NCBI GenBank assembly: GCA_011032825.1
Contig: JAADJZ010000018.1
Location: 434,001-498,000, forward strand
From: Massariosphaeria phaeospora
Lineage: Eukaryota; Ascomycota; Dothideomycetes; Pleosporales
Length of the DNA: 64,000 nucleotides
Reading direction: 5' to 3'
Shown here piece after piece: positions 1-64,000 of this stretch (positions are counted from its first letter, which is position 1; each line of letters begins with the position of its first letter). The position numbers and the translations under genes are program-made. The notes beneath the pieces were generated by a model, which made no database searches, was not told the origin of the DNA, and worked only from the letters and a program-made list of their open reading frames with translations.

Positions 1-2856
1 ATCCGGACGGATAACATCTTGGTCGTCCTGTTCCACAGTCAGCAACGATCCGTTCATAGTTGTGGAGTTCGCTAGGTAAAATAAACGTGGTAATACCTGT
101 CGATAAGTCTCTGTAGTTTCCGCATGTGTGCTCTTGCATTTGCTTCCGGTATTGATAATATGTGGGAAGAAGAGGTCTTGTTTCTGGGTGACATCGTGGT
201 TCGATCGATCAGATACTAGTTGCAGTTGCACAATCCTAGACAGGTATTCCAAAGCTGTCTGTTCGGCTGACCCTCGAATTAGTTGTGCTGTATCTTCGTT
301 CTTTATAGAAACGAAAAGTTGGTTCAACGTGTCTAAGGTATCGGCGAGAGAACGTGGACTGATTAGGGTGTGTCGGTCTTGGTCAATCTCCAGAGAGGCT
401 TTTCCGCGAACATCAATTGTACTACTAGAAGCCTTTGCCCCTTCAGGAATGGGTGGGGGCGGTAGTGATGGCTCAGGTTCCCAGCTTTGAATCAGGTTGG
501 AGATCCTTGAGAGCAGGCTGCATTTGAGTTAGTTGTCATAATACAGTCGTGAGCCTAGTTTTGCCTTACCCTGCTGTGCTCACAGCAATCGCGCCTTGTG
601 GTGGAACGACTTGGGAGCTAGGCGTCTGCAGTTCCTGGAGTTGTGCTACGAGTGACGCAATCTGGTAGAGGCGTGCGTGGCCGTTATGAAGGATCGAGCT
701 GCTTTCGGAATTCTGCCGGACCTGATCTCCTCGTTCAATTACGTGAACGGGATCATTTTGAACGGTAACGAGTGAACTAACGTCCGAAGATTCAGAACGT
801 TCGTCCATGTCACCCGCAAACACTAGCGGTGTTATCAGTTTGTCATGGCATGACTCAAGTATTTGGTCTTTACCACGTTCTGAAGGAGCACTCAGATATG
901 TCAGCTCGCCAACATCGGTCGGACGGGGTTTCTTCGGAGCTGTCGAGGACTCGGAGATATATCGGGCCAGAACGTCTGGGGCTCCTCCTTCTGCCGCATT
1001 TTGCTTTCCATGAGTTGGACTCTGTTCATGGTCTGGGTGCTGTTCGTCTGTACTGGTTGCTAGGACCTGGCGTTGCTTGGTAGGGGCCTGGCCATGCGTA
1101 GGTTTGATATGATTGGCTCCCGAAGACTGGCCTCTGCTATCACCATCGCTGAAATGTTGGAATTGGAACTCGAAGAATCCAGGAGGTTGTTGAAGGCCGC
1201 TGCCTCCACCACTGCCGTTGTTGTCTTTGTCTGGATGGCCTTGACTATCCCTACCTGGTGGCTGGTAGTCAAACCCGCCCTTGTCGAAGTTGTCACCATT
1301 AGGACGGTCGTCATCATCCGCGTTGTCGGAAACGTTATTGTCGGAGTCATCCTCGTTCCAGTCTAGCATGCACTTGCCATTCTTGAAGTGATCTGTAGCA
1401 AGTCAGCGTATACGACAAGTGATAGCGGAGACCAACGACGCACCTGCAATGTGATCGATACGATCCTGTCGCGTGACGAAGCGGTAAGGACAGAATCCGC
1501 ACTTGCGTGGGAAGGCTGTCTCCGACACGACAACGCTCTGGTCTTCATGTTTGCTGCAGTCGATATCCGGATGTATGTTTCTAAAGTGCTGTGATACGTC
1601 AGTCAAAGCTACTGATGAACTGCTCGTCTTGCGCACCTGGGAGAAATGGTATTTCCTGAAGCAGGGCTTCACCTTCTCCATGCCCTGGCTAATGCACAAG
1701 CTACAGACCCACGATTTGGAGGGGTAGCCCTCTTCTTCATTTCTCTTCCAGTCACACTTGCGTCCATATCGTTTTCCACACTTCCTTGTGCACTGGTAAA
1801 TCTTGCTCGGATCCCTTCCAAGTAGTTCGCGATCATCTGTGGGCACGCAGCTTTTCTTTCCTCGGTGAATACTAGGCTGCTGGCGTTGTATTTCATGATC
1901 GCCCATACTACTTGTAGTCATCTGCTGCGTCATCTCACCGAATATCGGATCCTGCTGGCTCGGGCTTGTTTGAGACTTATAGGCAGAATCATGGCCAGTG
2001 AGGCCCTGCTTTAGAAGTTGGCCAAACCAACGTCGAATTGAACTAGATGGCTCTCCAGTAAGCTGACTCAGGGAATCAATGTGCAGATCACTGTAGTTTC
2101 AGGATTAGCCAACAAATATCGGGAGCGGGGCTGGAGCTTCGCAGGGACAAGGCGATTTCTCACAGGGAGGATACATACTTGGGCAACATGGCGTATTGAT
2201 TGAACCACATGGTGCACACCTCAACAGCCTGATCACTGAGTGTGGTTTCATTCAAACTGGTAGGAGTAGGCTGAGTGTCCACGGCCCAACTTGACCCGGT
2301 GGAAGGCGATGCTGGGAAGGACGAGAAGGTCTCATGTCGCTTTGATTGTGGAAAGTCCTGAAGGTCAAACTGCAGCGGCCGCTTGCCTAGAGCGGTGAAT
2401 TGTGGCTGGTACATAGAGTCGAATGACTGCACAGGTGTGAGGGGAAAAGACGTCAGAGAATCGTTTGGATGGCTCGTCCACGCAGTGCTTCCCATGGTGT
2501 TATCCAGAGTCTGCAATTAGTTAGCCTGCTTTGGCAACCAAGTAGTTCATCGAGATATGAGACATCTTGTCCTCCCCAATTTCATCGCCTCTGTAGACCC
2601 ATCTAGACTACAGGATACTTACAAGGTTCTGCTCCATCGGATAGCCTGTTTCGTGAGGGCTCGAAAAGAGCGTCGTATCGAACGATTGCTGAGAGTCGTC
2701 TCCAAAAGAGGCAGCAGTCGTATCGATAGCCTCGTCAGCAAAAAAGAAGCCAGAGGTGTTGCCCTCGTCGGGCTTCATATACGATGGGTCCTGTGGCATG
2801 CCAAAGCCATTGAAGTCCAGCGAGTTGAAGTCAAAGCCAGCAGCCTGAGACGCCAT
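1..2856 (-). CDS. homeodomain-like / C2H2 zinc-finger transcription factor, 3' end off the window
   Basis: Probable nuclear DNA-binding regulator. Five exons read leftwards: 2623-2856, 2179-2510, 1444-2090, 570-1392 and 1-517 (still open at the left edge). The four introns (112, 88, 51, 52 bp) are GT-AG and keep frame. The N-terminus starts MASQAAGFDFNSLDF and is acidic and low in complexity. Around residues 175-218, joined across an intron, lies a homeodomain-like stretch ending SSSIRRWFGQLLKQG. Cys/His-rich segments follow at about 286-360 (IYQCTRKCGKRYGRKC, then WVCSLC) and a C2H2 finger at about 383-410 (CGFCPYRF...DHIADHF) that is only complete after splicing out 1393-1443. The remainder is Gln/Ser/Asp-rich, with a possible leucine-rich helix. 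This combination is known in Pezizomycotina as 'homeobox and C2H2' factors; targets are unknown. The C-terminus is missing. Confidence 0.85.
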
Positions 2857-3832
2857 GGTGATCCAGGAGCACGGAGAGAAAATGACGGAAGTGCGTCAAG
2901 ATGCTGAGGTCGGGCTCTAGCCGGAGCGATTTAGATATGTGCAGCTCCGCTGAGGATTGCACAGTCATCGCCTCAGCCCTTCGACTCCGCCCTTCTCGCT
3001 AGTTTCGGGTTAGCGCCGTATGGTGTACGTTAGCCGACCCAAACAACACGATGCCGATTACGGTGTGAGGAAAAGGGCGGCGCAGCAACCTTAGGCTTGA
3101 AAAGTGCTGCCTGATCCTTCCCGACGGCCAAGAAGAGAAGGGCGGGTAGCCGAACGACGTCAGCAAGCGCTGCGTGGACATTGCGTAGTATGCTAGATAC
3201 AGTAGGGCTGTGTAAAGCTAAAGGCACACTACCCCCCTGGTGCTAGAAACGCCTACACTGTCAAAAGGATCGTCTTTCTATCGGCAATGGTCTGCCGGTG
3301 CGCCAGACAGAGTGGACGCGGCAGGTGGGGTGCTCCGGCTGACCTCGGGACACACGCACGTGCACCTACCTAGGTAGTCCGCTGCGCCACACCCAGCCAC
3401 CGAACTAAAATCCACTGCCTGCCGTCTTTCACAGCCAAACCCTCATCACCCCCACCAGCATCATCCCGCCTTAGACGACCTGAACACCACTTGAACGCTA
3501 CAAGGTGCGGCCGCGTTCTTCCAATTACACGACTCTACTTAAGAGCACCTAGCTAAGCTTCAAGCGCCATCCTTTGCAACCCGCTCTGGGAACCCACCTC
3601 TTGAGCTGGGGAGGGCGCGTCTCTCGAGTTTGTATTGGCGGATCCTTAGCTGTTGGACTAATCACGGGTTGAACTCGGTAAATTCGGAGGAAAGAGACAT
3701 GTATTTATACTGTTGCTAAACACTCAAGGAAACATGAACTCATTACAGCGACTCATTCTTCGAGACACACTCCGTACAAAACCGCAAGATAAGAAAGCAT
3801 CCTGGTAAACCTCCGACTCATCCGAGGCGCCT
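2857..3832. other. intergenic, promoter side of the homeodomain/C2H2 gene
   Basis: No gene seen. It holds the upstream region of the gene that starts at 2856 and the 3' flank of the C2H2 gene ending at 3833. It contains one copy of the dispersed ~75-bp repeat (3172-3250, minus orientation) and the palindrome TACCTAGGTA at 3367-3376. Confidence 0.6.
3172..3250 (-). repeat. dispersed ~75-bp repeat, copy 1
   Basis: Read on the minus strand it has the family's landmarks in order: GTTTCTAGCACCAGG, then TTTACACAGCCCTA, TGTATCTAGCATACTA and GCAATGTCCACG. Compare copies at 41348, 52662, 57926 and 58403. Confidence 0.6.
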
Positions 3833-5866
3833 TCATCCTGCGACACCGTTACGCTCATTACCGCATGCAGACATGTGCCTGAGCAAGTTGTCTCTCCTAT
3901 GGAAGACCTTTTGCGGCGTCTGGCAGTTGTCGTTCCCACATCTCCATGTCTCGTCCACTCCAGTCTTGTGTACAGTTCGCTTGTGTCGGTTCAAATCAGC
4001 GTTCAGATTGAAATCCCTGCCGCAGTCCAATACCATGCATTTATATCGGCGAATGTGTTTACGATTCATATGTTTACTGAAAGTTGGAGACAAGTCAGTG
4101 AAATACTTTCAATATAGGTGTGGAGAAAATGGGGAAGGCGACTAGGAATTGAAGGACAAGAGATCAAGGAACACTGCTTACTTTCTCGAGCCTTCGGTCC
4201 TGAAAGAGTCGTGGCAAACTGAACATTCGAATCCATCAGCACCGCTACCTGAATCCTGGTCAAGTCGCGTCAAGTCCTGTCTTGATTCATGCTTCGCATC
4301 TACTCCTCCAGACGAACTTCCACCGTCCTGGCTATGCGGCGATAGGCTCTGTTGGTGGAAGGCGTGGTCCGTCTCTTCGGTGAATTGATAAGTCGGAGAA
4401 TCCGGGATTGGGATCAGTGGTGAAGAGAATTGGTTCGGTACATTGTCTTCAGCACGGAGACTACCATCCAGAAGATCAGCCATTTGCAAGGTTGTGTCAC
4501 GAAGATGCGAGAAGAAGATATTTGGTTGACGCTGGACTGATCGTAGGTTGACGCCCAGTTCTTCAGCTTCCGAGCGCCTTGATATAACGGGAGTTAGTAC
4601 ATGGCTAGATGATGGGCCATCCGGTTGTCGTCCATGCAGAGCCCCTAACTCATTTCCTTTAGGGGCCGCATGAGATTCTCCGGACTGTTGAGTGCCATTT
4701 CCGACGGGATTTATCGTTCTCTGTGCGCACAAGGGGTACGCGGCTCTCGGGTATCTTCTTCCGTCTTCAGCTCCCAGTCCTCTGCTTTGAGTTCCTACGT
4801 TCGACATCGGGCCACGAACGTCTCGAACCGTTATACTGTCTGCTATCCCTTCCACATAGGAAGGCTCCCGTTGGAAGTATCGACTAGGAGCATCGTTAAT
4901 GACGTTGTGGCGTCCATGTTGATCACGCGTTGGGTTTGATGCTGGACTACCGGTTCGGACAATACCGCTATTCAACCTTCTCATCCAATCGCTATTCGGA
5001 TCGAGCATCTCGTCATGAGTTTCGGCGTCATCATCCGGTGGCATTGTCCATGACTCGAAATTTTGGCTCTCCTCGATAAACTGATCATTTCCCGGGAGCT
5101 CGGCAAGTAAACCCCAATCGTCATGCTTGTACACCGTGCGAGGTCTATGAACAAGGTTGAAGTTGTTGGTGCCGAGCTGGCGCGGTGAATAGACCCTGTA
5201 CTCCGGTGGTGGAGGACTATACAACTCTGCTGGAGGACTCTCTACTTCGTTGATAGGTGGGAACGGGATGACCCCCATCGATTCGATGTCCGCACATAGC
5301 CTTGGAGGTTCTGGAGGCTCAGTATCGAGCTCCGATACGCGCCGATGTCTAATCTCATCTCCAGCTATTGCAACGTCGATATCGTAATGATCCTCTCTCG
5401 AACCACTATTTCTCACAAAACGGCGTGGAATTTCGGCGAGATTGTCAACCAGACCTCGAAATCGCCGAACCAATCTTCCTGTTGTCTTTCTTGATTCCCT
5501 CCGTACATCACCCTCGTCACCATCGACCTTGTTCACGATCGTCAATAGCTGTTTCAGCATTTCGCCGATTGCATTGATCTTTTGCTCAAGCTCAATCGGA
5601 ACCCTCAATTCCGAAGCATCTTGACGGGCTCGCTGGCTTTCGGCAACACCATAGTACGAGCCGGGAGCCCCATGTTTGACAATTCGGGGGCTTTCAGTGT
5701 CACCACTCCGGAGCACTTCCGTCATGATCGGTGAATCACTAGCTTCCTCACTCTTCCCGATGCTTCGCCGCCTCACGCGCAGTGAAGCTAGCATGTCGCT
5801 AAATGCTTTTCCGAAAGCACATCCGAAAGTTCCGTTCAATTGGAGATTAATGTCGAATCGCCCCAA
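3833..5866 (-). CDS. C2H2 zinc-finger protein
   Basis: Two exons, 4182-5866 and 3833-4076, joined across a 105-bp GT-AG intron (4077-4181); 642 residues. Residues 1-550 have no recognised domain: an Arg-rich early part, a stretch that may be helical (about 85-140), then Pro/Ser/Asp-rich disorder. The C-terminal ~90 residues hold three C2H2 fingers: FECSVCHDSF...KHMNRKH (the second half comes from exon 2), YKCMVLDCGRDF...LNRHKRTVH, and WRCGNDNCQ...DNLLRHMSAC. Ending with fingers after a long disordered region is usual in ascomycete C2H2 regulators, so a nuclear transcription-factor role is inferred. I cannot assign an orthologue. The start MGRFDINLQ is the first Met of the open frame; a short upstream exon is not excluded. 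Confidence 0.85.
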
Positions 5867-7954
5867 AGAGATGTGGCATAAGATCGATTGCGGCTGCGCA
5901 GAAATCCGCGAGACAATTGAGTCTGGCTAGCAGACTAGAACACACAAGACGTCTCGGACCCCGACATTGCGGAATCTTAATACTGATATGAAGCATAGCC
6001 CAGGACTTCACAGCATGGCTATAAACTGGCCATTTTAGGGACGAGAGGCATACCGCACACCTGATTGGCCACAGGCGAGCGCGCAATGCAGGTATACCGG
6101 TCAAGGACTAACGCCACCGAGATCTACCTGCGAATATCATGAGTATATCTAATGCGTAAATATAACACTGCGGATAGTGTCGTCGAATGCAGTTACGAAA
6201 CGATTGGCGTTGGACGGACTGTTTTGGCGGCCAGAGGACAAGAGCTCGTATTTAAATTTGGAGTAGGTACGTCAGCTGCAGCGGTCCTCATCTTACACAC
6301 TATGGTACATCACACTGGTATGCCTCTTTGGATAGACTATTACGTCTGTCCTGCTATGCACGAATGATGTTGCAGTTGAAACGCTGACTATGTCCTTTGT
6401 CCGTAAGAGGAGGCGGGTTGGGGGGCCGGAATCGGAATCGAAACCCAATATATGTACCAACAACCACGCTACCTACACAATCATGGACTCTAGGAAGAGC
6501 ACCCCGTTGGCATTAGGCCTACTCTACTAGGTAATGTCTACGTAGGACTAACGTCTAGAAGAGAGAATTTGTAGAGGCGAAAGGGTAGGCTTACTATCCA
6601 AGTAACGAATTATGCTGGAGGAGGGTGAAGGGCGGGGGCGTTGTCCTCAGCTTTCCACAACGATTGCTGCGCATCATACTGTTACGTCTCGTTGCAGATC
6701 GCCGGCTTTCCTGTCAACTTGCTTCAGTTCCAGGCCGAAGTATGCAGTAACCAGTGGCGAAGTCAGGAAATAAACACGTCCCGCAGAGGTCCTATAAGTT
6801 ACCATTGCAGTATTGTATCCATGGTTCAAGCTGGATCTACCTTGACCCTTCATCCCATCAACCTCCCCCTCCACCCCCCATCCTCATAACCCATCACACT
6901 TCAGCCAACTTAATCTATTTCATTTCAGTTCAGTTCAGTTCAGCTTCGCAAAACCGCCAAAATCCATCCCTACAAGTGACAGGAGGTGGTCATCTGGATC
7001 TCGCAGCGGGAAATCCCCCCAAATCATACACTTCCAAGTTCCAGCACCCCTCTTCGCACTGGATCTGAGGCGATTCTTTCTTAAACCGCTGCGTTATCTC
7101 CCTGCTCTGTACTTACGTATTTCACAAATCCAAGCGTCAGCTTGGTGAATACAAGCAAAGATCAGAGGATGGAGGTTGTGCTACGATGAGCTGAGCTGTG
7201 TAGCTAGCAAGCCGAAATGAACTGAATTGAACTGGATTGAACTGAACTGAACTGAATCGAGGTGGATTGGATTGTAGACGGGGCGGAAGTATCAGAGAGG
7301 TAGTATCTCCCGAGTATGCAATATACTTACTATTCGGATCGAGGCAACTAGGTGTTTAAGCTAGAATCAACAAACCAGACAACCCCTCCATAACCGTCAC
7401 GTCCGCACACCCACGGAACCCCGAATCGATAATGCTCGTGAACACCGCAATTGCCAAACTCACAACCCGTAGCCACCAGAGAGAACCCCACGATTTTCAA
7501 ACCTACACCACGAAACACGGCCGCTGTGATCGGAGCTTTACCACGAAACGATGCGTCCCATTGGGCCAGCCGATGCAGAGTTACGCCATTACAAACACTC
7601 ATTCATCTAGACTGGAGAATGTCCGGAAAATCGTACGCAAAATCCACGTTTACTACAGGGAGGGAGATAGGTTCCTCAATGCACATTAACTACACGTTAC
7701 TTTTGAACGAAACAGCCCCACCTGTTCTTCACATCCATCCAGAAGCGTACGAAATGTTGAACAAGGAAAGAGGGGTATACATCAGAAGAAGGAAAGGAGG
7801 GCGAAGAAGGGACATGCATACATAGTGTTGTCGATAATAGATGCGACAACGATGCAGAACCCGCAATACATGCGAAGAATTGATACCAAGTACCTAGATA
7901 CGCGATACGTGTAGGCACAGCATGATGGATGGACAGAAGAAGTTGAAATGTTTC
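5867..7954. other. gene-free stretch between the C2H2 and Zn2Cys6 genes
   Basis: About 2.1 kb with only short unconvincing reading frames. It includes the promoter side of the gene starting at 5866 and the 3' flank of the gene ending at 7955, a fragment resembling the end of the dispersed repeat (6521-6545) and an inverted pair of TTCAG/CTGAA pentanucleotide arrays (6923-6948 and 7217-7258). Confidence 0.55.
6923..7258. repeat. inverted pair of pentanucleotide microsatellites
   Basis: The left arm (6923-6943) has four TTCAG units. The right arm (7217-7258) has about eight units of TGAAC with two variants (TGAAT, TGGAT), which is the reverse complement of the left array. About 270 bp separates the arms. 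Confidence 0.75.
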
Positions 7955-10484
7955 CTACGCCGAGCCTTTCATGAACCAATCCGAGCTCGCGTCCACCATG
8001 TAGTTGGTAATGTTGAACTCGTTGCCCTGGTGGCTGTCATGCAACGACATGCCGTCCGTGCCCGCGTGCGGAAAGTTAGCCGGGCCGTCCATGGACACTG
8101 GCAACCGCGGCATATTGAAGAAGTCGAAGACGTCGAGATATTCCAGCTCGTTGGTCCCGGGCGTCCTCGCGGGAGTCACAGACGCCGGTCGTGTATTCGG
8201 TGGCAGTCGCGGCTGTCGTGAGATGAGGAAGTCGAGGTCGAAGGCGCAGCGCCGCATGTCGGCCAGGATCTTCACCGTGGAGGGTGTGACGCGCTCGCCG
8301 TTGATGCCGGTGGGGCTGCGCTGCGAGTCTTGGTACTCGTGCAGGACGCGGGAGAGAAGGTTAGCGTAGCGGGTGCCGACTTCCCAGTATTGACCGAGCT
8401 CCTGGAGTGTGCTGACGAGGAGATTGATGGACGGGTCGACGCGGTGGTCGATGGTCGAGCCGTGGACGAGTAGAACTCGCGCTGCGACCCAGAGGGAGAA
8501 GGCGAAGGGAGGGCCTAGTTTGGTGAGTAGACCGTTCTCTCGGATGCAGTCGCAGAGTGCTGTTATGCTTTCTACGGCATTGAGACATCTTTGGCTAGCG
8601 CTGAAGGATGGCGTGAAGATGGGTGATCGGTGGGTGGGATAGGCCGCTGACGAATGTAGGCGTATCACAGTACTGTGCGGTATCAGAATGTTGAACATGC
8701 AAGATCCAACAGATACTCACGTATGAAATGCTGCATGTAGCATAACCAGACCGCTATTGAGGTTCTTATTCATCGTCGGCCCGGAGAACACTCTTGCCGA
8801 ATTCCCATAATCTGGGGGCAGATTATATTTCCAGTGCTCGATTGCACTATCCAGCTCGCGGTACTCACCTTGCCATTTCTCCACGTCTGAGAGGGAAGTA
8901 ATGTCAACAGGCTTCTTCAAAAACTTGTGAATGCGCGACAAGATGCCGAGAATCTCGACATAGTATGAAAAGGTGCCAAGATTCTCGGGACGGTTCATGG
9001 CGTAGTCGGACCTCGCTGACGTTTCAAACCATCTAGTCTCTACAGGCACGTTCCGGGTGTAGATGTCGTCGCGACAGGGGAGTCTGCGATCGATTTCTTT
9101 CTCATCTAGAGCGAACTCAAACGCGGTCGCGACTGTGGCGTAACGATCAAGGACGTAGATCATCCAGAACAGTCTCCGTCGGCTCTCTTCGTCAATCCAG
9201 TCTTTGGGTTCAGGTAAAACTACGGCCCGTAGAGTATATATGGACGCAACCTGCGGGGCTATCATGGGCGACTGGGTTTCCAGCGATAAACCCAGTTGCA
9301 CCACCGATCGGGTGATGAGAGCAAGCAGATTCCACCCTGGTGGGCCATTTGAGCATCCAACGACGTCTAGTGAGAGAATAACAAGAGCTTGAAGTGATTT
9401 GACAGAGCTGTTTTCGATGCTATATAACAAAACCCTCTCCTTCGATGTCTGGTGATATCTGCCACGCTTCTCTGGATTCAGGCGCTGGTCAGTGGAGAAC
9501 CTCAAAGTAGTGGCTACTATAGCATGGAGGATGATCCGGTCTGGTTCATCGAGACTCGAGTCACCAAAGAGCGAGTTTAACGTTGTTTGGCGGTGTAGGA
9601 TGGGACACCAGGGATATATATGCTTAAAGAATAGATCGACGAGACCATATAGTAAGTCATAAGGCGGAAAGTCGTTATCGGCCTGTCCTAGTACCGTAGC
9701 CATTGGAGGCTGGCCGAATCTATCGGCATTGAACGGGGAAGGCGCCATATGAGAATATGAGTCTCGATGCTGGCCACCCAGTGGTTGTTGTCCGCTCAGA
9801 GATGGCTCCTCGGACCCCGTATGGTACCCATTGCCCGCCACAGGGCCTGACTGCCTCCGCTCCGCCATGGTGTTGCCGAAAGCGGGTTGTATTGCGTTCT
9901 GTGACGGAAAGCCTGCTGGTTTCTGGATGAAGAGGGCAGTCTCGGGACGGGGCACGTGCGGTGTCTGAACGATGGGCGGGGCTCTGAAGATAGGCGCATC
10001 TTGAGGCGAGGTGACAACGGGCGGGAGATGGTTGCTCGACAGCTGGGTGATCTGATGCTGCTGATGGTGGAGCAAGGATTCGAGTTTGTCTGGTGGCGCT
10101 GGTCAGTGGAGGTGCGTTGCTTGATGGGGCACGAGAGCACTCACCCAGACGAGCCTCCAGCTCCCTCCCGTAGCCAGCGCGCAGGCCGGGCTTCTTGCGA
10201 GGAAGGTAGGTGCACACCGAGTTGTTCTTCAGACACCATCCACAGCTGGGATGGCTTCTGTCGCACCTGACCTTTCTGGCTTTGCACGTCTCGCAGGACA
10301 CAGACAGCGGGGGGCGTTTCCGCTTGTTGGTGGAACGCTCGTCGGCGTCGTCGCCGCTGGAGCCCTCGCCGGCGCTCCAATTGTCGGGCTCGTCGTCAGC
10401 CGCAGGCGACTGATGCGGTAGGGCGAATGCCGCCGCGGGGCTGGCATAGGGGTGCACAGCAGCAGTGGCCGTGTTCCGGTCCAT
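7955..10484 (-). CDS. Zn2Cys6 transcription factor with fungal-specific TF domain
   Basis: Three exons, 10145-10484, 8721-10089 and 7955-8672; introns of 55 and 48 bp; 808 residues. The binuclear zinc cluster lies at about residues 61-90 with spacing C-x2-C-x6-C-x6-C-x2-C-x6-C (CETCKARKVRCDRSHPSCGW, then C six residues on). It is followed by a short linker and a coiled-coil dimerisation segment created at the first splice junction (RELEARLDKLESLLHHQQHQ). The middle-homology/fungal_trans region starts near residue 255 (VDLFFKHIYPWCPILHRQT) and runs through RRRLFWMIYVLDRYA. The second junction gives HAAFHTTVIRLHSSAAYP. It probably binds CGG-type sites as a dimer in the nucleus. Its start is about 515 bp from the divergent L-rhamnonate dehydratase start, so a role in rhamnose catabolism (RhaR-like) is possible but only inferred. 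Confidence 0.9.
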
Positions 10485-10998
10485 GGTGGACAGTGGATGG
10501 GCTGACCTTCAACATTCGCGCGACGTTAGCCCGAGGCGTGGAGGGCGGAGGGTGCACGCTGCACAGTGGGTTCCCCGCCGTCGTTGGGGCCGCAATAGAG
10601 CGGTTGCGGCCACAGCAGGCCCTTCCCCGGATCGTCCACTTCGCCTTCGCTGCACGCCGTAATTGGCTTCGTCCGATGACTGATGGGCCGCGCTAAGCCA
10701 TTCGGCGTCCAAGATGACCGACGGCGCCGCTATCGAGTTGCACCAGCCCGGCACGCGTCGAGCAATGCTCAACCACCAACCTCGGGATCGACACCATGGC
10801 CGAGGCCATCATGGCACTGCTGCTCGGCCGTTGCGTCGCCTCGAGATCGACCGAGCAGGAAGCTTATGGCTTCTCTAGGGCCTGGTTTTCCATTGTCGAA
10901 AGACTTCCCCGTCCCGCCTAGTATTTAGCATCCGGACTCCACTTGTATCCGTGCCTCATTCCTGTTGCTGCCCCTCTTCTTTCTCGTGCCCGCTGCAA
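10485..10998. promoter_or_regulatory. shared divergent promoter region, Zn2Cys6 factor / L-rhamnonate dehydratase
   Basis: 514 bp between two divergent start codons with no gene of its own. I could not define individual factor-binding sites with confidence. Confidence 0.5.
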
Positions 10999-12544
10999 AT
11001 GTCTGGACACACCATGCCTTCCACAGGCAAACCCAGCGCTGCACGGAGCTTCCCTACTATCAAGCATGTCCGCACCTTCATCACCCAAGGGCCCGGTTCT
11101 GGTGGAGACTACCACAATGTGCACGGCGGCCATTGGTTGATTGATAGCAAGATCTCAACGCCCATGTCACAGTACGACGAGTACAGGAAGTCGAGGACAA
11201 GCTGGGGTATTAATGTGCTAGGCTCCTTCTGCGTCGAACTCGAGGCTTCCGATGGCACCAAAGGCTTTGCTACCGGGTTTGGGGGTCCGCCAGCTTGCTG
11301 GCTGGTTGCACAACATTTTGAGCGGTTCCTCATTGGCAAAGGTACGCCTTCTGTATGTCTGTTCTGCAGTGTCTTCGTGACAAATGAACATGTGCTCTTC
11401 CACCTCTTGTAGTCATGCTTTGATCTCGTTTCTGTTGCCCAACTCTGAAGGAGAGCTGAAAGGTTGTGAATGACAGGAATGAGATACCATTGAGCCAATG
11501 AGCATGTTTGCTGACAAGGAGGTCAGATCCGCGGGATACCAACCATATATTCGAGCAAATGTACCGGGCATCGATGTTCTACGGTCGCAAAGGACTCCCA
11601 GTGGCTGTCATATCCGTCATTGACCTTGCCATCTGGGACCTCCTAGGCAAGATCCGGAATGAGCCAGTGTATAAGATGCTTGGTGGCACCACCCGTGAGC
11701 GTCTGAACTTCTACTGCACCGGTCCTGAACCTGCGGCAGCAAAGGCAATGGGCTTCTTTGGCGCCAAAGTTCCTCTCCCATACGGACCTGGGGAAGGAGT
11801 AGAAGGTCTGAAGAAGAATGTCGAGTTCTTAAGGAAACACAGAGAGAGCGTTGGTCCTGACTTCCCTCTGATGGTTGACTGCTACATGAGCCTAAATGTA
11901 CCGTATACCATTGAAGTGGTCAAGGCTTGCGAGGATCTGAATATAAACTGGTGGGAGGAGTGCCTGTCGCCTGACGACACGGATGGTTTTGAGCTGATCA
12001 AACGCGCCCACCCTCGGATGAAGTTTACTACTGGGGAGCACGAATACTCCAGATACGGTTTCCGGAAGCTCATCGAAGGGCGCAATTTAGACATTCTTCA
12101 ACCTGACGTTATGTGGGTGGGCGGACTAACTGAGCTGCTCAAGATTGCTGCAATGGCTGCGGCGTACGATATCCCCGTAGTTCCTCATGCTAGCGGACCT
12201 TACTCGTACCACTTCGTCGTCAGCCAGGCCAATTCGCCGTTCCAAGAATATCTGGCAAACTCGCCTGGTAAGTTTTTGCACTCCCTCACGAGTAGCGTCT
12301 ATGTTGACAACATCCAGATGGCAAATCAGTGCTGCCGGTATTTGGCGATCTGTTCATCAATGAGCCCATACCCACGAAAGGATATCTCGATGTTTCTGTT
12401 CTGGATAAACCCGGCTTTGGCCTCGAGCTGAATCCCAAAGCCCGATTAATCGATGCCACCAATATTCTCAATCCGGCACCAGCTAAGCCATTGAAGGTTG
12501 AGGAGCCAGCCACCAATGGCGTGCAGGCAAGTGGCCACGCTTGA
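10999..12544 (+). CDS. lraC: L-rhamnonate dehydratase (enolase superfamily)
   Basis: Dehydrates L-rhamnonate to 2-keto-3-deoxy-L-rhamnonate in the fungal non-phosphorylated L-rhamnose pathway (LRA3 in yeasts, lraC in Aspergillus). Exons 10999-11341, 11527-12267 and 12318-12544; introns 185 and 50 bp; 436 residues, normal for the family. The enolase-type metal ligands are visible as the Asp in LMVDCYMSL, the Glu in NWWEECLSPDD and the Glu in KFTTGEHEYSRYGFRK. The catalytic His is in VVPHASGPYSYHF. The barrel signature ILQPDVMWVGGLTELLK is present. ATG at 10999 is preferred over an in-frame ATG at 10951; 11014 is a third option. The first intron is unusually long for this genome. Likely cytosolic. 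It lies divergent from a Zn2Cys6 factor. Confidence 0.93.
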
Positions 12545-13078
12545 GTCTCTGCTTCGAATGGTTTGCCAGGCGTTGTCGGACCTTTGCGTATCGTGTTTAA
12601 GTTTCTTAGGCGGCTGTGTCAAATTGACTGCATTGGAGCGGCCTTTTGGTGTTCTTAGCTTCGTATAGTCATTGCCCGTCCAGCGGTTGTGGTGTTGGTG
12701 TACTAGGGAAACGATTGAATACCTGCCAGATTTGCGCAGTCCGGTAGCTTCGCACTCTATTGGTGATGTATCACGTCCTCTGTACATGGTATAATTATTC
12801 CTGGTGAAGATTTTCTGCCGCTTGTACAGTTTGGTGAGGCTGCGCGCTGGCGCTGTCCTGTGGCGCTGTGGCGCTGTGGCGCTGTGACGCGGTAAGAACA
12901 GAGAAGGTGCACAAAGTGGGGCACTAGATCTCAGCTCCTGTTTTCTTTCATATGGGGTGAGACCGCGACTTCATCTTCATCTCTCACCTTCTTGCCTTTC
13001 CTCAATATTGTGCCAGCTATCCCAATTGTTGGTTTCGCAATTTCCACCCCGCCCAACACAGCTTACCCCGCTTGCATC
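12545..13078. other. intergenic, 3' flank of lraC and promoter of UAP1
   Basis: No gene. An 8-bp tandem array TGGCGCTG (three clean units at 12861-12884, another at 12848) sits about 200 bp before the UAP1 start, and a CT-rich leader precedes the start codon. Confidence 0.55.
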
Positions 13079-14723
13079 ATGGAAGCCGTCAAGGATACCA
13101 TCAACTCTGCGCTGGAAGCGCTAAACCTCACAAGCGGTGACCAGACCAAAGAGCCCGCCGAAGAACAGGTAAATGAGCTGAAGTCCAAGTACGCAAAGGC
13201 CGGACAAGAGCAGGTCTTCGCCTTCTACGACAAGCTCTCCGCCACAGAGAAAGCGGGGTTGTTTGAGCAGCTGTCGAACTTCGACCCCGACCACATCAAC
13301 AAACTTGCCGAAACAGCTCTCCACCCACCGAAGACCGAGTCGACCGAGACCACGCTCGAGCCGCTCCCCGACAATGCTACCTCGTCGGTTCTCGATTCGA
13401 AGACGGAGGATCTGTCGAGGTGGTACGACAGCGGCTTGGACTTGATCGCGGAGAACAAGGTGGCAGTCGTCCTGATGGCTGGAGGGCAGGGGACACGATT
13501 GGGCAGCTCCGCTCCCAAGGGCTGCTTCGACATTGGTCTGCCGAGTAAGAAGTCGCTCTTCCAGCTCCAGGGTGAGCGAATTGCGAGGGTAGAGCAGCTA
13601 GCTAAGAAGAAGCACGGCAAGAACAGCGTCACAGTTCCGTGGTACGTTATGACCAGTGGACCGACACGAGGACCAACTGCGAAGTTCTTTGAGGAGAATA
13701 ACTACTTTGGACTCAAGAAGGAAAACGTCGTCATCTTTGAGCAAGGTGTACTTCCTTGCATCTCAAATGAAGGCAAGATTTTGATGGAGAGCAAGTCGAA
13801 GGTGTGTCAGACATCCAGTCTGAAGAGTCGGTATTTCGGGCTTTACTGACTGCTTAGGTTGCGGTTGCTCCAGATGGTAATGGCGGTCTCTACCAAGCAC
13901 TCATCAAATCAGGTGTCGTTTCGGACATGGGCAAACGTGGTATCCAGCACATCCACGCCTACTGCGTCGACAACTGTCTAGTCAAAGTTGCAGATCCCGC
14001 TTTCATCGGATTCTCTGCATCCAAGAGCGTCGACATTGCGACGAAGGTTGTCCGCAAGCGCGATGCCAAAGAGTCCGTCGGTCTTATTCTTCAGAAAAAC
14101 GGCCGTCCCGATGTTGTTGAGTACTCGGAAATCGACGCTTCTGATGCAGAGGCGAAAGACTCCAAGAACTCAGACCTTCTCAAATTCCGCGCTGCGAACA
14201 TCGTCAACCACTACTACTCGTACGGCTTCCTCAAGAGCATCCCCGAGTGGGCGGAGAAACTACCCCACCATGTTGCTCGCAAGAAGATCCCGAACGTCAA
14301 CACGGAAACGGGCGAGACCATCAAGCCGGAGAAGCCCAATGGCGTGAAACTGGAGCAGTTTGTGTTCGACTGCTTCCCCTTCCTCACCCTCGACAAGTTC
14401 GCCTGCATGGAAGTGAAGCGAGAGGACGAGTTTTCCCCACTAAAGAACGCGAGAGGTACCGGCGAAGATGACCCGGATACTAGCAAGAAGGACATCATGA
14501 CCCAAGGAAAGCAATGGTTGCAGGCCGCTGGCGTAACGGTTGTGAGCGAGAAACAAGACGATGGAATTGAAGTTTCGCCATTGATCTCTTATGTAAGATC
14601 CTCTCCTCCAGTCTTTCGTTGTTGCACCGTCAAATTCTAACTTTCGAGCAGGGCGGCGAAGGCCTTGAATTCCTCAAGACCCGCACCATCAACGCTCCAG
14701 CGGTCATCGAGACGGAGGACTAG
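13079..14723 (+). CDS. UAP1: UDP-N-acetylglucosamine pyrophosphorylase
   Basis: Makes UDP-GlcNAc from GlcNAc-1-phosphate and UTP, the donor for chitin, N-glycans and GPI anchors; cytosolic. Exons 13079-13801, 13858-14592 and 14652-14723; introns 56 and 59 bp; 509 residues, typical of fungal UAP1/QRI1. The nucleotide-binding signature [19 protein letters not shown] is at about residue 135, followed by [26 protein letters not shown] and the conserved C-terminal block [12 protein letters not shown]. The last exon supplies only 23 residues, ending APAVIETED. An in-frame ATG at 12992 would add 29 hydrophobic residues; the ATG at 13079 (MEAVKDTI) aligns better with the family start. Confidence 0.96.
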
Positions 14724-16510
14724 ACAACGCGGACATGGTCTTGCCTAAGTAGACTTAAAATCGCCATGCTACTGCCACGGGCAGCAACAGTGAACAGATA
14801 CAAAATAACTATATCGATCGTATGACAAATAGCTATCGTCGAGTGTGTACATGTGGGTCGTGAGCCTTTGTGAGCCTTGTTCAAAGCAGCGAGTTTCCCA
14901 AAACTGAAGACATACCCGTAGTAGACAGTGAATGTGGCCCGGCCCTGGTGGTACAGTATACCTACACAAGACCCATGATACGGAGTATCACCCCTCCCCT
15001 AATGCAGGAACACGCTCCTCGTGGCTAATATCACCCACCCGGATCCCGTAGGCCCACCCATGTCCGGCCTGAGCAACTCCTTTTCTGGCCATATTACCAA
15101 CGGCCCACCGCGCTAACCATTCAAGGGGCAAACCGAAGACCTAAATTCGTGCCATTATTCCTGCATGCCAGGCCTTTGACAGCGTCGCATGACAATGGCC
15201 GCTGGCGTAAGGTGATATGCGGCTCGCCCCTTAATGCAGGCCGCAAGCACCAGGCTCGGAGTGAACCGACAGATACCGGCAGAAGAGATCGATGCACCTG
15301 GTACCGGTATCTATCTAGCTACGCACGACGCTGTGCAACTCTAGCTTGTTGCTGTTGCGGTTGCGATTGCGGTCGCTAGAAGTACTCCGTATAGGCGTGG
15401 GCACTCGGGCTAGCTCTGCTCCAACCGCCGTGAACAGATGGCAAAAGCATAGCAAAAACGCGAAGTAAACTCGGTACGGTCTACCGGATCTACAGTGAAA
15501 TGAGGGCGATGTCCCGCGTGTGCCTGGGCTCGCGTCTGCACATGGAGCTGAACAGTGCCCCCCTAGGCCGCTTTGTTATTGTGCCATTTTACGGGGCTAC
15601 GCGGGGGACTGGGGTTGGGCAGAAGACGGCAGCTTCGGGCATAGCGGCAGGAGGGTCAGCAAGCTGCAAAGAAGAATGAAATGAGGCCCGATCCGCCGCC
15701 CAGATGGATGCGCCGGATACGGCCCCGGGGCGTTGATGGCTAGGGGTGGTATGGGGTGGGGTGGACGGGCTTTGCAGCGGCCAACGTGGCAACACAGAAC
15801 ACAGGCGCCTAGTGAGCTGTGACGGCACCTGCACCTGTGGGCATGCAGGTGCCTGGAAAGTCACAACACGGAACAAGTCACAGCGGCCTGCAGTTGCGGT
15901 TGCAAAGCTGTCCGCTGGCCGGGCGTCTGTCGTCTTTCGTCGTTCGACCTCGGCGGCCAAATTGCGCATGCTCGCTAGCGCTCCAGGGCCAGGGCTTTGC
16001 CGGAGTGCCCAGGTGCCAGGTGGTGTGCAGGGGCCAGCCGCCTTGGAAAGCAGATTCCTTTTCAAGCCGCACCACGGCTCCGCTGTTCAAAACCTCACCT
16101 TTCCGCCCACCTTTTACGCTCTTGCATCTTGTTCGGAGGACGGTCGCTGCTGAGGGAAGGACTGGAGATTTGATCAACGTACGTTGTCCGCCTGCCTGCG
16201 TGGCCGTCGTGCGCGCGCCACGTCTGCGATCGCCGTGCAGCCCGCCGCCCCTCGAGTCCTCGAAATTTGTCCCGCTAACACGCTTGCGCAGGTGAAGGAA
16301 TCGAAGACGTGAACGAAGCAGGTACTTGCGCCCACATGCTCTTGTCCACCTTGCGCTTCTCCCTGCGCCGAGCAAACACTCGAAGCAGGCACGCGTCGAG
16401 CAAACGCTGCCTCGACCGCTTTTACCCACTGCCCACCGCCCCTTTTCGCATTCCTCCCCAGCCAACCTCGTTACTCACACGGCGACTCAGATCTACGCGG
16501 AGGAACCAAC
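14724..16510. other. gene-free stretch between UAP1 and GIS2
   Basis: About 1.8 kb. Overlapping frames on both strands look random. Two copies of the over-represented 9-mer occur (TACGGAGTA at 14979-14987, TACTCCGTA at 15383-15391). The part nearest GIS2 is C/T-rich and probably promoter plus 5' leader. Confidence 0.5.
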
Positions 16511-17611
16511 ATGTCGTCTCTATCTCGTCGTGCGTGCTTCAAGTGCGGAAACGTGGGGCACTATGCTGGTGAGCTTCCCACGTTCTTTAGTGGTGGCGCG
16601 CTGCCGTGGGACACTGGTGGGAGCGCCTGTCGCAACAAGGCTGGTCGCCAGCCAGTGCCTACGTTGCGCAGTCGCCAACTATGCCGTACAACTTGCAGAA
16701 CGGCATCTGCTGACGTGGAAGTTTAGAGGTGTGCTCCTCGTCCGAGAGGCTCTGCTACAACTGTAAGACTCCATGCGCCCACCTCACACGCGCGAACAGA
16801 TACTAACAGCAATGCAGGCAAACAGCCCGGTCACGAGTCTAACGGATGCCCGCACCCGCGCACCACTGAGAGTACGTTACCCACATCCTGTCGAAACCCG
16901 TTGTTCTGCTGTAAACATGGCGAGTCCCAGTTCATAAACAAATCATGGGGATATTGTGGCATATACGCCGACTTGGATGTTTGCTGACTCGTTACAGCGA
17001 AGCAATGCTACCATTGCCAGGGTCTCGGCCATGTCCAGGTATGTTGTTCGAGTCAAGACTGAATGGGCTTTTGCTAATTTCTCCAGGCGGATTGCCCTAC
17101 TCTTCGTCTGAGCGGCGCTGGAACAAGCGGACGATGCTACAGCTGCGGCCTCACTGGCCATTTGGCGCGTAACTGCCCAAACCCGGGTGCCGGCGGAATG
17201 GGTCGCGGAGCCCCTGGTCCTCGCGGCGGATATGGCGGCGGCGGCGGCGGCTTCAGGGGTGGTTTTGGTGGCGGCCCTCGTCCGGCTACTTGCTACAAGT
17301 GTGGTGGACCAAACCACTTCGCTAGGGACTGCCAGGCTCAAGCCATGAAGTGCTATGCCTGCGGCAAATTGGGTATGTACTATCGCCTAGAGTTCACGAT
17401 TATGAGTGGCTAACGACTTGCAGGTCATATCTCTCGTGACTGCACTGCTCCCAACGGAGGCCCACTGAACACTGCAGGCAAGACCTGCTACCGATGTGGC
17501 GAAACTGGACACATCTCCCGTGATTGCACTCAGGCTGAGGTCAATGGCGACAGCACCGCGCCTGCTCCCGCCTCGGTGCAGCCTCCTGCCCCAACGACTG
17601 CTGTGGTCTAG
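16511..17611 (+). CDS. GIS2: Gis2/CNBP-type CCHC zinc-knuckle protein
   Basis: Single-stranded nucleic-acid-binding protein; yeast Gis2 and animal CNBP bind mRNA and polysomes and act in translation and stress granules. Six exons: 16511-16568, 16727-16762, 16818-16871, 16998-17038, 17087-17372 and 17424-17611 (introns 158, 55, 126, 48, 51 bp; TACTAAC branch site in the second). 220 residues. Seven CCHC knuckles follow the C-x2-C-x4-H-x4-C pattern: [99 protein letters not shown] Gly/Arg (RGG-like) linker separates knuckles 4 and 5. Four junctions fall inside knuckles, which is why single-frame reading breaks the gene up. The C-terminus is Pro/Ala-rich. Confidence 0.95.
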
Positions 17612-18609
17612 GCTACTAAGCATACGAAGGCCACATAATGCGGATGGAATTGCCACGCTGACGCTGAAAGATATTGCTATAGCCCCTGTTTGGATTTTCT
17701 GCTTTCTTTTCCCTCCCACAATCGTTTCTTAGCCCCGGTCGCCTCTTTATACCGTTCACCCGGCACCGGCAACCTTACGCACTCACGAGTTACTATCATC
17801 GAGAAAAGTTTTCACGAATCCTACACTGATACCCACGAACGTTATATCCCTTTAAGCAGAAACCATCATACCTTTGGACGACGGCTTGGCGGCTTGAGTA
17901 CGACATTATCTAATCTTCTTTGTGATCTAGGCTTATTACCTCTCTTTGGAAGGTACCGAGTTGGACCGCTTGGATAGACTAGACTTGTCGGATTTCTATG
18001 GCAGACCTGGAAGGCGGCTGTGGCGATGGAGGGATTGGGATGGGAGGACGAGGAGTGAAAGGGGAGAAGGCTGCTGTGTGTGTCCGTCGGAGCCAAGTTG
18101 GTTAGGCATTCGTGTGGCTTGTTGTGTTTTTACGTCCCTGTTTTTTGCGTACCGAGTTGGCTTATAGCATGGCATTTACCGCCCAATATACCTGTGAATA
18201 TCAGCCGGACTTGACCGTATGCGCGGTTCTTATCTGATCTCTGTGGATTCAGGCCTACCTCATGTGTATGTGCGGTATACAGATTAGTATGCGGACCTGT
18301 AAGCCAGCGCAGTATGCGCAGTGTCACCGAAGGCACTGGTAAGGGACAGGTTTCTACAGCCCGAATATTGTCTTCCGCTTGGACTATTGAGGTGTGTCTT
18401 TACTCGATGGTGCCCGGTCAATTAAGCATTGCCCGGGCGTTCCTTCCCCAGCTGGCACGACCACGTGCTTTCGCGTCAGCGCGCCTTCGCTCTTTCCTTC
18501 CCGTCTTATCATTCTGATTTTTTCATTCTTTCGTCTCACCTCACATCCAGTTCTCGTCCCTTCATCTGATCAGTCACATCTCCCGTTTACCTTTCATCTA
18601 CAGGAAAAT
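17612..18609. other. intergenic GIS2-DMC1
   Basis: About 1 kb without a credible gene. It contains the GIS2 3' flank and the DMC1 promoter and leader, the last ~150 bp being C/T-rich. Confidence 0.5.
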
Positions 18610-19987
18610 ATGGCTCCATCCTCGGTTGCAAGTGATGAATCAGGCAATGACGTAGAAGTTCCCTGATTCTCAATGGCGAGAAGAGACTGACTGAGAGAAC
18701 AGGATGGCTTTATTGTCGATATCGACGCGATCCAGGCACATGGGATCGGTGCGGTCGACATCTCGAAGCTCAAGGCTAATGGCTACTACACCATCTCCGC
18801 TGTGCATGCTGCTACCCGTCGTAGTCTCTTGAAGATTAAGGGATTCAGCGAGATTAAGGTTGAGAAGGTGAAGGACGCTATCGCGAAATGTCAGGTATGT
18901 GGCGCTACCTAGAAGCATGGCTGCTCAAGAGTGCACTCACTTAGCAAACATCTAGCCCGCCGCTGGAGGTTTCCAAACCGCCCAAGAACTAGGACAACAA
19001 CGCAAGCGAGTGACGAAGATCTCGACTGGAAGCAAGCAGTTTGATACCATCCTTGGAGGGTGAGATCCCTGGACTATACTTAAGCAATATTCAATATTGA
19101 CATCGCGTAGTGGCTTCCAAACCATGAGCATCAGTGAGGTCTTTGGCGAGTTCCGTTGCGGAAAGACCCAGCTGTCGCACACTATGTCTGTTATCGCACA
19201 ACTTCCAAAAGACCTCGGTGGAGCAGAGGGCAAGGTGGCATATATTGGTATGGCACTGTTTGTCCTTCTAGGCACTGGCTGACCGGGTTGTAGATACCGA
19301 AGGTACCTTTCGACCTGAAAGGATAGCCCAGATAGCAGAACGCTTCGGAGTCGATCCTGAGACTGGTATACTAGCCTCGAGTTCGCGAGTGGCCATTTCA
19401 TTGACGATTCCAGCCCAAGAGAACATCACATACGCGCGAGCCGTCAACTCGGAGCATCAGATGGAGCTCCTCAACAAGATATCCGAGTTCTTCGTGGGCA
19501 ATGAGTATCGTCTCTTGGTCATCGACAGCATCATGGCGTTGTTTCGTGTCGACTTCGTGGGTCGAGGCGAATTGAACGAGCGGCAGCAGAAGCTAAACCA
19601 GTTCTTATCCAAACTGACTCACGTCGCAGAGGGTATGCATGACTGCACTTCCTCTTTACTCGCACTCACTGACCACGGCCCGCAGAATTTAACGTTGCTG
19701 TCCTCATGACCAATCAAGTTCAGAGCGATCCAGGAGCAAGTGCCCTGTTCGCAGGTGCGGATGGTCGAAAGCCTGTCGGCGGTCACATCCTCGCCCATGC
19801 GTCTACTACCCGCATACTACTCCGTAAAGGACGGGGTGAGGAACGGGTGGCCAAGATTCAGGACTCACCTGGTAAGAGACCCATTTAGCTCTTGCTTCTA
19901 GTACTGATGGTGCATCCAGATATGCCGGAGAAGGAAGCAACATACATCATCACTAACGGTGGTATCAACGATCCGGAGAAAGTGTGA
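18610..19987 (+). CDS. DMC1: meiotic recombinase Dmc1
   Basis: RecA/Rad51-family strand-exchange protein of meiotic recombination, acting in the nucleus. Eight exons: 18610-18657, 18703-18894, 18956-19059, 19111-19247, 19294-19365, 19414-19632, 19686-19871 and 19920-19987; introns 45-61 bp; 341 residues. The first donor could instead be after 18651 (same phase, two residues shorter). An N-terminal helix-hairpin-helix segment ([20 protein letters not shown]) is followed by Walker [10 protein letters not shown], Walker [13 protein letters not shown] and the C-terminal core ending [10 protein letters not shown]. The choice of Dmc1 over Rad51 rests on [10 protein letters not shown] and [14 protein letters not shown], where Rad51 has a SVTSLYRTD-type block and GELSARQ. 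The intron 19366-19413 is 48 bp, in frame and stop-free, so it can be mistaken for coding sequence. Confidence 0.94.
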
Positions 19988-20703
19988 TATCTTCATCTGC
20001 TATAGAGGGAGATCAAAGGATCTTTTCGACATGTAATGTGGCGTGTGTGGTGGACGATTGAAGATATGGTGGGAGACGGATATGAGTCTGTGGGAGATAG
20101 GACGGAGCCTCATTTCAGTGATACTTTTTCATGAAAGATAGCCATTGATGATGGGGTCAACTGAATCAACGTACTTAGTATGTTCTGTTGAAAAGCACTC
20201 TTTCCGTGTAACACTTACGCTACATGTCTAGTGCGGGTAGCGTTTGACGCCGCACAGCAAGCTCGAATCTCAGGTAAGAGCATGGAATATTTCCAGAAGA
20301 ACATTACCTTCTCGTATTCGCGAAGAGCGAGTGGTAAACATTGCATGGGTTAATTTTCTAGCTCGAATCAAGCACTTCTGAGAGTTCGGCATCTGAGGTT
20401 TAGCGGAGGCCGAGCTGAGCTGAAGTCGCACGAGCCGCAATGACGCGCGGTTGGGAGCTTTCGATTGGCACTTTGCTAGGCAGCAGCAGCAGCACCCGCC
20501 TTACCCAATCTTGCCGGCCACAGTAGTCTCAATAGCTGAGAATGCGAGACCTTATGACGGGCGCGGGGTGATATTTGAGGCGGTGCTGCCGGCTCTTCAA
20601 CGAGCTCAAGCTTCTGACCTTCCCCTCTTATCTCCTGCGAGATCCATCCACATTTTACATTTGCCGCCCCTCTATCAACAGGTATCCTTACAGTACAGCA
20701 ATC
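19988..20703. other. intergenic DMC1 - PPxY protein
   Basis: No gene. DMC1 3' flank and the promoter/leader of the next gene; a short CAG run lies near 20480. Confidence 0.5.
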
Positions 20704-23046
20704 ATGGCCGACAATGCACCAAATCGCAACAACCAGCCTCCGCCGCCATTAGCCACCATCGACTCTACCTCCAACGCCAACGTCCCCTTCACACCTCGAT
20801 CCAGCTCGTTTCCCGATGGCCTCGACTCGGACTCTGACCTCGATGCCTTCGTACCGACTCCTACCCACAGTCCAGGCGGGCCTCAGTACGATGAGCTACC
20901 TCCGTCTTACGACGAAGCCCAGCAACAGGCGCTGCAAGATGCAAGAGCTGGGGTTCCACCCCTGGACCCGAATGACCTCGAGGTTCGGAATTTGGTGCTG
21001 GACGATAACCTAGCTGCGCCGAGCCCTGCTTCGCCGCCACTGTCGTCAAGATCGCCGGGGAATCCCAATGCATATGAGCTCGAGCAGGACAGCAGACGGA
21101 ATGGCAGTGGACATGGGACGGATATCCCAATGTACCAAGTCCATGCTTCAGAACAGATTCTAGTGGGACGCATGCCGACTGGGGCATCCGCTCCTGTCCT
21201 GGATATGCTTCTTAGTCAAGCGCTCGAGTTTGCGCACCACGAACCGGATACCGATGCAAGATATGCGCCGCGATTGATGCGTCCCGTTGCCATTCCTCAA
21301 CAGAATGCGCGAGTTTCTTCAGAAGATGAGACTAGTAGACGAGGACGCCGTGGACGTCGTGGACGCGAAAGGAGAGACGGAAGAAGAGAAGGACCACAAT
21401 TTACCGGGCAGTGGCGAGGATCTTCTAACGACACCGCAAATGCTGGAATTGATCCTACACATGAGCCAGTTCAGTTCCTTAGAGCATATGCAAAGGCGCT
21501 GCATGCTCATTCCATCCGGCCCGCTGAGTTCACTGAGTTCTTGGATGGTCTCAATACTTTGTGCATTGCCACCGGTTCTACGGCCAACCATCTCGTCCAA
21601 CGAGGCATGGACAGCAATGTCGAACCATCGCTTGTGCACAACTATATCGACTCAGCGAACGAAATCTTCTTCGCACCTCGTGGTCTTCGGGTGTCCCTCC
21701 AGTCTCTATATACTCTACTCGATGCGCTGAACATCCCTAATGAACGAGGACAACGATCCGGTGCTGTTGTAAGTGCTCTGGACGACCACCTTACAGCGCC
21801 CCAAAAGGCGCAAGCGTTACACCCATGGGCTGAGCAATTGGAAAGCGACGTGCCGTCCATGAGTACACAGTCGCTTGTCGTAAAAGAGATGAGCGAGCGG
21901 TTGCGACACCAGCCTCAGAACTCTCCAATTTATGACCAGGAAGCACCATCGGGCGGTGATCACAAGGTTAATAGTGAAAAACAAGATGATGACCCTCCGC
22001 ATTCCGTTCCTGAACTTCCTCCAGGCCCGGACAGTACCTCGCCCTGGCCGTGGGGTAACGGTAATGCTGGAGCCGGGCGGCCTTTTGGGCCTTTTGAAAT
22101 GCCAGGAGCTTGGCCACCGGGCGCATCCGGCCGGGGTCCATTTTCACAACACCGCGAACGCGGGCGTGGACGCTGGGGTAATCACCGCGGCCCAGGTGCC
22201 CCTCCGTCTCCCTTCGGCCTGCAAGGCTTCCCCAGTGCTCCACGCGGTTTCGGTCCCGGCACGAATGCCAACACGCTCGGAAACGAGTGGGCAGCCTGGG
22301 GCGAAGGCATCGCAAAGTGGGGCGAAGACTTTGGAAAGCGCATGGAGAAATGGGGCCAGCAGGTTGGACAAGATGCAGCAAGAGGAGGGCCTGGAGCCTG
22401 GCGCGGTGGACCTGGAAGAGGCGCTGAACCCTGGGCACCTCGTGGGCCGTTTGGGTGGAACCAGCAGGCTGCACAGGGTCCGGGTGCACAAAGTCAAGGA
22501 CTCGACCGTGGTGGGCAAGAGTCTGGTGGGCAAGAGTCTGGTGTGTATGGATCCGCGAACACAACGCGAACGCACCAGAGCCAAGAAGGGAAACGAGACA
22601 ATTATGATGATAACGACGACGATGACTCGTCCTCCAACAGCGACTCGTCAGACTCGGACTCAGACACAGACGCAAACGCAAACGCAAACGCAAACGCCCA
22701 CTTCGTCGCCGCCGCAACCGCTCCATCCAAGGGCAAAGAGCGCAAGCTCGAGAAGAAGGAGTGCAAACGGGGGCTGCGCCGGGAGAAGAAGGACTTGAAG
22801 CGCGAGGAGAAGGAGTGGGGCAGGAGTTTGGAGGCCGCGGGGCTGCAGGGCGAGGAGCGCAGGGTGGAGATGGAGAGGGTGAAAGAGGTGTTTGGGGGGA
22901 GGAGGAGGGAGGTTAAGGGCAGGTGGAGGGAAAGGAGGGAGAGGAGGAGGGAGGAGAGGAGGGAGAGGAGGGGTGGGAGTGAGAGTGTGCGTGATGGTGG
23001 GGATGGGGAGGGGATGGTGTGGCTTGTGGTTGAGAATCTGGATTAG
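20704..23046 (+). CDS. conserved-looking protein with PPxY motif, Gly/Trp-rich region and charged C-terminus
   Basis: Single exon, 780 residues from ATG 20704 (context ATCATGGCC); an in-frame ATG at 20575 would add 43 residues. Function not recognised. The N-terminal 100 residues are Pro/Ser-rich and acidic, with LPPSYDEA, a PPxY motif that WW domains such as those of Rsp5-type ligases can bind. An Arg/Gly cluster follows (RRGRRGRRGRERRDGRR). About residues 255-340 form the most globular part (PVQFLRAYAKALHAHSIRPA to YIDSANEIFFAPRGLRVSLQ). Next come a Gly/Pro/Trp-rich segment with repeated KWG/EKWG, an acidic Ser/Asp run, an Ala-Asn repeat encoded by GCAAAC units (about 22671-22699) and a very basic/acidic C-terminal helix-like tail. 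Possibly a trafficking adaptor or RNA-associated protein; this is a guess from composition. Confidence 0.8.
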   Translation: MADNAPNRNNQPPPPLATIDSTSNANVPFTPRSSSFPDGLDSDSDLDAFVPTPTHSPGGPQYDELPPSYDEAQQQALQDARAGVPPLDPNDLEVRNLVLDDNLAAPSPASPPLSSRSPGNPNAYELEQDSRRNGSGHGTDIPMYQVHASEQILVGRMPTGASAPVLDMLLSQALEFAHHEPDTDARYAPRLMRPVAIPQQNARVSSEDETSRRGRRGRRGRERRDGRREGPQFTGQWRGSSNDTANAGIDPTHEPVQFLRAYAKALHAHSIRPAEFTEFLDGLNTLCIATGSTANHLVQRGMDSNVEPSLVHNYIDSANEIFFAPRGLRVSLQSLYTLLDALNIPNERGQRSGAVVSALDDHLTAPQKAQALHPWAEQLESDVPSMSTQSLVVKEMSERLRHQPQNSPIYDQEAPSGGDHKVNSEKQDDDPPHSVPELPPGPDSTSPWPWGNGNAGAGRPFGPFEMPGAWPPGASGRGPFSQHRERGRGRWGNHRGPGAPPSPFGLQGFPSAPRGFGPGTNANTLGNEWAAWGEGIAKWGEDFGKRMEKWGQQVGQDAARGGPGAWRGGPGRGAEPWAPRGPFGWNQQAAQGPGAQSQGLDRGGQESGGQESGVYGSANTTRTHQSQEGKRDNYDDNDDDDSSSNSDSSDSDSDTDANANANANAHFVAAATAPSKGKERKLEKKECKRGLRREKKDLKREEKEWGRSLEAAGLQGEERRVEMERVKEVFGGRRREVKGRWRERRERRREERRERRGGSESVRDGGDGEGMVWLVVENLD
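22671..22699 (+). repeat. GCAAAC hexanucleotide microsatellite in coding sequence
   Basis: Four to five GCAAAC/GCAAACGC units encode alternating Ala and Asn after an acidic Ser/Asp run. Confidence 0.75.
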
Positions 23047-23422
23047 TTGATCACACGACATGGCATCAACACCACCGCTACCGCCAACGCGTTACGCCAG
23101 GACAACCACTAGTCCATCTCACTCCCGCCCCTTCCGCTATTCAACCCAATATACCTTGAAACAATACGGAGGCAACCCACAGTGTACACGCCTTGACTGC
23201 TTCGACATAAGAGCATCATCAGATTTCGATACCTAACTGTACGCCAATCTACGCTCTTCTTTGGCGAACAGTGAATTTTGGACAGGACGGATATAGTAAT
23301 AGGATTGATAATGATAGATTGGATTATGGAATGAATGAATGAAGTAGAGTTGGCCACAGACTGCATCGAACAAGATATGAGAGTCGTTTAAGATAAAGCC
23401 CTTCGTGTACCCTGGTTCCGTC
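23047..23422. other. short intergenic, convergent gene ends
   Basis: Between two convergent genes. Nothing coding; probably both 3' UTRs. Confidence 0.5.
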
Positions 23423-25300
23423 CTAAAATCTGCAGCGTCTAACATGATTACTTGTGGTAATCAAGGATGACCTAGCTAGCATCAACATGGCTTGACTTTC
23501 TGGTACAACGGCGGTACCCCGTATCGTCATTATGAGGACGGAGGAAAGCCTGGTCAGAGACGTTAGATTTGGTAGCTTTGGAATTTTGGACTTGTATTTA
23601 ACGGAAGCCCGTCGCGAACGGAGCAAGGAAAATGTTGACTGACCACTAATCAGTCCCCTGTGAAAAACTGGCTCGGAGCGCAACGTCTCAATCTTCGTTG
23701 GCGCGGGCATGTAATCCTCGGCGGCGGGATACGTTCCACCATAAACAAGGTAGTCGGACAATGCGCGCATGAGCTCTGGGTACGGATCTGGCAGCCATTC
23801 GTCGGCCAGTAGGCACGGTATATCAGCGTCGGCAATATTGCAGAGAAGATCAATGTTGCAGAGAAGATCAATGTTGCAGAGAAGATCAATGTTGCAGAGA
23901 AGATCAATGTTGCAGAGAAGATCAATGTTGCAGAGAAGATCAATGGCGCCGAAGTAGTCCTGGATACCGCCATGCAACGACGCAGTTTCAAGCGACAGCT
24001 GCGCCTGCATTGTCATGAGAGCGCTCTTCCAAGTTCCGCCTTTGTGCAAGCAGATGTCGCTCAGAGCCAGGTGGCGCAGCGTGGGGGAATGGCTGGTGAC
24101 AAGGCCAACAAGGTGCTGCTCGGAAGTGTCGATCCGCGACAGTTCAAGCGTCCGGAGATGCTTGAATGCTTTCGTTGACGGGAGGATGTTGGACAATTCA
24201 GCTGGGGCGGCGTGGTAGCGATTGCTGCAGTAATAACGGTCTTCGAATCGGAGACATAGAGTGCGCAGGTTTCCGAATTTTAGGAGGAAGTCTTTGAGAC
24301 AGCCTGTGCGCAATGTATCGCGGCATCTGTGCAGTCGATGCTTATAGAGTGCCGGTGACAACCAGGTTTCTTCGAGAGTCTGGTTCCATGTGGCGACATT
24401 TAGTCTTAGACTGGTGAGGTTGGTTACAGTCGACACTGATAAGCTGTCCAAGGCCTGGAATCCAACGTGGTCCAGCTTATCCGTCTCTACTTCTTCCAGC
24501 AAGGGCAACTGAGTCCGGATGACTCTTGAGAAGGCCAAGAAATCAGCATAGTCATCATACAGGTCGTCGTGGTTGTGAAGTAGGCCTCGCTCCATGTATA
24601 TCATAGACATGGGTACTCTCTTCGCATCTAGTCTATCGACTTGCTCCTCAAACAAGTTCCGATATAAATTCTGGATGGCGGTTGCCTTGGCCTCTTTCTC
24701 CGAATCGGTACGAGTATACACGCCATCCTGGAAGTCGAAAACATCGTTCACAATGTGTATCTTCCTCAGTCTAGTGAAGCGTCGAAAGACCCTTCTAATG
24801 TGGGGTTCTGTAAACCGCGTTGTCATTACCCTTTTCTCTTCAACGACCCTAGCCGTATACTTTTCATAGTGAATGGCCAGAATGTAACGTCCATCGGCAA
24901 GATCCTCCTTACAATCTTTGCGGAGGAGCAATTGCCAGCCTGTTTCATGAAGGTGGTCAAGGTATGCTTGAACGGCGGGCGGGACGCTGATATAATTGGC
25001 TTGCTGGAGTTGGTCGATGCGCTCAGTCCACTCTTGGAAGTCACGGATAGGCCCCAAGTTCCAAACGTTCGTATCCCAGTAGATCGTCTTGACCACCTTC
25101 CTCAATTGATCATGCGTGGCTAGCGAGATGACTCGGTCGAAGCTGCAATTGCTTGCATGGAACTTGATACTCTGGAACAGATACCTTGCTGCGATATCAG
25201 CAAAAGTCCTGCTCACAAGTCGAAACTTGCAGAGATCTGTGTTGGGCAGGTACGAGGCGACATGGCTATGGATCTCGGTCGGGATGTGGGTTAGCGTCAT
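23423..25300 (-). CDS. F-box protein with tandem hexapeptide expansion
   Basis: Open frame of 625 residues. The N-terminus MTLTHIPTEIHSHVASYLPN...CKFRLVSRTFADIA is an F-box (residues about 3-45), the Skp1-binding module of SCF ubiquitin ligases. The rest has repeated leucine-rich lines (LRTLCLRFEDR, LRTLELSRIDT, LRHLALSDI), as in fungal F-box/LRR-like proteins that select substrates. At about residues 452-487 the sequence IDLLCN is repeated six times without change. The last ~80 residues (after about residue 545) are basic and less protein-like, so an unrecognised intron or an earlier end near 23650 is possible. No upstream exon is needed. Substrates unknown. Confidence 0.82.
   Translation of the reverse strand: MTLTHIPTEIHSHVASYLPNTDLCKFRLVSRTFADIAARYLFQSIKFHASNCSFDRVISLATHDQLRKVVKTIYWDTNVWNLGPIRDFQEWTERIDQLQQANYISVPPAVQAYLDHLHETGWQLLLRKDCKEDLADGRYILAIHYEKYTARVVEEKRVMTTRFTEPHIRRVFRRFTRLRKIHIVNDVFDFQDGVYTRTDSEKEAKATAIQNLYRNLFEEQVDRLDAKRVPMSMIYMERGLLHNHDDLYDDYADFLAFSRVIRTQLPLLEEVETDKLDHVGFQALDSLSVSTVTNLTSLRLNVATWNQTLEETWLSPALYKHRLHRCRDTLRTGCLKDFLLKFGNLRTLCLRFEDRYYCSNRYHAAPAELSNILPSTKAFKHLRTLELSRIDTSEQHLVGLVTSHSPTLRHLALSDICLHKGGTWKSALMTMQAQLSLETASLHGGIQDYFGAIDLLCNIDLLCNIDLLCNIDLLCNIDLLCNIDLLCNIADADIPCLLADEWLPDPYPELMRALSDYLVYGGTYPAAEDYMPAPTKIETLRSEPVFHRGLISGQSTFSLLRSRRASVKYKSKIPKLPNLTSLTRLSSVLIMTIRGTAVVPESQAMLMLARSSLITTSNHVRRCRF
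23838..23945 (-). repeat. perfect 6 x 18-bp coding minisatellite
   Basis: Six identical consecutive copies of TTGCAGAGAAGATCAATG (plus strand), encoding six IDLLCN hexapeptides in the F-box gene. No copy differs, so the array is young or homogenised. Confidence 0.95.
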
Positions 25301-25937
25301 GATAGGCTGTCGTAATCAATCGACCTGAATTGGATTGCTGATGGAGGAGATAAGATGCTCCGACAGTGGGTTTGCGGACGAGCGAGGTATTGAGGGGGAG
25401 AACGGAGAGACATGAAGGACGACATGATGATATATATGAGGGCGGCAAAACAGGGCCAAGCACAGTCATGGATGAGGAGGTTTGAGAAAATGAGAAAGTG
25501 AGAAAGTGAGAAAGTGACCTGTCACTTTTCAGACTGGAGGTGAAGCGGGGTAAACTCGCGCTAAGCACGTGCTGCAAATGTACCAGGTATCCTCATGTTT
25601 GACAATATACACGATTCTGCGCTCTTGCTATAAGACTCCATTAATCAAGACAAAACATTAATACATAATTCAACTATCTTCAACTAAATCTTACAATTTG
25701 TTACAAGAACAGGGTATCAAGCTTCCCAAAGACGCCAAAACGAATCAAGTACAAAAGCGCGCGTCGAACTACCTGATACGCCAGAGTAGGGAATAACATG
25801 TCGAATGCCGAAGAGCAATTTTCCAGACTGGTAACCACAGTGGCTCAAGAGAGTTTATGTGTACGGTGCTCAGAAGGAAAAGGGTACGTCACCGCCCCCA
25901 CCCCATAGGGAGAGATATGAAATGACCGCGTCTTCCA
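25301..25937. other. intergenic between F-box and arrestin genes
   Basis: Promoter side of the F-box gene, with a TATATAT stretch near 25430 and a TGAGAAAG tandem array (about 25481-25518) followed by GTGACCTGTCAC. The left part of the next gene's 3' flank is A/T-rich. Confidence 0.5.
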
Positions 25938-27594
25938 CTACCCCACAGCGGTGACCCGGGCATTGTACCTCCCTACATGCGACGCAAAAGCCGCATACTG
26001 AGGCGGAAGCTCATCGCTCTCTCCCTCGAGATTTTGCGGTACCGAACTTTGCGGAGCGAGCAGAGTGGCCCCTGCCTGCATCGCAATCGCCACACTCCTC
26101 GCTCTTGCATTCGCTAGACCCGTATCGCTTCCTTCAGCGCAGATTTGCACGGGGACCTTGAGACTGAGCGACGGATCACTGATACCGGGTGCTTTTGCAG
26201 AAAGTTGCAGAAAGAGAGTGTAGGTGCGGGATATGGTGCAGGAGTGAAAGGTTGGTAAGAAGTTCTTGTGGTAGGGGAGCGTAATTGGGGCGAGGATCTC
26301 GGCTGTGTAGAAGTCGCCGCCCTTGTAATTCTTGGAAGCCGTCGGCAATTTAGTTGCTGAGGCCCAATCGTTTTCGGCGCCACAGTCAGAGATTCCGGAA
26401 TCACGGCGGAGGAGGGAGTTTTCTGAAGTTGGATTTTCTTCAGCGGAACGTCTCGTCCATGGTGCCGAAGCAACGCACAGGGAAGACAAGTTAACGCTCT
26501 CCTGGTAAACGCCTTGTGTATGATCGAATCCAAGTGTCGATTTGGACGGGAAGCTGTGTCTAGGTGCTGTAGCGAAGAATGTCGATACTTTGAGTTTTGT
26601 TGCCAATGAGTTTAGTTTGGGTGGCGCGTTGGTCTCGTCTGCGGGGTCGAAGCGGATACGCACTTTCGCCACGGTGGTGAGAGTCTCGTTGCCGCTGGTT
26701 CGCGCCCCAGGAATCACCAACGCTTTGGGTTGCCCCGCCTGGGTTGTGAGAGTTCCTGACTTGCCTTTGAACAGTCCCTTTCTGATCGTCTTCTCCTGGC
26801 GAGTACGGTAGTCTGGGTTGGATTGGTCGAGGTTGAGGGGTGGCTGCTCTTCAAAAGCTGGCTTGATGCGGACCTTCCTTAGCTTTTCGGCCAGCGGTGT
26901 GATAGGCTCATCTGGGTCACGCCTTTGCATTACTCGAACTTTGACACCGTAAATGACCTTGGACATCTCGGGAGCAACGTCGTCTAGCAGGACACCGCTA
27001 TGTCCAGCCATTTCTGGATCTCCGACACTCGGTGGGAGCATCAAATGAGTGTCGCGAACATGATCGGCATCAACGCGATGCGTACAAGCTCGTGGAAGCA
27101 GATGTGGCGGAACGATGAAGTAGAACGGAAAGATGTATCTCTTGCCCGCAACGAAAACCCTGGGACTAGGAAGGTCCATATCCTCGATTGGCTGTCGGAG
27201 GGCCAAAAAACGATGAGTCGCTTCTGTCCGGCCTGACACGGTAGGTGTCGTCGTGAGCCTATCCACAAAAGTGTAACTTGTGCCTGAGGATACGTTAGTC
27301 CACCGATGCAATCGAGTGTATGTTCATCATTTGTGATATGCACTCACCTGTGAATGCGATGTCGATGTCTTCGAATTTTGTGTCATGTGCTACGGTTATG
27401 GACACGGTTCCTTCGATCGAGTCCATGGTTGAATAGCTCGTAACATATCCGCCGTGCGTTCCATGACGGTCGTCGAGGTTGATCTCGATGACAGGCTGGC
27501 CGTGGTGCGCGATGTTGCGAACCTTGTACCCTATCTGATTGCCAATTGACTGCATGGTATTCGATTGCGATGCGTTGTCGAAAGAGAAGGCCAT
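25938..27594 (-). CDS. arrestin-like adaptor protein
   Basis: Exons 27348-27594 and 25938-27283, 64-bp intron, 530 residues. The start MAFSFDNASQSN is chosen because the upstream in-frame extension (to 27747) is unlike the family. The N-terminal beta-rich region (VEINLDD-like stretch, then SIEGTVSITVAHDTKFEDID, GTSYTFVDRLTTTP, RVFVAGKRYIFPFYFIVPPH) fits an arrestin-N fold as in fungal ART/Bul-type proteins. A second beta-rich part includes YTAEILAPITLPYHKNFLPT and CTISRTYTLFLQLSA. Near the C-terminus ELPPQYAAF supplies a PPxY motif, the usual contact for Rsp5/HulA ubiquitin ligases. Expected role: recruiting the ligase to plasma-membrane transporters for endocytosis; the cargo is not predictable. 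A TATA-containing imperfect palindrome lies about 175 bp upstream. Confidence 0.85.
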
Positions 27595-29205
27595 GGAGGG
27601 GTAACCGCGTATGTCTTTCAGTCTGAGTGAAGCTTTGCAAAGACAAAGAGCTAAGGTAGGTAGTACAAGCAGAAGGCGAGGCGATAAGCTTCCAAGTTGA
27701 AAAGTAGAGAGACGTAGAAGCGACCGGAGCAGTGATGCGTAGGGCAAAACCGGAGTGGGAGGCGACTATATACAGTCGCGCAGATGATGCAGTTGACTCA
27801 TGCTGCGCGCAAAGGGAGTGAAGAGTGGGTGTGAACGGGCTACGGGCGTGCATGCAGGATGCGTCCCGTCTTGGCCGGGGAACCACCGATGATCGCAGGG
27901 CGTGGAAATGTCCACGAACTGACCAATCAGACGCCGTCGCCGCGTGCACTAAGCCCCAAGCAGCGCGATGAGTCCTCAGGAAGTCGATGAAGACATCATC
28001 TTGACTGTGAAAGCATCCCAAGTATGCTCTAGAATTCTACCACCCATGTGCAAGACGCCATCGTCTGAGATCCCGACTAGCCCCCAAGTGGACGACTCAA
28101 CAACTACTGTGTCTTGAAAGTTGAAACTCGACTCAACGCTTCGACCATCTATCGGACTCGTCTCAGGCGGCTAGAGGGGAGAATTCTCCTCACTAAGCCA
28201 TCGTTAGGTGACTCCACGGTACTCATTATTAATGCAGGAAAATTAACCTTGTGGAGACTGTTGCTTTTCCGGCATGTGCATGCGATATCATGAGAATAGC
28301 GTCCATTTGTCAGCGCGAGCCCGTGTGCATCGTGCCTGCATCTAGCATCTCATCTCACCCAACACGGATGCAGTGTAGGGCGCAGGCTTCCCAGTGAAAG
28401 GGCGGTTAACCTCCATCGTTTAGAAGCTGTTGGGATAAGCCAGTTAGTGTAGGGAGTGGCGCATCTCACCGATGTCGCTGTCGCTATAGCAGTTCCGATG
28501 CTGACTTGCTATTCCGAAAGGACAAGGCGAACTCCGCATGGTCATGCAGACAACTCGCGTCATCGGCTGCGTACAACCACACCCATACAGCAGCGCCCGG
28601 CCTGGGACGAAATGGTGGATCAAATCAACCTTCAGGCCCGGATACTTTTCCGAATTATTCGCGAGATGCGAGTACTCCGTAGGTGGACTCGGCGTTCCCC
28701 TTTCTCAGGCCAGGCCACTGTCTCTCCGCACCATCAAGGTGTACGTCGCACACGCGTTAGATGCGGAGAGGATGTCATGGCTTCGCCTAGCTTTATACAA
28801 ACATCTAGCATAACGGCCCCATACGATGTGGAGTTTAGCTTCGTAGACAGCGTCTACTCGTCCTTCAGTTATCGCCCGATGCTCGGCCCCCACACGGATA
28901 TTGGATCCAGAACTCAACTTCAAAACCACGGTAATTGGACTTTTTGTAAGAAACCTCTAATGGGATTCACTCACTTTCTGGTCATACTTTCCTGAATACC
29001 TGAGGGCTAGAATGGTTCTTATCGATCTGGCAGGGCGGCCATGCCGACAGCCCAGTACGAAGGCCTAGTGCCTTCAGTGATGAACTCCAAATGAAATGAC
29101 GGGTATCGATTGATATGAATCATGATATAATCCATTCTCGCAAAGACCAAAAAGACTCACAAATGTCCCCCAGTTCACCAAACGCCGAAAGGAGACCAGG
29201 GACTC
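27595..29205. other. gene-free stretch upstream of the arrestin gene
   Basis: About 1.6 kb. A 179-codon frame at 28456-28995 (+) has no protein-like features and was not accepted. It holds the arrestin promoter and one TACTCCGTA 9-mer (28673-28681). Confidence 0.5.
27762..27779. promoter_or_regulatory. TATA-centred imperfect palindrome upstream of the arrestin gene
   Basis: GCGACTATATACAGTCGC: nine-base arms with one mismatch around a TATATA core, about 170-185 bp before the start codon at 27594. Probable core promoter; the palindrome may be chance. Confidence 0.35.
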
Positions 29206-30210
29206 TTAGACGAACACCAGGAACGCACCCATTGCCGCAGCCCAGACCATTCCACTGGCAGTGAACGTGATAGCCGAGCCCTTGGGTGGTGTTGGGGTTG
29301 GTGAGACAGAACCAGATGGCTGGCTCGGTGGTTGATTCTGCGCAGGCTCCGGGTTCCGAGCGCCTTCACTGAAGTCTGTGTTTTTCAAGCAGACAAAGTA
29401 GGCTTGTTTGCCACCTTTACCAGTGTCGTTCGCCCGCCACTCCACCACAGACATGAAGTAGGCCTTCTTAGCCATAAGATCATAGGGCGCGAAGTCGTCG
29501 GCATTAGCGTCAGAACTCGCATTTACGAAAGTGAAGAGGAGAGAACTCTGTCCTTTGTCGTTGTCAGTATTTGTCGGGCCGCAATTAGCAGCACCACTCA
29601 TTGCAGGGTCCGTAGTCGCTAGCGCTACACGAACGTTAGTTACAAGTGTGACGCTTTTGCATAGGTTGTATACTCACTGGTCATCATCGAACTACCCAAG
29701 TTGCACTCGGACAGAGAGTTGTAATTGGACTCGTCAAAGAAGGTCGCATTCCCGTTGGCGTCGACACTGGTCGTTATTGCGCCCAAGCACTCCTGGCCGA
29801 TCATAGTCTCACAGCTGCCATCGTCGTCGTCGGCTTTGTCAATAACGTCCTGGGGCAGGTTAAAGAACAGGGTAACGACGCTGTTGAAGGAGGCCTTGTT
29901 GAGGTTCTCAGTCCCGGATGTGTCGACCCAAAAGTACTGCGCTAACTTCTGGAGTTTGGGAGACGCAGCGAAACCTCGTCAGTGTAAGCATATTTTTTTT
30001 TCTTGCCCTAGGTAACTCACCGGTACGGTACTTTAGCTCAGCTTTCTTATCGAGGCCAAGAACTCCTGTCTTTGTCGTTCCTCCAGTCGCATTGTATGTA
30101 GTAATATTGGAGCCGTCGCAGCCCGCTATGATACCTTGAACCCATTCAGCCTGGACGGCAAAGATAAGACAAGCTAGTACAAGAACTGCAAAAGAGTATT
30201 TGGAGAGCAT
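29206..30210 (-). CDS. secreted GPI-anchored protein, function unknown
   Basis: Exons 30021-30210, 29678-29941 and 29206-29624; introns 79 and 53 bp; 290 residues. The second exon's acceptor is the TTAG at 29943-29942, not the nearer CCAG, because only the former keeps frame. A signal peptide is clear (MLSKYSFAVLVLACLIFAVQ, cleavage near AEW). The ectodomain has several Cys (GCDGSN, GSCETMIGQEC, LSECNLGS, ANCGPTN, FVCLKN) and NxT/NxS sites. The C-terminus is a Pro/Ser/Thr-rich stalk (SGSVSPTPTPPKGS) followed by a hydrophobic tail ending WAAAMGAFLVFV with no basic residues after it, as expected for GPI attachment. Probably a cell-wall or surface protein. No catalytic motif recognised. Confidence 0.87.
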
Positions 30211-30969
30211 GGTGAAGCCAAGGGGGGAATGAGAAGTTGGAGTATAAAGGGAAGTATGTCGATGAGAAGTTGGTGGTTGCGAACTGATGAGGAATATATA
30301 CCTGCCTGAACGTCAATATAAGCCCGGTTAGTGATCTACTATTGCTGCGCCGTCTCACTTGTGAACGGAGTACGGAGGTGTTTTCGAAAAGTAAGGACTG
30401 GTGGCCTAAGGGCGCCTTAGGGGGCGGTAGGATAAAAGTTTGCGCGGATGCTCAAGGGGAGCCTCATTTGCTTTGATGGGGGCGGTAGATTTCAGTAATT
30501 GTAGCTATTTCTAAAACAACCCACTATCTAGGCTGTGTCTTCACAATCCGTTAACACAGGAATATATTATTAGATACGCGTCTTACTTTGGTCTTCGCGT
30601 TAGAGCCCGGGTGCCCGTGGCCATGCTGGTTGCTGTCCTCGCGTGTCTGTACAGCATCGTTTAGGCCGAATGCTCTTTAGAACTAGAAAGGGAGTGTAGA
30701 TGTGTATGCAAGAGGCGAGGAGGCTGAAGATGCAATGCTGGAGTGTGAGCCGCAAAGCTTGGCGCGACACCGCGGCTGGTGACATGTGATCCCAAACCCC
30801 CGCCGGATCTGGGAAGGTGCGCCATCGACCGCCCATCCTCGGCTTAAGCATCACAGCCGGGGATGCCGCATATCTGTTTCCGAGGTCACTCACTGATACT
30901 CCATACTATCCGCGCCTTTGTCGAGTTGCCACTGCCTTTACTGTCCTTGCATCTCTGTACGCGTACACT
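30211..30969. promoter_or_regulatory. divergent promoter region, GPI protein / acyl-CoA dehydrogenase
   Basis: 760 bp between divergent starts. A TATATA element lies near 30295, about 85 bp upstream of the GPI-protein start. Nothing coding. Confidence 0.45.
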
Positions 30970-32431
30970 ATGGCCTCAATCGCGAGAACTATAAGGCCGT
31001 TTGCCCGCGTTGCGACTTCCTCGAGTCGCTCTTTGCGACCAGCATTCTCGAGGACGGCCCCGCAGTATGCCCCCTAGCAGATATTGGAAGAAGGCAAATG
31101 CTAACTATGGACAGGATCCGATGCCTTACAGCAACCCTCCCGCGACGCGATGTCGATATATCTGAAATTCCACCGACGCCCATCTCCCACCTTTCCGAAA
31201 CCGAAATGCTAATGGCCGATTCGGTTTCCAAATTCGCCCAGGAAGTCATTCTTCCCAAAGCTCGAGACATGGACGAGGCGGAGACAATGGACCCAGTTGT
31301 GATAGAACAACTCTTTGAACAAGGCCTGATGGGCATTGAGATTCCGGAGGAGTATGGTGGCTCAGGGATGAACTTCACTTCAGCTATTATAGCAATTGAA
31401 GAGTTGGCGAGAGTGGACCCTAGTGTTAGTGTTATGTGCGATGTACACAACACGCTGGTCAATACTGCTATCATAAAATGGGGTTCTGAGAGACTCAAGA
31501 AGGAATTCTTACCCAAGCTGGCCACCAACACTATTGGTAAGCGTTGACATTCTAGGAACCATAGACGAGATCTGTATTGACCCAAGCAGGATCTTTCTGC
31601 CTTTCAGAACCGATTTCAGGGTCAGACGCCTTTGCCTTAGCTACCAAAGCGACGCGAACGGAAACCGGATACAAGATCAACGGAGGTAAAATGTGGATAA
31701 CAAACGCGATGGAGGCAAACTTCTTTATCGTATTTGCAAATTTGGATCCAAGTAAGAAATATAAGGGTATTACTGCGTTCATTGTCGAGAAGGGGACACC
31801 CGGCTTCACCATCTCCAAGAAAGAGAAGAAACTAGGCATCAAGGCCAGCAGTACCTGCGTTATCAACTTCGACGATGTCGAGATCCCGAAAGAGAACCTG
31901 CTTGGAAACGAGTTCGAAGGCTACAAGTACGCCATCGGTCTTTTGAATGAAGGGCGCATTGGCATTGCCGCGCAGATGACGGGCTTGGCTCTGGGTGCGT
32001 TCGAGAACGCAGCTGGGTATGTAGTACATCGACAATCATTATTGCAGTGCTAACACGGAAATAGTTATGTGTGGAATGACCGAAAACAATTCGGCCAACT
32101 CGTTGGAGAATTCCAAGGCATGCAACACCAGTTCGCCCAGGCCTGGGTTGAGATTCAAGCAGCACGCGCGCTCGTATACAACGCGGCTCGCAAGAAGGAG
32201 GCAGGCGAAGATTTCGTCATGGACGCCGCCATGGCTAAGCTGTACTCGTCCCAAGTCGCCGGGAAGGTATCGGGCCAGGCGGTTGAGTGGATGGGGGGAA
32301 TGGGCTTCGTGAGGGAAGGATTGGCCGAGAAATACTTCAGGGACAGCAAGATCGGTGCGATCTACGAGGGGACGAGCAATATCCAATTGACTACCATTGC
32401 GAAACACTTACAGAAGATATATACAAGGTAG
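30970..32431 (+). CDS. mitochondrial acyl-CoA dehydrogenase, short/branched-chain type
   Basis: FAD enzyme making the first double bond in beta-oxidation or branched-chain amino-acid breakdown. Exons 30970-31064, 31115-31536, 31590-32016 and 32065-32431; introns 50, 53, 48 bp; 436 residues. The first 40 residues are Arg/Ser/Ala-rich without acids (MASIARTIRPFARVATSSSR), a mitochondrial targeting sequence. Core signatures: IPEEYGGSGMNF, CLSEPISGSDAFAL (FAD/substrate loop), WITNAMEANFF, EGRIGIAAQMTGLALGAF and near the end GAIYEGTSNIQLTTIAKHL, where the Glu of YEGTSNIQ is the catalytic base. Length and motifs are closest to the ACADSB/short-branched group; the exact substrate cannot be fixed from sequence. 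The intron at 31065 has a TGCTAAC branch site. Confidence 0.94.
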
Positions 32432-33379
32432 AGACGTGCTCATGGGCGAAGCAAGAAGATGTCCGTTGCTCTACATCGATGATGCTTGCATGTTCTATAA
32501 AATGTGCTGATATGGCCGCTATGTATGAGAGAAGACGACCTCAGGACCACTTCGTGTGACCGCCTTCAACAGAATTGCCGTAACTTCCGTAGCGCTCAGA
32601 TCAGGGCTCCCGGCAACACTAGGTCATGATTGAAGTTAGGATGTGTCGATTATGTCCGCACACTACTCCGTATAGACTTTGACTACATGTTGTGCAATAT
32701 GTTTGGGTTCTCTCGCACACAATCATGTATCTAGATAGGACGTGCAGCATTCATTTTATCGTTCTGGAGATGGCTGCCATTCATCGCTGGCTCCAGCTCC
32801 CAGCTGCTCCTCCCGCACGTGCGTTGGCGCTTTCCGGCAACCGAAATTTCCGGCCCCTCATGGCGGCTGCTCAACAACACCAGCATCCCATGTCCTGCTT
32901 GCGTCCCCCTCCCAGTGAGCACACCACGTCCACGCCAGCGTCTCGCCACTCCGGCCCCCGTGTGGGCAGGCTAGCCACCAGCGCATCTCAACTCTCTGAC
33001 GCCCACCCTCCTCCAGCAGCCTCTGACACCACGCCATGACGGCGCGTCTGTTTTTACGCTCTCTCGCTGCATGAGGCATCGTAGACTCGAGTCTTCTTTC
33101 TCTACCCTACCTAGTCAATTCTTCAATCTTATTCTTCAGTGTGTTGTCCTGCTCTCTGTTATTCGCAGCCCTACTTTGTTGTTTCGAGCCCTCGCCTGTC
33201 GATCCGCTCACCGCATCCCACGTCTCCACCTGCCTTAATCGACTACCTACAGCACATCGACACGGCCAATTGTTGTGTGGCAGTCCGGCCACCACCTACC
33301 ACCCACACGCGACTCTTGAGGACTTTGAGAAAAACGCCTTTTTTCGTTCGCTCATGTTCACATAAACCACTCAGTCAAA
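32432..33379. other. intergenic, promoter and leader of the coiled-coil gene
   Basis: No gene. One TACTCCGTA 9-mer at 32664-32672; C/T- and AC-rich leader in the last 250 bp. Confidence 0.5.
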
Positions 33380-36300
33380 ATGGCGCACGAGTCGTCCGCG
33401 AACTCGGATCACCGCCTTCATGCCCCTCCGAAGTCGTCTCGGATGGAAAATATCCGAAGCTTGTCCATGCGGGACCGCCCGCGCTCTGGTACACCCAAGA
33501 TGGAGCGTTCAATCTCGTCAATGACAGACAGCTTTATGCTTGAGCACTACCCCCACACGTCAACACCCCCACAGACCCCACAGTCAGAAGTTGATAGTCT
33601 TCTGCTAGCTGCGAAAGATGATTTGACTCCCATATCCAACTGGGCACATTTGACCTATCTCAAGAAGCAACGTAACAGTCTCCGCACAGAACTGAAAGCA
33701 CAGCAGATTGCCGGCGCCGAAGTGAGAGCTTCGGTCGCTGGCCTGCGCCGTGTTGCATTTCGCATGGCCGTTAACATTTCCGTGAAGGAGAAACAGATAG
33801 CGACCACTGCCAGGAACCTAATGAGCAGCAGGAGAAACGATTATCTGTCGACGCGGAACGCAGAAAGACGGATTGAGCAATTAACGATGATCTTGAAGGA
33901 GGAGGAGCGTCGAAACAGAGATATTCTAGAGAGTCTTGAGCGGGCGTCAATGCTGACTTTGGAGTGTACGTGCGCGCCTACACATTAAAGCCATTTGGAC
34001 TCACATTAGCAGACTCGAATCCAGAGCCGCAGCCTCGTGATCGCAATCAATCAAGTCTGCTTTCGCCTCCTCCCTCGCCCCCGACGCGACTTTCCGCCCT
34101 CACTCGCGAATCTCCTCCTACCCCGAAGACTCCAACACGATCGAACCACGCATCATGGGACAATATTAGGTGGGATCTAACTCCTGGGGAGATTCGTACG
34201 CCAGATAACCGGCTCATACGAGCAAAACGGGAATCAGATCGCGCGCTCACAGTGTTTCGGACCAGGATAGAGGAATTGCAGGCGGATTGCTTGCGGGGTA
34301 AAGAAAACACGCAACTTCTGGAAGTAACACAGTCAAATTTAGAGGAGGAGATACGATGTCACCAGTCGCGGATCGCTACTTTACAAAGGTCGAGGGATGA
34401 TGATGAAGAAAAGCTTCGCTTCACAAGATCACAATTGGAAGACTCAGTACAATCAGCATCGGAATTTCGTGCGGATCTTGAGCGGAAAACTAATGAAATC
34501 GGTCAGTTGGCAGAGATAGCGAAAACTCGCCAGGACAGTATTCGGGCTCTAGAACAGGAGAAGGCAACACTACAAAAAGGTGCTGAGGAGTATCGCTGTA
34601 GTATCCAAAAGCTTGAGACCCACACAACTGAACTGGAAGAGGAAGTCAAGTCTATTCAAGTTCGGTTGGAGGCCGCAACGGGTCGCGGAGATGATCTCGA
34701 AAACCGCCTTGTCAAATCTGAGGTGGATCATAACACTACAGTAGAACTACTGAAAAAGAGTCAGTCGGTGGTGTGTGGCTTGGAGGCATCGATCAACACA
34801 CTTGACATCCAGGTCAATGACTATACTAAGCGAATGCATGTTTCGGGAGAAGAGCTCTCAACTCTCCGCGCTGCTCTCGAGGATAGTGAAGGGTCGAAAC
34901 GCCGCACGGAGAATGCATTGGCAGTTGCCCGTTCATCTATATCGAGTCTGGAATCAAGCCTGCGTACGTCAACCGAGACTAGAACGCAGTTGAAGAAGGA
35001 ATTAGAGTCCACGTACCAAATGAAGGCTGGCCTGGAGAAAGAAATCGATAAGGCAAAGGAGAAACTATGCAGTGAATTTGGGCAGAAGAACGAGATTCAA
35101 AGCGAGCTAAATTCTATGAGATCGTCTCATGAACGTATGGAAAAAGATTTGCAAACTGCTCACGACAAGATCCACTCATTTCAGCAGCAAGATTCTGAAG
35201 CCCAGGAGGAGCTGGAGACAATGAGGCGGGCGAAGGCATCTTTGTTGCAGGACCTCGGAAATACTCGACGGTCATGTTCTGAGTCAGAAGCATCTCTGCA
35301 GATCATCATCGACAAACTTGCCACCACAGAATCATCACTAGGAGCCTCTCAGGACAAACTCAAGGAGTCCGAACAATCGAGGTCTAGTCTAGAAGATGAG
35401 TTGTGTAAGCTTCACCAGTCTAAGACCGATGTTGAAAAGCAGGTCCAGGGTACGCTGCAATCGGAGATAGATCTTAAGGCTGAGCTAAACTCATCCCATG
35501 CACGTCTTACTGTTGCCGAAACCGACAATCGGCATCTCCAGTCTAATATTTTCGAGCTACAGCACCAGCTGCACCAAAACATGCATTCGAAAGAGTCACT
35601 CGAAGAACGACTAGGAACAATCGAGGCGGAGAAAGCCAGTTCTCAGGTCAAGCTTTCCGGGCTACAGGACGAGCTTCGTGAGATACAGAAGCTAAAGATT
35701 CACGCCGGAGAGCAGTTCGACGCAGTCCAATCCGAGAAGGTGGCTTTGACAACGAAGATGTCTCAGCTACAAGAGGAATTACTTCGAAATGAGGCTGTCA
35801 AGAATGAGAGCGAAAAGCACGTGGAGGACTTGCTGATGTCCAATACTGGGCTCGGGTCCGAGCTCGACTCTACTCGTTCGCTTTTAGCTGCAGCAGAATT
35901 TAAGGAAACTGAACTTCAATCTCGAATCTCCGAAATGCACGAAAATGTCTCTCTGCTACAGCGTTCCAAAGAGACAGCAGAAACGCGCCTTGCCGAGCTA
36001 TCGAAGGAGCACACCAATCTCAAGGATGAACTCAGTTTGACCCTCTCAAACCTGCGACTTGCCGAATCGGAGTCAACTGATCTAGCGTCACAACTTTCGG
36101 TAGCCAATCAGGAGATGACAGACTTGCGCAAGGCCAATACTGAACTCGAAGAGCGTCTTCAAGGAGTTCTAATTTCCAAGTCAGGTCTTGAAGAACAGCT
36201 TAGGTCAACGCGAAGCTGCCTGAGCGAAGTCGAATCAGAAAGTAGCAACCTTATGTCCAAGATTTCCATTTCTCATAAAGAATTTGAGAGTCTGCATAGT

Positions 36301-38024
36301 ACCAAGACCGCTGTTGAGGACCTCTTGAAGGCTGCGATAGCTTCCAATTCTATCTTCGATAGGGATCTTGACTCCGCCCGATTACTTCTCGAGCACGCCG
36401 AAGTGGAGGACGCTTCTCTGCGATCAAGGATCTCGGAAGCCGACAAAGAAGTGGGCACATTACGTCAGACGAATGCAAAACTTGATGCGTCCGAGAAGGG
36501 CTTATATTCTCGTCTGGAAGCCGCCGATGAGGAACTCAAATCCGTGCAGCAGGCTAACGAGCGGCTGGAGAAATTCCTCGAACATGTCCAGCAGAACATG
36601 ATCGGTGCTGAGGCGGCAATCGAGGAAAGTGAGAAGCGTCTGGAGAAGTTCATGGGCGAACATAACGCCAAGCTGAATGCTGCGAGAAACTCCCAACTGC
36701 AGTACGAGCAGAGTCTCTCTGAAAGAGCCAAGGAGCTGGAGGCTTTGATGGGTGAAAATTCCGAACTACATCATCAGCACAGCGAGCAAGGCCAACAATT
36801 GGACTCAATGAAGACGAGCAAGAGTATGTTGTTAGCCGAATTGCATGACAAAGACAAAGCGATCCGGGAGCTTGTATGGGGGCACGAGAGCCAACTTGAA
36901 GCTGAACTGAAAGCCAAGGACACATTGCTGGAGGAACTCCAACAGAGTAACAAATGCCAGCTGGATGATAAAGATGCGGAGATCGACGAACTTCAAAAGA
37001 GTCACGCGAGCCAACTGCAAGCCGAAGTACAAGCAAAGGACTTGGAAATCGATGAGCTTCAGAAGAGCCATGCAAGTCAACTTCAAGTCGAACTACGAGC
37101 TAAGGAGTCGATAATCGACCAACTGCAGAAGAGCAACGATGAATTCGCAGCATCTATTGCCACCCTCGAGCTGGAGCTTGGTGAGCTTAAAGATAGCAAG
37201 AAGCTTTTGGAGCAGTTGGTAGACACACTCCAAAAGAAGATCCTTCATCTGGAGGCCCCAGAGGAGCAAGAGCAATCCGTCAATCCAGATACGACTGTAG
37301 TATCGGTGGACGCAAGTGGAGAGACATCATCTCCTCCCACTATACACGACAACATCAACATCTCGAGACCAAGTAGCACGCGCGCTCAACGAAGTGCTGA
37401 AAGCGCTAGGCCTTCTGGCCGCGTAGACGCTACTCCATCGAACGAATATCTCGACGCATGGGCCAAAGAAGTCGAGAGGGTGCGAATGCTGCGAGACGAT
37501 ACGGTTGTGCAGCTGAAAAGCATGAAGCAGGCCAAGTACGATCTTAAGAAGTCGTTGAAGGAAAGCGAAGCGCAACTCCTTTCCTTAGAGCAGCATAATA
37601 AGCCGTGAGTTGCAAGCATCCCACTGTCTACGTCCAATGAGGCTAACCGCGTTACAGACAACGGCATCGAACCCTTCAGAAACGCAGACCTTCGCACCTT
37701 ACACCTACATCTCCACAATCCCCCTCTCGACCTGCGACAGCCGGCATGCTACTCACCGCTCCGGATCCACACAACGCCACCTCAAGGCAAGAAGACACCG
37801 AGCGCCCCAAAACATCTGGCTTCAATGCCGACCGCCGACGCTGGTCTTCGTTTCCTCGGCCAGGTTCAGAGAATAGACCGACTACGAGCAGTAGCTTCGC
37901 GAATTTCATGGGCCACAGGCCAGTGACTGGAGTGAGCATGGGAAGTGATGGCTCCGCGGAGAAAGAGAAGGGGAGACGGAGGTGGAGCTCCTCGTTGAAG
38001 AAGCTGTTCAAGGGTGGGGCGTAG
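33380..38024 (+). CDS. large coiled-coil protein
   Basis: Exons 33380-33965, 34013-37604 and 37658-38024; introns 47 and 53 bp; 1514 residues. The N-terminus is Ser/Pro-rich with likely phosphosites (STPPQTPQS, PPTPKTPTRS). A short predicted helix covers about residues 75-195. From about residue 265 to 1290 the sequence is a nearly unbroken heptad-rich coiled coil full of Glu, Lys, Gln, Leu and Ser. Its C-terminal part has 22-residue repeats of the type DEIDELQKSHASQLQ (36880-37140). The last exon is basic and Ser-rich, ending RRWSSSLKKLFKGGA, a possible membrane- or microtubule-contacting tail. The overall design suggests a scaffold (septum, spindle-pole, polarity or golgin-like), but no specific orthologue is recognised. 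Confidence 0.85.
36880..37140 (+). repeat. 66-bp (22-residue) repeats inside the coiled-coil gene
   Basis: Two units share EIDELQKSHASQLQ exactly at protein level but differ at many third codon positions. Flanking units (LLEELQQSNKCQLDDKD, IIDQLQKSNDEF) are more diverged. So the duplication is old and kept by protein-level selection. Confidence 0.7.
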
Positions 38025-39147
38025 TCGTTGGTAGACTAGAATACTGTTGTATCGACGTACGTTATGGCCATGGGTCTCGCAGAGCATTCTGCGTTCTGAG
38101 TATTCTGAATGTTTGCATTTTTGTATGTAGTGTCGTCCCTAGTTCAGCTGACATGATAGAGGTGTGTTGCAAGGAACTGGTTATTATGAGATAAATGAAC
38201 GAATGAAAAGTAAACTTATTTTAAAGTGTGTTCACCATGTCGATCTAGCCCTTTCATACCTTTCACAGACCCTTTCAATCCATCCACTCGAGGTCCAGAT
38301 GATACTAATACTTAGACGCAGATGTGAGGTGCGCCAGAAAACGGGCTTCTAGCCCCTTGGCAACGGGACCCTGCCTCACTGATCGTCAGCGCTAACGGGA
38401 TTAACTCGGCCGCGATGCGGGTCGAGAAGAGGGACAAACACACAGCGCAGCAGAGGCTGGTTGAACGTGCTTGGACGCAAGTGAGAGAACATATATCCCA
38501 ATGTTCGTTGGTGCCGCGTCTGGAGTTCTAAGATGGCGAGCATCGCGATTTGGGGCAGCAGGCGATGTCCGCCAAAAAACGGGCAGCTGTGGGGTGTTGG
38601 CCGAAAAGGGAATGGTGCACTCTTGGCGGGTCAAACATCACGCGATTGTGGTCTGATCTTTCTTTGCTGCCACAGTGCCAGACAGTTCGTGTTTACATCA
38701 CTTGCTGCGAGAACACCCGATCATCCGAGAAGGACTGCTCTGGGTCCCCGGTGTACTTCTCGCTGTACATAGCAATCCGCATTTTCATGCGCCTGTCCAG
38801 TTAGAAGCCTAGAACAGCTACAAGTTCCAAATATAGGGTCATAACCATCGGCCACCGCCGACATCGAGCAAGAAAACCCTTTCTTGCCTTTCATCCCACT
38901 GTCAAACCACGTTCATCAACGACACCAGCAGCCCCATCTTGTCGAGAACCAATAACTGTTCCTTGCCCTTGACAGGATACCTGGAATCGTTCCGCTTATC
39001 ATCAACTGAGCCGCCAGACACCTGCATCTTCCCTCTAGTCTCACGCCCAGGCTGGGTCCGACCACCTCGGCAACTAAATCCCGCGACAGATATCTCCTGA
39101 TCATAGCCTGACAACTTCATCCAGCGACATATGCCCTGACCGTCATC
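38025..39147. other. intergenic, promoter of the bHLH gene
   Basis: About 1.1 kb without a credible gene. CGCCAGAAAACGGGC (about 38331) and CGCCAAAAAACGGGC (about 38570) form a loose direct repeat. Confidence 0.5.
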
Positions 39148-40470
39148 ATGGATCTCGACTGGAATACTTTTCTCACTGATGAAGGTCTCCTACCGTACGA
39201 CCCGTGGTCCGATCTCCTTCAACCAACAACAGCACCACCATCTGATATGCCAAAATCAAGTTCTACGCGCATTCCAGGCTCAGAACCTGAAGCGGGCGTC
39301 AACTTCGAATCCCTTCTTAACGGAACCTCGACCGATCCCTTCTTTGACGACGCCCTCTTCACCTCGAACGACTACTTCCTTAGCGACCTAGAGGTCCTCC
39401 AACCGCTTGGCGATATGGTTGCCGGGGGTGAATCTACACCCGAGTCCTCGCCTGAACCTACTTCCGCCACCACCACATCCGGACTTCCCTTTTCTGCCTC
39501 ACAGAACCTAGGCTCTACATCGATGCTATCTAACCAATCACCCTACATGACATCGGTGCAAAGACAGAATCAACAACGACCCAACACCTTTTCCAATCCT
39601 GGCTATGAAGCCATGTTTCCGTCCAACATAGAGTCAGGATTCGTAGAGGACGTCATCCTCCCGAACGGGCCCACAGGTCCCGCCAGCTCATCAAGGTCAA
39701 GCGTCGACAATATCAAATCAACAGCGAATACTACCAAAAAGCGCAATAAAGCAAAGAACGACAGCTTATCTGCTTGCTGGACGTCGCCACTGTGCCCTAA
39801 TCATGACCAGTTTGGCCCCGCGCCAGACCCATCAAGCTGTGGGGGTGAATGTGCCCCTTTCCTGTTTGCGGATCAAGACACTCTCCCCACGGAAACTTTG
39901 AATTCGCTTATGGTCGACGCCAAAGAAATAACAGCCGAAGACGGCGTGGTCGAGATCCAGCCTCGACGAAAGAAGCGCTCCGAGAGTGAGACCTCGTCCG
40001 GCGAGCCCTCAGGCCGCCAATTCGAAGACCAAAACTTCACCAACGCTAGCCCAATCATCGAGAATGAGGGATCCCAGGACTCGCCGGACCCACCAGCAGC
40101 AGACGAGACCAAGATCAAAAGCAGCCGACGCCTACCCCACAACCAGGTCGAGCGGAAATACCGCGAGTCGCTCAACACGCAACTCGAGTCTCTCCGGCGC
40201 GTCGTCCCCGCTCTCCAGAAGAACCAGGGCCCCTGCGATGGCGCCGATATTGAAGACCTGCCCGCGCCATCCAAGCCCAGCAAAGCCGTCATCCTAGCAT
40301 CCGCAACCGCATACATCAAGCAGATGGAGAAAGAGAGGAAACGCGTCGCAGACGAGAACGCCCTGCTCAAGACGCGCGTCAAACACCTGCAGGCCCTGGT
40401 CAAGTGCGACGACTGCAACCTCATGCAGTACGTCATGAACTTGAAGATCAACGCCGCGCAGCAGAAATGA
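39148..40470 (+). CDS. bHLH transcription factor with SREBP-type tyrosine
   Basis: Single exon, 440 residues. The N-terminus is acidic (MDLDWNTFLTDEGLLPYDPW), a probable activation domain, followed by Ser/Pro/Thr-rich sequence with two Cys clusters (SACWTSPLCPNHD, SSCGGECAPF). The bHLH is at about residues 327-405: basic region RRLPHNQVERKYRESLN, first helix TQLESLRRVVPAL, loop with an insertion (KNQGPCDGADIEDLPAPSKP), second helix SKAVILASATAYIKQMEKE, then a leucine-zipper-like extension. The Tyr in ERKYRES is where most bHLH proteins have Arg and where SREBP has Tyr. No membrane segments follow, so this is a soluble factor as in several Aspergillus and Neurospora bHLH proteins rather than a classical SREBP. 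Confidence 0.9.
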   Translation: MDLDWNTFLTDEGLLPYDPWSDLLQPTTAPPSDMPKSSSTRIPGSEPEAGVNFESLLNGTSTDPFFDDALFTSNDYFLSDLEVLQPLGDMVAGGESTPESSPEPTSATTTSGLPFSASQNLGSTSMLSNQSPYMTSVQRQNQQRPNTFSNPGYEAMFPSNIESGFVEDVILPNGPTGPASSSRSSVDNIKSTANTTKKRNKAKNDSLSACWTSPLCPNHDQFGPAPDPSSCGGECAPFLFADQDTLPTETLNSLMVDAKEITAEDGVVEIQPRRKKRSESETSSGEPSGRQFEDQNFTNASPIIENEGSQDSPDPPAADETKIKSSRRLPHNQVERKYRESLNTQLESLRRVVPALQKNQGPCDGADIEDLPAPSKPSKAVILASATAYIKQMEKERKRVADENALLKTRVKHLQALVKCDDCNLMQYVMNLKINAAQQK

Positions 40471-43400
40471 AGTTCTTCACTCTGCTCGCGCGGTCCCGCG
40501 GTTCCGCGGTGGGTGGATGGCCCTCGATATGATAGCCCGGTTACTGCATTTCTCTAGCATTTTAGTATACATCTATATGGATCCTGAGCATCGCATCTTC
40601 CGGCGTTTCACGTCAGTGTCGGCTTGGACCCGTCTGGCAGGGGATATCGAAAAGCGCGACGGTGGGGATCGGGCGTCTCGCACTGGTGTAATGGGATATT
40701 GTGCATTTTCCAGTAGTTGAGACCGCTATGTTGTTTTCATGGTATGGTATGGGAGGTATTACCATTCGGCGTAATGGAACAAGGGACATGACATCAGGCA
40801 GCTGAGCTGGTACTGGCATGGGTCTGTCAAATCAAGTTTCCGTCGCTCATGAGCGGCTTTCTTAGTTTACGAGATATCATAGAGAATTAAATGGCTTTAC
40901 GACGTACTCTGCGTGGCCTTGCGAGTTCAGTCATACCCAGCCGCGGTACGAGCATACTCACTGATCCCGAGCGGAAGACTACGCAACGCAACGGATAAGA
41001 CCAGTGTAAGTGCCATCCCGACGCCTTGCTGAAATACCAGATCAGGCAACGAGGTCGTTATTATCAGAAACCCGATTTCAAAGTAGAGATTGCCTGACTA
41101 TGACTAGGGGTAGATTACTCGCAAGGGTGCGTCACGAACAAAGACGAACATGTACACCAAGGGAGAAATTTTGCGTCTTGCAATAGATACCTATACATAT
41201 ATCGCGCCCGCAAAACAGCAGAAGACTAGTTCGGGATTCCAGATGAAAGTTGGCCTGGGCGTTCATATACATAGCTCTCACCCCCTGGCATCACTCGTTG
41301 CTGATCAAGCTACTTAAACCTTAAGTAACCCTCTTAACAGCATACAAGTTTCTAGCAATAGTGAGATAGCTTGCCTGTATCTTCACAAAGCTCCATTGTA
41401 TCTAGTATAAAAGCTAATGCCCAAATAGGACGGACTTGTAGAGGAGAGCGTGCCTTTGCTTACCTAGTGCGCGTCGGAAAGGGAATATTAGGGGTTGCGC
41501 TCTTCTTACGGGAAACTGCGGTATCCATCGAGATTCAGAGGTCGGTCCTACCCGCCCTCCCTCGAAGAGCTCGACACATGCCTTCTCCCGGCAATTTGAA
41601 GCCAGCAGTGCACAAGCCTCCAGTTTCAACGGCAAGTACATGGCATAACTGCCCTGAGAGTCTTGTCTTACTGCGAATCCCTCAAACGTAACTTAGTAGA
41701 GGGAGACAGCCTGAGCCGACAGCTATGACTACGGAGCATAAGACAGACAACCAAAATTGCTTAGTCCGAGGGGGTGGGGTTGTAGACCCTAATGGCCATG
41801 TCTCGGAGCTGAGATCAAGTGAGAGCGACAAATGACAATGGCCCTCATCATACGGTCCATCGTGCGGCACAGATGCAGCTAAAGCTACTCCTGAACCCCA
41901 CGATACCCTAGCTATTGGTTAAGCTGTGTTTAGTTATCTGTTCATAGGGTTACTTGTAACTGTTGTCGACGTCTGTGTTTGCCATTTTTGACATTTCATA
42001 TTCAAGTTTAGTTGTTCCGTGCATGGTCGGAAAAAGTTGAACGCCTTATGATTGTACGAAAGTGTTGCTGACAGATGTTGGTGGCTCCATCGTTCTGTTC
42101 ACCGTGCGCGTGTGCAACAGCAGATGTGCACGGACAGCTAGAACAGCTAATAAGAGGCATAGTTTCCGGTGGCTACCGAACAAGACCGATTCGTGGTGTG
42201 GCAGTCTACCATATCGTTAGCACAAGTGGGACCGCATGAAACAAGTCCGGGTAGGCTGGTAATCTCCACGACTTATGTCAGACAGAGTGAGAAGATGTAT
42301 GATTGCTGGTTCTGAAAACATGGTTCTCCCCTACTCGCTTTTGGGCAAGGTAGTCGGTGAACTCATATGGCCCCAGCGTTTGTCATCATAGAAGGAGTAC
42401 GGAAGGAAGTGGAAGTAGGAATATAAGCTTACTCGATGTGATGTTGCTAGTCGGCGACTGAAGGAATGGCAAATGCCGACGTGGAAGGAGCTGTTGAATA
42501 CGGACGCCTTGACAGGATCCGGGGAGATCTATAGCCGATCGTCGGTGTTAAATTCCAAAGCGAAGGTATATATCTGTAAGGTGGAATTTACCGGCGGCGT
42601 CCGGGCGAAGGATCGGCATTCGAATCCACGACCAGCGAGCCGTAGATATCTCAGTAGTGTGATTCGTAGGTAGTACCAACACTATTGACATATTGAGTTG
42701 TTGTGGGAGTAGTAACTCACAAACGCTATCGATGCCAGTAGATATCGAAGGCCTGTTGGTAGTGATTCCTACCATAGATAGTTGTGGTCAGTATAAGCAG
42801 CCAAAGCCACTATGCAAGCCACCACCAGAATCTGGTAATATCACCGATACGTGATTTGTGTTTCCTCACCGACAGCTTCAAACGCCGTGGTTTGTGGCTT
42901 TCCAGACACAGTAATTATAGCGGCCCGGCGATCTGAGGACCAGACAGGGTTCGGGACGGCAGGCTTAGGCGCAGACTGGAATACTGTACTCCGTACATTG
43001 ACATGATTCGGTAAAACAGAGTTTGGCAGTCGCAAGGCGAGGTGGTGGGCGTCCATAGGTGCGGTGGGTAGATGAATGGAGGGGTGATGGCGCCCGCCAA
43101 CTAATGCGGGGCGATCGCGTGCACGATTCCACCAGTACACGGCGGGAATAAAAATAGAGCGATGGACAGCCGGCCGCAGTATGCTGGATTGTGTGTTACA
43201 GAGTAGCAAGCGAGGAAAATTGAGGTTGCTGGAAAGACGCGATCCATCGGGCCGCGAGAAACGCCGTGACCCAACAGAGGCCGGACCAGCGGCCGCCCCG
43301 CACTCACTCGCTCGCAGCCACATTCAACTGGTCCACGACTCTGCAAAGCCCAAAATAATAAATTAATAAATGACACGGAGAAGCTCTTTCGCATTGATGC

Positions 43401-45089
43401 ACGCCCAGGTGCACAGCAACAGCAGTCTCGCCAACTTTCCTGGTCCACAGAGGAGGCAAGCTGCATTTCTCACCCACCCATGATCAACCCGACACCCTGG
43501 AGCGACGTGCCAACCACTGCCAGCAAGTGGACGCCGCTATGTGGGCAATACGCGCTGTCAGACCGCCTTTCACGCCTCGTTGCCCGGTCGTTCGGGCCCC
43601 AGAGCAGCATGGGTGCCACTGCCAGCCAGATTCAGGTCAGCAGCCTCTTCCACAAAAAACCCAAAGTTACTGCTGAGCAGCCAACTGTGCTGCCGCCCGC
43701 GCGAACACGGAGACGCAATATCCCTTCATTTGGAGCCGGGACCCGCAGCAGCAGCAGCGAATCCCAACTCCGAGTTGTTCGCTTTCGCAGATTGTCTCTA
43801 CGCACGTATACCTGACGGCACAATCTGTCATCGTATAATGGGCACCGCTGCAGAGGCTCGCCGGGCCAAGCCGCGTGCGGCTCCGTCAGTACCGGCTGTG
43901 CGGTTGAAGGAACTAGACTGGCGTTGCAACGCAGCCGGAAAGCGTTATAGCCATTGGTAATGGAAGAGTATACATATCTCCATGACCAATCGGTATGTAT
44001 CTGCGCCGCTTTGTTAGGGGTTTAGTAGCGCTGTTTGACTGGAAAAACGAACGTCGTAGGATCAGGTAGATTCAGGCCAGCGGCCTCGACGGCTTGGACT
44101 TACGTTGGGTTCCATACACAACAGTGTGCACTGTGTATAGTTCTGTTATTATGTAGGCTGCTGAGGTACAATTGCTCCCCTGAGAAATATCTCTGCGCAA
44201 TCATAGTAGGCCTCCAACACGCTGAGACGAAACCGTCTTCTACTGTGCAAGCCACCCGGTGATCAAAAGCAAAACTAGCGCATGGACCATTCATTCCCAC
44301 CATGACGAGACAACGGCAGACGTCCCAGAAAACTACCAATGTGCATGTGCCGCGAAATCATTCGTGCGCAGATCGAGCCACCAGCAAGCCGCAGCGTGTA
44401 CAAAATTGAAACAGAACGCGCTCAAGCAGCCCGCAGCAAATGCTCCCACACGAGAGCCAACGATCTGACCGACGAGTGAAATAGGCGTCAACAGAAACAT
44501 CGGATTGGACACAGTCGACGAGAATGCAAAGAAAGCCCATGCCACTAAACCCCGTCTCTTTTCGGGCCATTAACAGACTGAAAATATCAGGAAGAAAAAA
44601 GCAGCGAGGTATCAATATTGCGAGAATGCTTGCCCAAAATAGCACGCAACGCCGGGAAGTGTGCAATCACCGAAAAAAAGACTCCGTTTTTGTCCTACGC
44701 AAACATGCGCCGCCAAGGCCGAAGGAGGAATGGTCATTCGTGAGGCGGCCCGGAAAACGTCGGCTCGGGAGATATGATAGGATCGACGTAACGGCCGTTG
44801 TCTTGCAGTACTATCGTAATCTCTTGCCCCCTTCTGCACTCTTCGACTCGCTTCGCCAAACGAGCTCTCGTGGGTGGTATGTGAGATGGAGGACAGTTGT
44901 GTATTATGGCGCAGTACGACATTTTGAGTAAGATGTTGGGGGGACGATAGGTGCCACGACTATCGAGATTCGGCAGCTAGATGTGCTGAAGACCCGGAGC
45001 GGGCTAAAATGATATGCGAGATGGTCGTGAGACAACTGCATGCGGTATTGGCGCCGTCATACAGCCAGTGTCGCAAATATAGTCGTAGT
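40471..45089. other. 4.6-kb gene-poor stretch
   Basis: No convincing gene. Frames of 100-160 codons on both strands (for instance 42841-43323 and 43480-43960) overlap each other and lack recognisable protein features or good introns. It contains one dispersed-repeat copy (41348-41420) and one TACTCCGTA (42987-42995). Confidence 0.5.
41348..41420 (+). repeat. dispersed ~75-bp repeat, copy 2
   Basis: Landmarks in order: GTTTCTAGCAATAG, CTTCACAAAGCTCCATTGTA, TCTAGTATAAAAGCTAATG. Confidence 0.55.
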
Positions 45090-46516
45090 TCACTGCTGGG
45101 GTCTTCTAGCCGTCCAGATGTGTCTGTGTCGAGCAAGGGGTTAGTTTGGCCGTCGCATTTCGATCAATTGGTATCACACCAAGGATCAGGGTCGCGACTT
45201 ACATGTTGTTGTACGCATGAATCTTCTTGTTACATATTTGCGCTCGAACGGCCTCGACGAGAGGTTTGACATGATCGTTCAGATCCCACCGGTAGACCCT
45301 TGTGAATGGTGCGAAACTAAGGGCTTCCAGACCCTCGGTTATGCCTAAGTTGTACCACCTGCCGATCTCTTTCTGATGCGAGTCGTTGGGCCATGCATTG
45401 TAGGGTGCGCGAACAACACGTTCCTGGATGTCAATGAAGCCAGCTGATTGCAGCAATTGGCGGGTGTTGTTCTCATATGCGATGGGGCGTGACACCCTGG
45501 CAGTGGCATCCTGCAGGTAGTCGTACCATTTGATTAGAGGACTATCGTCGGGCAACGACTTGTCGTCGCTGCGTGGCTGGAGATCGATCTCGACGTGCTC
45601 TATGTGCCCGGTGCCAGGCCTCAGGTGCCTAGCGGCATGTTAGCTCAGGTGCACAAGCCTCACTGGAGAGTTACATACGTGAAGACTTTTTGGTACAACT
45701 CTGGCCAGCTCGAGACGCTGCCGCAGGCCAGTCGGATGTGGATCAGGTCCCACGAGTCCTCACCCAGCGACCACGGGCTCTCGTAATCGCGCGGGACGCG
45801 GAATCGCAAGTTCGGTGGAATTCTGCTCGCGGAGTGTGAGTGTCTGGGCTGGTCGAGGCAAGGGCAGTGGCTTACTTTTCCGGCTGGATGTTCACGAGAT
45901 CCAAGCCCAGAACCTGCGCACTCAGTCAGCGCGCCACTCAATGCGGCAATGGAGAAATTCGAGGATGCACACCTCGGAGTTGAGATATTTGCTGCATACG
46001 GGAGCGGTTAGCGCAACGCACACTGCATACTGCGGAACGTGACTTACTCTGCCATGTCAATTGCCCAGATACCTGTGCCACAGCCCAAATCAAGGATGCG
46101 GGGCTCCCAGTTGGGCGGAATCGGCGCCTGGTGCAGTTGGTCTCTCAGTGCCACCAGGAACAATTTGTGGTAGATATCCATGCGATCTTTCTCGGGCTGC
46201 ACAGTGGATTTCGTGTTAGAGCTTCTGGAGCCTGCTGCAGCACCGGAGGAGTGCGCGGGGAGCGTCTTCTCACCTCGTCACACGGGTACATGTAGATGCC
46301 CCGCCGGAAGCCGTGATAGGCGCGGCCATTTTCGATGTAGTTTTGGGTGGGGTTTTGGGTAGGAACGGCCAATCTGCGCGCCGTCAGTCAAGCGGTCAGG
46401 CGTTGAGTTTCTGTCGGGGCTCTCAGGCCAGCGTCGCCGAGGCGGACAGTCGTAGCACGGAGCGGGGAGAGACGGCACACTTGGCGCACTCACCCAGTCG
46501 AAGCCATCGTCACCAT
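45090..46516 (-). CDS. LaeA-like SAM-dependent methyltransferase
   Basis: Eight small exons: 46494-46516, 46274-46373, 46048-46196, 45973-45991, 45876-45913, 45679-45822, 45203-45628 and 45090-45123; introns of 50-120 bp, all GT-AG; 310 residues. Start MVTMASTG (46516), or the inner Met at 46507. SAM motif I is [20 protein letters not shown], with its end completed by the 19-nt fourth exon. Motifs [18 protein letters not shown] and [12 protein letters not shown] follow. The protein ends [13 protein letters not shown] after the last junction, the typical close of this family. LaeA and its paralogues (LlmA-type, UMTA) influence secondary metabolism and development in filamentous fungi. Which paralogue this is cannot be told here, and no biosynthetic cluster lies beside it. 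A GC-rich block follows upstream. Confidence 0.9.
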
Positions 46517-49321
46517 TGGAGCAGCCTTGCTTTTCATAAAGCACTCGGGCGGCGGAAAAACGGCCCTGACCAGTCTGCTCAGCTGCGGTGCGGACGCGTG
46601 GTGTGCCGTGTCGACGGCGCTGGGCGGCGGGCTGCAGCGAGGAGCGGGCTCGAAAAGTCGAAGTCGTCGTCGTCGTCGCAGCGGGCGGCAGCAGCAGCAA
46701 CGCAGCAGCAGCTCAGCAGCAACGCAGCGGGTGCGAGAGCGAGGTGCGTGAGCGGCCGCGGCGGCTGGGCAGAGCGAGCGAGTGTGAGGGTGAGGGGGAG
46801 CGTGAGTGGATGAGGGACGGGGCAGCGCCGGGTCGAGGTTTTATTAGGTAGTCGGGACGAAAAGCTGGGAGCGCGAGCAGACTGCACAAGGCAGGCGACC
46901 AGGATTCATTTAAGAGCATCAGGTCCGTACTTGCACGGCGGCACACGGCCCCTGCGCGGGCGAGTTGCACGGGCACGAGCTCGTCAAGCGTTGAGCGTCG
47001 AGCATCGAGCGTCCAGCGTCAAGGCTCATAATCCGGCGTCGAGCGTCGCGCCCCAGGCGTCATCCCAGCGACGCAGGCTGCCCGAGCCGACGCCGACGCG
47101 CTGCTGGGAACTGGGAAACCACGGGGGGTGGCAGGCAGGCTGAGAGGCCTCTTTGCAGCCATCCAGAGAGCGCTGCCGGCGGGCTCGGAGCATGCACGCG
47201 AAAGAGCGTAGAACCCGAACAGGCGCCTAGCCCGCATACTTTTGTCGACCCATGATCCAGCGCGCCGGGACAGGCTAAGTTGGGCCGTGAAGCTCCCAGC
47301 CTCTTGGTTGCCCTCACGGCTCACCAAGGCTCACCCCATTGTCGCCAGCAACCCACGCCCGCGCGCCCAAAACCCCGACGCCGCCCACGTTCGAGCAGCA
47401 CGCCCGCAGTGCATCGCTGTGCGACTCTGCACCGGTCTGCCTCTGTCCCGGCGGCCGCGGCCACGAGTGCGGGCGCTGGCGTGTGGGTGCAGCGCCCGCT
47501 GATGACGGCGCCAGACATGGCCTTGCCCGCTGCACATCATCCTCGTTGCCACCTCTCACCGCCGGCCAGGGCATACCGACGCGACGGACAGCCGGCCGGC
47601 CTCTTACCAGCGTCTGAGTGATGCTACTGCTCTGCGCTGCATCCCGCCCAATCACGCCTGCTTGCACTGCAAGCCGGCTAGACCCTACGCCCACCGCTAT
47701 CGCTAGACGGCTGCGTCTTCACAGCTCACCATCAGACCATGTGCCTCGCGGCTGCATGCAGAAGCGGCCCTGCCGTTCCACGCGCGCGGTGCGTGGGAGC
47801 TTATGAGAGCAGTGTCGACACGAAGAGGCGTCAGTCGGGCTTTTGTAGCGTAGTCGACCACGTCGAGCGCTGCCGTCGTCGTCCACTATGGAACCTCCAG
47901 CAGACTCCAGAGGCAGCTCGTTCTGAGGCTGGCCGTCGAATTGCCATGAGCGTCTCCTGCTGGTGCCCCACTCGTTGCTAGCACCGCGGTTCGCAGTTGC
48001 TAACAGATAATCCGCGCGTAGAACGGTAGAAGCCGCGCCGTCCCAGAGGCGTGTCATCGCGGCGTTGAGCTCGCCAGCCCGCCTCGGCCTCCTGCAGGCG
48101 ACGCTTTTTCCGGGATTTGCAGCGACGGCCTGGTCACAGCCAGATCTGGGGTGGATGTGCGGAGACACGAGAGTCTGTCGTCGGCTCCCAATATCAATGC
48201 ACAAACGAGTCGGTACTGGGCCCGCGGCATCTGTGTCATGGCAGCTGTCCTTGCAGAACCACACGCGCCGTTCCGCTGCGGAACTCGGTAATGGGGACAC
48301 GCAAGGGAAACCCGAGTTCAGCAGTGCGGTCGGGCTCTGGAATCGAGCTCAAGGCTCACCTGCATCCATGAATCTAGCAACTAAAGCTTTCACTAGGCGC
48401 GGATACAGCGATACTGTATTCAGAGTCCATGCCTGTGAGTCGGTTGACCCGACGAGGCGGAGAATACCGTATCGACACACGCATACTGGCTGCCATGCTT
48501 GTTCCATCCAAACTCGTCGGTTAGGATGCCTCTCTTCGTCGCTTACATGCGGAAGACTCGCATGCACCACGCAGATCATAGCCAGTCTTAGTCGCCTTAT
48601 GCATGCCCATAAACACCTCCGGCAGGACACTTGACCGCAAAAGTGCACGTCAAGTGCCGTCTAATTTCACCGACGTGTCTGATTGGCCAACATTAATCGA
48701 AATGGGAATAATGCTCAAGAGTGGGATGCCAGGTGCTCGGACCGCGTCTGTGGCCCTGTCTGTCCATGTTAGGTAGTCGTGTCAAGTCGCCTACAGCCAC
48801 TCCGACGTAGTATTGAGCGCCTACTAATCTCTGAGGCGCGGCAAAGGCGGAGCAAAGCAGGCTGCATGTTGATTGGGGTACAGCAGGACCTGGCGAGATA
48901 GATTAACGATGCATCCATCTATTGTGCTGTAAGGTGCTAAATGGAAAAAAACCGATGAGTTTACCATTCCATAGTATTGCTAACATCACTTAGCGTAGCG
49001 GATATCCCAGTTTATACTCCGTACGGTAGTCGGGCTGCCCTAACATCGGCGCTGGCGTTTTCTCCCGTGGGTTCGTGCGGGTGCGCATCTCATCTGGACC
49101 TAGGCCGAATGGGAGACTAGTTTGGTTTAGCTGCCCGCCCGCTACCAGGATAAGACGACCCACACAGCGACCTCGAGTGGGCTGAACAGGCTCACGACCT
49201 TCCGCGTCTGGAGAACGTCCGGTAGTCGGTCGGGTCCACTCGTGTTGCTCTTTACAGGAGCCTTCCTCCAAGAAAGGGCGGCAACTTTAGGTGGGGGCTT
49301 GACACCGGCTGAGGGGTTTGC
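46517..49321. other. GC-rich gene-poor block
   Basis: Very GC-rich, giving long overlapping frames in all six phases without protein character. The LaeA-like promoter is at the left end. It has CAG/CAGCAG runs (about 46685-46730) and a degenerate GAGCGTC/GAGCATC short repeat (about 46987-47045). One TACTCCGTA at 49015-49023. Confidence 0.5.
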
Positions 49322-49735
49322 ATGCCAGCGGCGCAGAAGAGGGCTGCAGAGGCGAGAGCAAACCAGGCCGCGGACACGGCGAGGGGCAAGCAGAGTGTGG
49401 GGAGCAATGGTGCTGCGACGCGCGAGAAACATGGCGTTACTAAGAGGGCAAAGGCCTCTCCAGCCGAACCGCCGCTGTGGATCAACCGCTGGGTCGGAGT
49501 CGGCCAAAGCACACGTCTGTCGTCTGTCGCAGTGCCCGCCGGCGCCGTCCACCACTTCTTTCTCGATAATACCACGCGGCGCTGGCCGACCGCTATCAAC
49601 GTTCTCAAGGCCATCGTCGGCAGCTTTACACTGTACAGCGCGCAAAAAACTTGGCGACACCCGGAACCGTTGCGACGACATGCGTTGGTGGAACCTGGGC
49701 GGCTGTACCCTCGAGGTCTCGACGGCCGGCTGTAG
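49322..49735 (+). CDS. possible small protein of unknown function
   Basis: 137-codon frame whose start, MPAAQKRAAEARANQAADTA, is Ala/Lys/Arg-rich like many real fungal N-termini, followed by a plausible segment PPLWINRWVGVGQSTRL. A protein-like segment (DMRWWNLGGCTLEV to QLWNTITM, to about 49844) continues in another frame, suggesting a frameshift or an undetected intron. No domain recognised. It may be a decayed gene or a chance frame in GC-rich DNA. Confidence 0.25.
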   Translation: MPAAQKRAAEARANQAADTARGKQSVGSNGAATREKHGVTKRAKASPAEPPLWINRWVGVGQSTRLSSVAVPAGAVHHFFLDNTTRRWPTAINVLKAIVGSFTLYSAQKTWRHPEPLRRHALVEPGRLYPRGLDGRL

Positions 49736-50795
49736 AAAGGAGATGCACGCGAGCCTGCAAGCCGAGGAGGTCTTCGGACAACTGTGGAACACGATAACCA
49801 TGACTGCAACCATGACTGCAAGGTTGCTGTTCGGGCGGAGGTGAAGCTGCAGAGGACACGTACGGGCAAAACCCTTCCCCCTGGCCTATATCAAACTCGA
49901 TATGCGTGATCTGGCAGCCAAAGATGCAGCGGCCGGCGCATTGGTGGGCCTGGATGCCGGTCAGCACAAAGCGGGCACCGCTATCAACAAAACAAACACG
50001 GTCAGCGATCCAAACCGCGCCGTGTAAAAGAAAGAAAGAAGAGTTCGGCATGGTTGGAGCGCCTGTGGCTTCCAGAGTTGGTGGGGTTGGGACTTACTAA
50101 GCGGTAAACTGCCACCGGTCACGCATTTCACAGCGCAGACATCACCAGTCACTGCTACTCTGATTCCTGACATCATACAATGCAAAGGCTATTAACTGTA
50201 CCCACATGCCGCACAAGCCTCGCAAGACTCCGCGCAAACCTCGCCAGAACACGTAAGAGTTGTGGCATTCCGCTGTTGTATGTCCCTGATTATTCGATAA
50301 CAGCAACATGATGGTTTGAGGAAAACTAGACAATGCTACCGTAACGTACGGATTTACTCACAATTTTATAAAGTTTTCTCCAGAGTGGCGCGCTGAAATC
50401 GCCAGGGACATTCTCTGTGAGAAAATACCCCTCGCATCACAATCGAGTGGGTAGCGTCATGGTTGGAAAATGACATATCCGAATGTACCAAGATCTCTTC
50501 ACGTAACAGGAGGAAGGAAGCGATCAAAATGTGTGAAGCTATCACGCTTTCTAGTCAGGTATGTGAAGCCAATTCTTGTTCTACGTACAGCTAACATATG
50601 CGTAGCTAGCTGATTCTGTTCGTGCGCCCCTTCCAGCTCGATCATATTCAACGTAGACCCGAACATTCCCTTGTGTGCCTCAGCTCCGGTTGCGCCCGGC
50701 ACCAACTATAATACGTCTGTAATAGGTCTATCGCATAATAAACGGACAGCGAGGTCTGCACCGTGTACACGACCGTCTATGTGCACGTGTAGGCT
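49736..50795. other. gene-poor stretch
   Basis: A minus frame (49626-50051) has a fairly protein-like segment near 49900-49980, but no intron structure or homology could be set. Otherwise nothing seen. Confidence 0.4.
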
Positions 50796-51172
50796 ATGCA
50801 GAGGGGAAAAAAACTTCCTCCGTCTACCCCCCATATTAGTAGCCCCCAGCCATCTCCGGACACTTCAAACGCACACCACGCCGCCTCCCAGACGCTTCTT
50901 CACTCGCGAGACGAGGACCCTCAGATTGATATTGGTCAAACACACAAATGTAGCCGACATCACGGCACTTATCATACATACGACGAAGCGGATGATGACA
51001 TGGCGCAAAAGCATCAAGTGGGATTAAGTTGGAGTGGATTTGAGCCTATATTTGACTACTTATCGAACCCCGAGCTGACTAAAGTACAATGGGTATGCAC
51101 ATGATGTCACTCTATAATTCGAGGCGTGACTAACATGTGTAGTATTACCTGTTCGACCGGGAATTGCCGTAG
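50796..51172 (+). CDS. possible small two-exon gene, unknown function
   Basis: Exon 50796-51092, a 50-bp intron with GTATGC donor, GACTAAC branch site and TGTAG acceptor (51093-51142), and a 30-nt second exon ending in TAG give 108 residues in frame. The C-terminal half (GLSWSGFEPIFDYLSNPELT, then KVQWYYLFDRELP) looks like protein. The good intron is the main support. An in-frame stop just precedes the start. No family recognised; it may be the remnant of a larger gene. Confidence 0.3.
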
Positions 51173-53929
51173 TTGTGTGTAGGGGCCTCGTCGCTAATAG
51201 GTGAAGAGGATTTATACAAGTCCGCTGCCGCAGAATTTAGGACGTACCATCCCGCTATTATACATGCCGAAACGGACGGATACCTATAGATACTAAATCG
51301 CAAGGTCGAAATGTTTAATATAAGCGTATACGTGGGAACATAAACTACTAAAGACAAACAGACTATAGTGCAACTGTCGCAGGCATTCTGGGCGACCGTA
51401 CAGTGGTAACTAACCGGTGCTGCAGGTTGCTAATCATGCAAGGAACGTGACCTGTTAGAACACAGCACGGTGCCGCGAGTTTGAAGGCGGCAGAGAACAG
51501 AGAATAGCCTGACTGGCGGTGTGCAGAACTACGTGGACGAGCAGGATGCATCGCCAGCATGTGCAGCGGGCAGGTTCACCTCCCTACACATACAGCAGAT
51601 CGTTGACTGTTTCTGCAATAGGTACCGCTTATGGCCGTCCTGTGCCGTCATGAATCGTTCCCCACACTGCTGCTTTCTTCGTGGTCTACATGATCCTACG
51701 TCCCGACACTCTGGTTGCAACGATACCTCTTCCGTCGAGTGGAAATTATCCGACAGCAAGTGTCTTTTGGATCCTGTGAGAGCTAGACGATCAGGCGTGT
51801 AGGACAGAGCGCATGTCCGGTGAGGGATCCCGCGGCAATCCCCTTTTCGTTGTTTTGTATGCGGTCGCTATCCGAATCACGGCCGTGGTTCCTGTTCGGC
51901 CGTTGGCGCTGGCAGTGGTTCCCACCAGGACGGTGCCCACCTCGCTTCACTTTTTGAATCATGAACTCCGCATAACCTTGCCCAAAACACTTCCTAAGCT
52001 AACCGCAGTCAGTAGACATATCAATATCCCAGTCCTCATGGTGCGTCAGAAACGCCGACTACTATCCCGGAGACGCGGTACCAACGCTCGTCTGTAACAC
52101 GCAGTACAGAATAGGTCAACAGCAGAACAGCACGCACTTGCAGCCCACCAGCCAGAACCCAAACCAGCTCCAGAAACCCCAATCAGACATCCAATCCCGT
52201 GGATTCTGAGAAAAGAATTCGCCTACAGAGCATTCCGCTAAATACTGCGCAATTGGGCATACTACTACAAGTACGTACACGCCCGCGGCAATACAAAAGT
52301 ATGCAATAACTCTCTCGGCAAGATCTCCCATGCCCCGCACAGGGATGTACCAAACCCGGCGGCCTCCGGTACCCGTTGGGAAACCGCTGGAGCAAAACAC
52401 GAGCAGTCGGTAATCGTTTCGGGCATGGGAGGATCCAGCACGACCCGAAACGGCGACGTGCAGAACGCCAAAACCATGACTTGCCTTGCATGTCAATGCG
52501 CGTGGAGTTGTGAAGCGAGCGATCAGTTCATGCTGTCATGGGCGGCTTGGAGCTATACTGATTGGGGTAGTCATCGGCTTGCGGTGATACACATGTACCA
52601 AGTGGAAAGTCGGTTCTGATAACGCTCAGACGGCGTTCGCTTCAATTGAAGCGCCGAGCTCTATGTTACGTAGCATGCTAGGTACGATAGGGCTTTGTAA
52701 AGATCAAGGTAACAAATGTAGATATTGCTGAAATCTCCTATACTGTTAAGAGCATTACCTAAAGTCTATCTAAATCAGCAATGAGGTATGCCAGCGGGAT
52801 GGACATGTTCTACGGAGTACGTCGCATTTGGGCATAGGAAGTATGAAGCTCACACGGCCCACTTCCTACTTAGCACTACTGTCGTTCACAGTGTGTCACA
52901 GCTCCAAATTTGTCACTGCAAAATGAAGATATGATTTAGAACAGAATAGCGGTGAATATTCTAGAATACTTATGATAGGCCTCCTGTCGTAGCTTCCAAT
53001 CTCAAATCCTTGCGCAAATGCGCCCCCTTCCAGCAGTCAATCAATTCCTGAACTGCACGCGTATTATTGCTCTGGTCCTAGCTGCTGAGCTTGTAGACCA
53101 AGTAGGATATCCCGGGATTTGTACTTGCGCCAGTGATTCCTCGGTCAAGAACAAACTGGTCAATGTTGAGCCTATAGAGAACAGCAGGTACGTGGAGTGA
53201 AGGTCGAATGGTGGAACTCTCTGTAACCATCTCCGCTAGTTGGGACAGTTACAGCTGAAGCCGTCAATCCCAATTGAGTTGATGATAGAGGTGGTGCTTC
53301 GCCTAGTTTCGTTCTTCGAGTCATTCGTAATCGCTGTGATAAAGTGTGAGCCCTATGGAGGGAGGTAAACTCGTTGACATTGGGAAAATTCGAGTACTGC
53401 ATTAGAGTGTTCGGCAGCAGCAAGGTCGTAGGTGCGTACAGCGTATGTCGTATGGAGCACGCTCGATCGCCCTAGGTTTCCATATACGGCGCGGACATGT
53501 TGGAATTTTATCACCGAAGATGGGTAATCCAGTTTGAAGGGATGTCGTTCTGGCGTACCACGAATCTGGCAGGGAACTACCGGAGCTGCGAGCCACGACG
53601 ATGATATTGCAAGTGTTATCGCCTAGGAGGTGGCAATACGTCGTCAGGCGCCCAGCATACCCTGTACCTGTACACCTCTCTGCGTGTGCGCTTGTTCAAG
53701 TTCTGTTATTACGTTGCTACTTGTCGCCTGACATGGACGACGACCTAGCGAGGGTTCCTGGGCAGCAGACGCGATCGAGTTTGCTGTCAAGTTCTTAAAG
53801 ATATTGGCGCAACAGGAGGCTGTAATGCGTACAAGAAGCATATTCTAAATAGGTGACTATGTCAGAGAGTTAGGGCGGACAAGACGTTGGAGCTAAAGCC
53901 GCAAATAGCGCAAAAAGCGGCAGATAGCG
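51173..53929. other. gene-poor stretch
   Basis: No gene accepted. A minus frame at 52116-52496 encodes two hydrophobic, Trp-rich segments and might be a decayed membrane protein. It contains a dispersed-repeat copy (52662-52735) and TACGGAGTA (52811-52819). Confidence 0.4.
52662..52735 (-). repeat. dispersed ~75-bp repeat, copy 3
   Basis: On the minus strand: GATTTCAGCAATATC, ATCTTTACAAAGCCCTATCG, TACCTAGCATGCTACGTAA. Closest in its core to copy 4. Confidence 0.6.
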
Positions 53930-54120
53930 GCCAAAATAGAGAAGTTTGGGGAGAGGGAGTATAGATCCGCACTATGCACCTTGCAGCCCAAGTGACACAT
54001 AAAAGGACCTGTAGCGGTTGTAAGTACGTGACGAAGAGCGGAATAGCGAATACGTACTATGTTTCTCCTTCACATGCGCCCTTGCGTGTTCCTCAAGACC
54101 CTCCTTCTCCTTGAACGAAT
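53930..54120 (-). pseudogene. fragment of a zinc-finger gene (tandem family)
   Basis: On the minus strand an intron-like segment (GTACGTATTC...CCGCTACAG) is followed by CHLGCKVHSADLYSLS. The same arrangement occurs at about 54480-54620 (CHLGCNVHAADLYSLS after a GTAAGTATT...GCTTACAG intron). So it is a second, shorter copy of the same gene end. No complete frame remains. Confidence 0.5.
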
Positions 54121-55136
54121 GCTAGCAGCCTATGTAATCCTTCCGAGGGCAAGCAAGGGGACCCTTGATCACTGGCCAAGACCAGGGGTGGAGATCGCGT
54201 GTTTGGATGCCAGAAGCTGCGTGCATGACACTTGTGCGCCCCTGATACCGCCGACCGGTAGGCATCATGTACATGTTCGAGGATCTTCCGCCCCGTATAA
54301 TGGTAGTCCGATTCGAATACATGCCTTCGTCCCAGCTGACCACGACCCGGGCGACTTGTGAGGACTTCGGGCCTCGACGAGGATAGTGGGAACGTCATCG
54401 CCAAGGATGTAGCGATACATACGTAGCCATGGGCTCGGTGGGAGCACTACTGGTGCACGTCGCCACATGCGCGGAGAGAGAGTACAGGTCGGCAGCATGT
54501 ACGTTGCACCCCAAGTGGCAGACATATGGGCCTGCGACTGTAAGCATATGAATTATGATGCAGAGATTCAGATGAAGAGAGAAAAGAAAAATACTTACTT
54601 CGTTTCTGAATGATATGGAATCTGGTGTGGTCATTGGGACTCTCTGTGTCATCGTACGTCTTTAGGCAACCAATGCTCCGCCCCCAAGGGCATGAAAAGG
54701 GACTACAGATTGGTCGCCAACTTGGATGCTGACAAAGCTGGGCAGTGTCATTATGTCGTGTAGCGCATGGGACAGTCAGGATGAAGACATGGGATTTTGG
54801 CTGTGCCATGCTCATACGGGTCCTCTTCTAGCGTAGTGACTACCTCGTCGCTATGCACGTGTCGGCAAAGGAGTAGGTAAGATGTATACGAAACATCACT
54901 GAACTGCGGGAACGGACATGGCCATTGACGTCTCGGAGCGAATGCCATGACGGCGCTCTCTTGTGTGGGGCGGCTTCTTCCAATGGATGGTGGACCATTA
55001 CATACTGGAGACCTGGATCCAATGTGTGATTTCCAGAGGTGACGGTGAGTCTCATCCACAAGGTATTGATCTAGGATGCGCTGGCGGCGATCATCCAGGT
55101 ACTGCTGCTCATCCACCTGAGCGCTGCCACGGGATC

Positions 55137-55263
55137 CCGACAACAGCTCTTGACTATCCTCATCCATCTAAGCGCCGCCATGAGGCTGTTCACGCTTCAC
55201 CGATGATAGCTCTTGACTATCCTCATCCACCTGAGCGCCGCCATGAGGCTGCTCACGCTTTGC
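55137..55263 (-). repeat. 63-bp coding tandem repeat
   Basis: About two full units of 21 codons plus a partial one, encoding QVDEDSQELSSVKREQPHGG. One unit has CAG GTG changed to TAG ATG, creating a stop. Confidence 0.7.
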
Positions 55264-55347
55264 TGACAAAAGCTGTTGAGTCTCTGGTCCATGAGCGGGA
55301 AGGGGAAGATATTGATACACGTTTGTAATCGAATGAGTTTTAGAACG

Positions 55348-55428
55348 AGACTGCTGGCCGAGGCGAGACTGTTGGCCGAGGCGAGACTGATGGTTGAAGC
55401 GAGGCTGTTGGACGGGGCGAGGCTGTTC
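55348..55428 (-). repeat. Gln/Arg-encoding ~18-24 bp tandem repeat
   Basis: Plus strand shows repeated GCGAGACTG.TGG-type units (GAGGCGAGACTGTTGGCC and variants), encoding QQSRLG/QQPRF in copy A. Confidence 0.6.
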
Positions 55429-55725
55429 ATCCTTTTCTTCAGACTCCTCTAGACAGATGAATACCATTCACGTGCCCAGCTGTAGCGGCGGCTTCTTGTA
55501 ACCTGCACTGCCCTGAGGCATACGCTGCTTCAACGCCCCCGCAGTTCTAGCTATGCTGGCTAGTGGGGGAGGAGGGTTTGGTTGAGAGTATCGTTAGACG
55601 AGGTGTTGGATGCGAGCGGTGGGAGCGAGCGGTGGCAGCGACTGCGACACATAATGCCTTCGTCATAGTTCGAACGAAGAATGGTCACAGCTCGAGCGAA
55701 GAAGGTATGGCTGCGGTGGCGGCGG

Positions 55726-56379
55726 TCGGTTCGACACGGAAACTGACGACGAAGTGATCTTATCCTCCGGATGTAAGTTCGAGGCATCATGACTCGCGAA
55801 AAGGTCTTCGCCGTCTGGCAGTAGACCACTATTGAAGTGCAATTGCGGTGGAATGACAAATGCCGTGTTCTTGAGGAAGCCGCATTCTGCACTGAGCAAG
55901 ACACCCATACCGATGCCCGCATCTTCGCCTTCTCATCAGTGCACGACAGGAAAAGGTGCCCAAATATTCTGTGCAGGGCGCGCAAACTTCTACTGCAATA
56001 CTAGCATCGTTGTTGAGCATAAATTTCTGGCTGCGATGATTGCGCGCACGCATGAAGATAGCATAACTTCTCCAGACATCTCGCTACCGGCTGAAATTGT
56101 TCTCCTAGGTTCTGCGTACCAGAGAGACTCGATGCTTGCTACGAGTTTGTCGAATTCGTGATTTTCAGGAGCCGGATAACGTTGTCTCGTGCTATTGATG
56201 TGGCCGAGTCCAAAGAGAGCATTCAACAAACTGATACCAGGGAGTATAACAGCGGGAAGACTGATTTCGGATGTATACGATGGGTGGCTCGGAAGCAGAA
56301 GACTTTGGGTGTTATAAATTGGTGGGGTCCGGGAATCTGTTGTGGGAAAGCGACGGTAGAGGACTGAACGAGTTGGCAA
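55726..56379 (-). pseudogene. possible decayed gene fragment upstream of copy A
   Basis: Two protein-like stretches on the minus strand in different frames: LPAVILPGISLLNALFGLGH (about 56260) and GVLLSAECGFLKNTAFVIPP (about 55905-55845) followed by HFNSGLLPDGEDLF. They are separated by stops and a frame change. Family not recognised. It runs into the QPYLLRSS start of copy A. Confidence 0.3.
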
Positions 56380-56879
56380 GGTCTATTTGTGTCGGAGCCA
56401 GCCGATGGAGCATCTGCCGGAGTATGTGATGGTTGAGTAGCCACATGTCCTGAGAAGTCATATCCGCCTCTGTCCCTTGCTCGGGAGTCTAGTATTTGGG
56501 ATGTGGATGTAGGTCGATATCGATCCAGCCGGGTTGCTGAACTGGGTAGTGAGGCTCTGCTGATCCAGTGCTTGAGCTGTGGTAGCTACTTGTAGGAAGA
56601 ATGATCGCGTCTACCGCAGCGAGTGGAGCTTCGGGTTTGCGTGGACAGAAGTTTTAAGTAAAACGGCTAGACCATAGTGGTACCAGAATTGACAGATGTT
56701 GCCTGACGTGGGCTGTGGCGGCGGCGAGACCATAGTGGTACCGGGATTGGAATATAGTGACAGATGTGAGCGCTGTTTCAGACGTGCAGGTCCTCCCCCA
56801 GCTAAATACTCCAATGATAGCTTTCGACACTCAAGAGTACGAGGTTTTCCCGCAGGACAAGAAGGATGGCTCAGGATAC

Positions 56880-57879
56880 TCCTTGAAGGTTCCCAAAGGT
56901 GTTTACTTACGCGAGAGGCCGTTCAGCAGCCGAGCTCGCTTAGGATATCGAGTGAGCCAGAGGCTGCGCAATATAGGTAGATGTTCAACGATTAAGTGCT
57001 GGAGACGTTGGGCATCTAGGGATCTTGGCGGTGCCATCCTTGTACGGGTCCTCTTATATCGTAGTGACCACCTTGTCGCCATGCTTGTTCACCACGTGTC
57101 GACAGAGAAGCGGGTAGGTAGCCGTACGTCCGTCCTGTCAACTGGCACTCCGGGAACGGACAAGACCAGGGCACTTTGGGGGCAGATGCCAGTCTGCAGG
57201 GCTCGTACGTGCGGGTGGCAGCGGCGGCGGACTCGTCCAATGGGTATCGGTCCAACACACGTTGGCGACGTTCGTCCAGTGGATATCGATCTAGAACATG
57301 CTGGCGCCGGTTTTCTAGGTGCTGCGGCCTAAGTGAATCACCGTCGCCACGCTGCTCTTACTTCGCAGCCAATTGAGACTGCTCTTGTTTTCCATCAGTT
57401 CGACTGCCGCTCAGAGATCACTCCTACTTCACGACCAATTGACCGCCATCAGGAGACCGCTCTTGTGCTAGCAAACGGGCTGGCGGAATGTCACGCTCAC
57501 GTTCTTGCTGCTGCCCACGTTGTTCATGGAGGTGGATATATTGGTGCCCGCTCATGCTCGGCGGAGCAGTCAGACGATGCTGTTCGAGACGTGGCTGGGC
57601 GAGACAAGGGGACTGGGCGAGACGACGAGACTACCGTTCCCCCTCTTCAGACTCGTCCAAGCAGATAGGTGCCGTTCGCGAATCTAATTGCAATGGCCGC
57701 TTCCGCTTCACAGCCATATCCGCTGCCATATTGTTTGGGTGGAAGAGTGTATAGGAGGATGACTGTAGCAAGCCAGCTGTCGTGACGCAAGAGATTTGGG
57801 GACAGCAGCCGCTGCCTGTAATGCGCTCGTCATAGCTCGAACGGAGAAGGTATGGCGGCACCTCCCTGGCAGAATTCAT
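56880..57879 (-). pseudogene. decayed C2H2-type zinc-finger gene, copy B
   Basis: Same block order as copy A on the same strand: PPYLLRSSYDERITG, then PICLDESEEGER, an ENRRQHVLDRYPLDE helix segment duplicated once, the finger block WSCPFPECQLTGRTYGYL, and in another frame RHVVNKHGDKVVTT followed by TAA where copy A has LEEDPY. An intron-donor-like GTAAGTAAAC lies at about 56908-56899. The frameshift inside the finger and the stop mark it as non-functional unless spliced in an unusual way. Nucleotide identity to copy A is patchy, so the duplication is old. Confidence 0.55.
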
Positions 57880-57925
57880 TGCCGATATTATAGAGGACTT
57901 CGCGATCCTCTTGACAGCCTAGGAG

Positions 57926-57996
57926 GTTTCAGCACCAGGTAAATAGTCTACTTCTGTCTTTACAAAGTCCTATTGTATATAGTATACTAGGTATTG
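57926..57996 (+). repeat. dispersed ~75-bp repeat, copy 4
   Basis: GTTTCAGCACCAGG, CTTTACAAAGTCCTATTGTA, TATAGTATACTAGGTATTG in order. Confidence 0.65.
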
Positions 57997-58072
57997 TATA
58001 GGTATAGCTTGTAGGTGGGAGGATACCTAGGTAGGCTTACCTAGGTGCCGCATCGATCGGAAACGAATCATG

Positions 58073-58220
58073 ACAGCGGCGGTGGCGGTGGCGGTGGCGG
58101 TCGTTCGCAGGACATCGTGGACTGGGAAGTCGCGACTGCGCTTCGAAGGCACGGGGGACGGCGGTCGTCCGCAGGGCATCGTGAAATGGGAAGTCGGGCC
58201 TGCGCTCCAAAGGTTAGCAG
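58073..58220 (+). repeat. GGCGGT array and 62-bp tandem duplication
   Basis: A run of GGCGGT units (about 58078-58098) is followed by a segment starting GGCGGTCGTTCGCAGG that is repeated about 62 bp later as GGCGGTCGTCCGCAGG, with GGGAAGTCG and CTGCGCT shared downstream. Confidence 0.7.
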
Positions 58221-58402
58221 GCATCAAGAGATACGCTCTTAGACTTACTATACTAAGAGTGCAGGCTAGCCGGCATGGTGATGTCCACGATGAGGCTACT
58301 GGGAGAGGGGGAGGCGTTGCGTCCTCCATTAGCCGAGCGCTAGTCCAACAGAGTCTACCGTATTACCCAATTCTAATCGAAGAACCTCTTGATCGTGCAT
58401 AA

Positions 58403-58480
58403 GTTTTTAGCAACAAGGAAACAGATTCCCTCTGATTTTACAAAACCCTGGTGTATCCAGCATACTAAGTAATGTCTACG
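58403..58480 (+). repeat. dispersed ~75-bp repeat, copy 5
   Basis: GTTTTTAGCAACAAGG, TTTTACAAAACCCTGGTGTA, TCCAGCATACTAAGTAATG, TCTACG. The 3' end matches the fragment at 6521-6545 (ACTAGGTAATGTCTACG). Confidence 0.65.
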
Positions 58481-58600
58481 ATAGACCTCCCAGAGTCGTG
58501 AGGCTATAAATAGGAAGAAGGTCAGGAGGATCAGCCGAAGAAGCGGAGGACTGAAGGACATGACGACAGCACGGCGCCTGCTATAGCCGAGCCAGCTCAT

Positions 58601-59664
58601 ATGGAAGACGTCGCATGGGACATTCTGCCCCTTCTTCCGTTAGAGCAAAACCGAGCTGTGCTATGCCCAAATTCTCAGTATGGTTGTCTGCAATATTTTC
58701 CAACTTATTCGGCAGCGAACGCCCACGACGTTAACTACTGCGACTACCGACTCAAAGACGGTATTTTTTCGTGTCCATGGGGCGGCTGTGACCGGACTTT
58801 CTCAAGTCGGAAACTCTTGCATCATCACCACTCGGATCATCCTGGAGGCGAGTACCTCTGCCGGCGAGGATGTGGAAAGAGCTGGCCTAATGAGTACCTC
58901 CTGGTCAATCATGAAGATGGGTGTGTTGGGAAAGTCATCGGTTCGACAAGATTGCTAGTTGGCAGTGAATACCGGCAAGGTTTCTAGCGATGTGACCTCG
59001 GTCCACATACTGAAGACCCCCCTTCGACCATCCTTGTTGCGCGCGCCTCCTCTGGCAAGATACCTCGCGAATGGTACGGTGGTTGCGACACGGTTGATGA
59101 AGGGTTATCGACTTGGGCAAAGCCAAGGCTAGATGAGTATCGTCGTCTATACGGAGATTATAGACGGGCTGTTGTTCATGCAGGTCACTACGTAAGGACT
59201 GTGTCTACTCCGACTCCGATCAATATGGACGACATGGTGCCGCAAGGCGATGACAGCGGCGACCAGGTCTCAAGATCTCGGGCTTTTGCCTTCACCAATC
59301 GAATTACCAAGAATCTTACCGCATCAATTGACAAGCCAGTCATAGTCAGTATTGGCGCTGACGGCTTTTCCTGCAACACAACTCTATTTGAACCCTATAT
59401 CAAGCGCGTGTAGAGTTCAGTATCGCTATACGCTTCAATTTTCTTGACTATGAAGACGAGACTACAGTTCGTCTTAGTGAAGAGCTTATGACCAAAGAGG
59501 GGGTGTGGTGGAAGAAGTATGCGTCTCAAGACATTCTCCGCGCATTACAACCGCTATCGAATAGCTCTCAAGCTGTGACTGAGCTCGCTGCTTGGTGGAA
59601 TGAGATGCAGCGCCGCAAGGATTTTCTGAGCGTTAATCACCTGGTTAATGGTCGAACCAGTTGA
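58601..59664 (+). pseudogene. C2H2 zinc-finger gene interrupted by a stop and a frame change
   Basis: From ATG 58601 the frame gives 128 residues, with a first Cys/His block VLCPNSQYGCLQYFPTYSAA, a C2H2 finger FSCPWGGCDRTFSSRKLLHH...H and YLCRRGCGKSWPNEYLLVNH...C, then TAG at 58985. The same frame continues at once with protein-like sequence (RCDLGPHTEDPPSTILVARA through WYGGCDTVDEGLSTWAKPRL to TLFEPYIKR) to about 59410. A one-base shift then continues protein-like (EFSIAIRFNFLDYEDET, TELAAWWNEMQRRKDFL) to a TGA at 59662-59664. So one gene of about 350 codons has been broken twice. A small intron ending TTTCTAG at 58987 is a possible alternative but would remove the last zinc ligand. The first 128 residues alone could still be made. 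Confidence 0.5.
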
Positions 59665-60205
59665 GGGGAGATATTAGTGGAGCAAACCGGACCTTGTGAC
59701 TCGTGGGAGCAGCATTGAATTCACGGTCAAAATTCTTTCACGTATTTACTAGTGTCAGAACAAAAGTTGCTCGCCATTATAATTTGGTTTACTAATAGTG
59801 TCGCCTCGTGATATAGTGCTAGAGCATCTACGTGTCTCTCCGTCCCTAACATTCTGATCTAGAGCTACAGTATACATATTTGTACGAGCGCAAAGTCAGA
59901 TATCCCTTGTCTAAATCCTTACCTCGATACTCAGCTCTTATTATGGAACGCTCAACCGTATTAATCTCCTTCTATTGCCTAGACCGAGTTGAAGAGTAGT
60001 GCCGTCTGATGTTATCTTCGACACCTTAAGCGTGAACTTCCTATCAAAAGATAAAAACTAGACCTTGTCTTCCGCATACAAGAAGGCAGTAAGACAGAGC
60101 TCTACCTCACTTCTACGCCTGCGTCGGACCAGTGTTGCCATAGCACTAAAATTCTTTGGCGTGTTCACTTCTCGAGAAGCTCATTCTGAAGTACTTCGAA
60201 ACTGC
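59665..60205. other. A/T-richer gene-free stretch
   Basis: Nothing coding seen; ends at the Pol III terminator of the tRNA gene. Confidence 0.5.
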
Positions 60206-60212
60206 AAAAAAA
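60206..60212 (-). terminator. RNA polymerase III T-run terminator of the tRNA-Leu gene
   Basis: Seven consecutive T on the minus strand, beginning 12 nt after the 3' discriminator base of the tRNA. Confidence 0.8.
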
Positions 60213-60244
60213 CCGCTCTAGTAATGCATTCGGTGGGATTCGAA

Positions 60245-60296
60245 CTAGCTTATGTCAGCAACTCAATTCTATTGCAGGCAGGTGGAGTGCACGTAC
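60245..60296 (-). other. 52-bp GT-AG intron-like insertion inside the tRNA T-arm
   Basis: On the minus strand it starts GTACGTGCAC, has TTGCTGACATAAG (branch consensus GCTGAC) and ends GCTAG. Length, donor, branch and acceptor match the mRNA introns of neighbouring genes (45-65 bp). Deleting exactly these bases rejoins GTGGG to TTCGAAT. Confidence 0.85.
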
Positions 60297-60318
60297 CCCA
60301 CGAAGGTTGCCCTATGAG

Positions 60319-60345
60319 AACACCCAGCGAGGGAGTAAGCTTGCG
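60319..60345 (-). other. canonical anticodon-loop intron of tRNA-Leu(CAA)
   Basis: 27 nt between position 37 (G) and position 38 (C). This is where tRNA splicing endonuclease acts in eukaryotic nuclear tRNAs. The exact 3' border could be off by a base. Confidence 0.75.
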
Positions 60346-60382
60346 CTTGAGTCACACGCCATAACCACTCGGCCACGAATGC

Positions 60383-61279
60383 AGATTGCTGCTTGATTTA
60401 TAAAGATTTCCTGCTCTCAAAGTATATATCCATGTGCGCCCACTCACCTGCAAGCGGGGTTACGCGGGCGGGGCACGCATGACGCGGACGTGCACAAGAG
60501 CGGTCACAGGGGGGAAGAGCTAACGACTGTCCCACATCAATTCTCGGCCCTTAATTCTCACCTATCAAACGCTACGCATTTACAAATATTTATTGATTCT
60601 CACCTATCAGTCATCATCTATTAAAGAAAATTGGGAGCCCTCGCCTAGCGAAAGACATGCATCGGTGATCACTCATTCATTATCGCCCCTCAAAACTACG
60701 CATCGAAAACGCCCATCGACTCTTACCTCTTGCTTCTCGCCTGTTAAAAAACGGCCGTCAGTTAACACCTATCAATTCTCATCCAGCAATTCTCACTCTA
60801 TCAATTTGGCACCTATTACTCCGTACTTAACATCTATTACCTCTCGCCCCTCTATCATCACCTACCGAATAACACCCATCGATCAATGACCTGTCACCAG
60901 CCAGTCCTTCCCGTGCGATTCAATCCAGCGTCTACTGTCCGACAGGACGCACCTAGAACGGCTAGTCGGAGTGGAAAATACTGCAAGGCGGGAAGATTCG
61001 TCTAGGATCACTAATCTCGCCCGATATGACTCGCGACCACTCTTGATCCATATATCAGCTCTGCCTCCTCGCATCGAAGCCATCACCACTCATTCCCAAC
61101 TTGTAAGGGAATATCAACATCACAGCGAACGAGACGGAGAAACAAATGTGGTAGGTATTGTCATTAGTTTTTTAATGTGGTCTAAGACATCTGCTTCTCG
61201 TATATAGGAAGAGGAGTGTGCTAAGCACCATCGATGTCAAGAGAAAGCTTTTCTCCAGCCGGCCAGGCGCATAAAGAAT
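60383..61279. other. intergenic with degenerate CTATCA/CTCACC-type repeat
   Basis: About 60540-60890 is built of loosely repeated ATTCTCACCTATCA-like words (CACCTATCAA, TCTCACCTATCAG, ACACCTATCAATTCTCA), with TACTCCGTA inside (60817-60825). The 98-codon frame over it is a by-product of the repeat. TTTATAA at 60398-60404 (plus strand TTATAAA) is upstream of the tRNA. Confidence 0.5.
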
Positions 61280-63159
61280 CTAGATCGTGTACCTGAATCC
61301 CTTTTGATGGTCCTCCTGTATTCCGGATTAGTATTTCCGCGGCCCGTCGGGAAATTGGCATGAACACTCACATCACTCGTCTCAAGCTCGACTTCACCTC
61401 GGTCAGCTCGGCTGTTCTGCTGGTAGAATCCCAACGACAACAGAGCGACGACGATGAGCGTGAGCAGGCAGCACGCAATACAAGCGTATAGTCCAGGGTG
61501 ATAATTTGGGGCGTCTTGGGCTCGGAAGACTGTGCGCGAATCCCGATTAGCGGTCTTCAAGAAAAGTGCGACAGCGATAGAGTCACTTATCGCACAGCCG
61601 GACTGTACGTACCTAGTCCCCCAGCAATACCGCCGATTCCGCCAAAGCCGACTAGAGTTGCGCTGCAAAAAGCCCGCTTCCATTGACCACGGATGTTGTT
61701 CGCCTGGTACGCCATGGTTGCGGGTATGTTGCTATTGGAGCCAGCAGTCGTCAGGAAGACCCCAAAGTAGCGGACGGCCGGGCTCTTGTGGAAGCCCATG
61801 ATTGGAAGACCGATCAGGCAGAGGAGCATGTTGAAGCAGATGATTGAACCCCGCATGTGGTACTTGTCGCCGACCCATCCTGTCGCGTACATGACTATGG
61901 CGGCCAAAGCGAATGGCGGCGCGACTGGTCTAGTCAGTATATGAACACCCCCAAGATTATATCTACGCACCCAAGCACTGCGCAGCGCCAACGGAGAAAT
62001 GCATGTTCTTGGTCAGGATAATGGGCAGGAAATACGCCAAAGCATATGTCACGGTCGTCGTGTTGAAGAAAATCTGCATGTGTAAGTGCGGTACGAAGAT
62101 TTGCCGTTTAGCAACTTTACCAGTGCATAACCCCAGATCTTTATATCCCTCCCAGCACGGAAGAACTTTGCGGCAGAGAATGGTTCCGGATTGGCGTCAC
62201 CACGATCTTTCTGCACGCGATCGATGATGAACTTGCCCTCCCGCTCGTTCAAAAAATTCCAGGACATATGAGCCTATTAGCTGCGTTAGCAAGAAGATAA
62301 TACAGAAGGAATTCTAAACAAATTAGTACTTTATCAGGAAAGTCCACGAGAAACCAGTATCCAGCGACGCCCAGAACCATTGTCAGCACTCCTTCAATGA
62401 TGAAGATCCACCTCCAGCCTGCTTTTCCTTGGAGGCCATGCATTTGCATGAGCTGTGACCTGTCAGTTCAGTTCAATGTCAGCAATCGGCGACATACCCC
62501 ATACGCCAGGATACCAGCGCAACCCGAAGCCAGACTTCCGAGGACGTAGAAAACGGAGTATCGCTTTCCAACTTCGAATCGAGTATACCAGGTGCTGAGA
62601 AGATAGACGCAGCTAGGGAAAAAGCCCGCTTCCAAGACGCCGAGGATCACCCTCAGCCCAGCGAGGGCCTGCCAGCTCTTGACGAAGCCCATGCCGAGCA
62701 TAACAGCACCCCAGGCCGTGGTGATTGCAGCGAGATGGATGCGCGGGCCGATCTTGCGAACAATGACAGTCGATGGAGGCTGGAAGACAATATAGGTGGT
62801 GAAGAAGACGAGCGTTACCACGGAGTAGCGCGAAACAGAGCCGTAGAGAGAATCCAGTTTCAATTCCAGTGTCATTCTAGGCGAAGTCAGCAAGAAGTGA
62901 GTCGTAGTCGATAGCGTCATATCTACCCCGCGATGGCTGCCGATGAGAGATTCGTGCGGTCCATCAAGCTGATGCAGTACAGGACGCCGACAGTCACGAC
63001 CAGGCGCCGATCGACGCGGCGGAGGATTTTCTTCTGCTCATCGGGAGTGAACCATGTGTCTGACTCGTACTGGGCGGAATCGTCCCTGGATGGAATATCG
63101 TTGACCAGGTTTAGGACTTGCTTCTCATGGTCGGCCTCGTAGGCGCGCGGCTCGGCCAT
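61280..63159 (-). CDS. MFS permease of the Dal5 / anion:cation symporter family
   Basis: Eight exons: 62927-63159, 62498-62876, 62330-62452, 62121-62273, 61971-62073, 61613-61924, 61372-61529 and 61280-61315; introns 45-83 bp; 498 residues, normal for the family. The start MAEPRAYEADHE is preferred; the upstream in-frame extension is low-complexity. Family hallmarks: RRVDRRLVVTVGVLYCISLM and DRTNLSSAAIAGM in TM1, RYSVVTLVFFTTYIVFQPPS (TM2), GLRVILGVLEAGFFPSCVYL, GLQGKAGWRWIFIIEGVLT at the middle loop, QCLVAPPFALAAIVMYATGW, LVFRAQDAPNYHPGLYACIA and the C-terminal KGFRYTI, which appears only when 61316-61371 is removed. Relatives carry allantoate, nicotinate, pantothenate, vitamin or small organic anions; the substrate is not predictable. 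Plasma membrane, about 12 TM. Confidence 0.93.
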
Positions 63160-64000
63160 GGCTGGACCAGACGTGGAGGGTGCGAGGAGGAGGGAGGGAC
63201 AGGTGTGAAGGAGTGGCAGGTGTGACGGAGTGGCAGGCGTGGAGAAGAGAAAGAGCGATGGAGGCGCAGGTGAAGGTGAATGTATAGGCAGAGATGGAAG
63301 GAGCACGGACCCAACAGCAATTACAAGATCACGGGCCTGGAGTAACGAGTAGGTACCCAGTTTCGAGATTCAGCTATTCGTCCGAGCTGGCGGCGCGCCT
63401 GGTGTTATAGGGGCCCCTCGCCCTTGCCATTGCCACCGTTACCCTGGCTCTTCCCTCGCAGGCTGTCCCACACACACCATGCCAAGCAGCCATGGCATCC
63501 GGCCCAGGTGGTGAGAGACGATTGTAGCGCGGCCAGCTTCGTCGGCCAGCCAGGGGCCAGCCAGCAGCACCCCAACGACCAACAACACAACAGGTAAGGC
63601 GTGCCCAGCACGTCGCAGAGCATCGGTGGCGTTGCGGCGAACAGCTGCACCAGCGGACACCGCCCGGGGTCGTGCGCTTCGCGAGATGCGGGGTTGGCGC
63701 TCATACTAGTACGCCCCTGCCGTGCTTCTTCGGTGAAGCCGTGCGACAGCCTTTTGTGACCGTTTGTCCTTTCGAGCTACCCTCTCGCCCTCTGTACGTG
63801 TCCTCCCCTCTATACGTCTCCTCCAACGCTCATCGCCTGCCACTGTCACGCCTGTCACGCTTCCGACACAGTGGGAGCCATCTCGCACCACACGGCATTG
63901 GAAAGGCCCGCAACCCTCGTCACCCCACTCGCCGAGTGTCCAGTCTTGGCGTGTACTGCCCCTCCCCTCCCGGCTTGTCCCCGCCTGTCGTTTCGTCCGG
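63160..64000. other. upstream region of the MFS permease gene
   Basis: Promoter and 5' leader of the permease, then GC-rich DNA to the right edge. Frames at 63405-63891 (minus) overlap and look random. No gene accepted. Confidence 0.5.

Follow-up and report, generated by a model that had tools for sequence, protein, structure and literature searches.

A 52-nt insert in a nuclear tRNA-Leu(CAA) gene of this fungus is very probably a spliceosomal intron (U2-type, GT-AG) lying within a gene transcribed by RNA polymerase III (Pol III); with it, the tRNA genes of this genome contain at least ten introns of this kind. Eight isoacceptors are interrupted at five tRNA positions; repeated entry of spliceosomal introns into tRNA genes is the likely reading, in which the supply of tRNA-Gly(GCC) and tRNA-Arg(UCU) would depend on the spliceosome and two machineries would act on one tRNA. 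The gene was found in a window of 64,000 nt (C10:434001-498000), the whole stretch of DNA analysed here, which belongs to a 42.08-Mb genome in 51 contigs. A UDP-GlcNAc pyrophosphorylase encoded in the window, queried as a sequence joined from two ORFs, was 80% identical to its best named relatives, those of Alternaria alternata and Lojkania enalia, and 81% identical to one further relative. Since Lojkania belongs to the Pleosporales, the host is probably a fungus of this order.

The tRNA-Leu(CAA) gene, 158 nt with both introns, occupies positions 60225..60382 of the minus strand, as judged by ARAGORN on the joined and intact sequences and by the Rfam tRNA score; all features described below for this gene are on the same strand. 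The mRNA-type GT-AG intron (60245..60296) separates tRNA positions 53 and 54, which is the border of T stem and T loop when numbered by hand. It contains the three splice signals named in a preliminary description of this DNA: a 5′ splice site GTACGT (60291..60296), a branchpoint-like CTGAC (60254..60258) with its A at 60255, 10 nt from the 3′ end, and a 3′ splice site AG (60245..60246), the last letters of the insert being CTAG. ARAGORN placed the anticodon CAA at 60347..60349 and a canonical anticodon-loop intron of 14 nt at 60331..60344, the register of which may move by 1-2 bases. The A box TGGCCGAGTGG (60365..60375) is uninterrupted, and letters 1-2 of the B box AGTTCGAATCC (60236..60246) are the AG of the intron. 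A run of seven T residues (60206..60212) is the likely Pol III terminator, and a TATATA element was observed approximately 40 nt upstream of the gene (60423..60428). The marks of a living gene pointed out earlier, namely an intact A box, the T7 run and a TATA-like box, were thus all present.

With 60245-60296 taken out, ARAGORN called tRNA-Leu(CAA) with the 14-nt anticodon intron, confirming the earlier claim that this removal gives a complete tRNA with an ordinary anticodon intron. From the intact gene it called no tRNA when introns were limited to 60 nt and a spurious tRNA-Arg(CCT) when introns of up to 300 nt were allowed, so that Leu(CAA) appeared only with the insert removed. The product, previously given as 79 nt, is really 106 nt when the mRNA-type intron alone is removed and 92 nt when both introns are (ARAGORN). 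The Rfam tRNA score of the intact gene was 24.8 bits, below the cut-off of 29, and the gene is for this reason missing from the Rfam list at gathering threshold. Scans of the whole window with Rfam at that threshold and with ARAGORN without introns gave no tRNA, as expected for an interrupted gene. Folding of the Leu precursor, once with the insert in place and once with it removed, gave no discriminating result. The gene overlaps none of the 32 listed ORFs of at least 110 aa between 40.5 and 64 kb; long ORFs are scarcer in window positions 40500-64000 (longest, 223 aa) than over the first 40 kb.

For comparison, four mRNA introns were measured that protein homology had located in the window. 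They were 50, 56, 59, and 185 nt long, started with GTAAGT, GTGTGT, GTAAGA, and GTACGC, and contained TTGAC, CTGAC, CTAAC, and CTGAC; the distance of the A from the end, measured by hand, was 10, 8, 11, and 12 nt, respectively. The 185-nt intron (11342-11526), in a mandelate racemase-like gene, is far longer than the other three and might be more than one intron. As had been proposed, the Leu insert resembles these four introns in its signals and roughly in its length.

Inserts of mRNA type outside the anticodon loop were found in at least 10 of 69 intact nuclear tRNA genes, representing 8 isoacceptor families and spread over eight contigs; the spliceosomal-intron reading first offered for the Leu gene was therefore supported more strongly than that gene alone allowed, as all ten share the three signals. 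With sites numbered by hand, tRNA-Ser(TGA) (L089) is interrupted at 53/54, as in the window gene, tRNA-Glu(CTC) (L083) at 52/53 in the T stem, tRNA-Ala(AGC) (L141) at 58/59 in the T loop, tRNA-Ile(AAT) (L030) at 45/46 in the variable loop, and tRNA-Pro(TGG) (L145) also at 45/46; tRNA-Arg(TCT) (L103) and three copies of tRNA-Gly(GCC) (L050, L085, and L086) are interrupted at 24/25 in the D stem. None of the ten inserts is at position 37/38, the canonical tRNA intron site, and the usual anticodon intron is present in addition in 8 of the 10 genes.

The inserts are 47-56 nt long, which fits the mRNA-intron range as far as four measured introns define it, and all ten start with GT and end with AG at boundaries that restore the exons. 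A branchpoint-like CTRAY is present in every insert (CTAAC in 7, CTGAC in 2, and CTAAT in 1), with the A 10-12 nt from the 3′ end when the motif nearest the end is used; half of them (5/10) have a second such motif approximately 30 nt from the end. ARAGORN returned the expected tRNA from all ten joined sequences and from none of the ten intact ones, and it misread the intact sequence of one Gly-GCC gene as Gly-CCC. The 5′ splice sites of the Gly genes, GTCCG and GTTCG, fit the usual GTRNGT poorly. The Ser intron holds TTTT, possibly a weak Pol III stop; the absence of TTTT from the other nine inserts proves nothing, because three of the four window mRNA introns also lack it. A search of viral and prokaryote collections with the first 24 letters of the Gly gene gave no match.

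Mononucleotide shuffling (20,000 shuffles per insert, counting all registers that restore the same tRNA) gave GT-AG together with a branchpoint in 0.0001-0.0007 of trials per gene, and in approximately 0.0005 of trials for the Leu insert at its own place. Detection of the interrupted genes had relied on their tRNA features (B box, A box or a match to the Rfam model) and not on GT-AG; among the 69 tRNA genes, no insert outside the anticodon loop was noticed without these signals. The anticodon introns of the genome were 5-32 nt long and had a GT..AG register within 3 nt in 3 of 48 cases; the lengths are those of ARAGORN, which include some miscalls, and the intron of tRNA-Ile(TAT) (L021) appeared longer by eye (approximately 33-34 nt).

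The count of at least 69 intact nuclear tRNA genes consists of 59 ordinary and 10 interrupted ones, of which 47 were Rfam-listed, 21 came from pattern searches and one was the window gene. Of 1281 candidates, 63 were scored with the Rfam tRNA model, which gave at least 49 matches; two organelle-like ones were dropped. Pattern searches used a B box with a T run, and A boxes; they found tRNAs for Phe, elongator Met, Tyr, Gln, Glu, and Pro, which are absent among the Rfam matches listed. B-box patterns and their reversed controls gave 219 vs 143, 69 vs 32, 39 vs 25, and 58 vs 120 matches; with matches barely above, or below, the control, each candidate was judged by structure. For this, 35 candidate stretches, and a few more later, were fetched, and a script sought a matching acceptor stem and an A box. 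The script overlooked the true tRNA-Ser in L089, which was read by eye, and may have overlooked others among L091-L093, L100, L101, L104, L105, L107-L114, and L116, which were outside the inspection by eye. The sequences of L090, L096-L098, L102, L106, and L115 were printed out, and the B-box pattern loci L052-L081 were left out of the one-by-one study. Since an intron within the A or B box could also conceal a gene, 69 is a lower bound.

ARAGORN called 57 of the 59 ordinary loci; L118 and L139 (Phe), uncalled with short flanks, were read separately. Names corrected by hand were L028 (Trp), L033 (Arg-ACG), L035 (Leu-TAA), L046/L047 (Leu-AAG), L048 (Leu-CAA), and L151 (Met). L117, L119, L121-L130, L132-L138, L140, L152, L154, and L155 were rejected by eye as not tRNA-like. 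Also left out of the 69 were the tRNA-like L102 (Rfam 40.8 bits), the organelle-like pair L049, and the fragments L098, L106, and L146. L049 (C11:304999-305456) contains two organelle-like tRNA sequences approximately 115 nt apart on a 797-kb contig. L146 (C1:1331545-1331765) is a truncated tRNA-Ala-like 5′ half and L098 (C23:334640-335068) a decayed tRNA-like stretch; no mRNA-type intron was seen by eye in either.

For two isoacceptors, every copy found is interrupted (Gly-GCC, 3/3; Arg-TCT, 1/1). A genome match search and B-box pattern searches revealed no uninterrupted gene for either, and the only match crossing a junction was a different tRNA, tRNA-Arg(CCT), at 86% identity. Without these two tRNAs, the codons GGC, GGU, and AGA should stay unread under the decoding rules. 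The three Gly-GCC genes are identical in the first exon and in the last 36 nt; in alignments of their introns, which keep the signals, 36-45 of 49-52 columns agree, as do 29-42 of 61-64 columns over the 60 nt upstream. For Ile (L022 and L147), Glu (L082), Ala (L045), Ser (L012), and Leu (L048, by hand reading), genes with the same anticodon and no interruption were observed. The exons of two of these paralogs, L022 (Ile) and L082 (Glu), are the same as in the interrupted genes, and the insert is absent. L048, miscalled by ARAGORN as tRNA-His, is by this hand reading a second tRNA-Leu(CAA) gene without the insert.

The intron of the Ala gene lies within the T arm and separates the partners of pair 50-64, which is changed on both sides between the two Ala copies (A50-U64 vs G50-C64, hand reading). 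The interrupted Ile L030 and Ala L141 are without an anticodon intron, which the uninterrupted L022, L147, and L045 retain; in the Glu pair L082/L083 it is present in both members. Absence of the anticodon intron from the Ile and Ala genes is possibly a trace of a mature tRNA that was reverse-spliced and reverse-copied, and is taken here as a lead and not as a rule.

The A box is uninterrupted in all ten genes, and a B-box-like string was detected by script in nine. In the Leu and Ser genes the intron's own AG supplies the start of the B box, and in the Glu gene its final G does so. In the Ala gene the start of the intron creates GGTTCAAGTAC at the B box, one base away from what we take to be the B-box consensus. 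The sites near the B box may be those at which splice signals almost repair the promoter. Pol III genes are not affected in general, as neither of the two U6 snRNA genes found (L096, C6:637017-637439; L153, C12:117280-117500) and none of 21 5S rRNA matches has such an intron. Upstream, both U6 genes have a stretch resembling TATATATA, and in each the T-run is followed downstream by a B-box-like string (GTTCGAGCCC / GTTCGAGTCT). L090, L097, L106, and L154 combine a TATA-like box, a B-box-like string and a T-run, with no Rfam match at E 0.1.

Several other explanations are possible for the inserts. One is that the tRNA endonuclease removes them as ectopic introns by cutting at bulge-helix-bulge motifs, a situation known from red algae and nucleomorphs. 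Such motifs have been linked with ectopic tRNA introns in algae (PMC3978253), and the normal anticodon intron in 8 of the 10 interrupted genes is in keeping with this; however, all ten inserts bear three signals of mRNA introns for which the endonuclease has no need, and their lengths are like those of mRNA introns and unlike the 5-32 nt of anticodon introns. A crude scan, limited to the strict form with a 4-bp central helix, found that helix at 0 of 10 junction pairs (best, 3 of 4 pairs); strict bulge-helix-bulge removal was rejected on this result, and endonuclease cutting is considered very unlikely. That the interrupted genes are pseudogenes hit by insertions, with the cell relying on intact copies, is suggested by the uninterrupted genes for Leu, Glu, Ile, Ser, and Ala, and the interrupted single copies of these five could be dead. 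Against this, all copies found of Gly-GCC and Arg-TCT are interrupted, which makes pseudogenes less plausible in these two families; the Gly exon stretches are identical while introns and upstream flanks drift, and promoter boxes and T-runs are kept. Dead genes were rejected on the Gly-GCC and Arg-TCT result as an account of the class, for which we regard them as highly improbable. The alternative of a dead gene raised in the preliminary description is thus unlikely for the class, although the Leu(CAA) copy alone may be dead, as L048 exists.

Another explanation concerns origin only, namely that the inserts are introner-like mobile elements copied within the genome. Introner-like elements are known in fungi (PMC11889510) and different tRNA families have insertion sites in common; yet a 301-nt genome query containing the Leu gene and its insert gave no match other than itself, so that this alternative, also raised earlier, is without support for the Leu insert. 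The introns of different tRNA families look unrelated by eye, recognisable sharing being confined to the Gly copies, and such a source is unlikely. Chance or assembly error is exceedingly improbable, with the same signals at ten separate loci on eight contigs; chance was rejected on the shuffle values of each gene.

Spliceosomal introns remain the preferred explanation, and we infer from the sequences that the inserts are removed by splicing. Pol III would transcribe the gene by means of the upstream TATA element, the A box and the B box. In the nucleus, the spliceosome would cut out the mRNA-type intron, by which the D arm, T arm or variable loop would be rebuilt. The ends would then be processed and the tRNA exported, and the tRNA endonuclease would take out the anticodon intron; the endonuclease step is placed after the spliceosome because this enzyme reads the folded tRNA body. 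Making the interrupted tRNAs thus probably needs the spliceosome in addition to the usual tRNA-splicing enzyme. The least certain step is the origin of the introns, which was probably reverse splicing into tRNA transcripts. Scattered introns that are mostly unrelated by eye would fit this origin, and invasion of an already spliced tRNA, followed by copying back, would be expected to yield Ile and Ala copies without an anticodon intron. The gains possibly occurred by reverse splicing of tRNA molecules, some of them already freed of the anticodon intron.

If confirmed, these introns would mean that translation has a second requirement for the spliceosome and that tRNA is a recorded target of intron gain. 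They would also provide a clean test bed for intron entry, in which exons are short, the structure is fixed and gains are readable to the base. Standard tRNA annotation can miss or miscall such genes, as seen with the Gly-GCC gene read as Gly-CCC and the window scan that reported none. To our knowledge, nuclear tRNA introns are taught as the work of the tRNA endonuclease alone. The word 'spliceosom' was absent from a tRNA-intron review (PMC4090602) in a word search, and searches of the open-access literature, a scope outside which most subscription journals and preprints lie, turned up no description of nuclear tRNA genes with spliceosomal introns. The sequence evidence is strong that these introns form a real class, one that is undescribed as far as searched.

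Canonical eukaryotic tRNA introns (37/38) occur in 8 of the 10 interrupted genes, but differ from the mRNA-type inserts in site and machinery and, in this genome, have no GT-AG pattern. In red algae and nucleomorphs, ectopic tRNA introns occupy the D and T arms as well as the anticodon loop (PMC9602550, PMC3978253); they are described through the bulge-helix-bulge, and GT-AG and branchpoint are absent from the description in the available part of PMC3978253. Spliceosomal introns are known in ascomycete rRNA genes (PMC11889510) and are likewise mRNA-type introns in structural RNA genes, but rRNA is a Pol I product and not a tRNA; a 355-bp 18S intron of Pleosporales reported there, whichever its type, is longer than the tRNA inserts. 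Among Pol III genes, mRNA-type introns in U6 snRNA are not limited to fission yeast and occur in other yeasts too. In fission yeast, the U6 transcript carries an mRNA-type intron that is spliced and is thought to have come from reverse splicing (PMC10484740). The genes described here are similar in having an mRNA-type intron in a Pol III gene, with removal in this case predicted from sequence. The U6 intron is close to the catalytic nucleotides of the spliceosome, which makes it easy to imagine misfired reverse splicing at that spot, whereas a tRNA has no such place. The distribution is also different, in that fission yeast U6 has the intron, whereas in this fungus the two U6 genes found are without it and ten tRNA genes have one.
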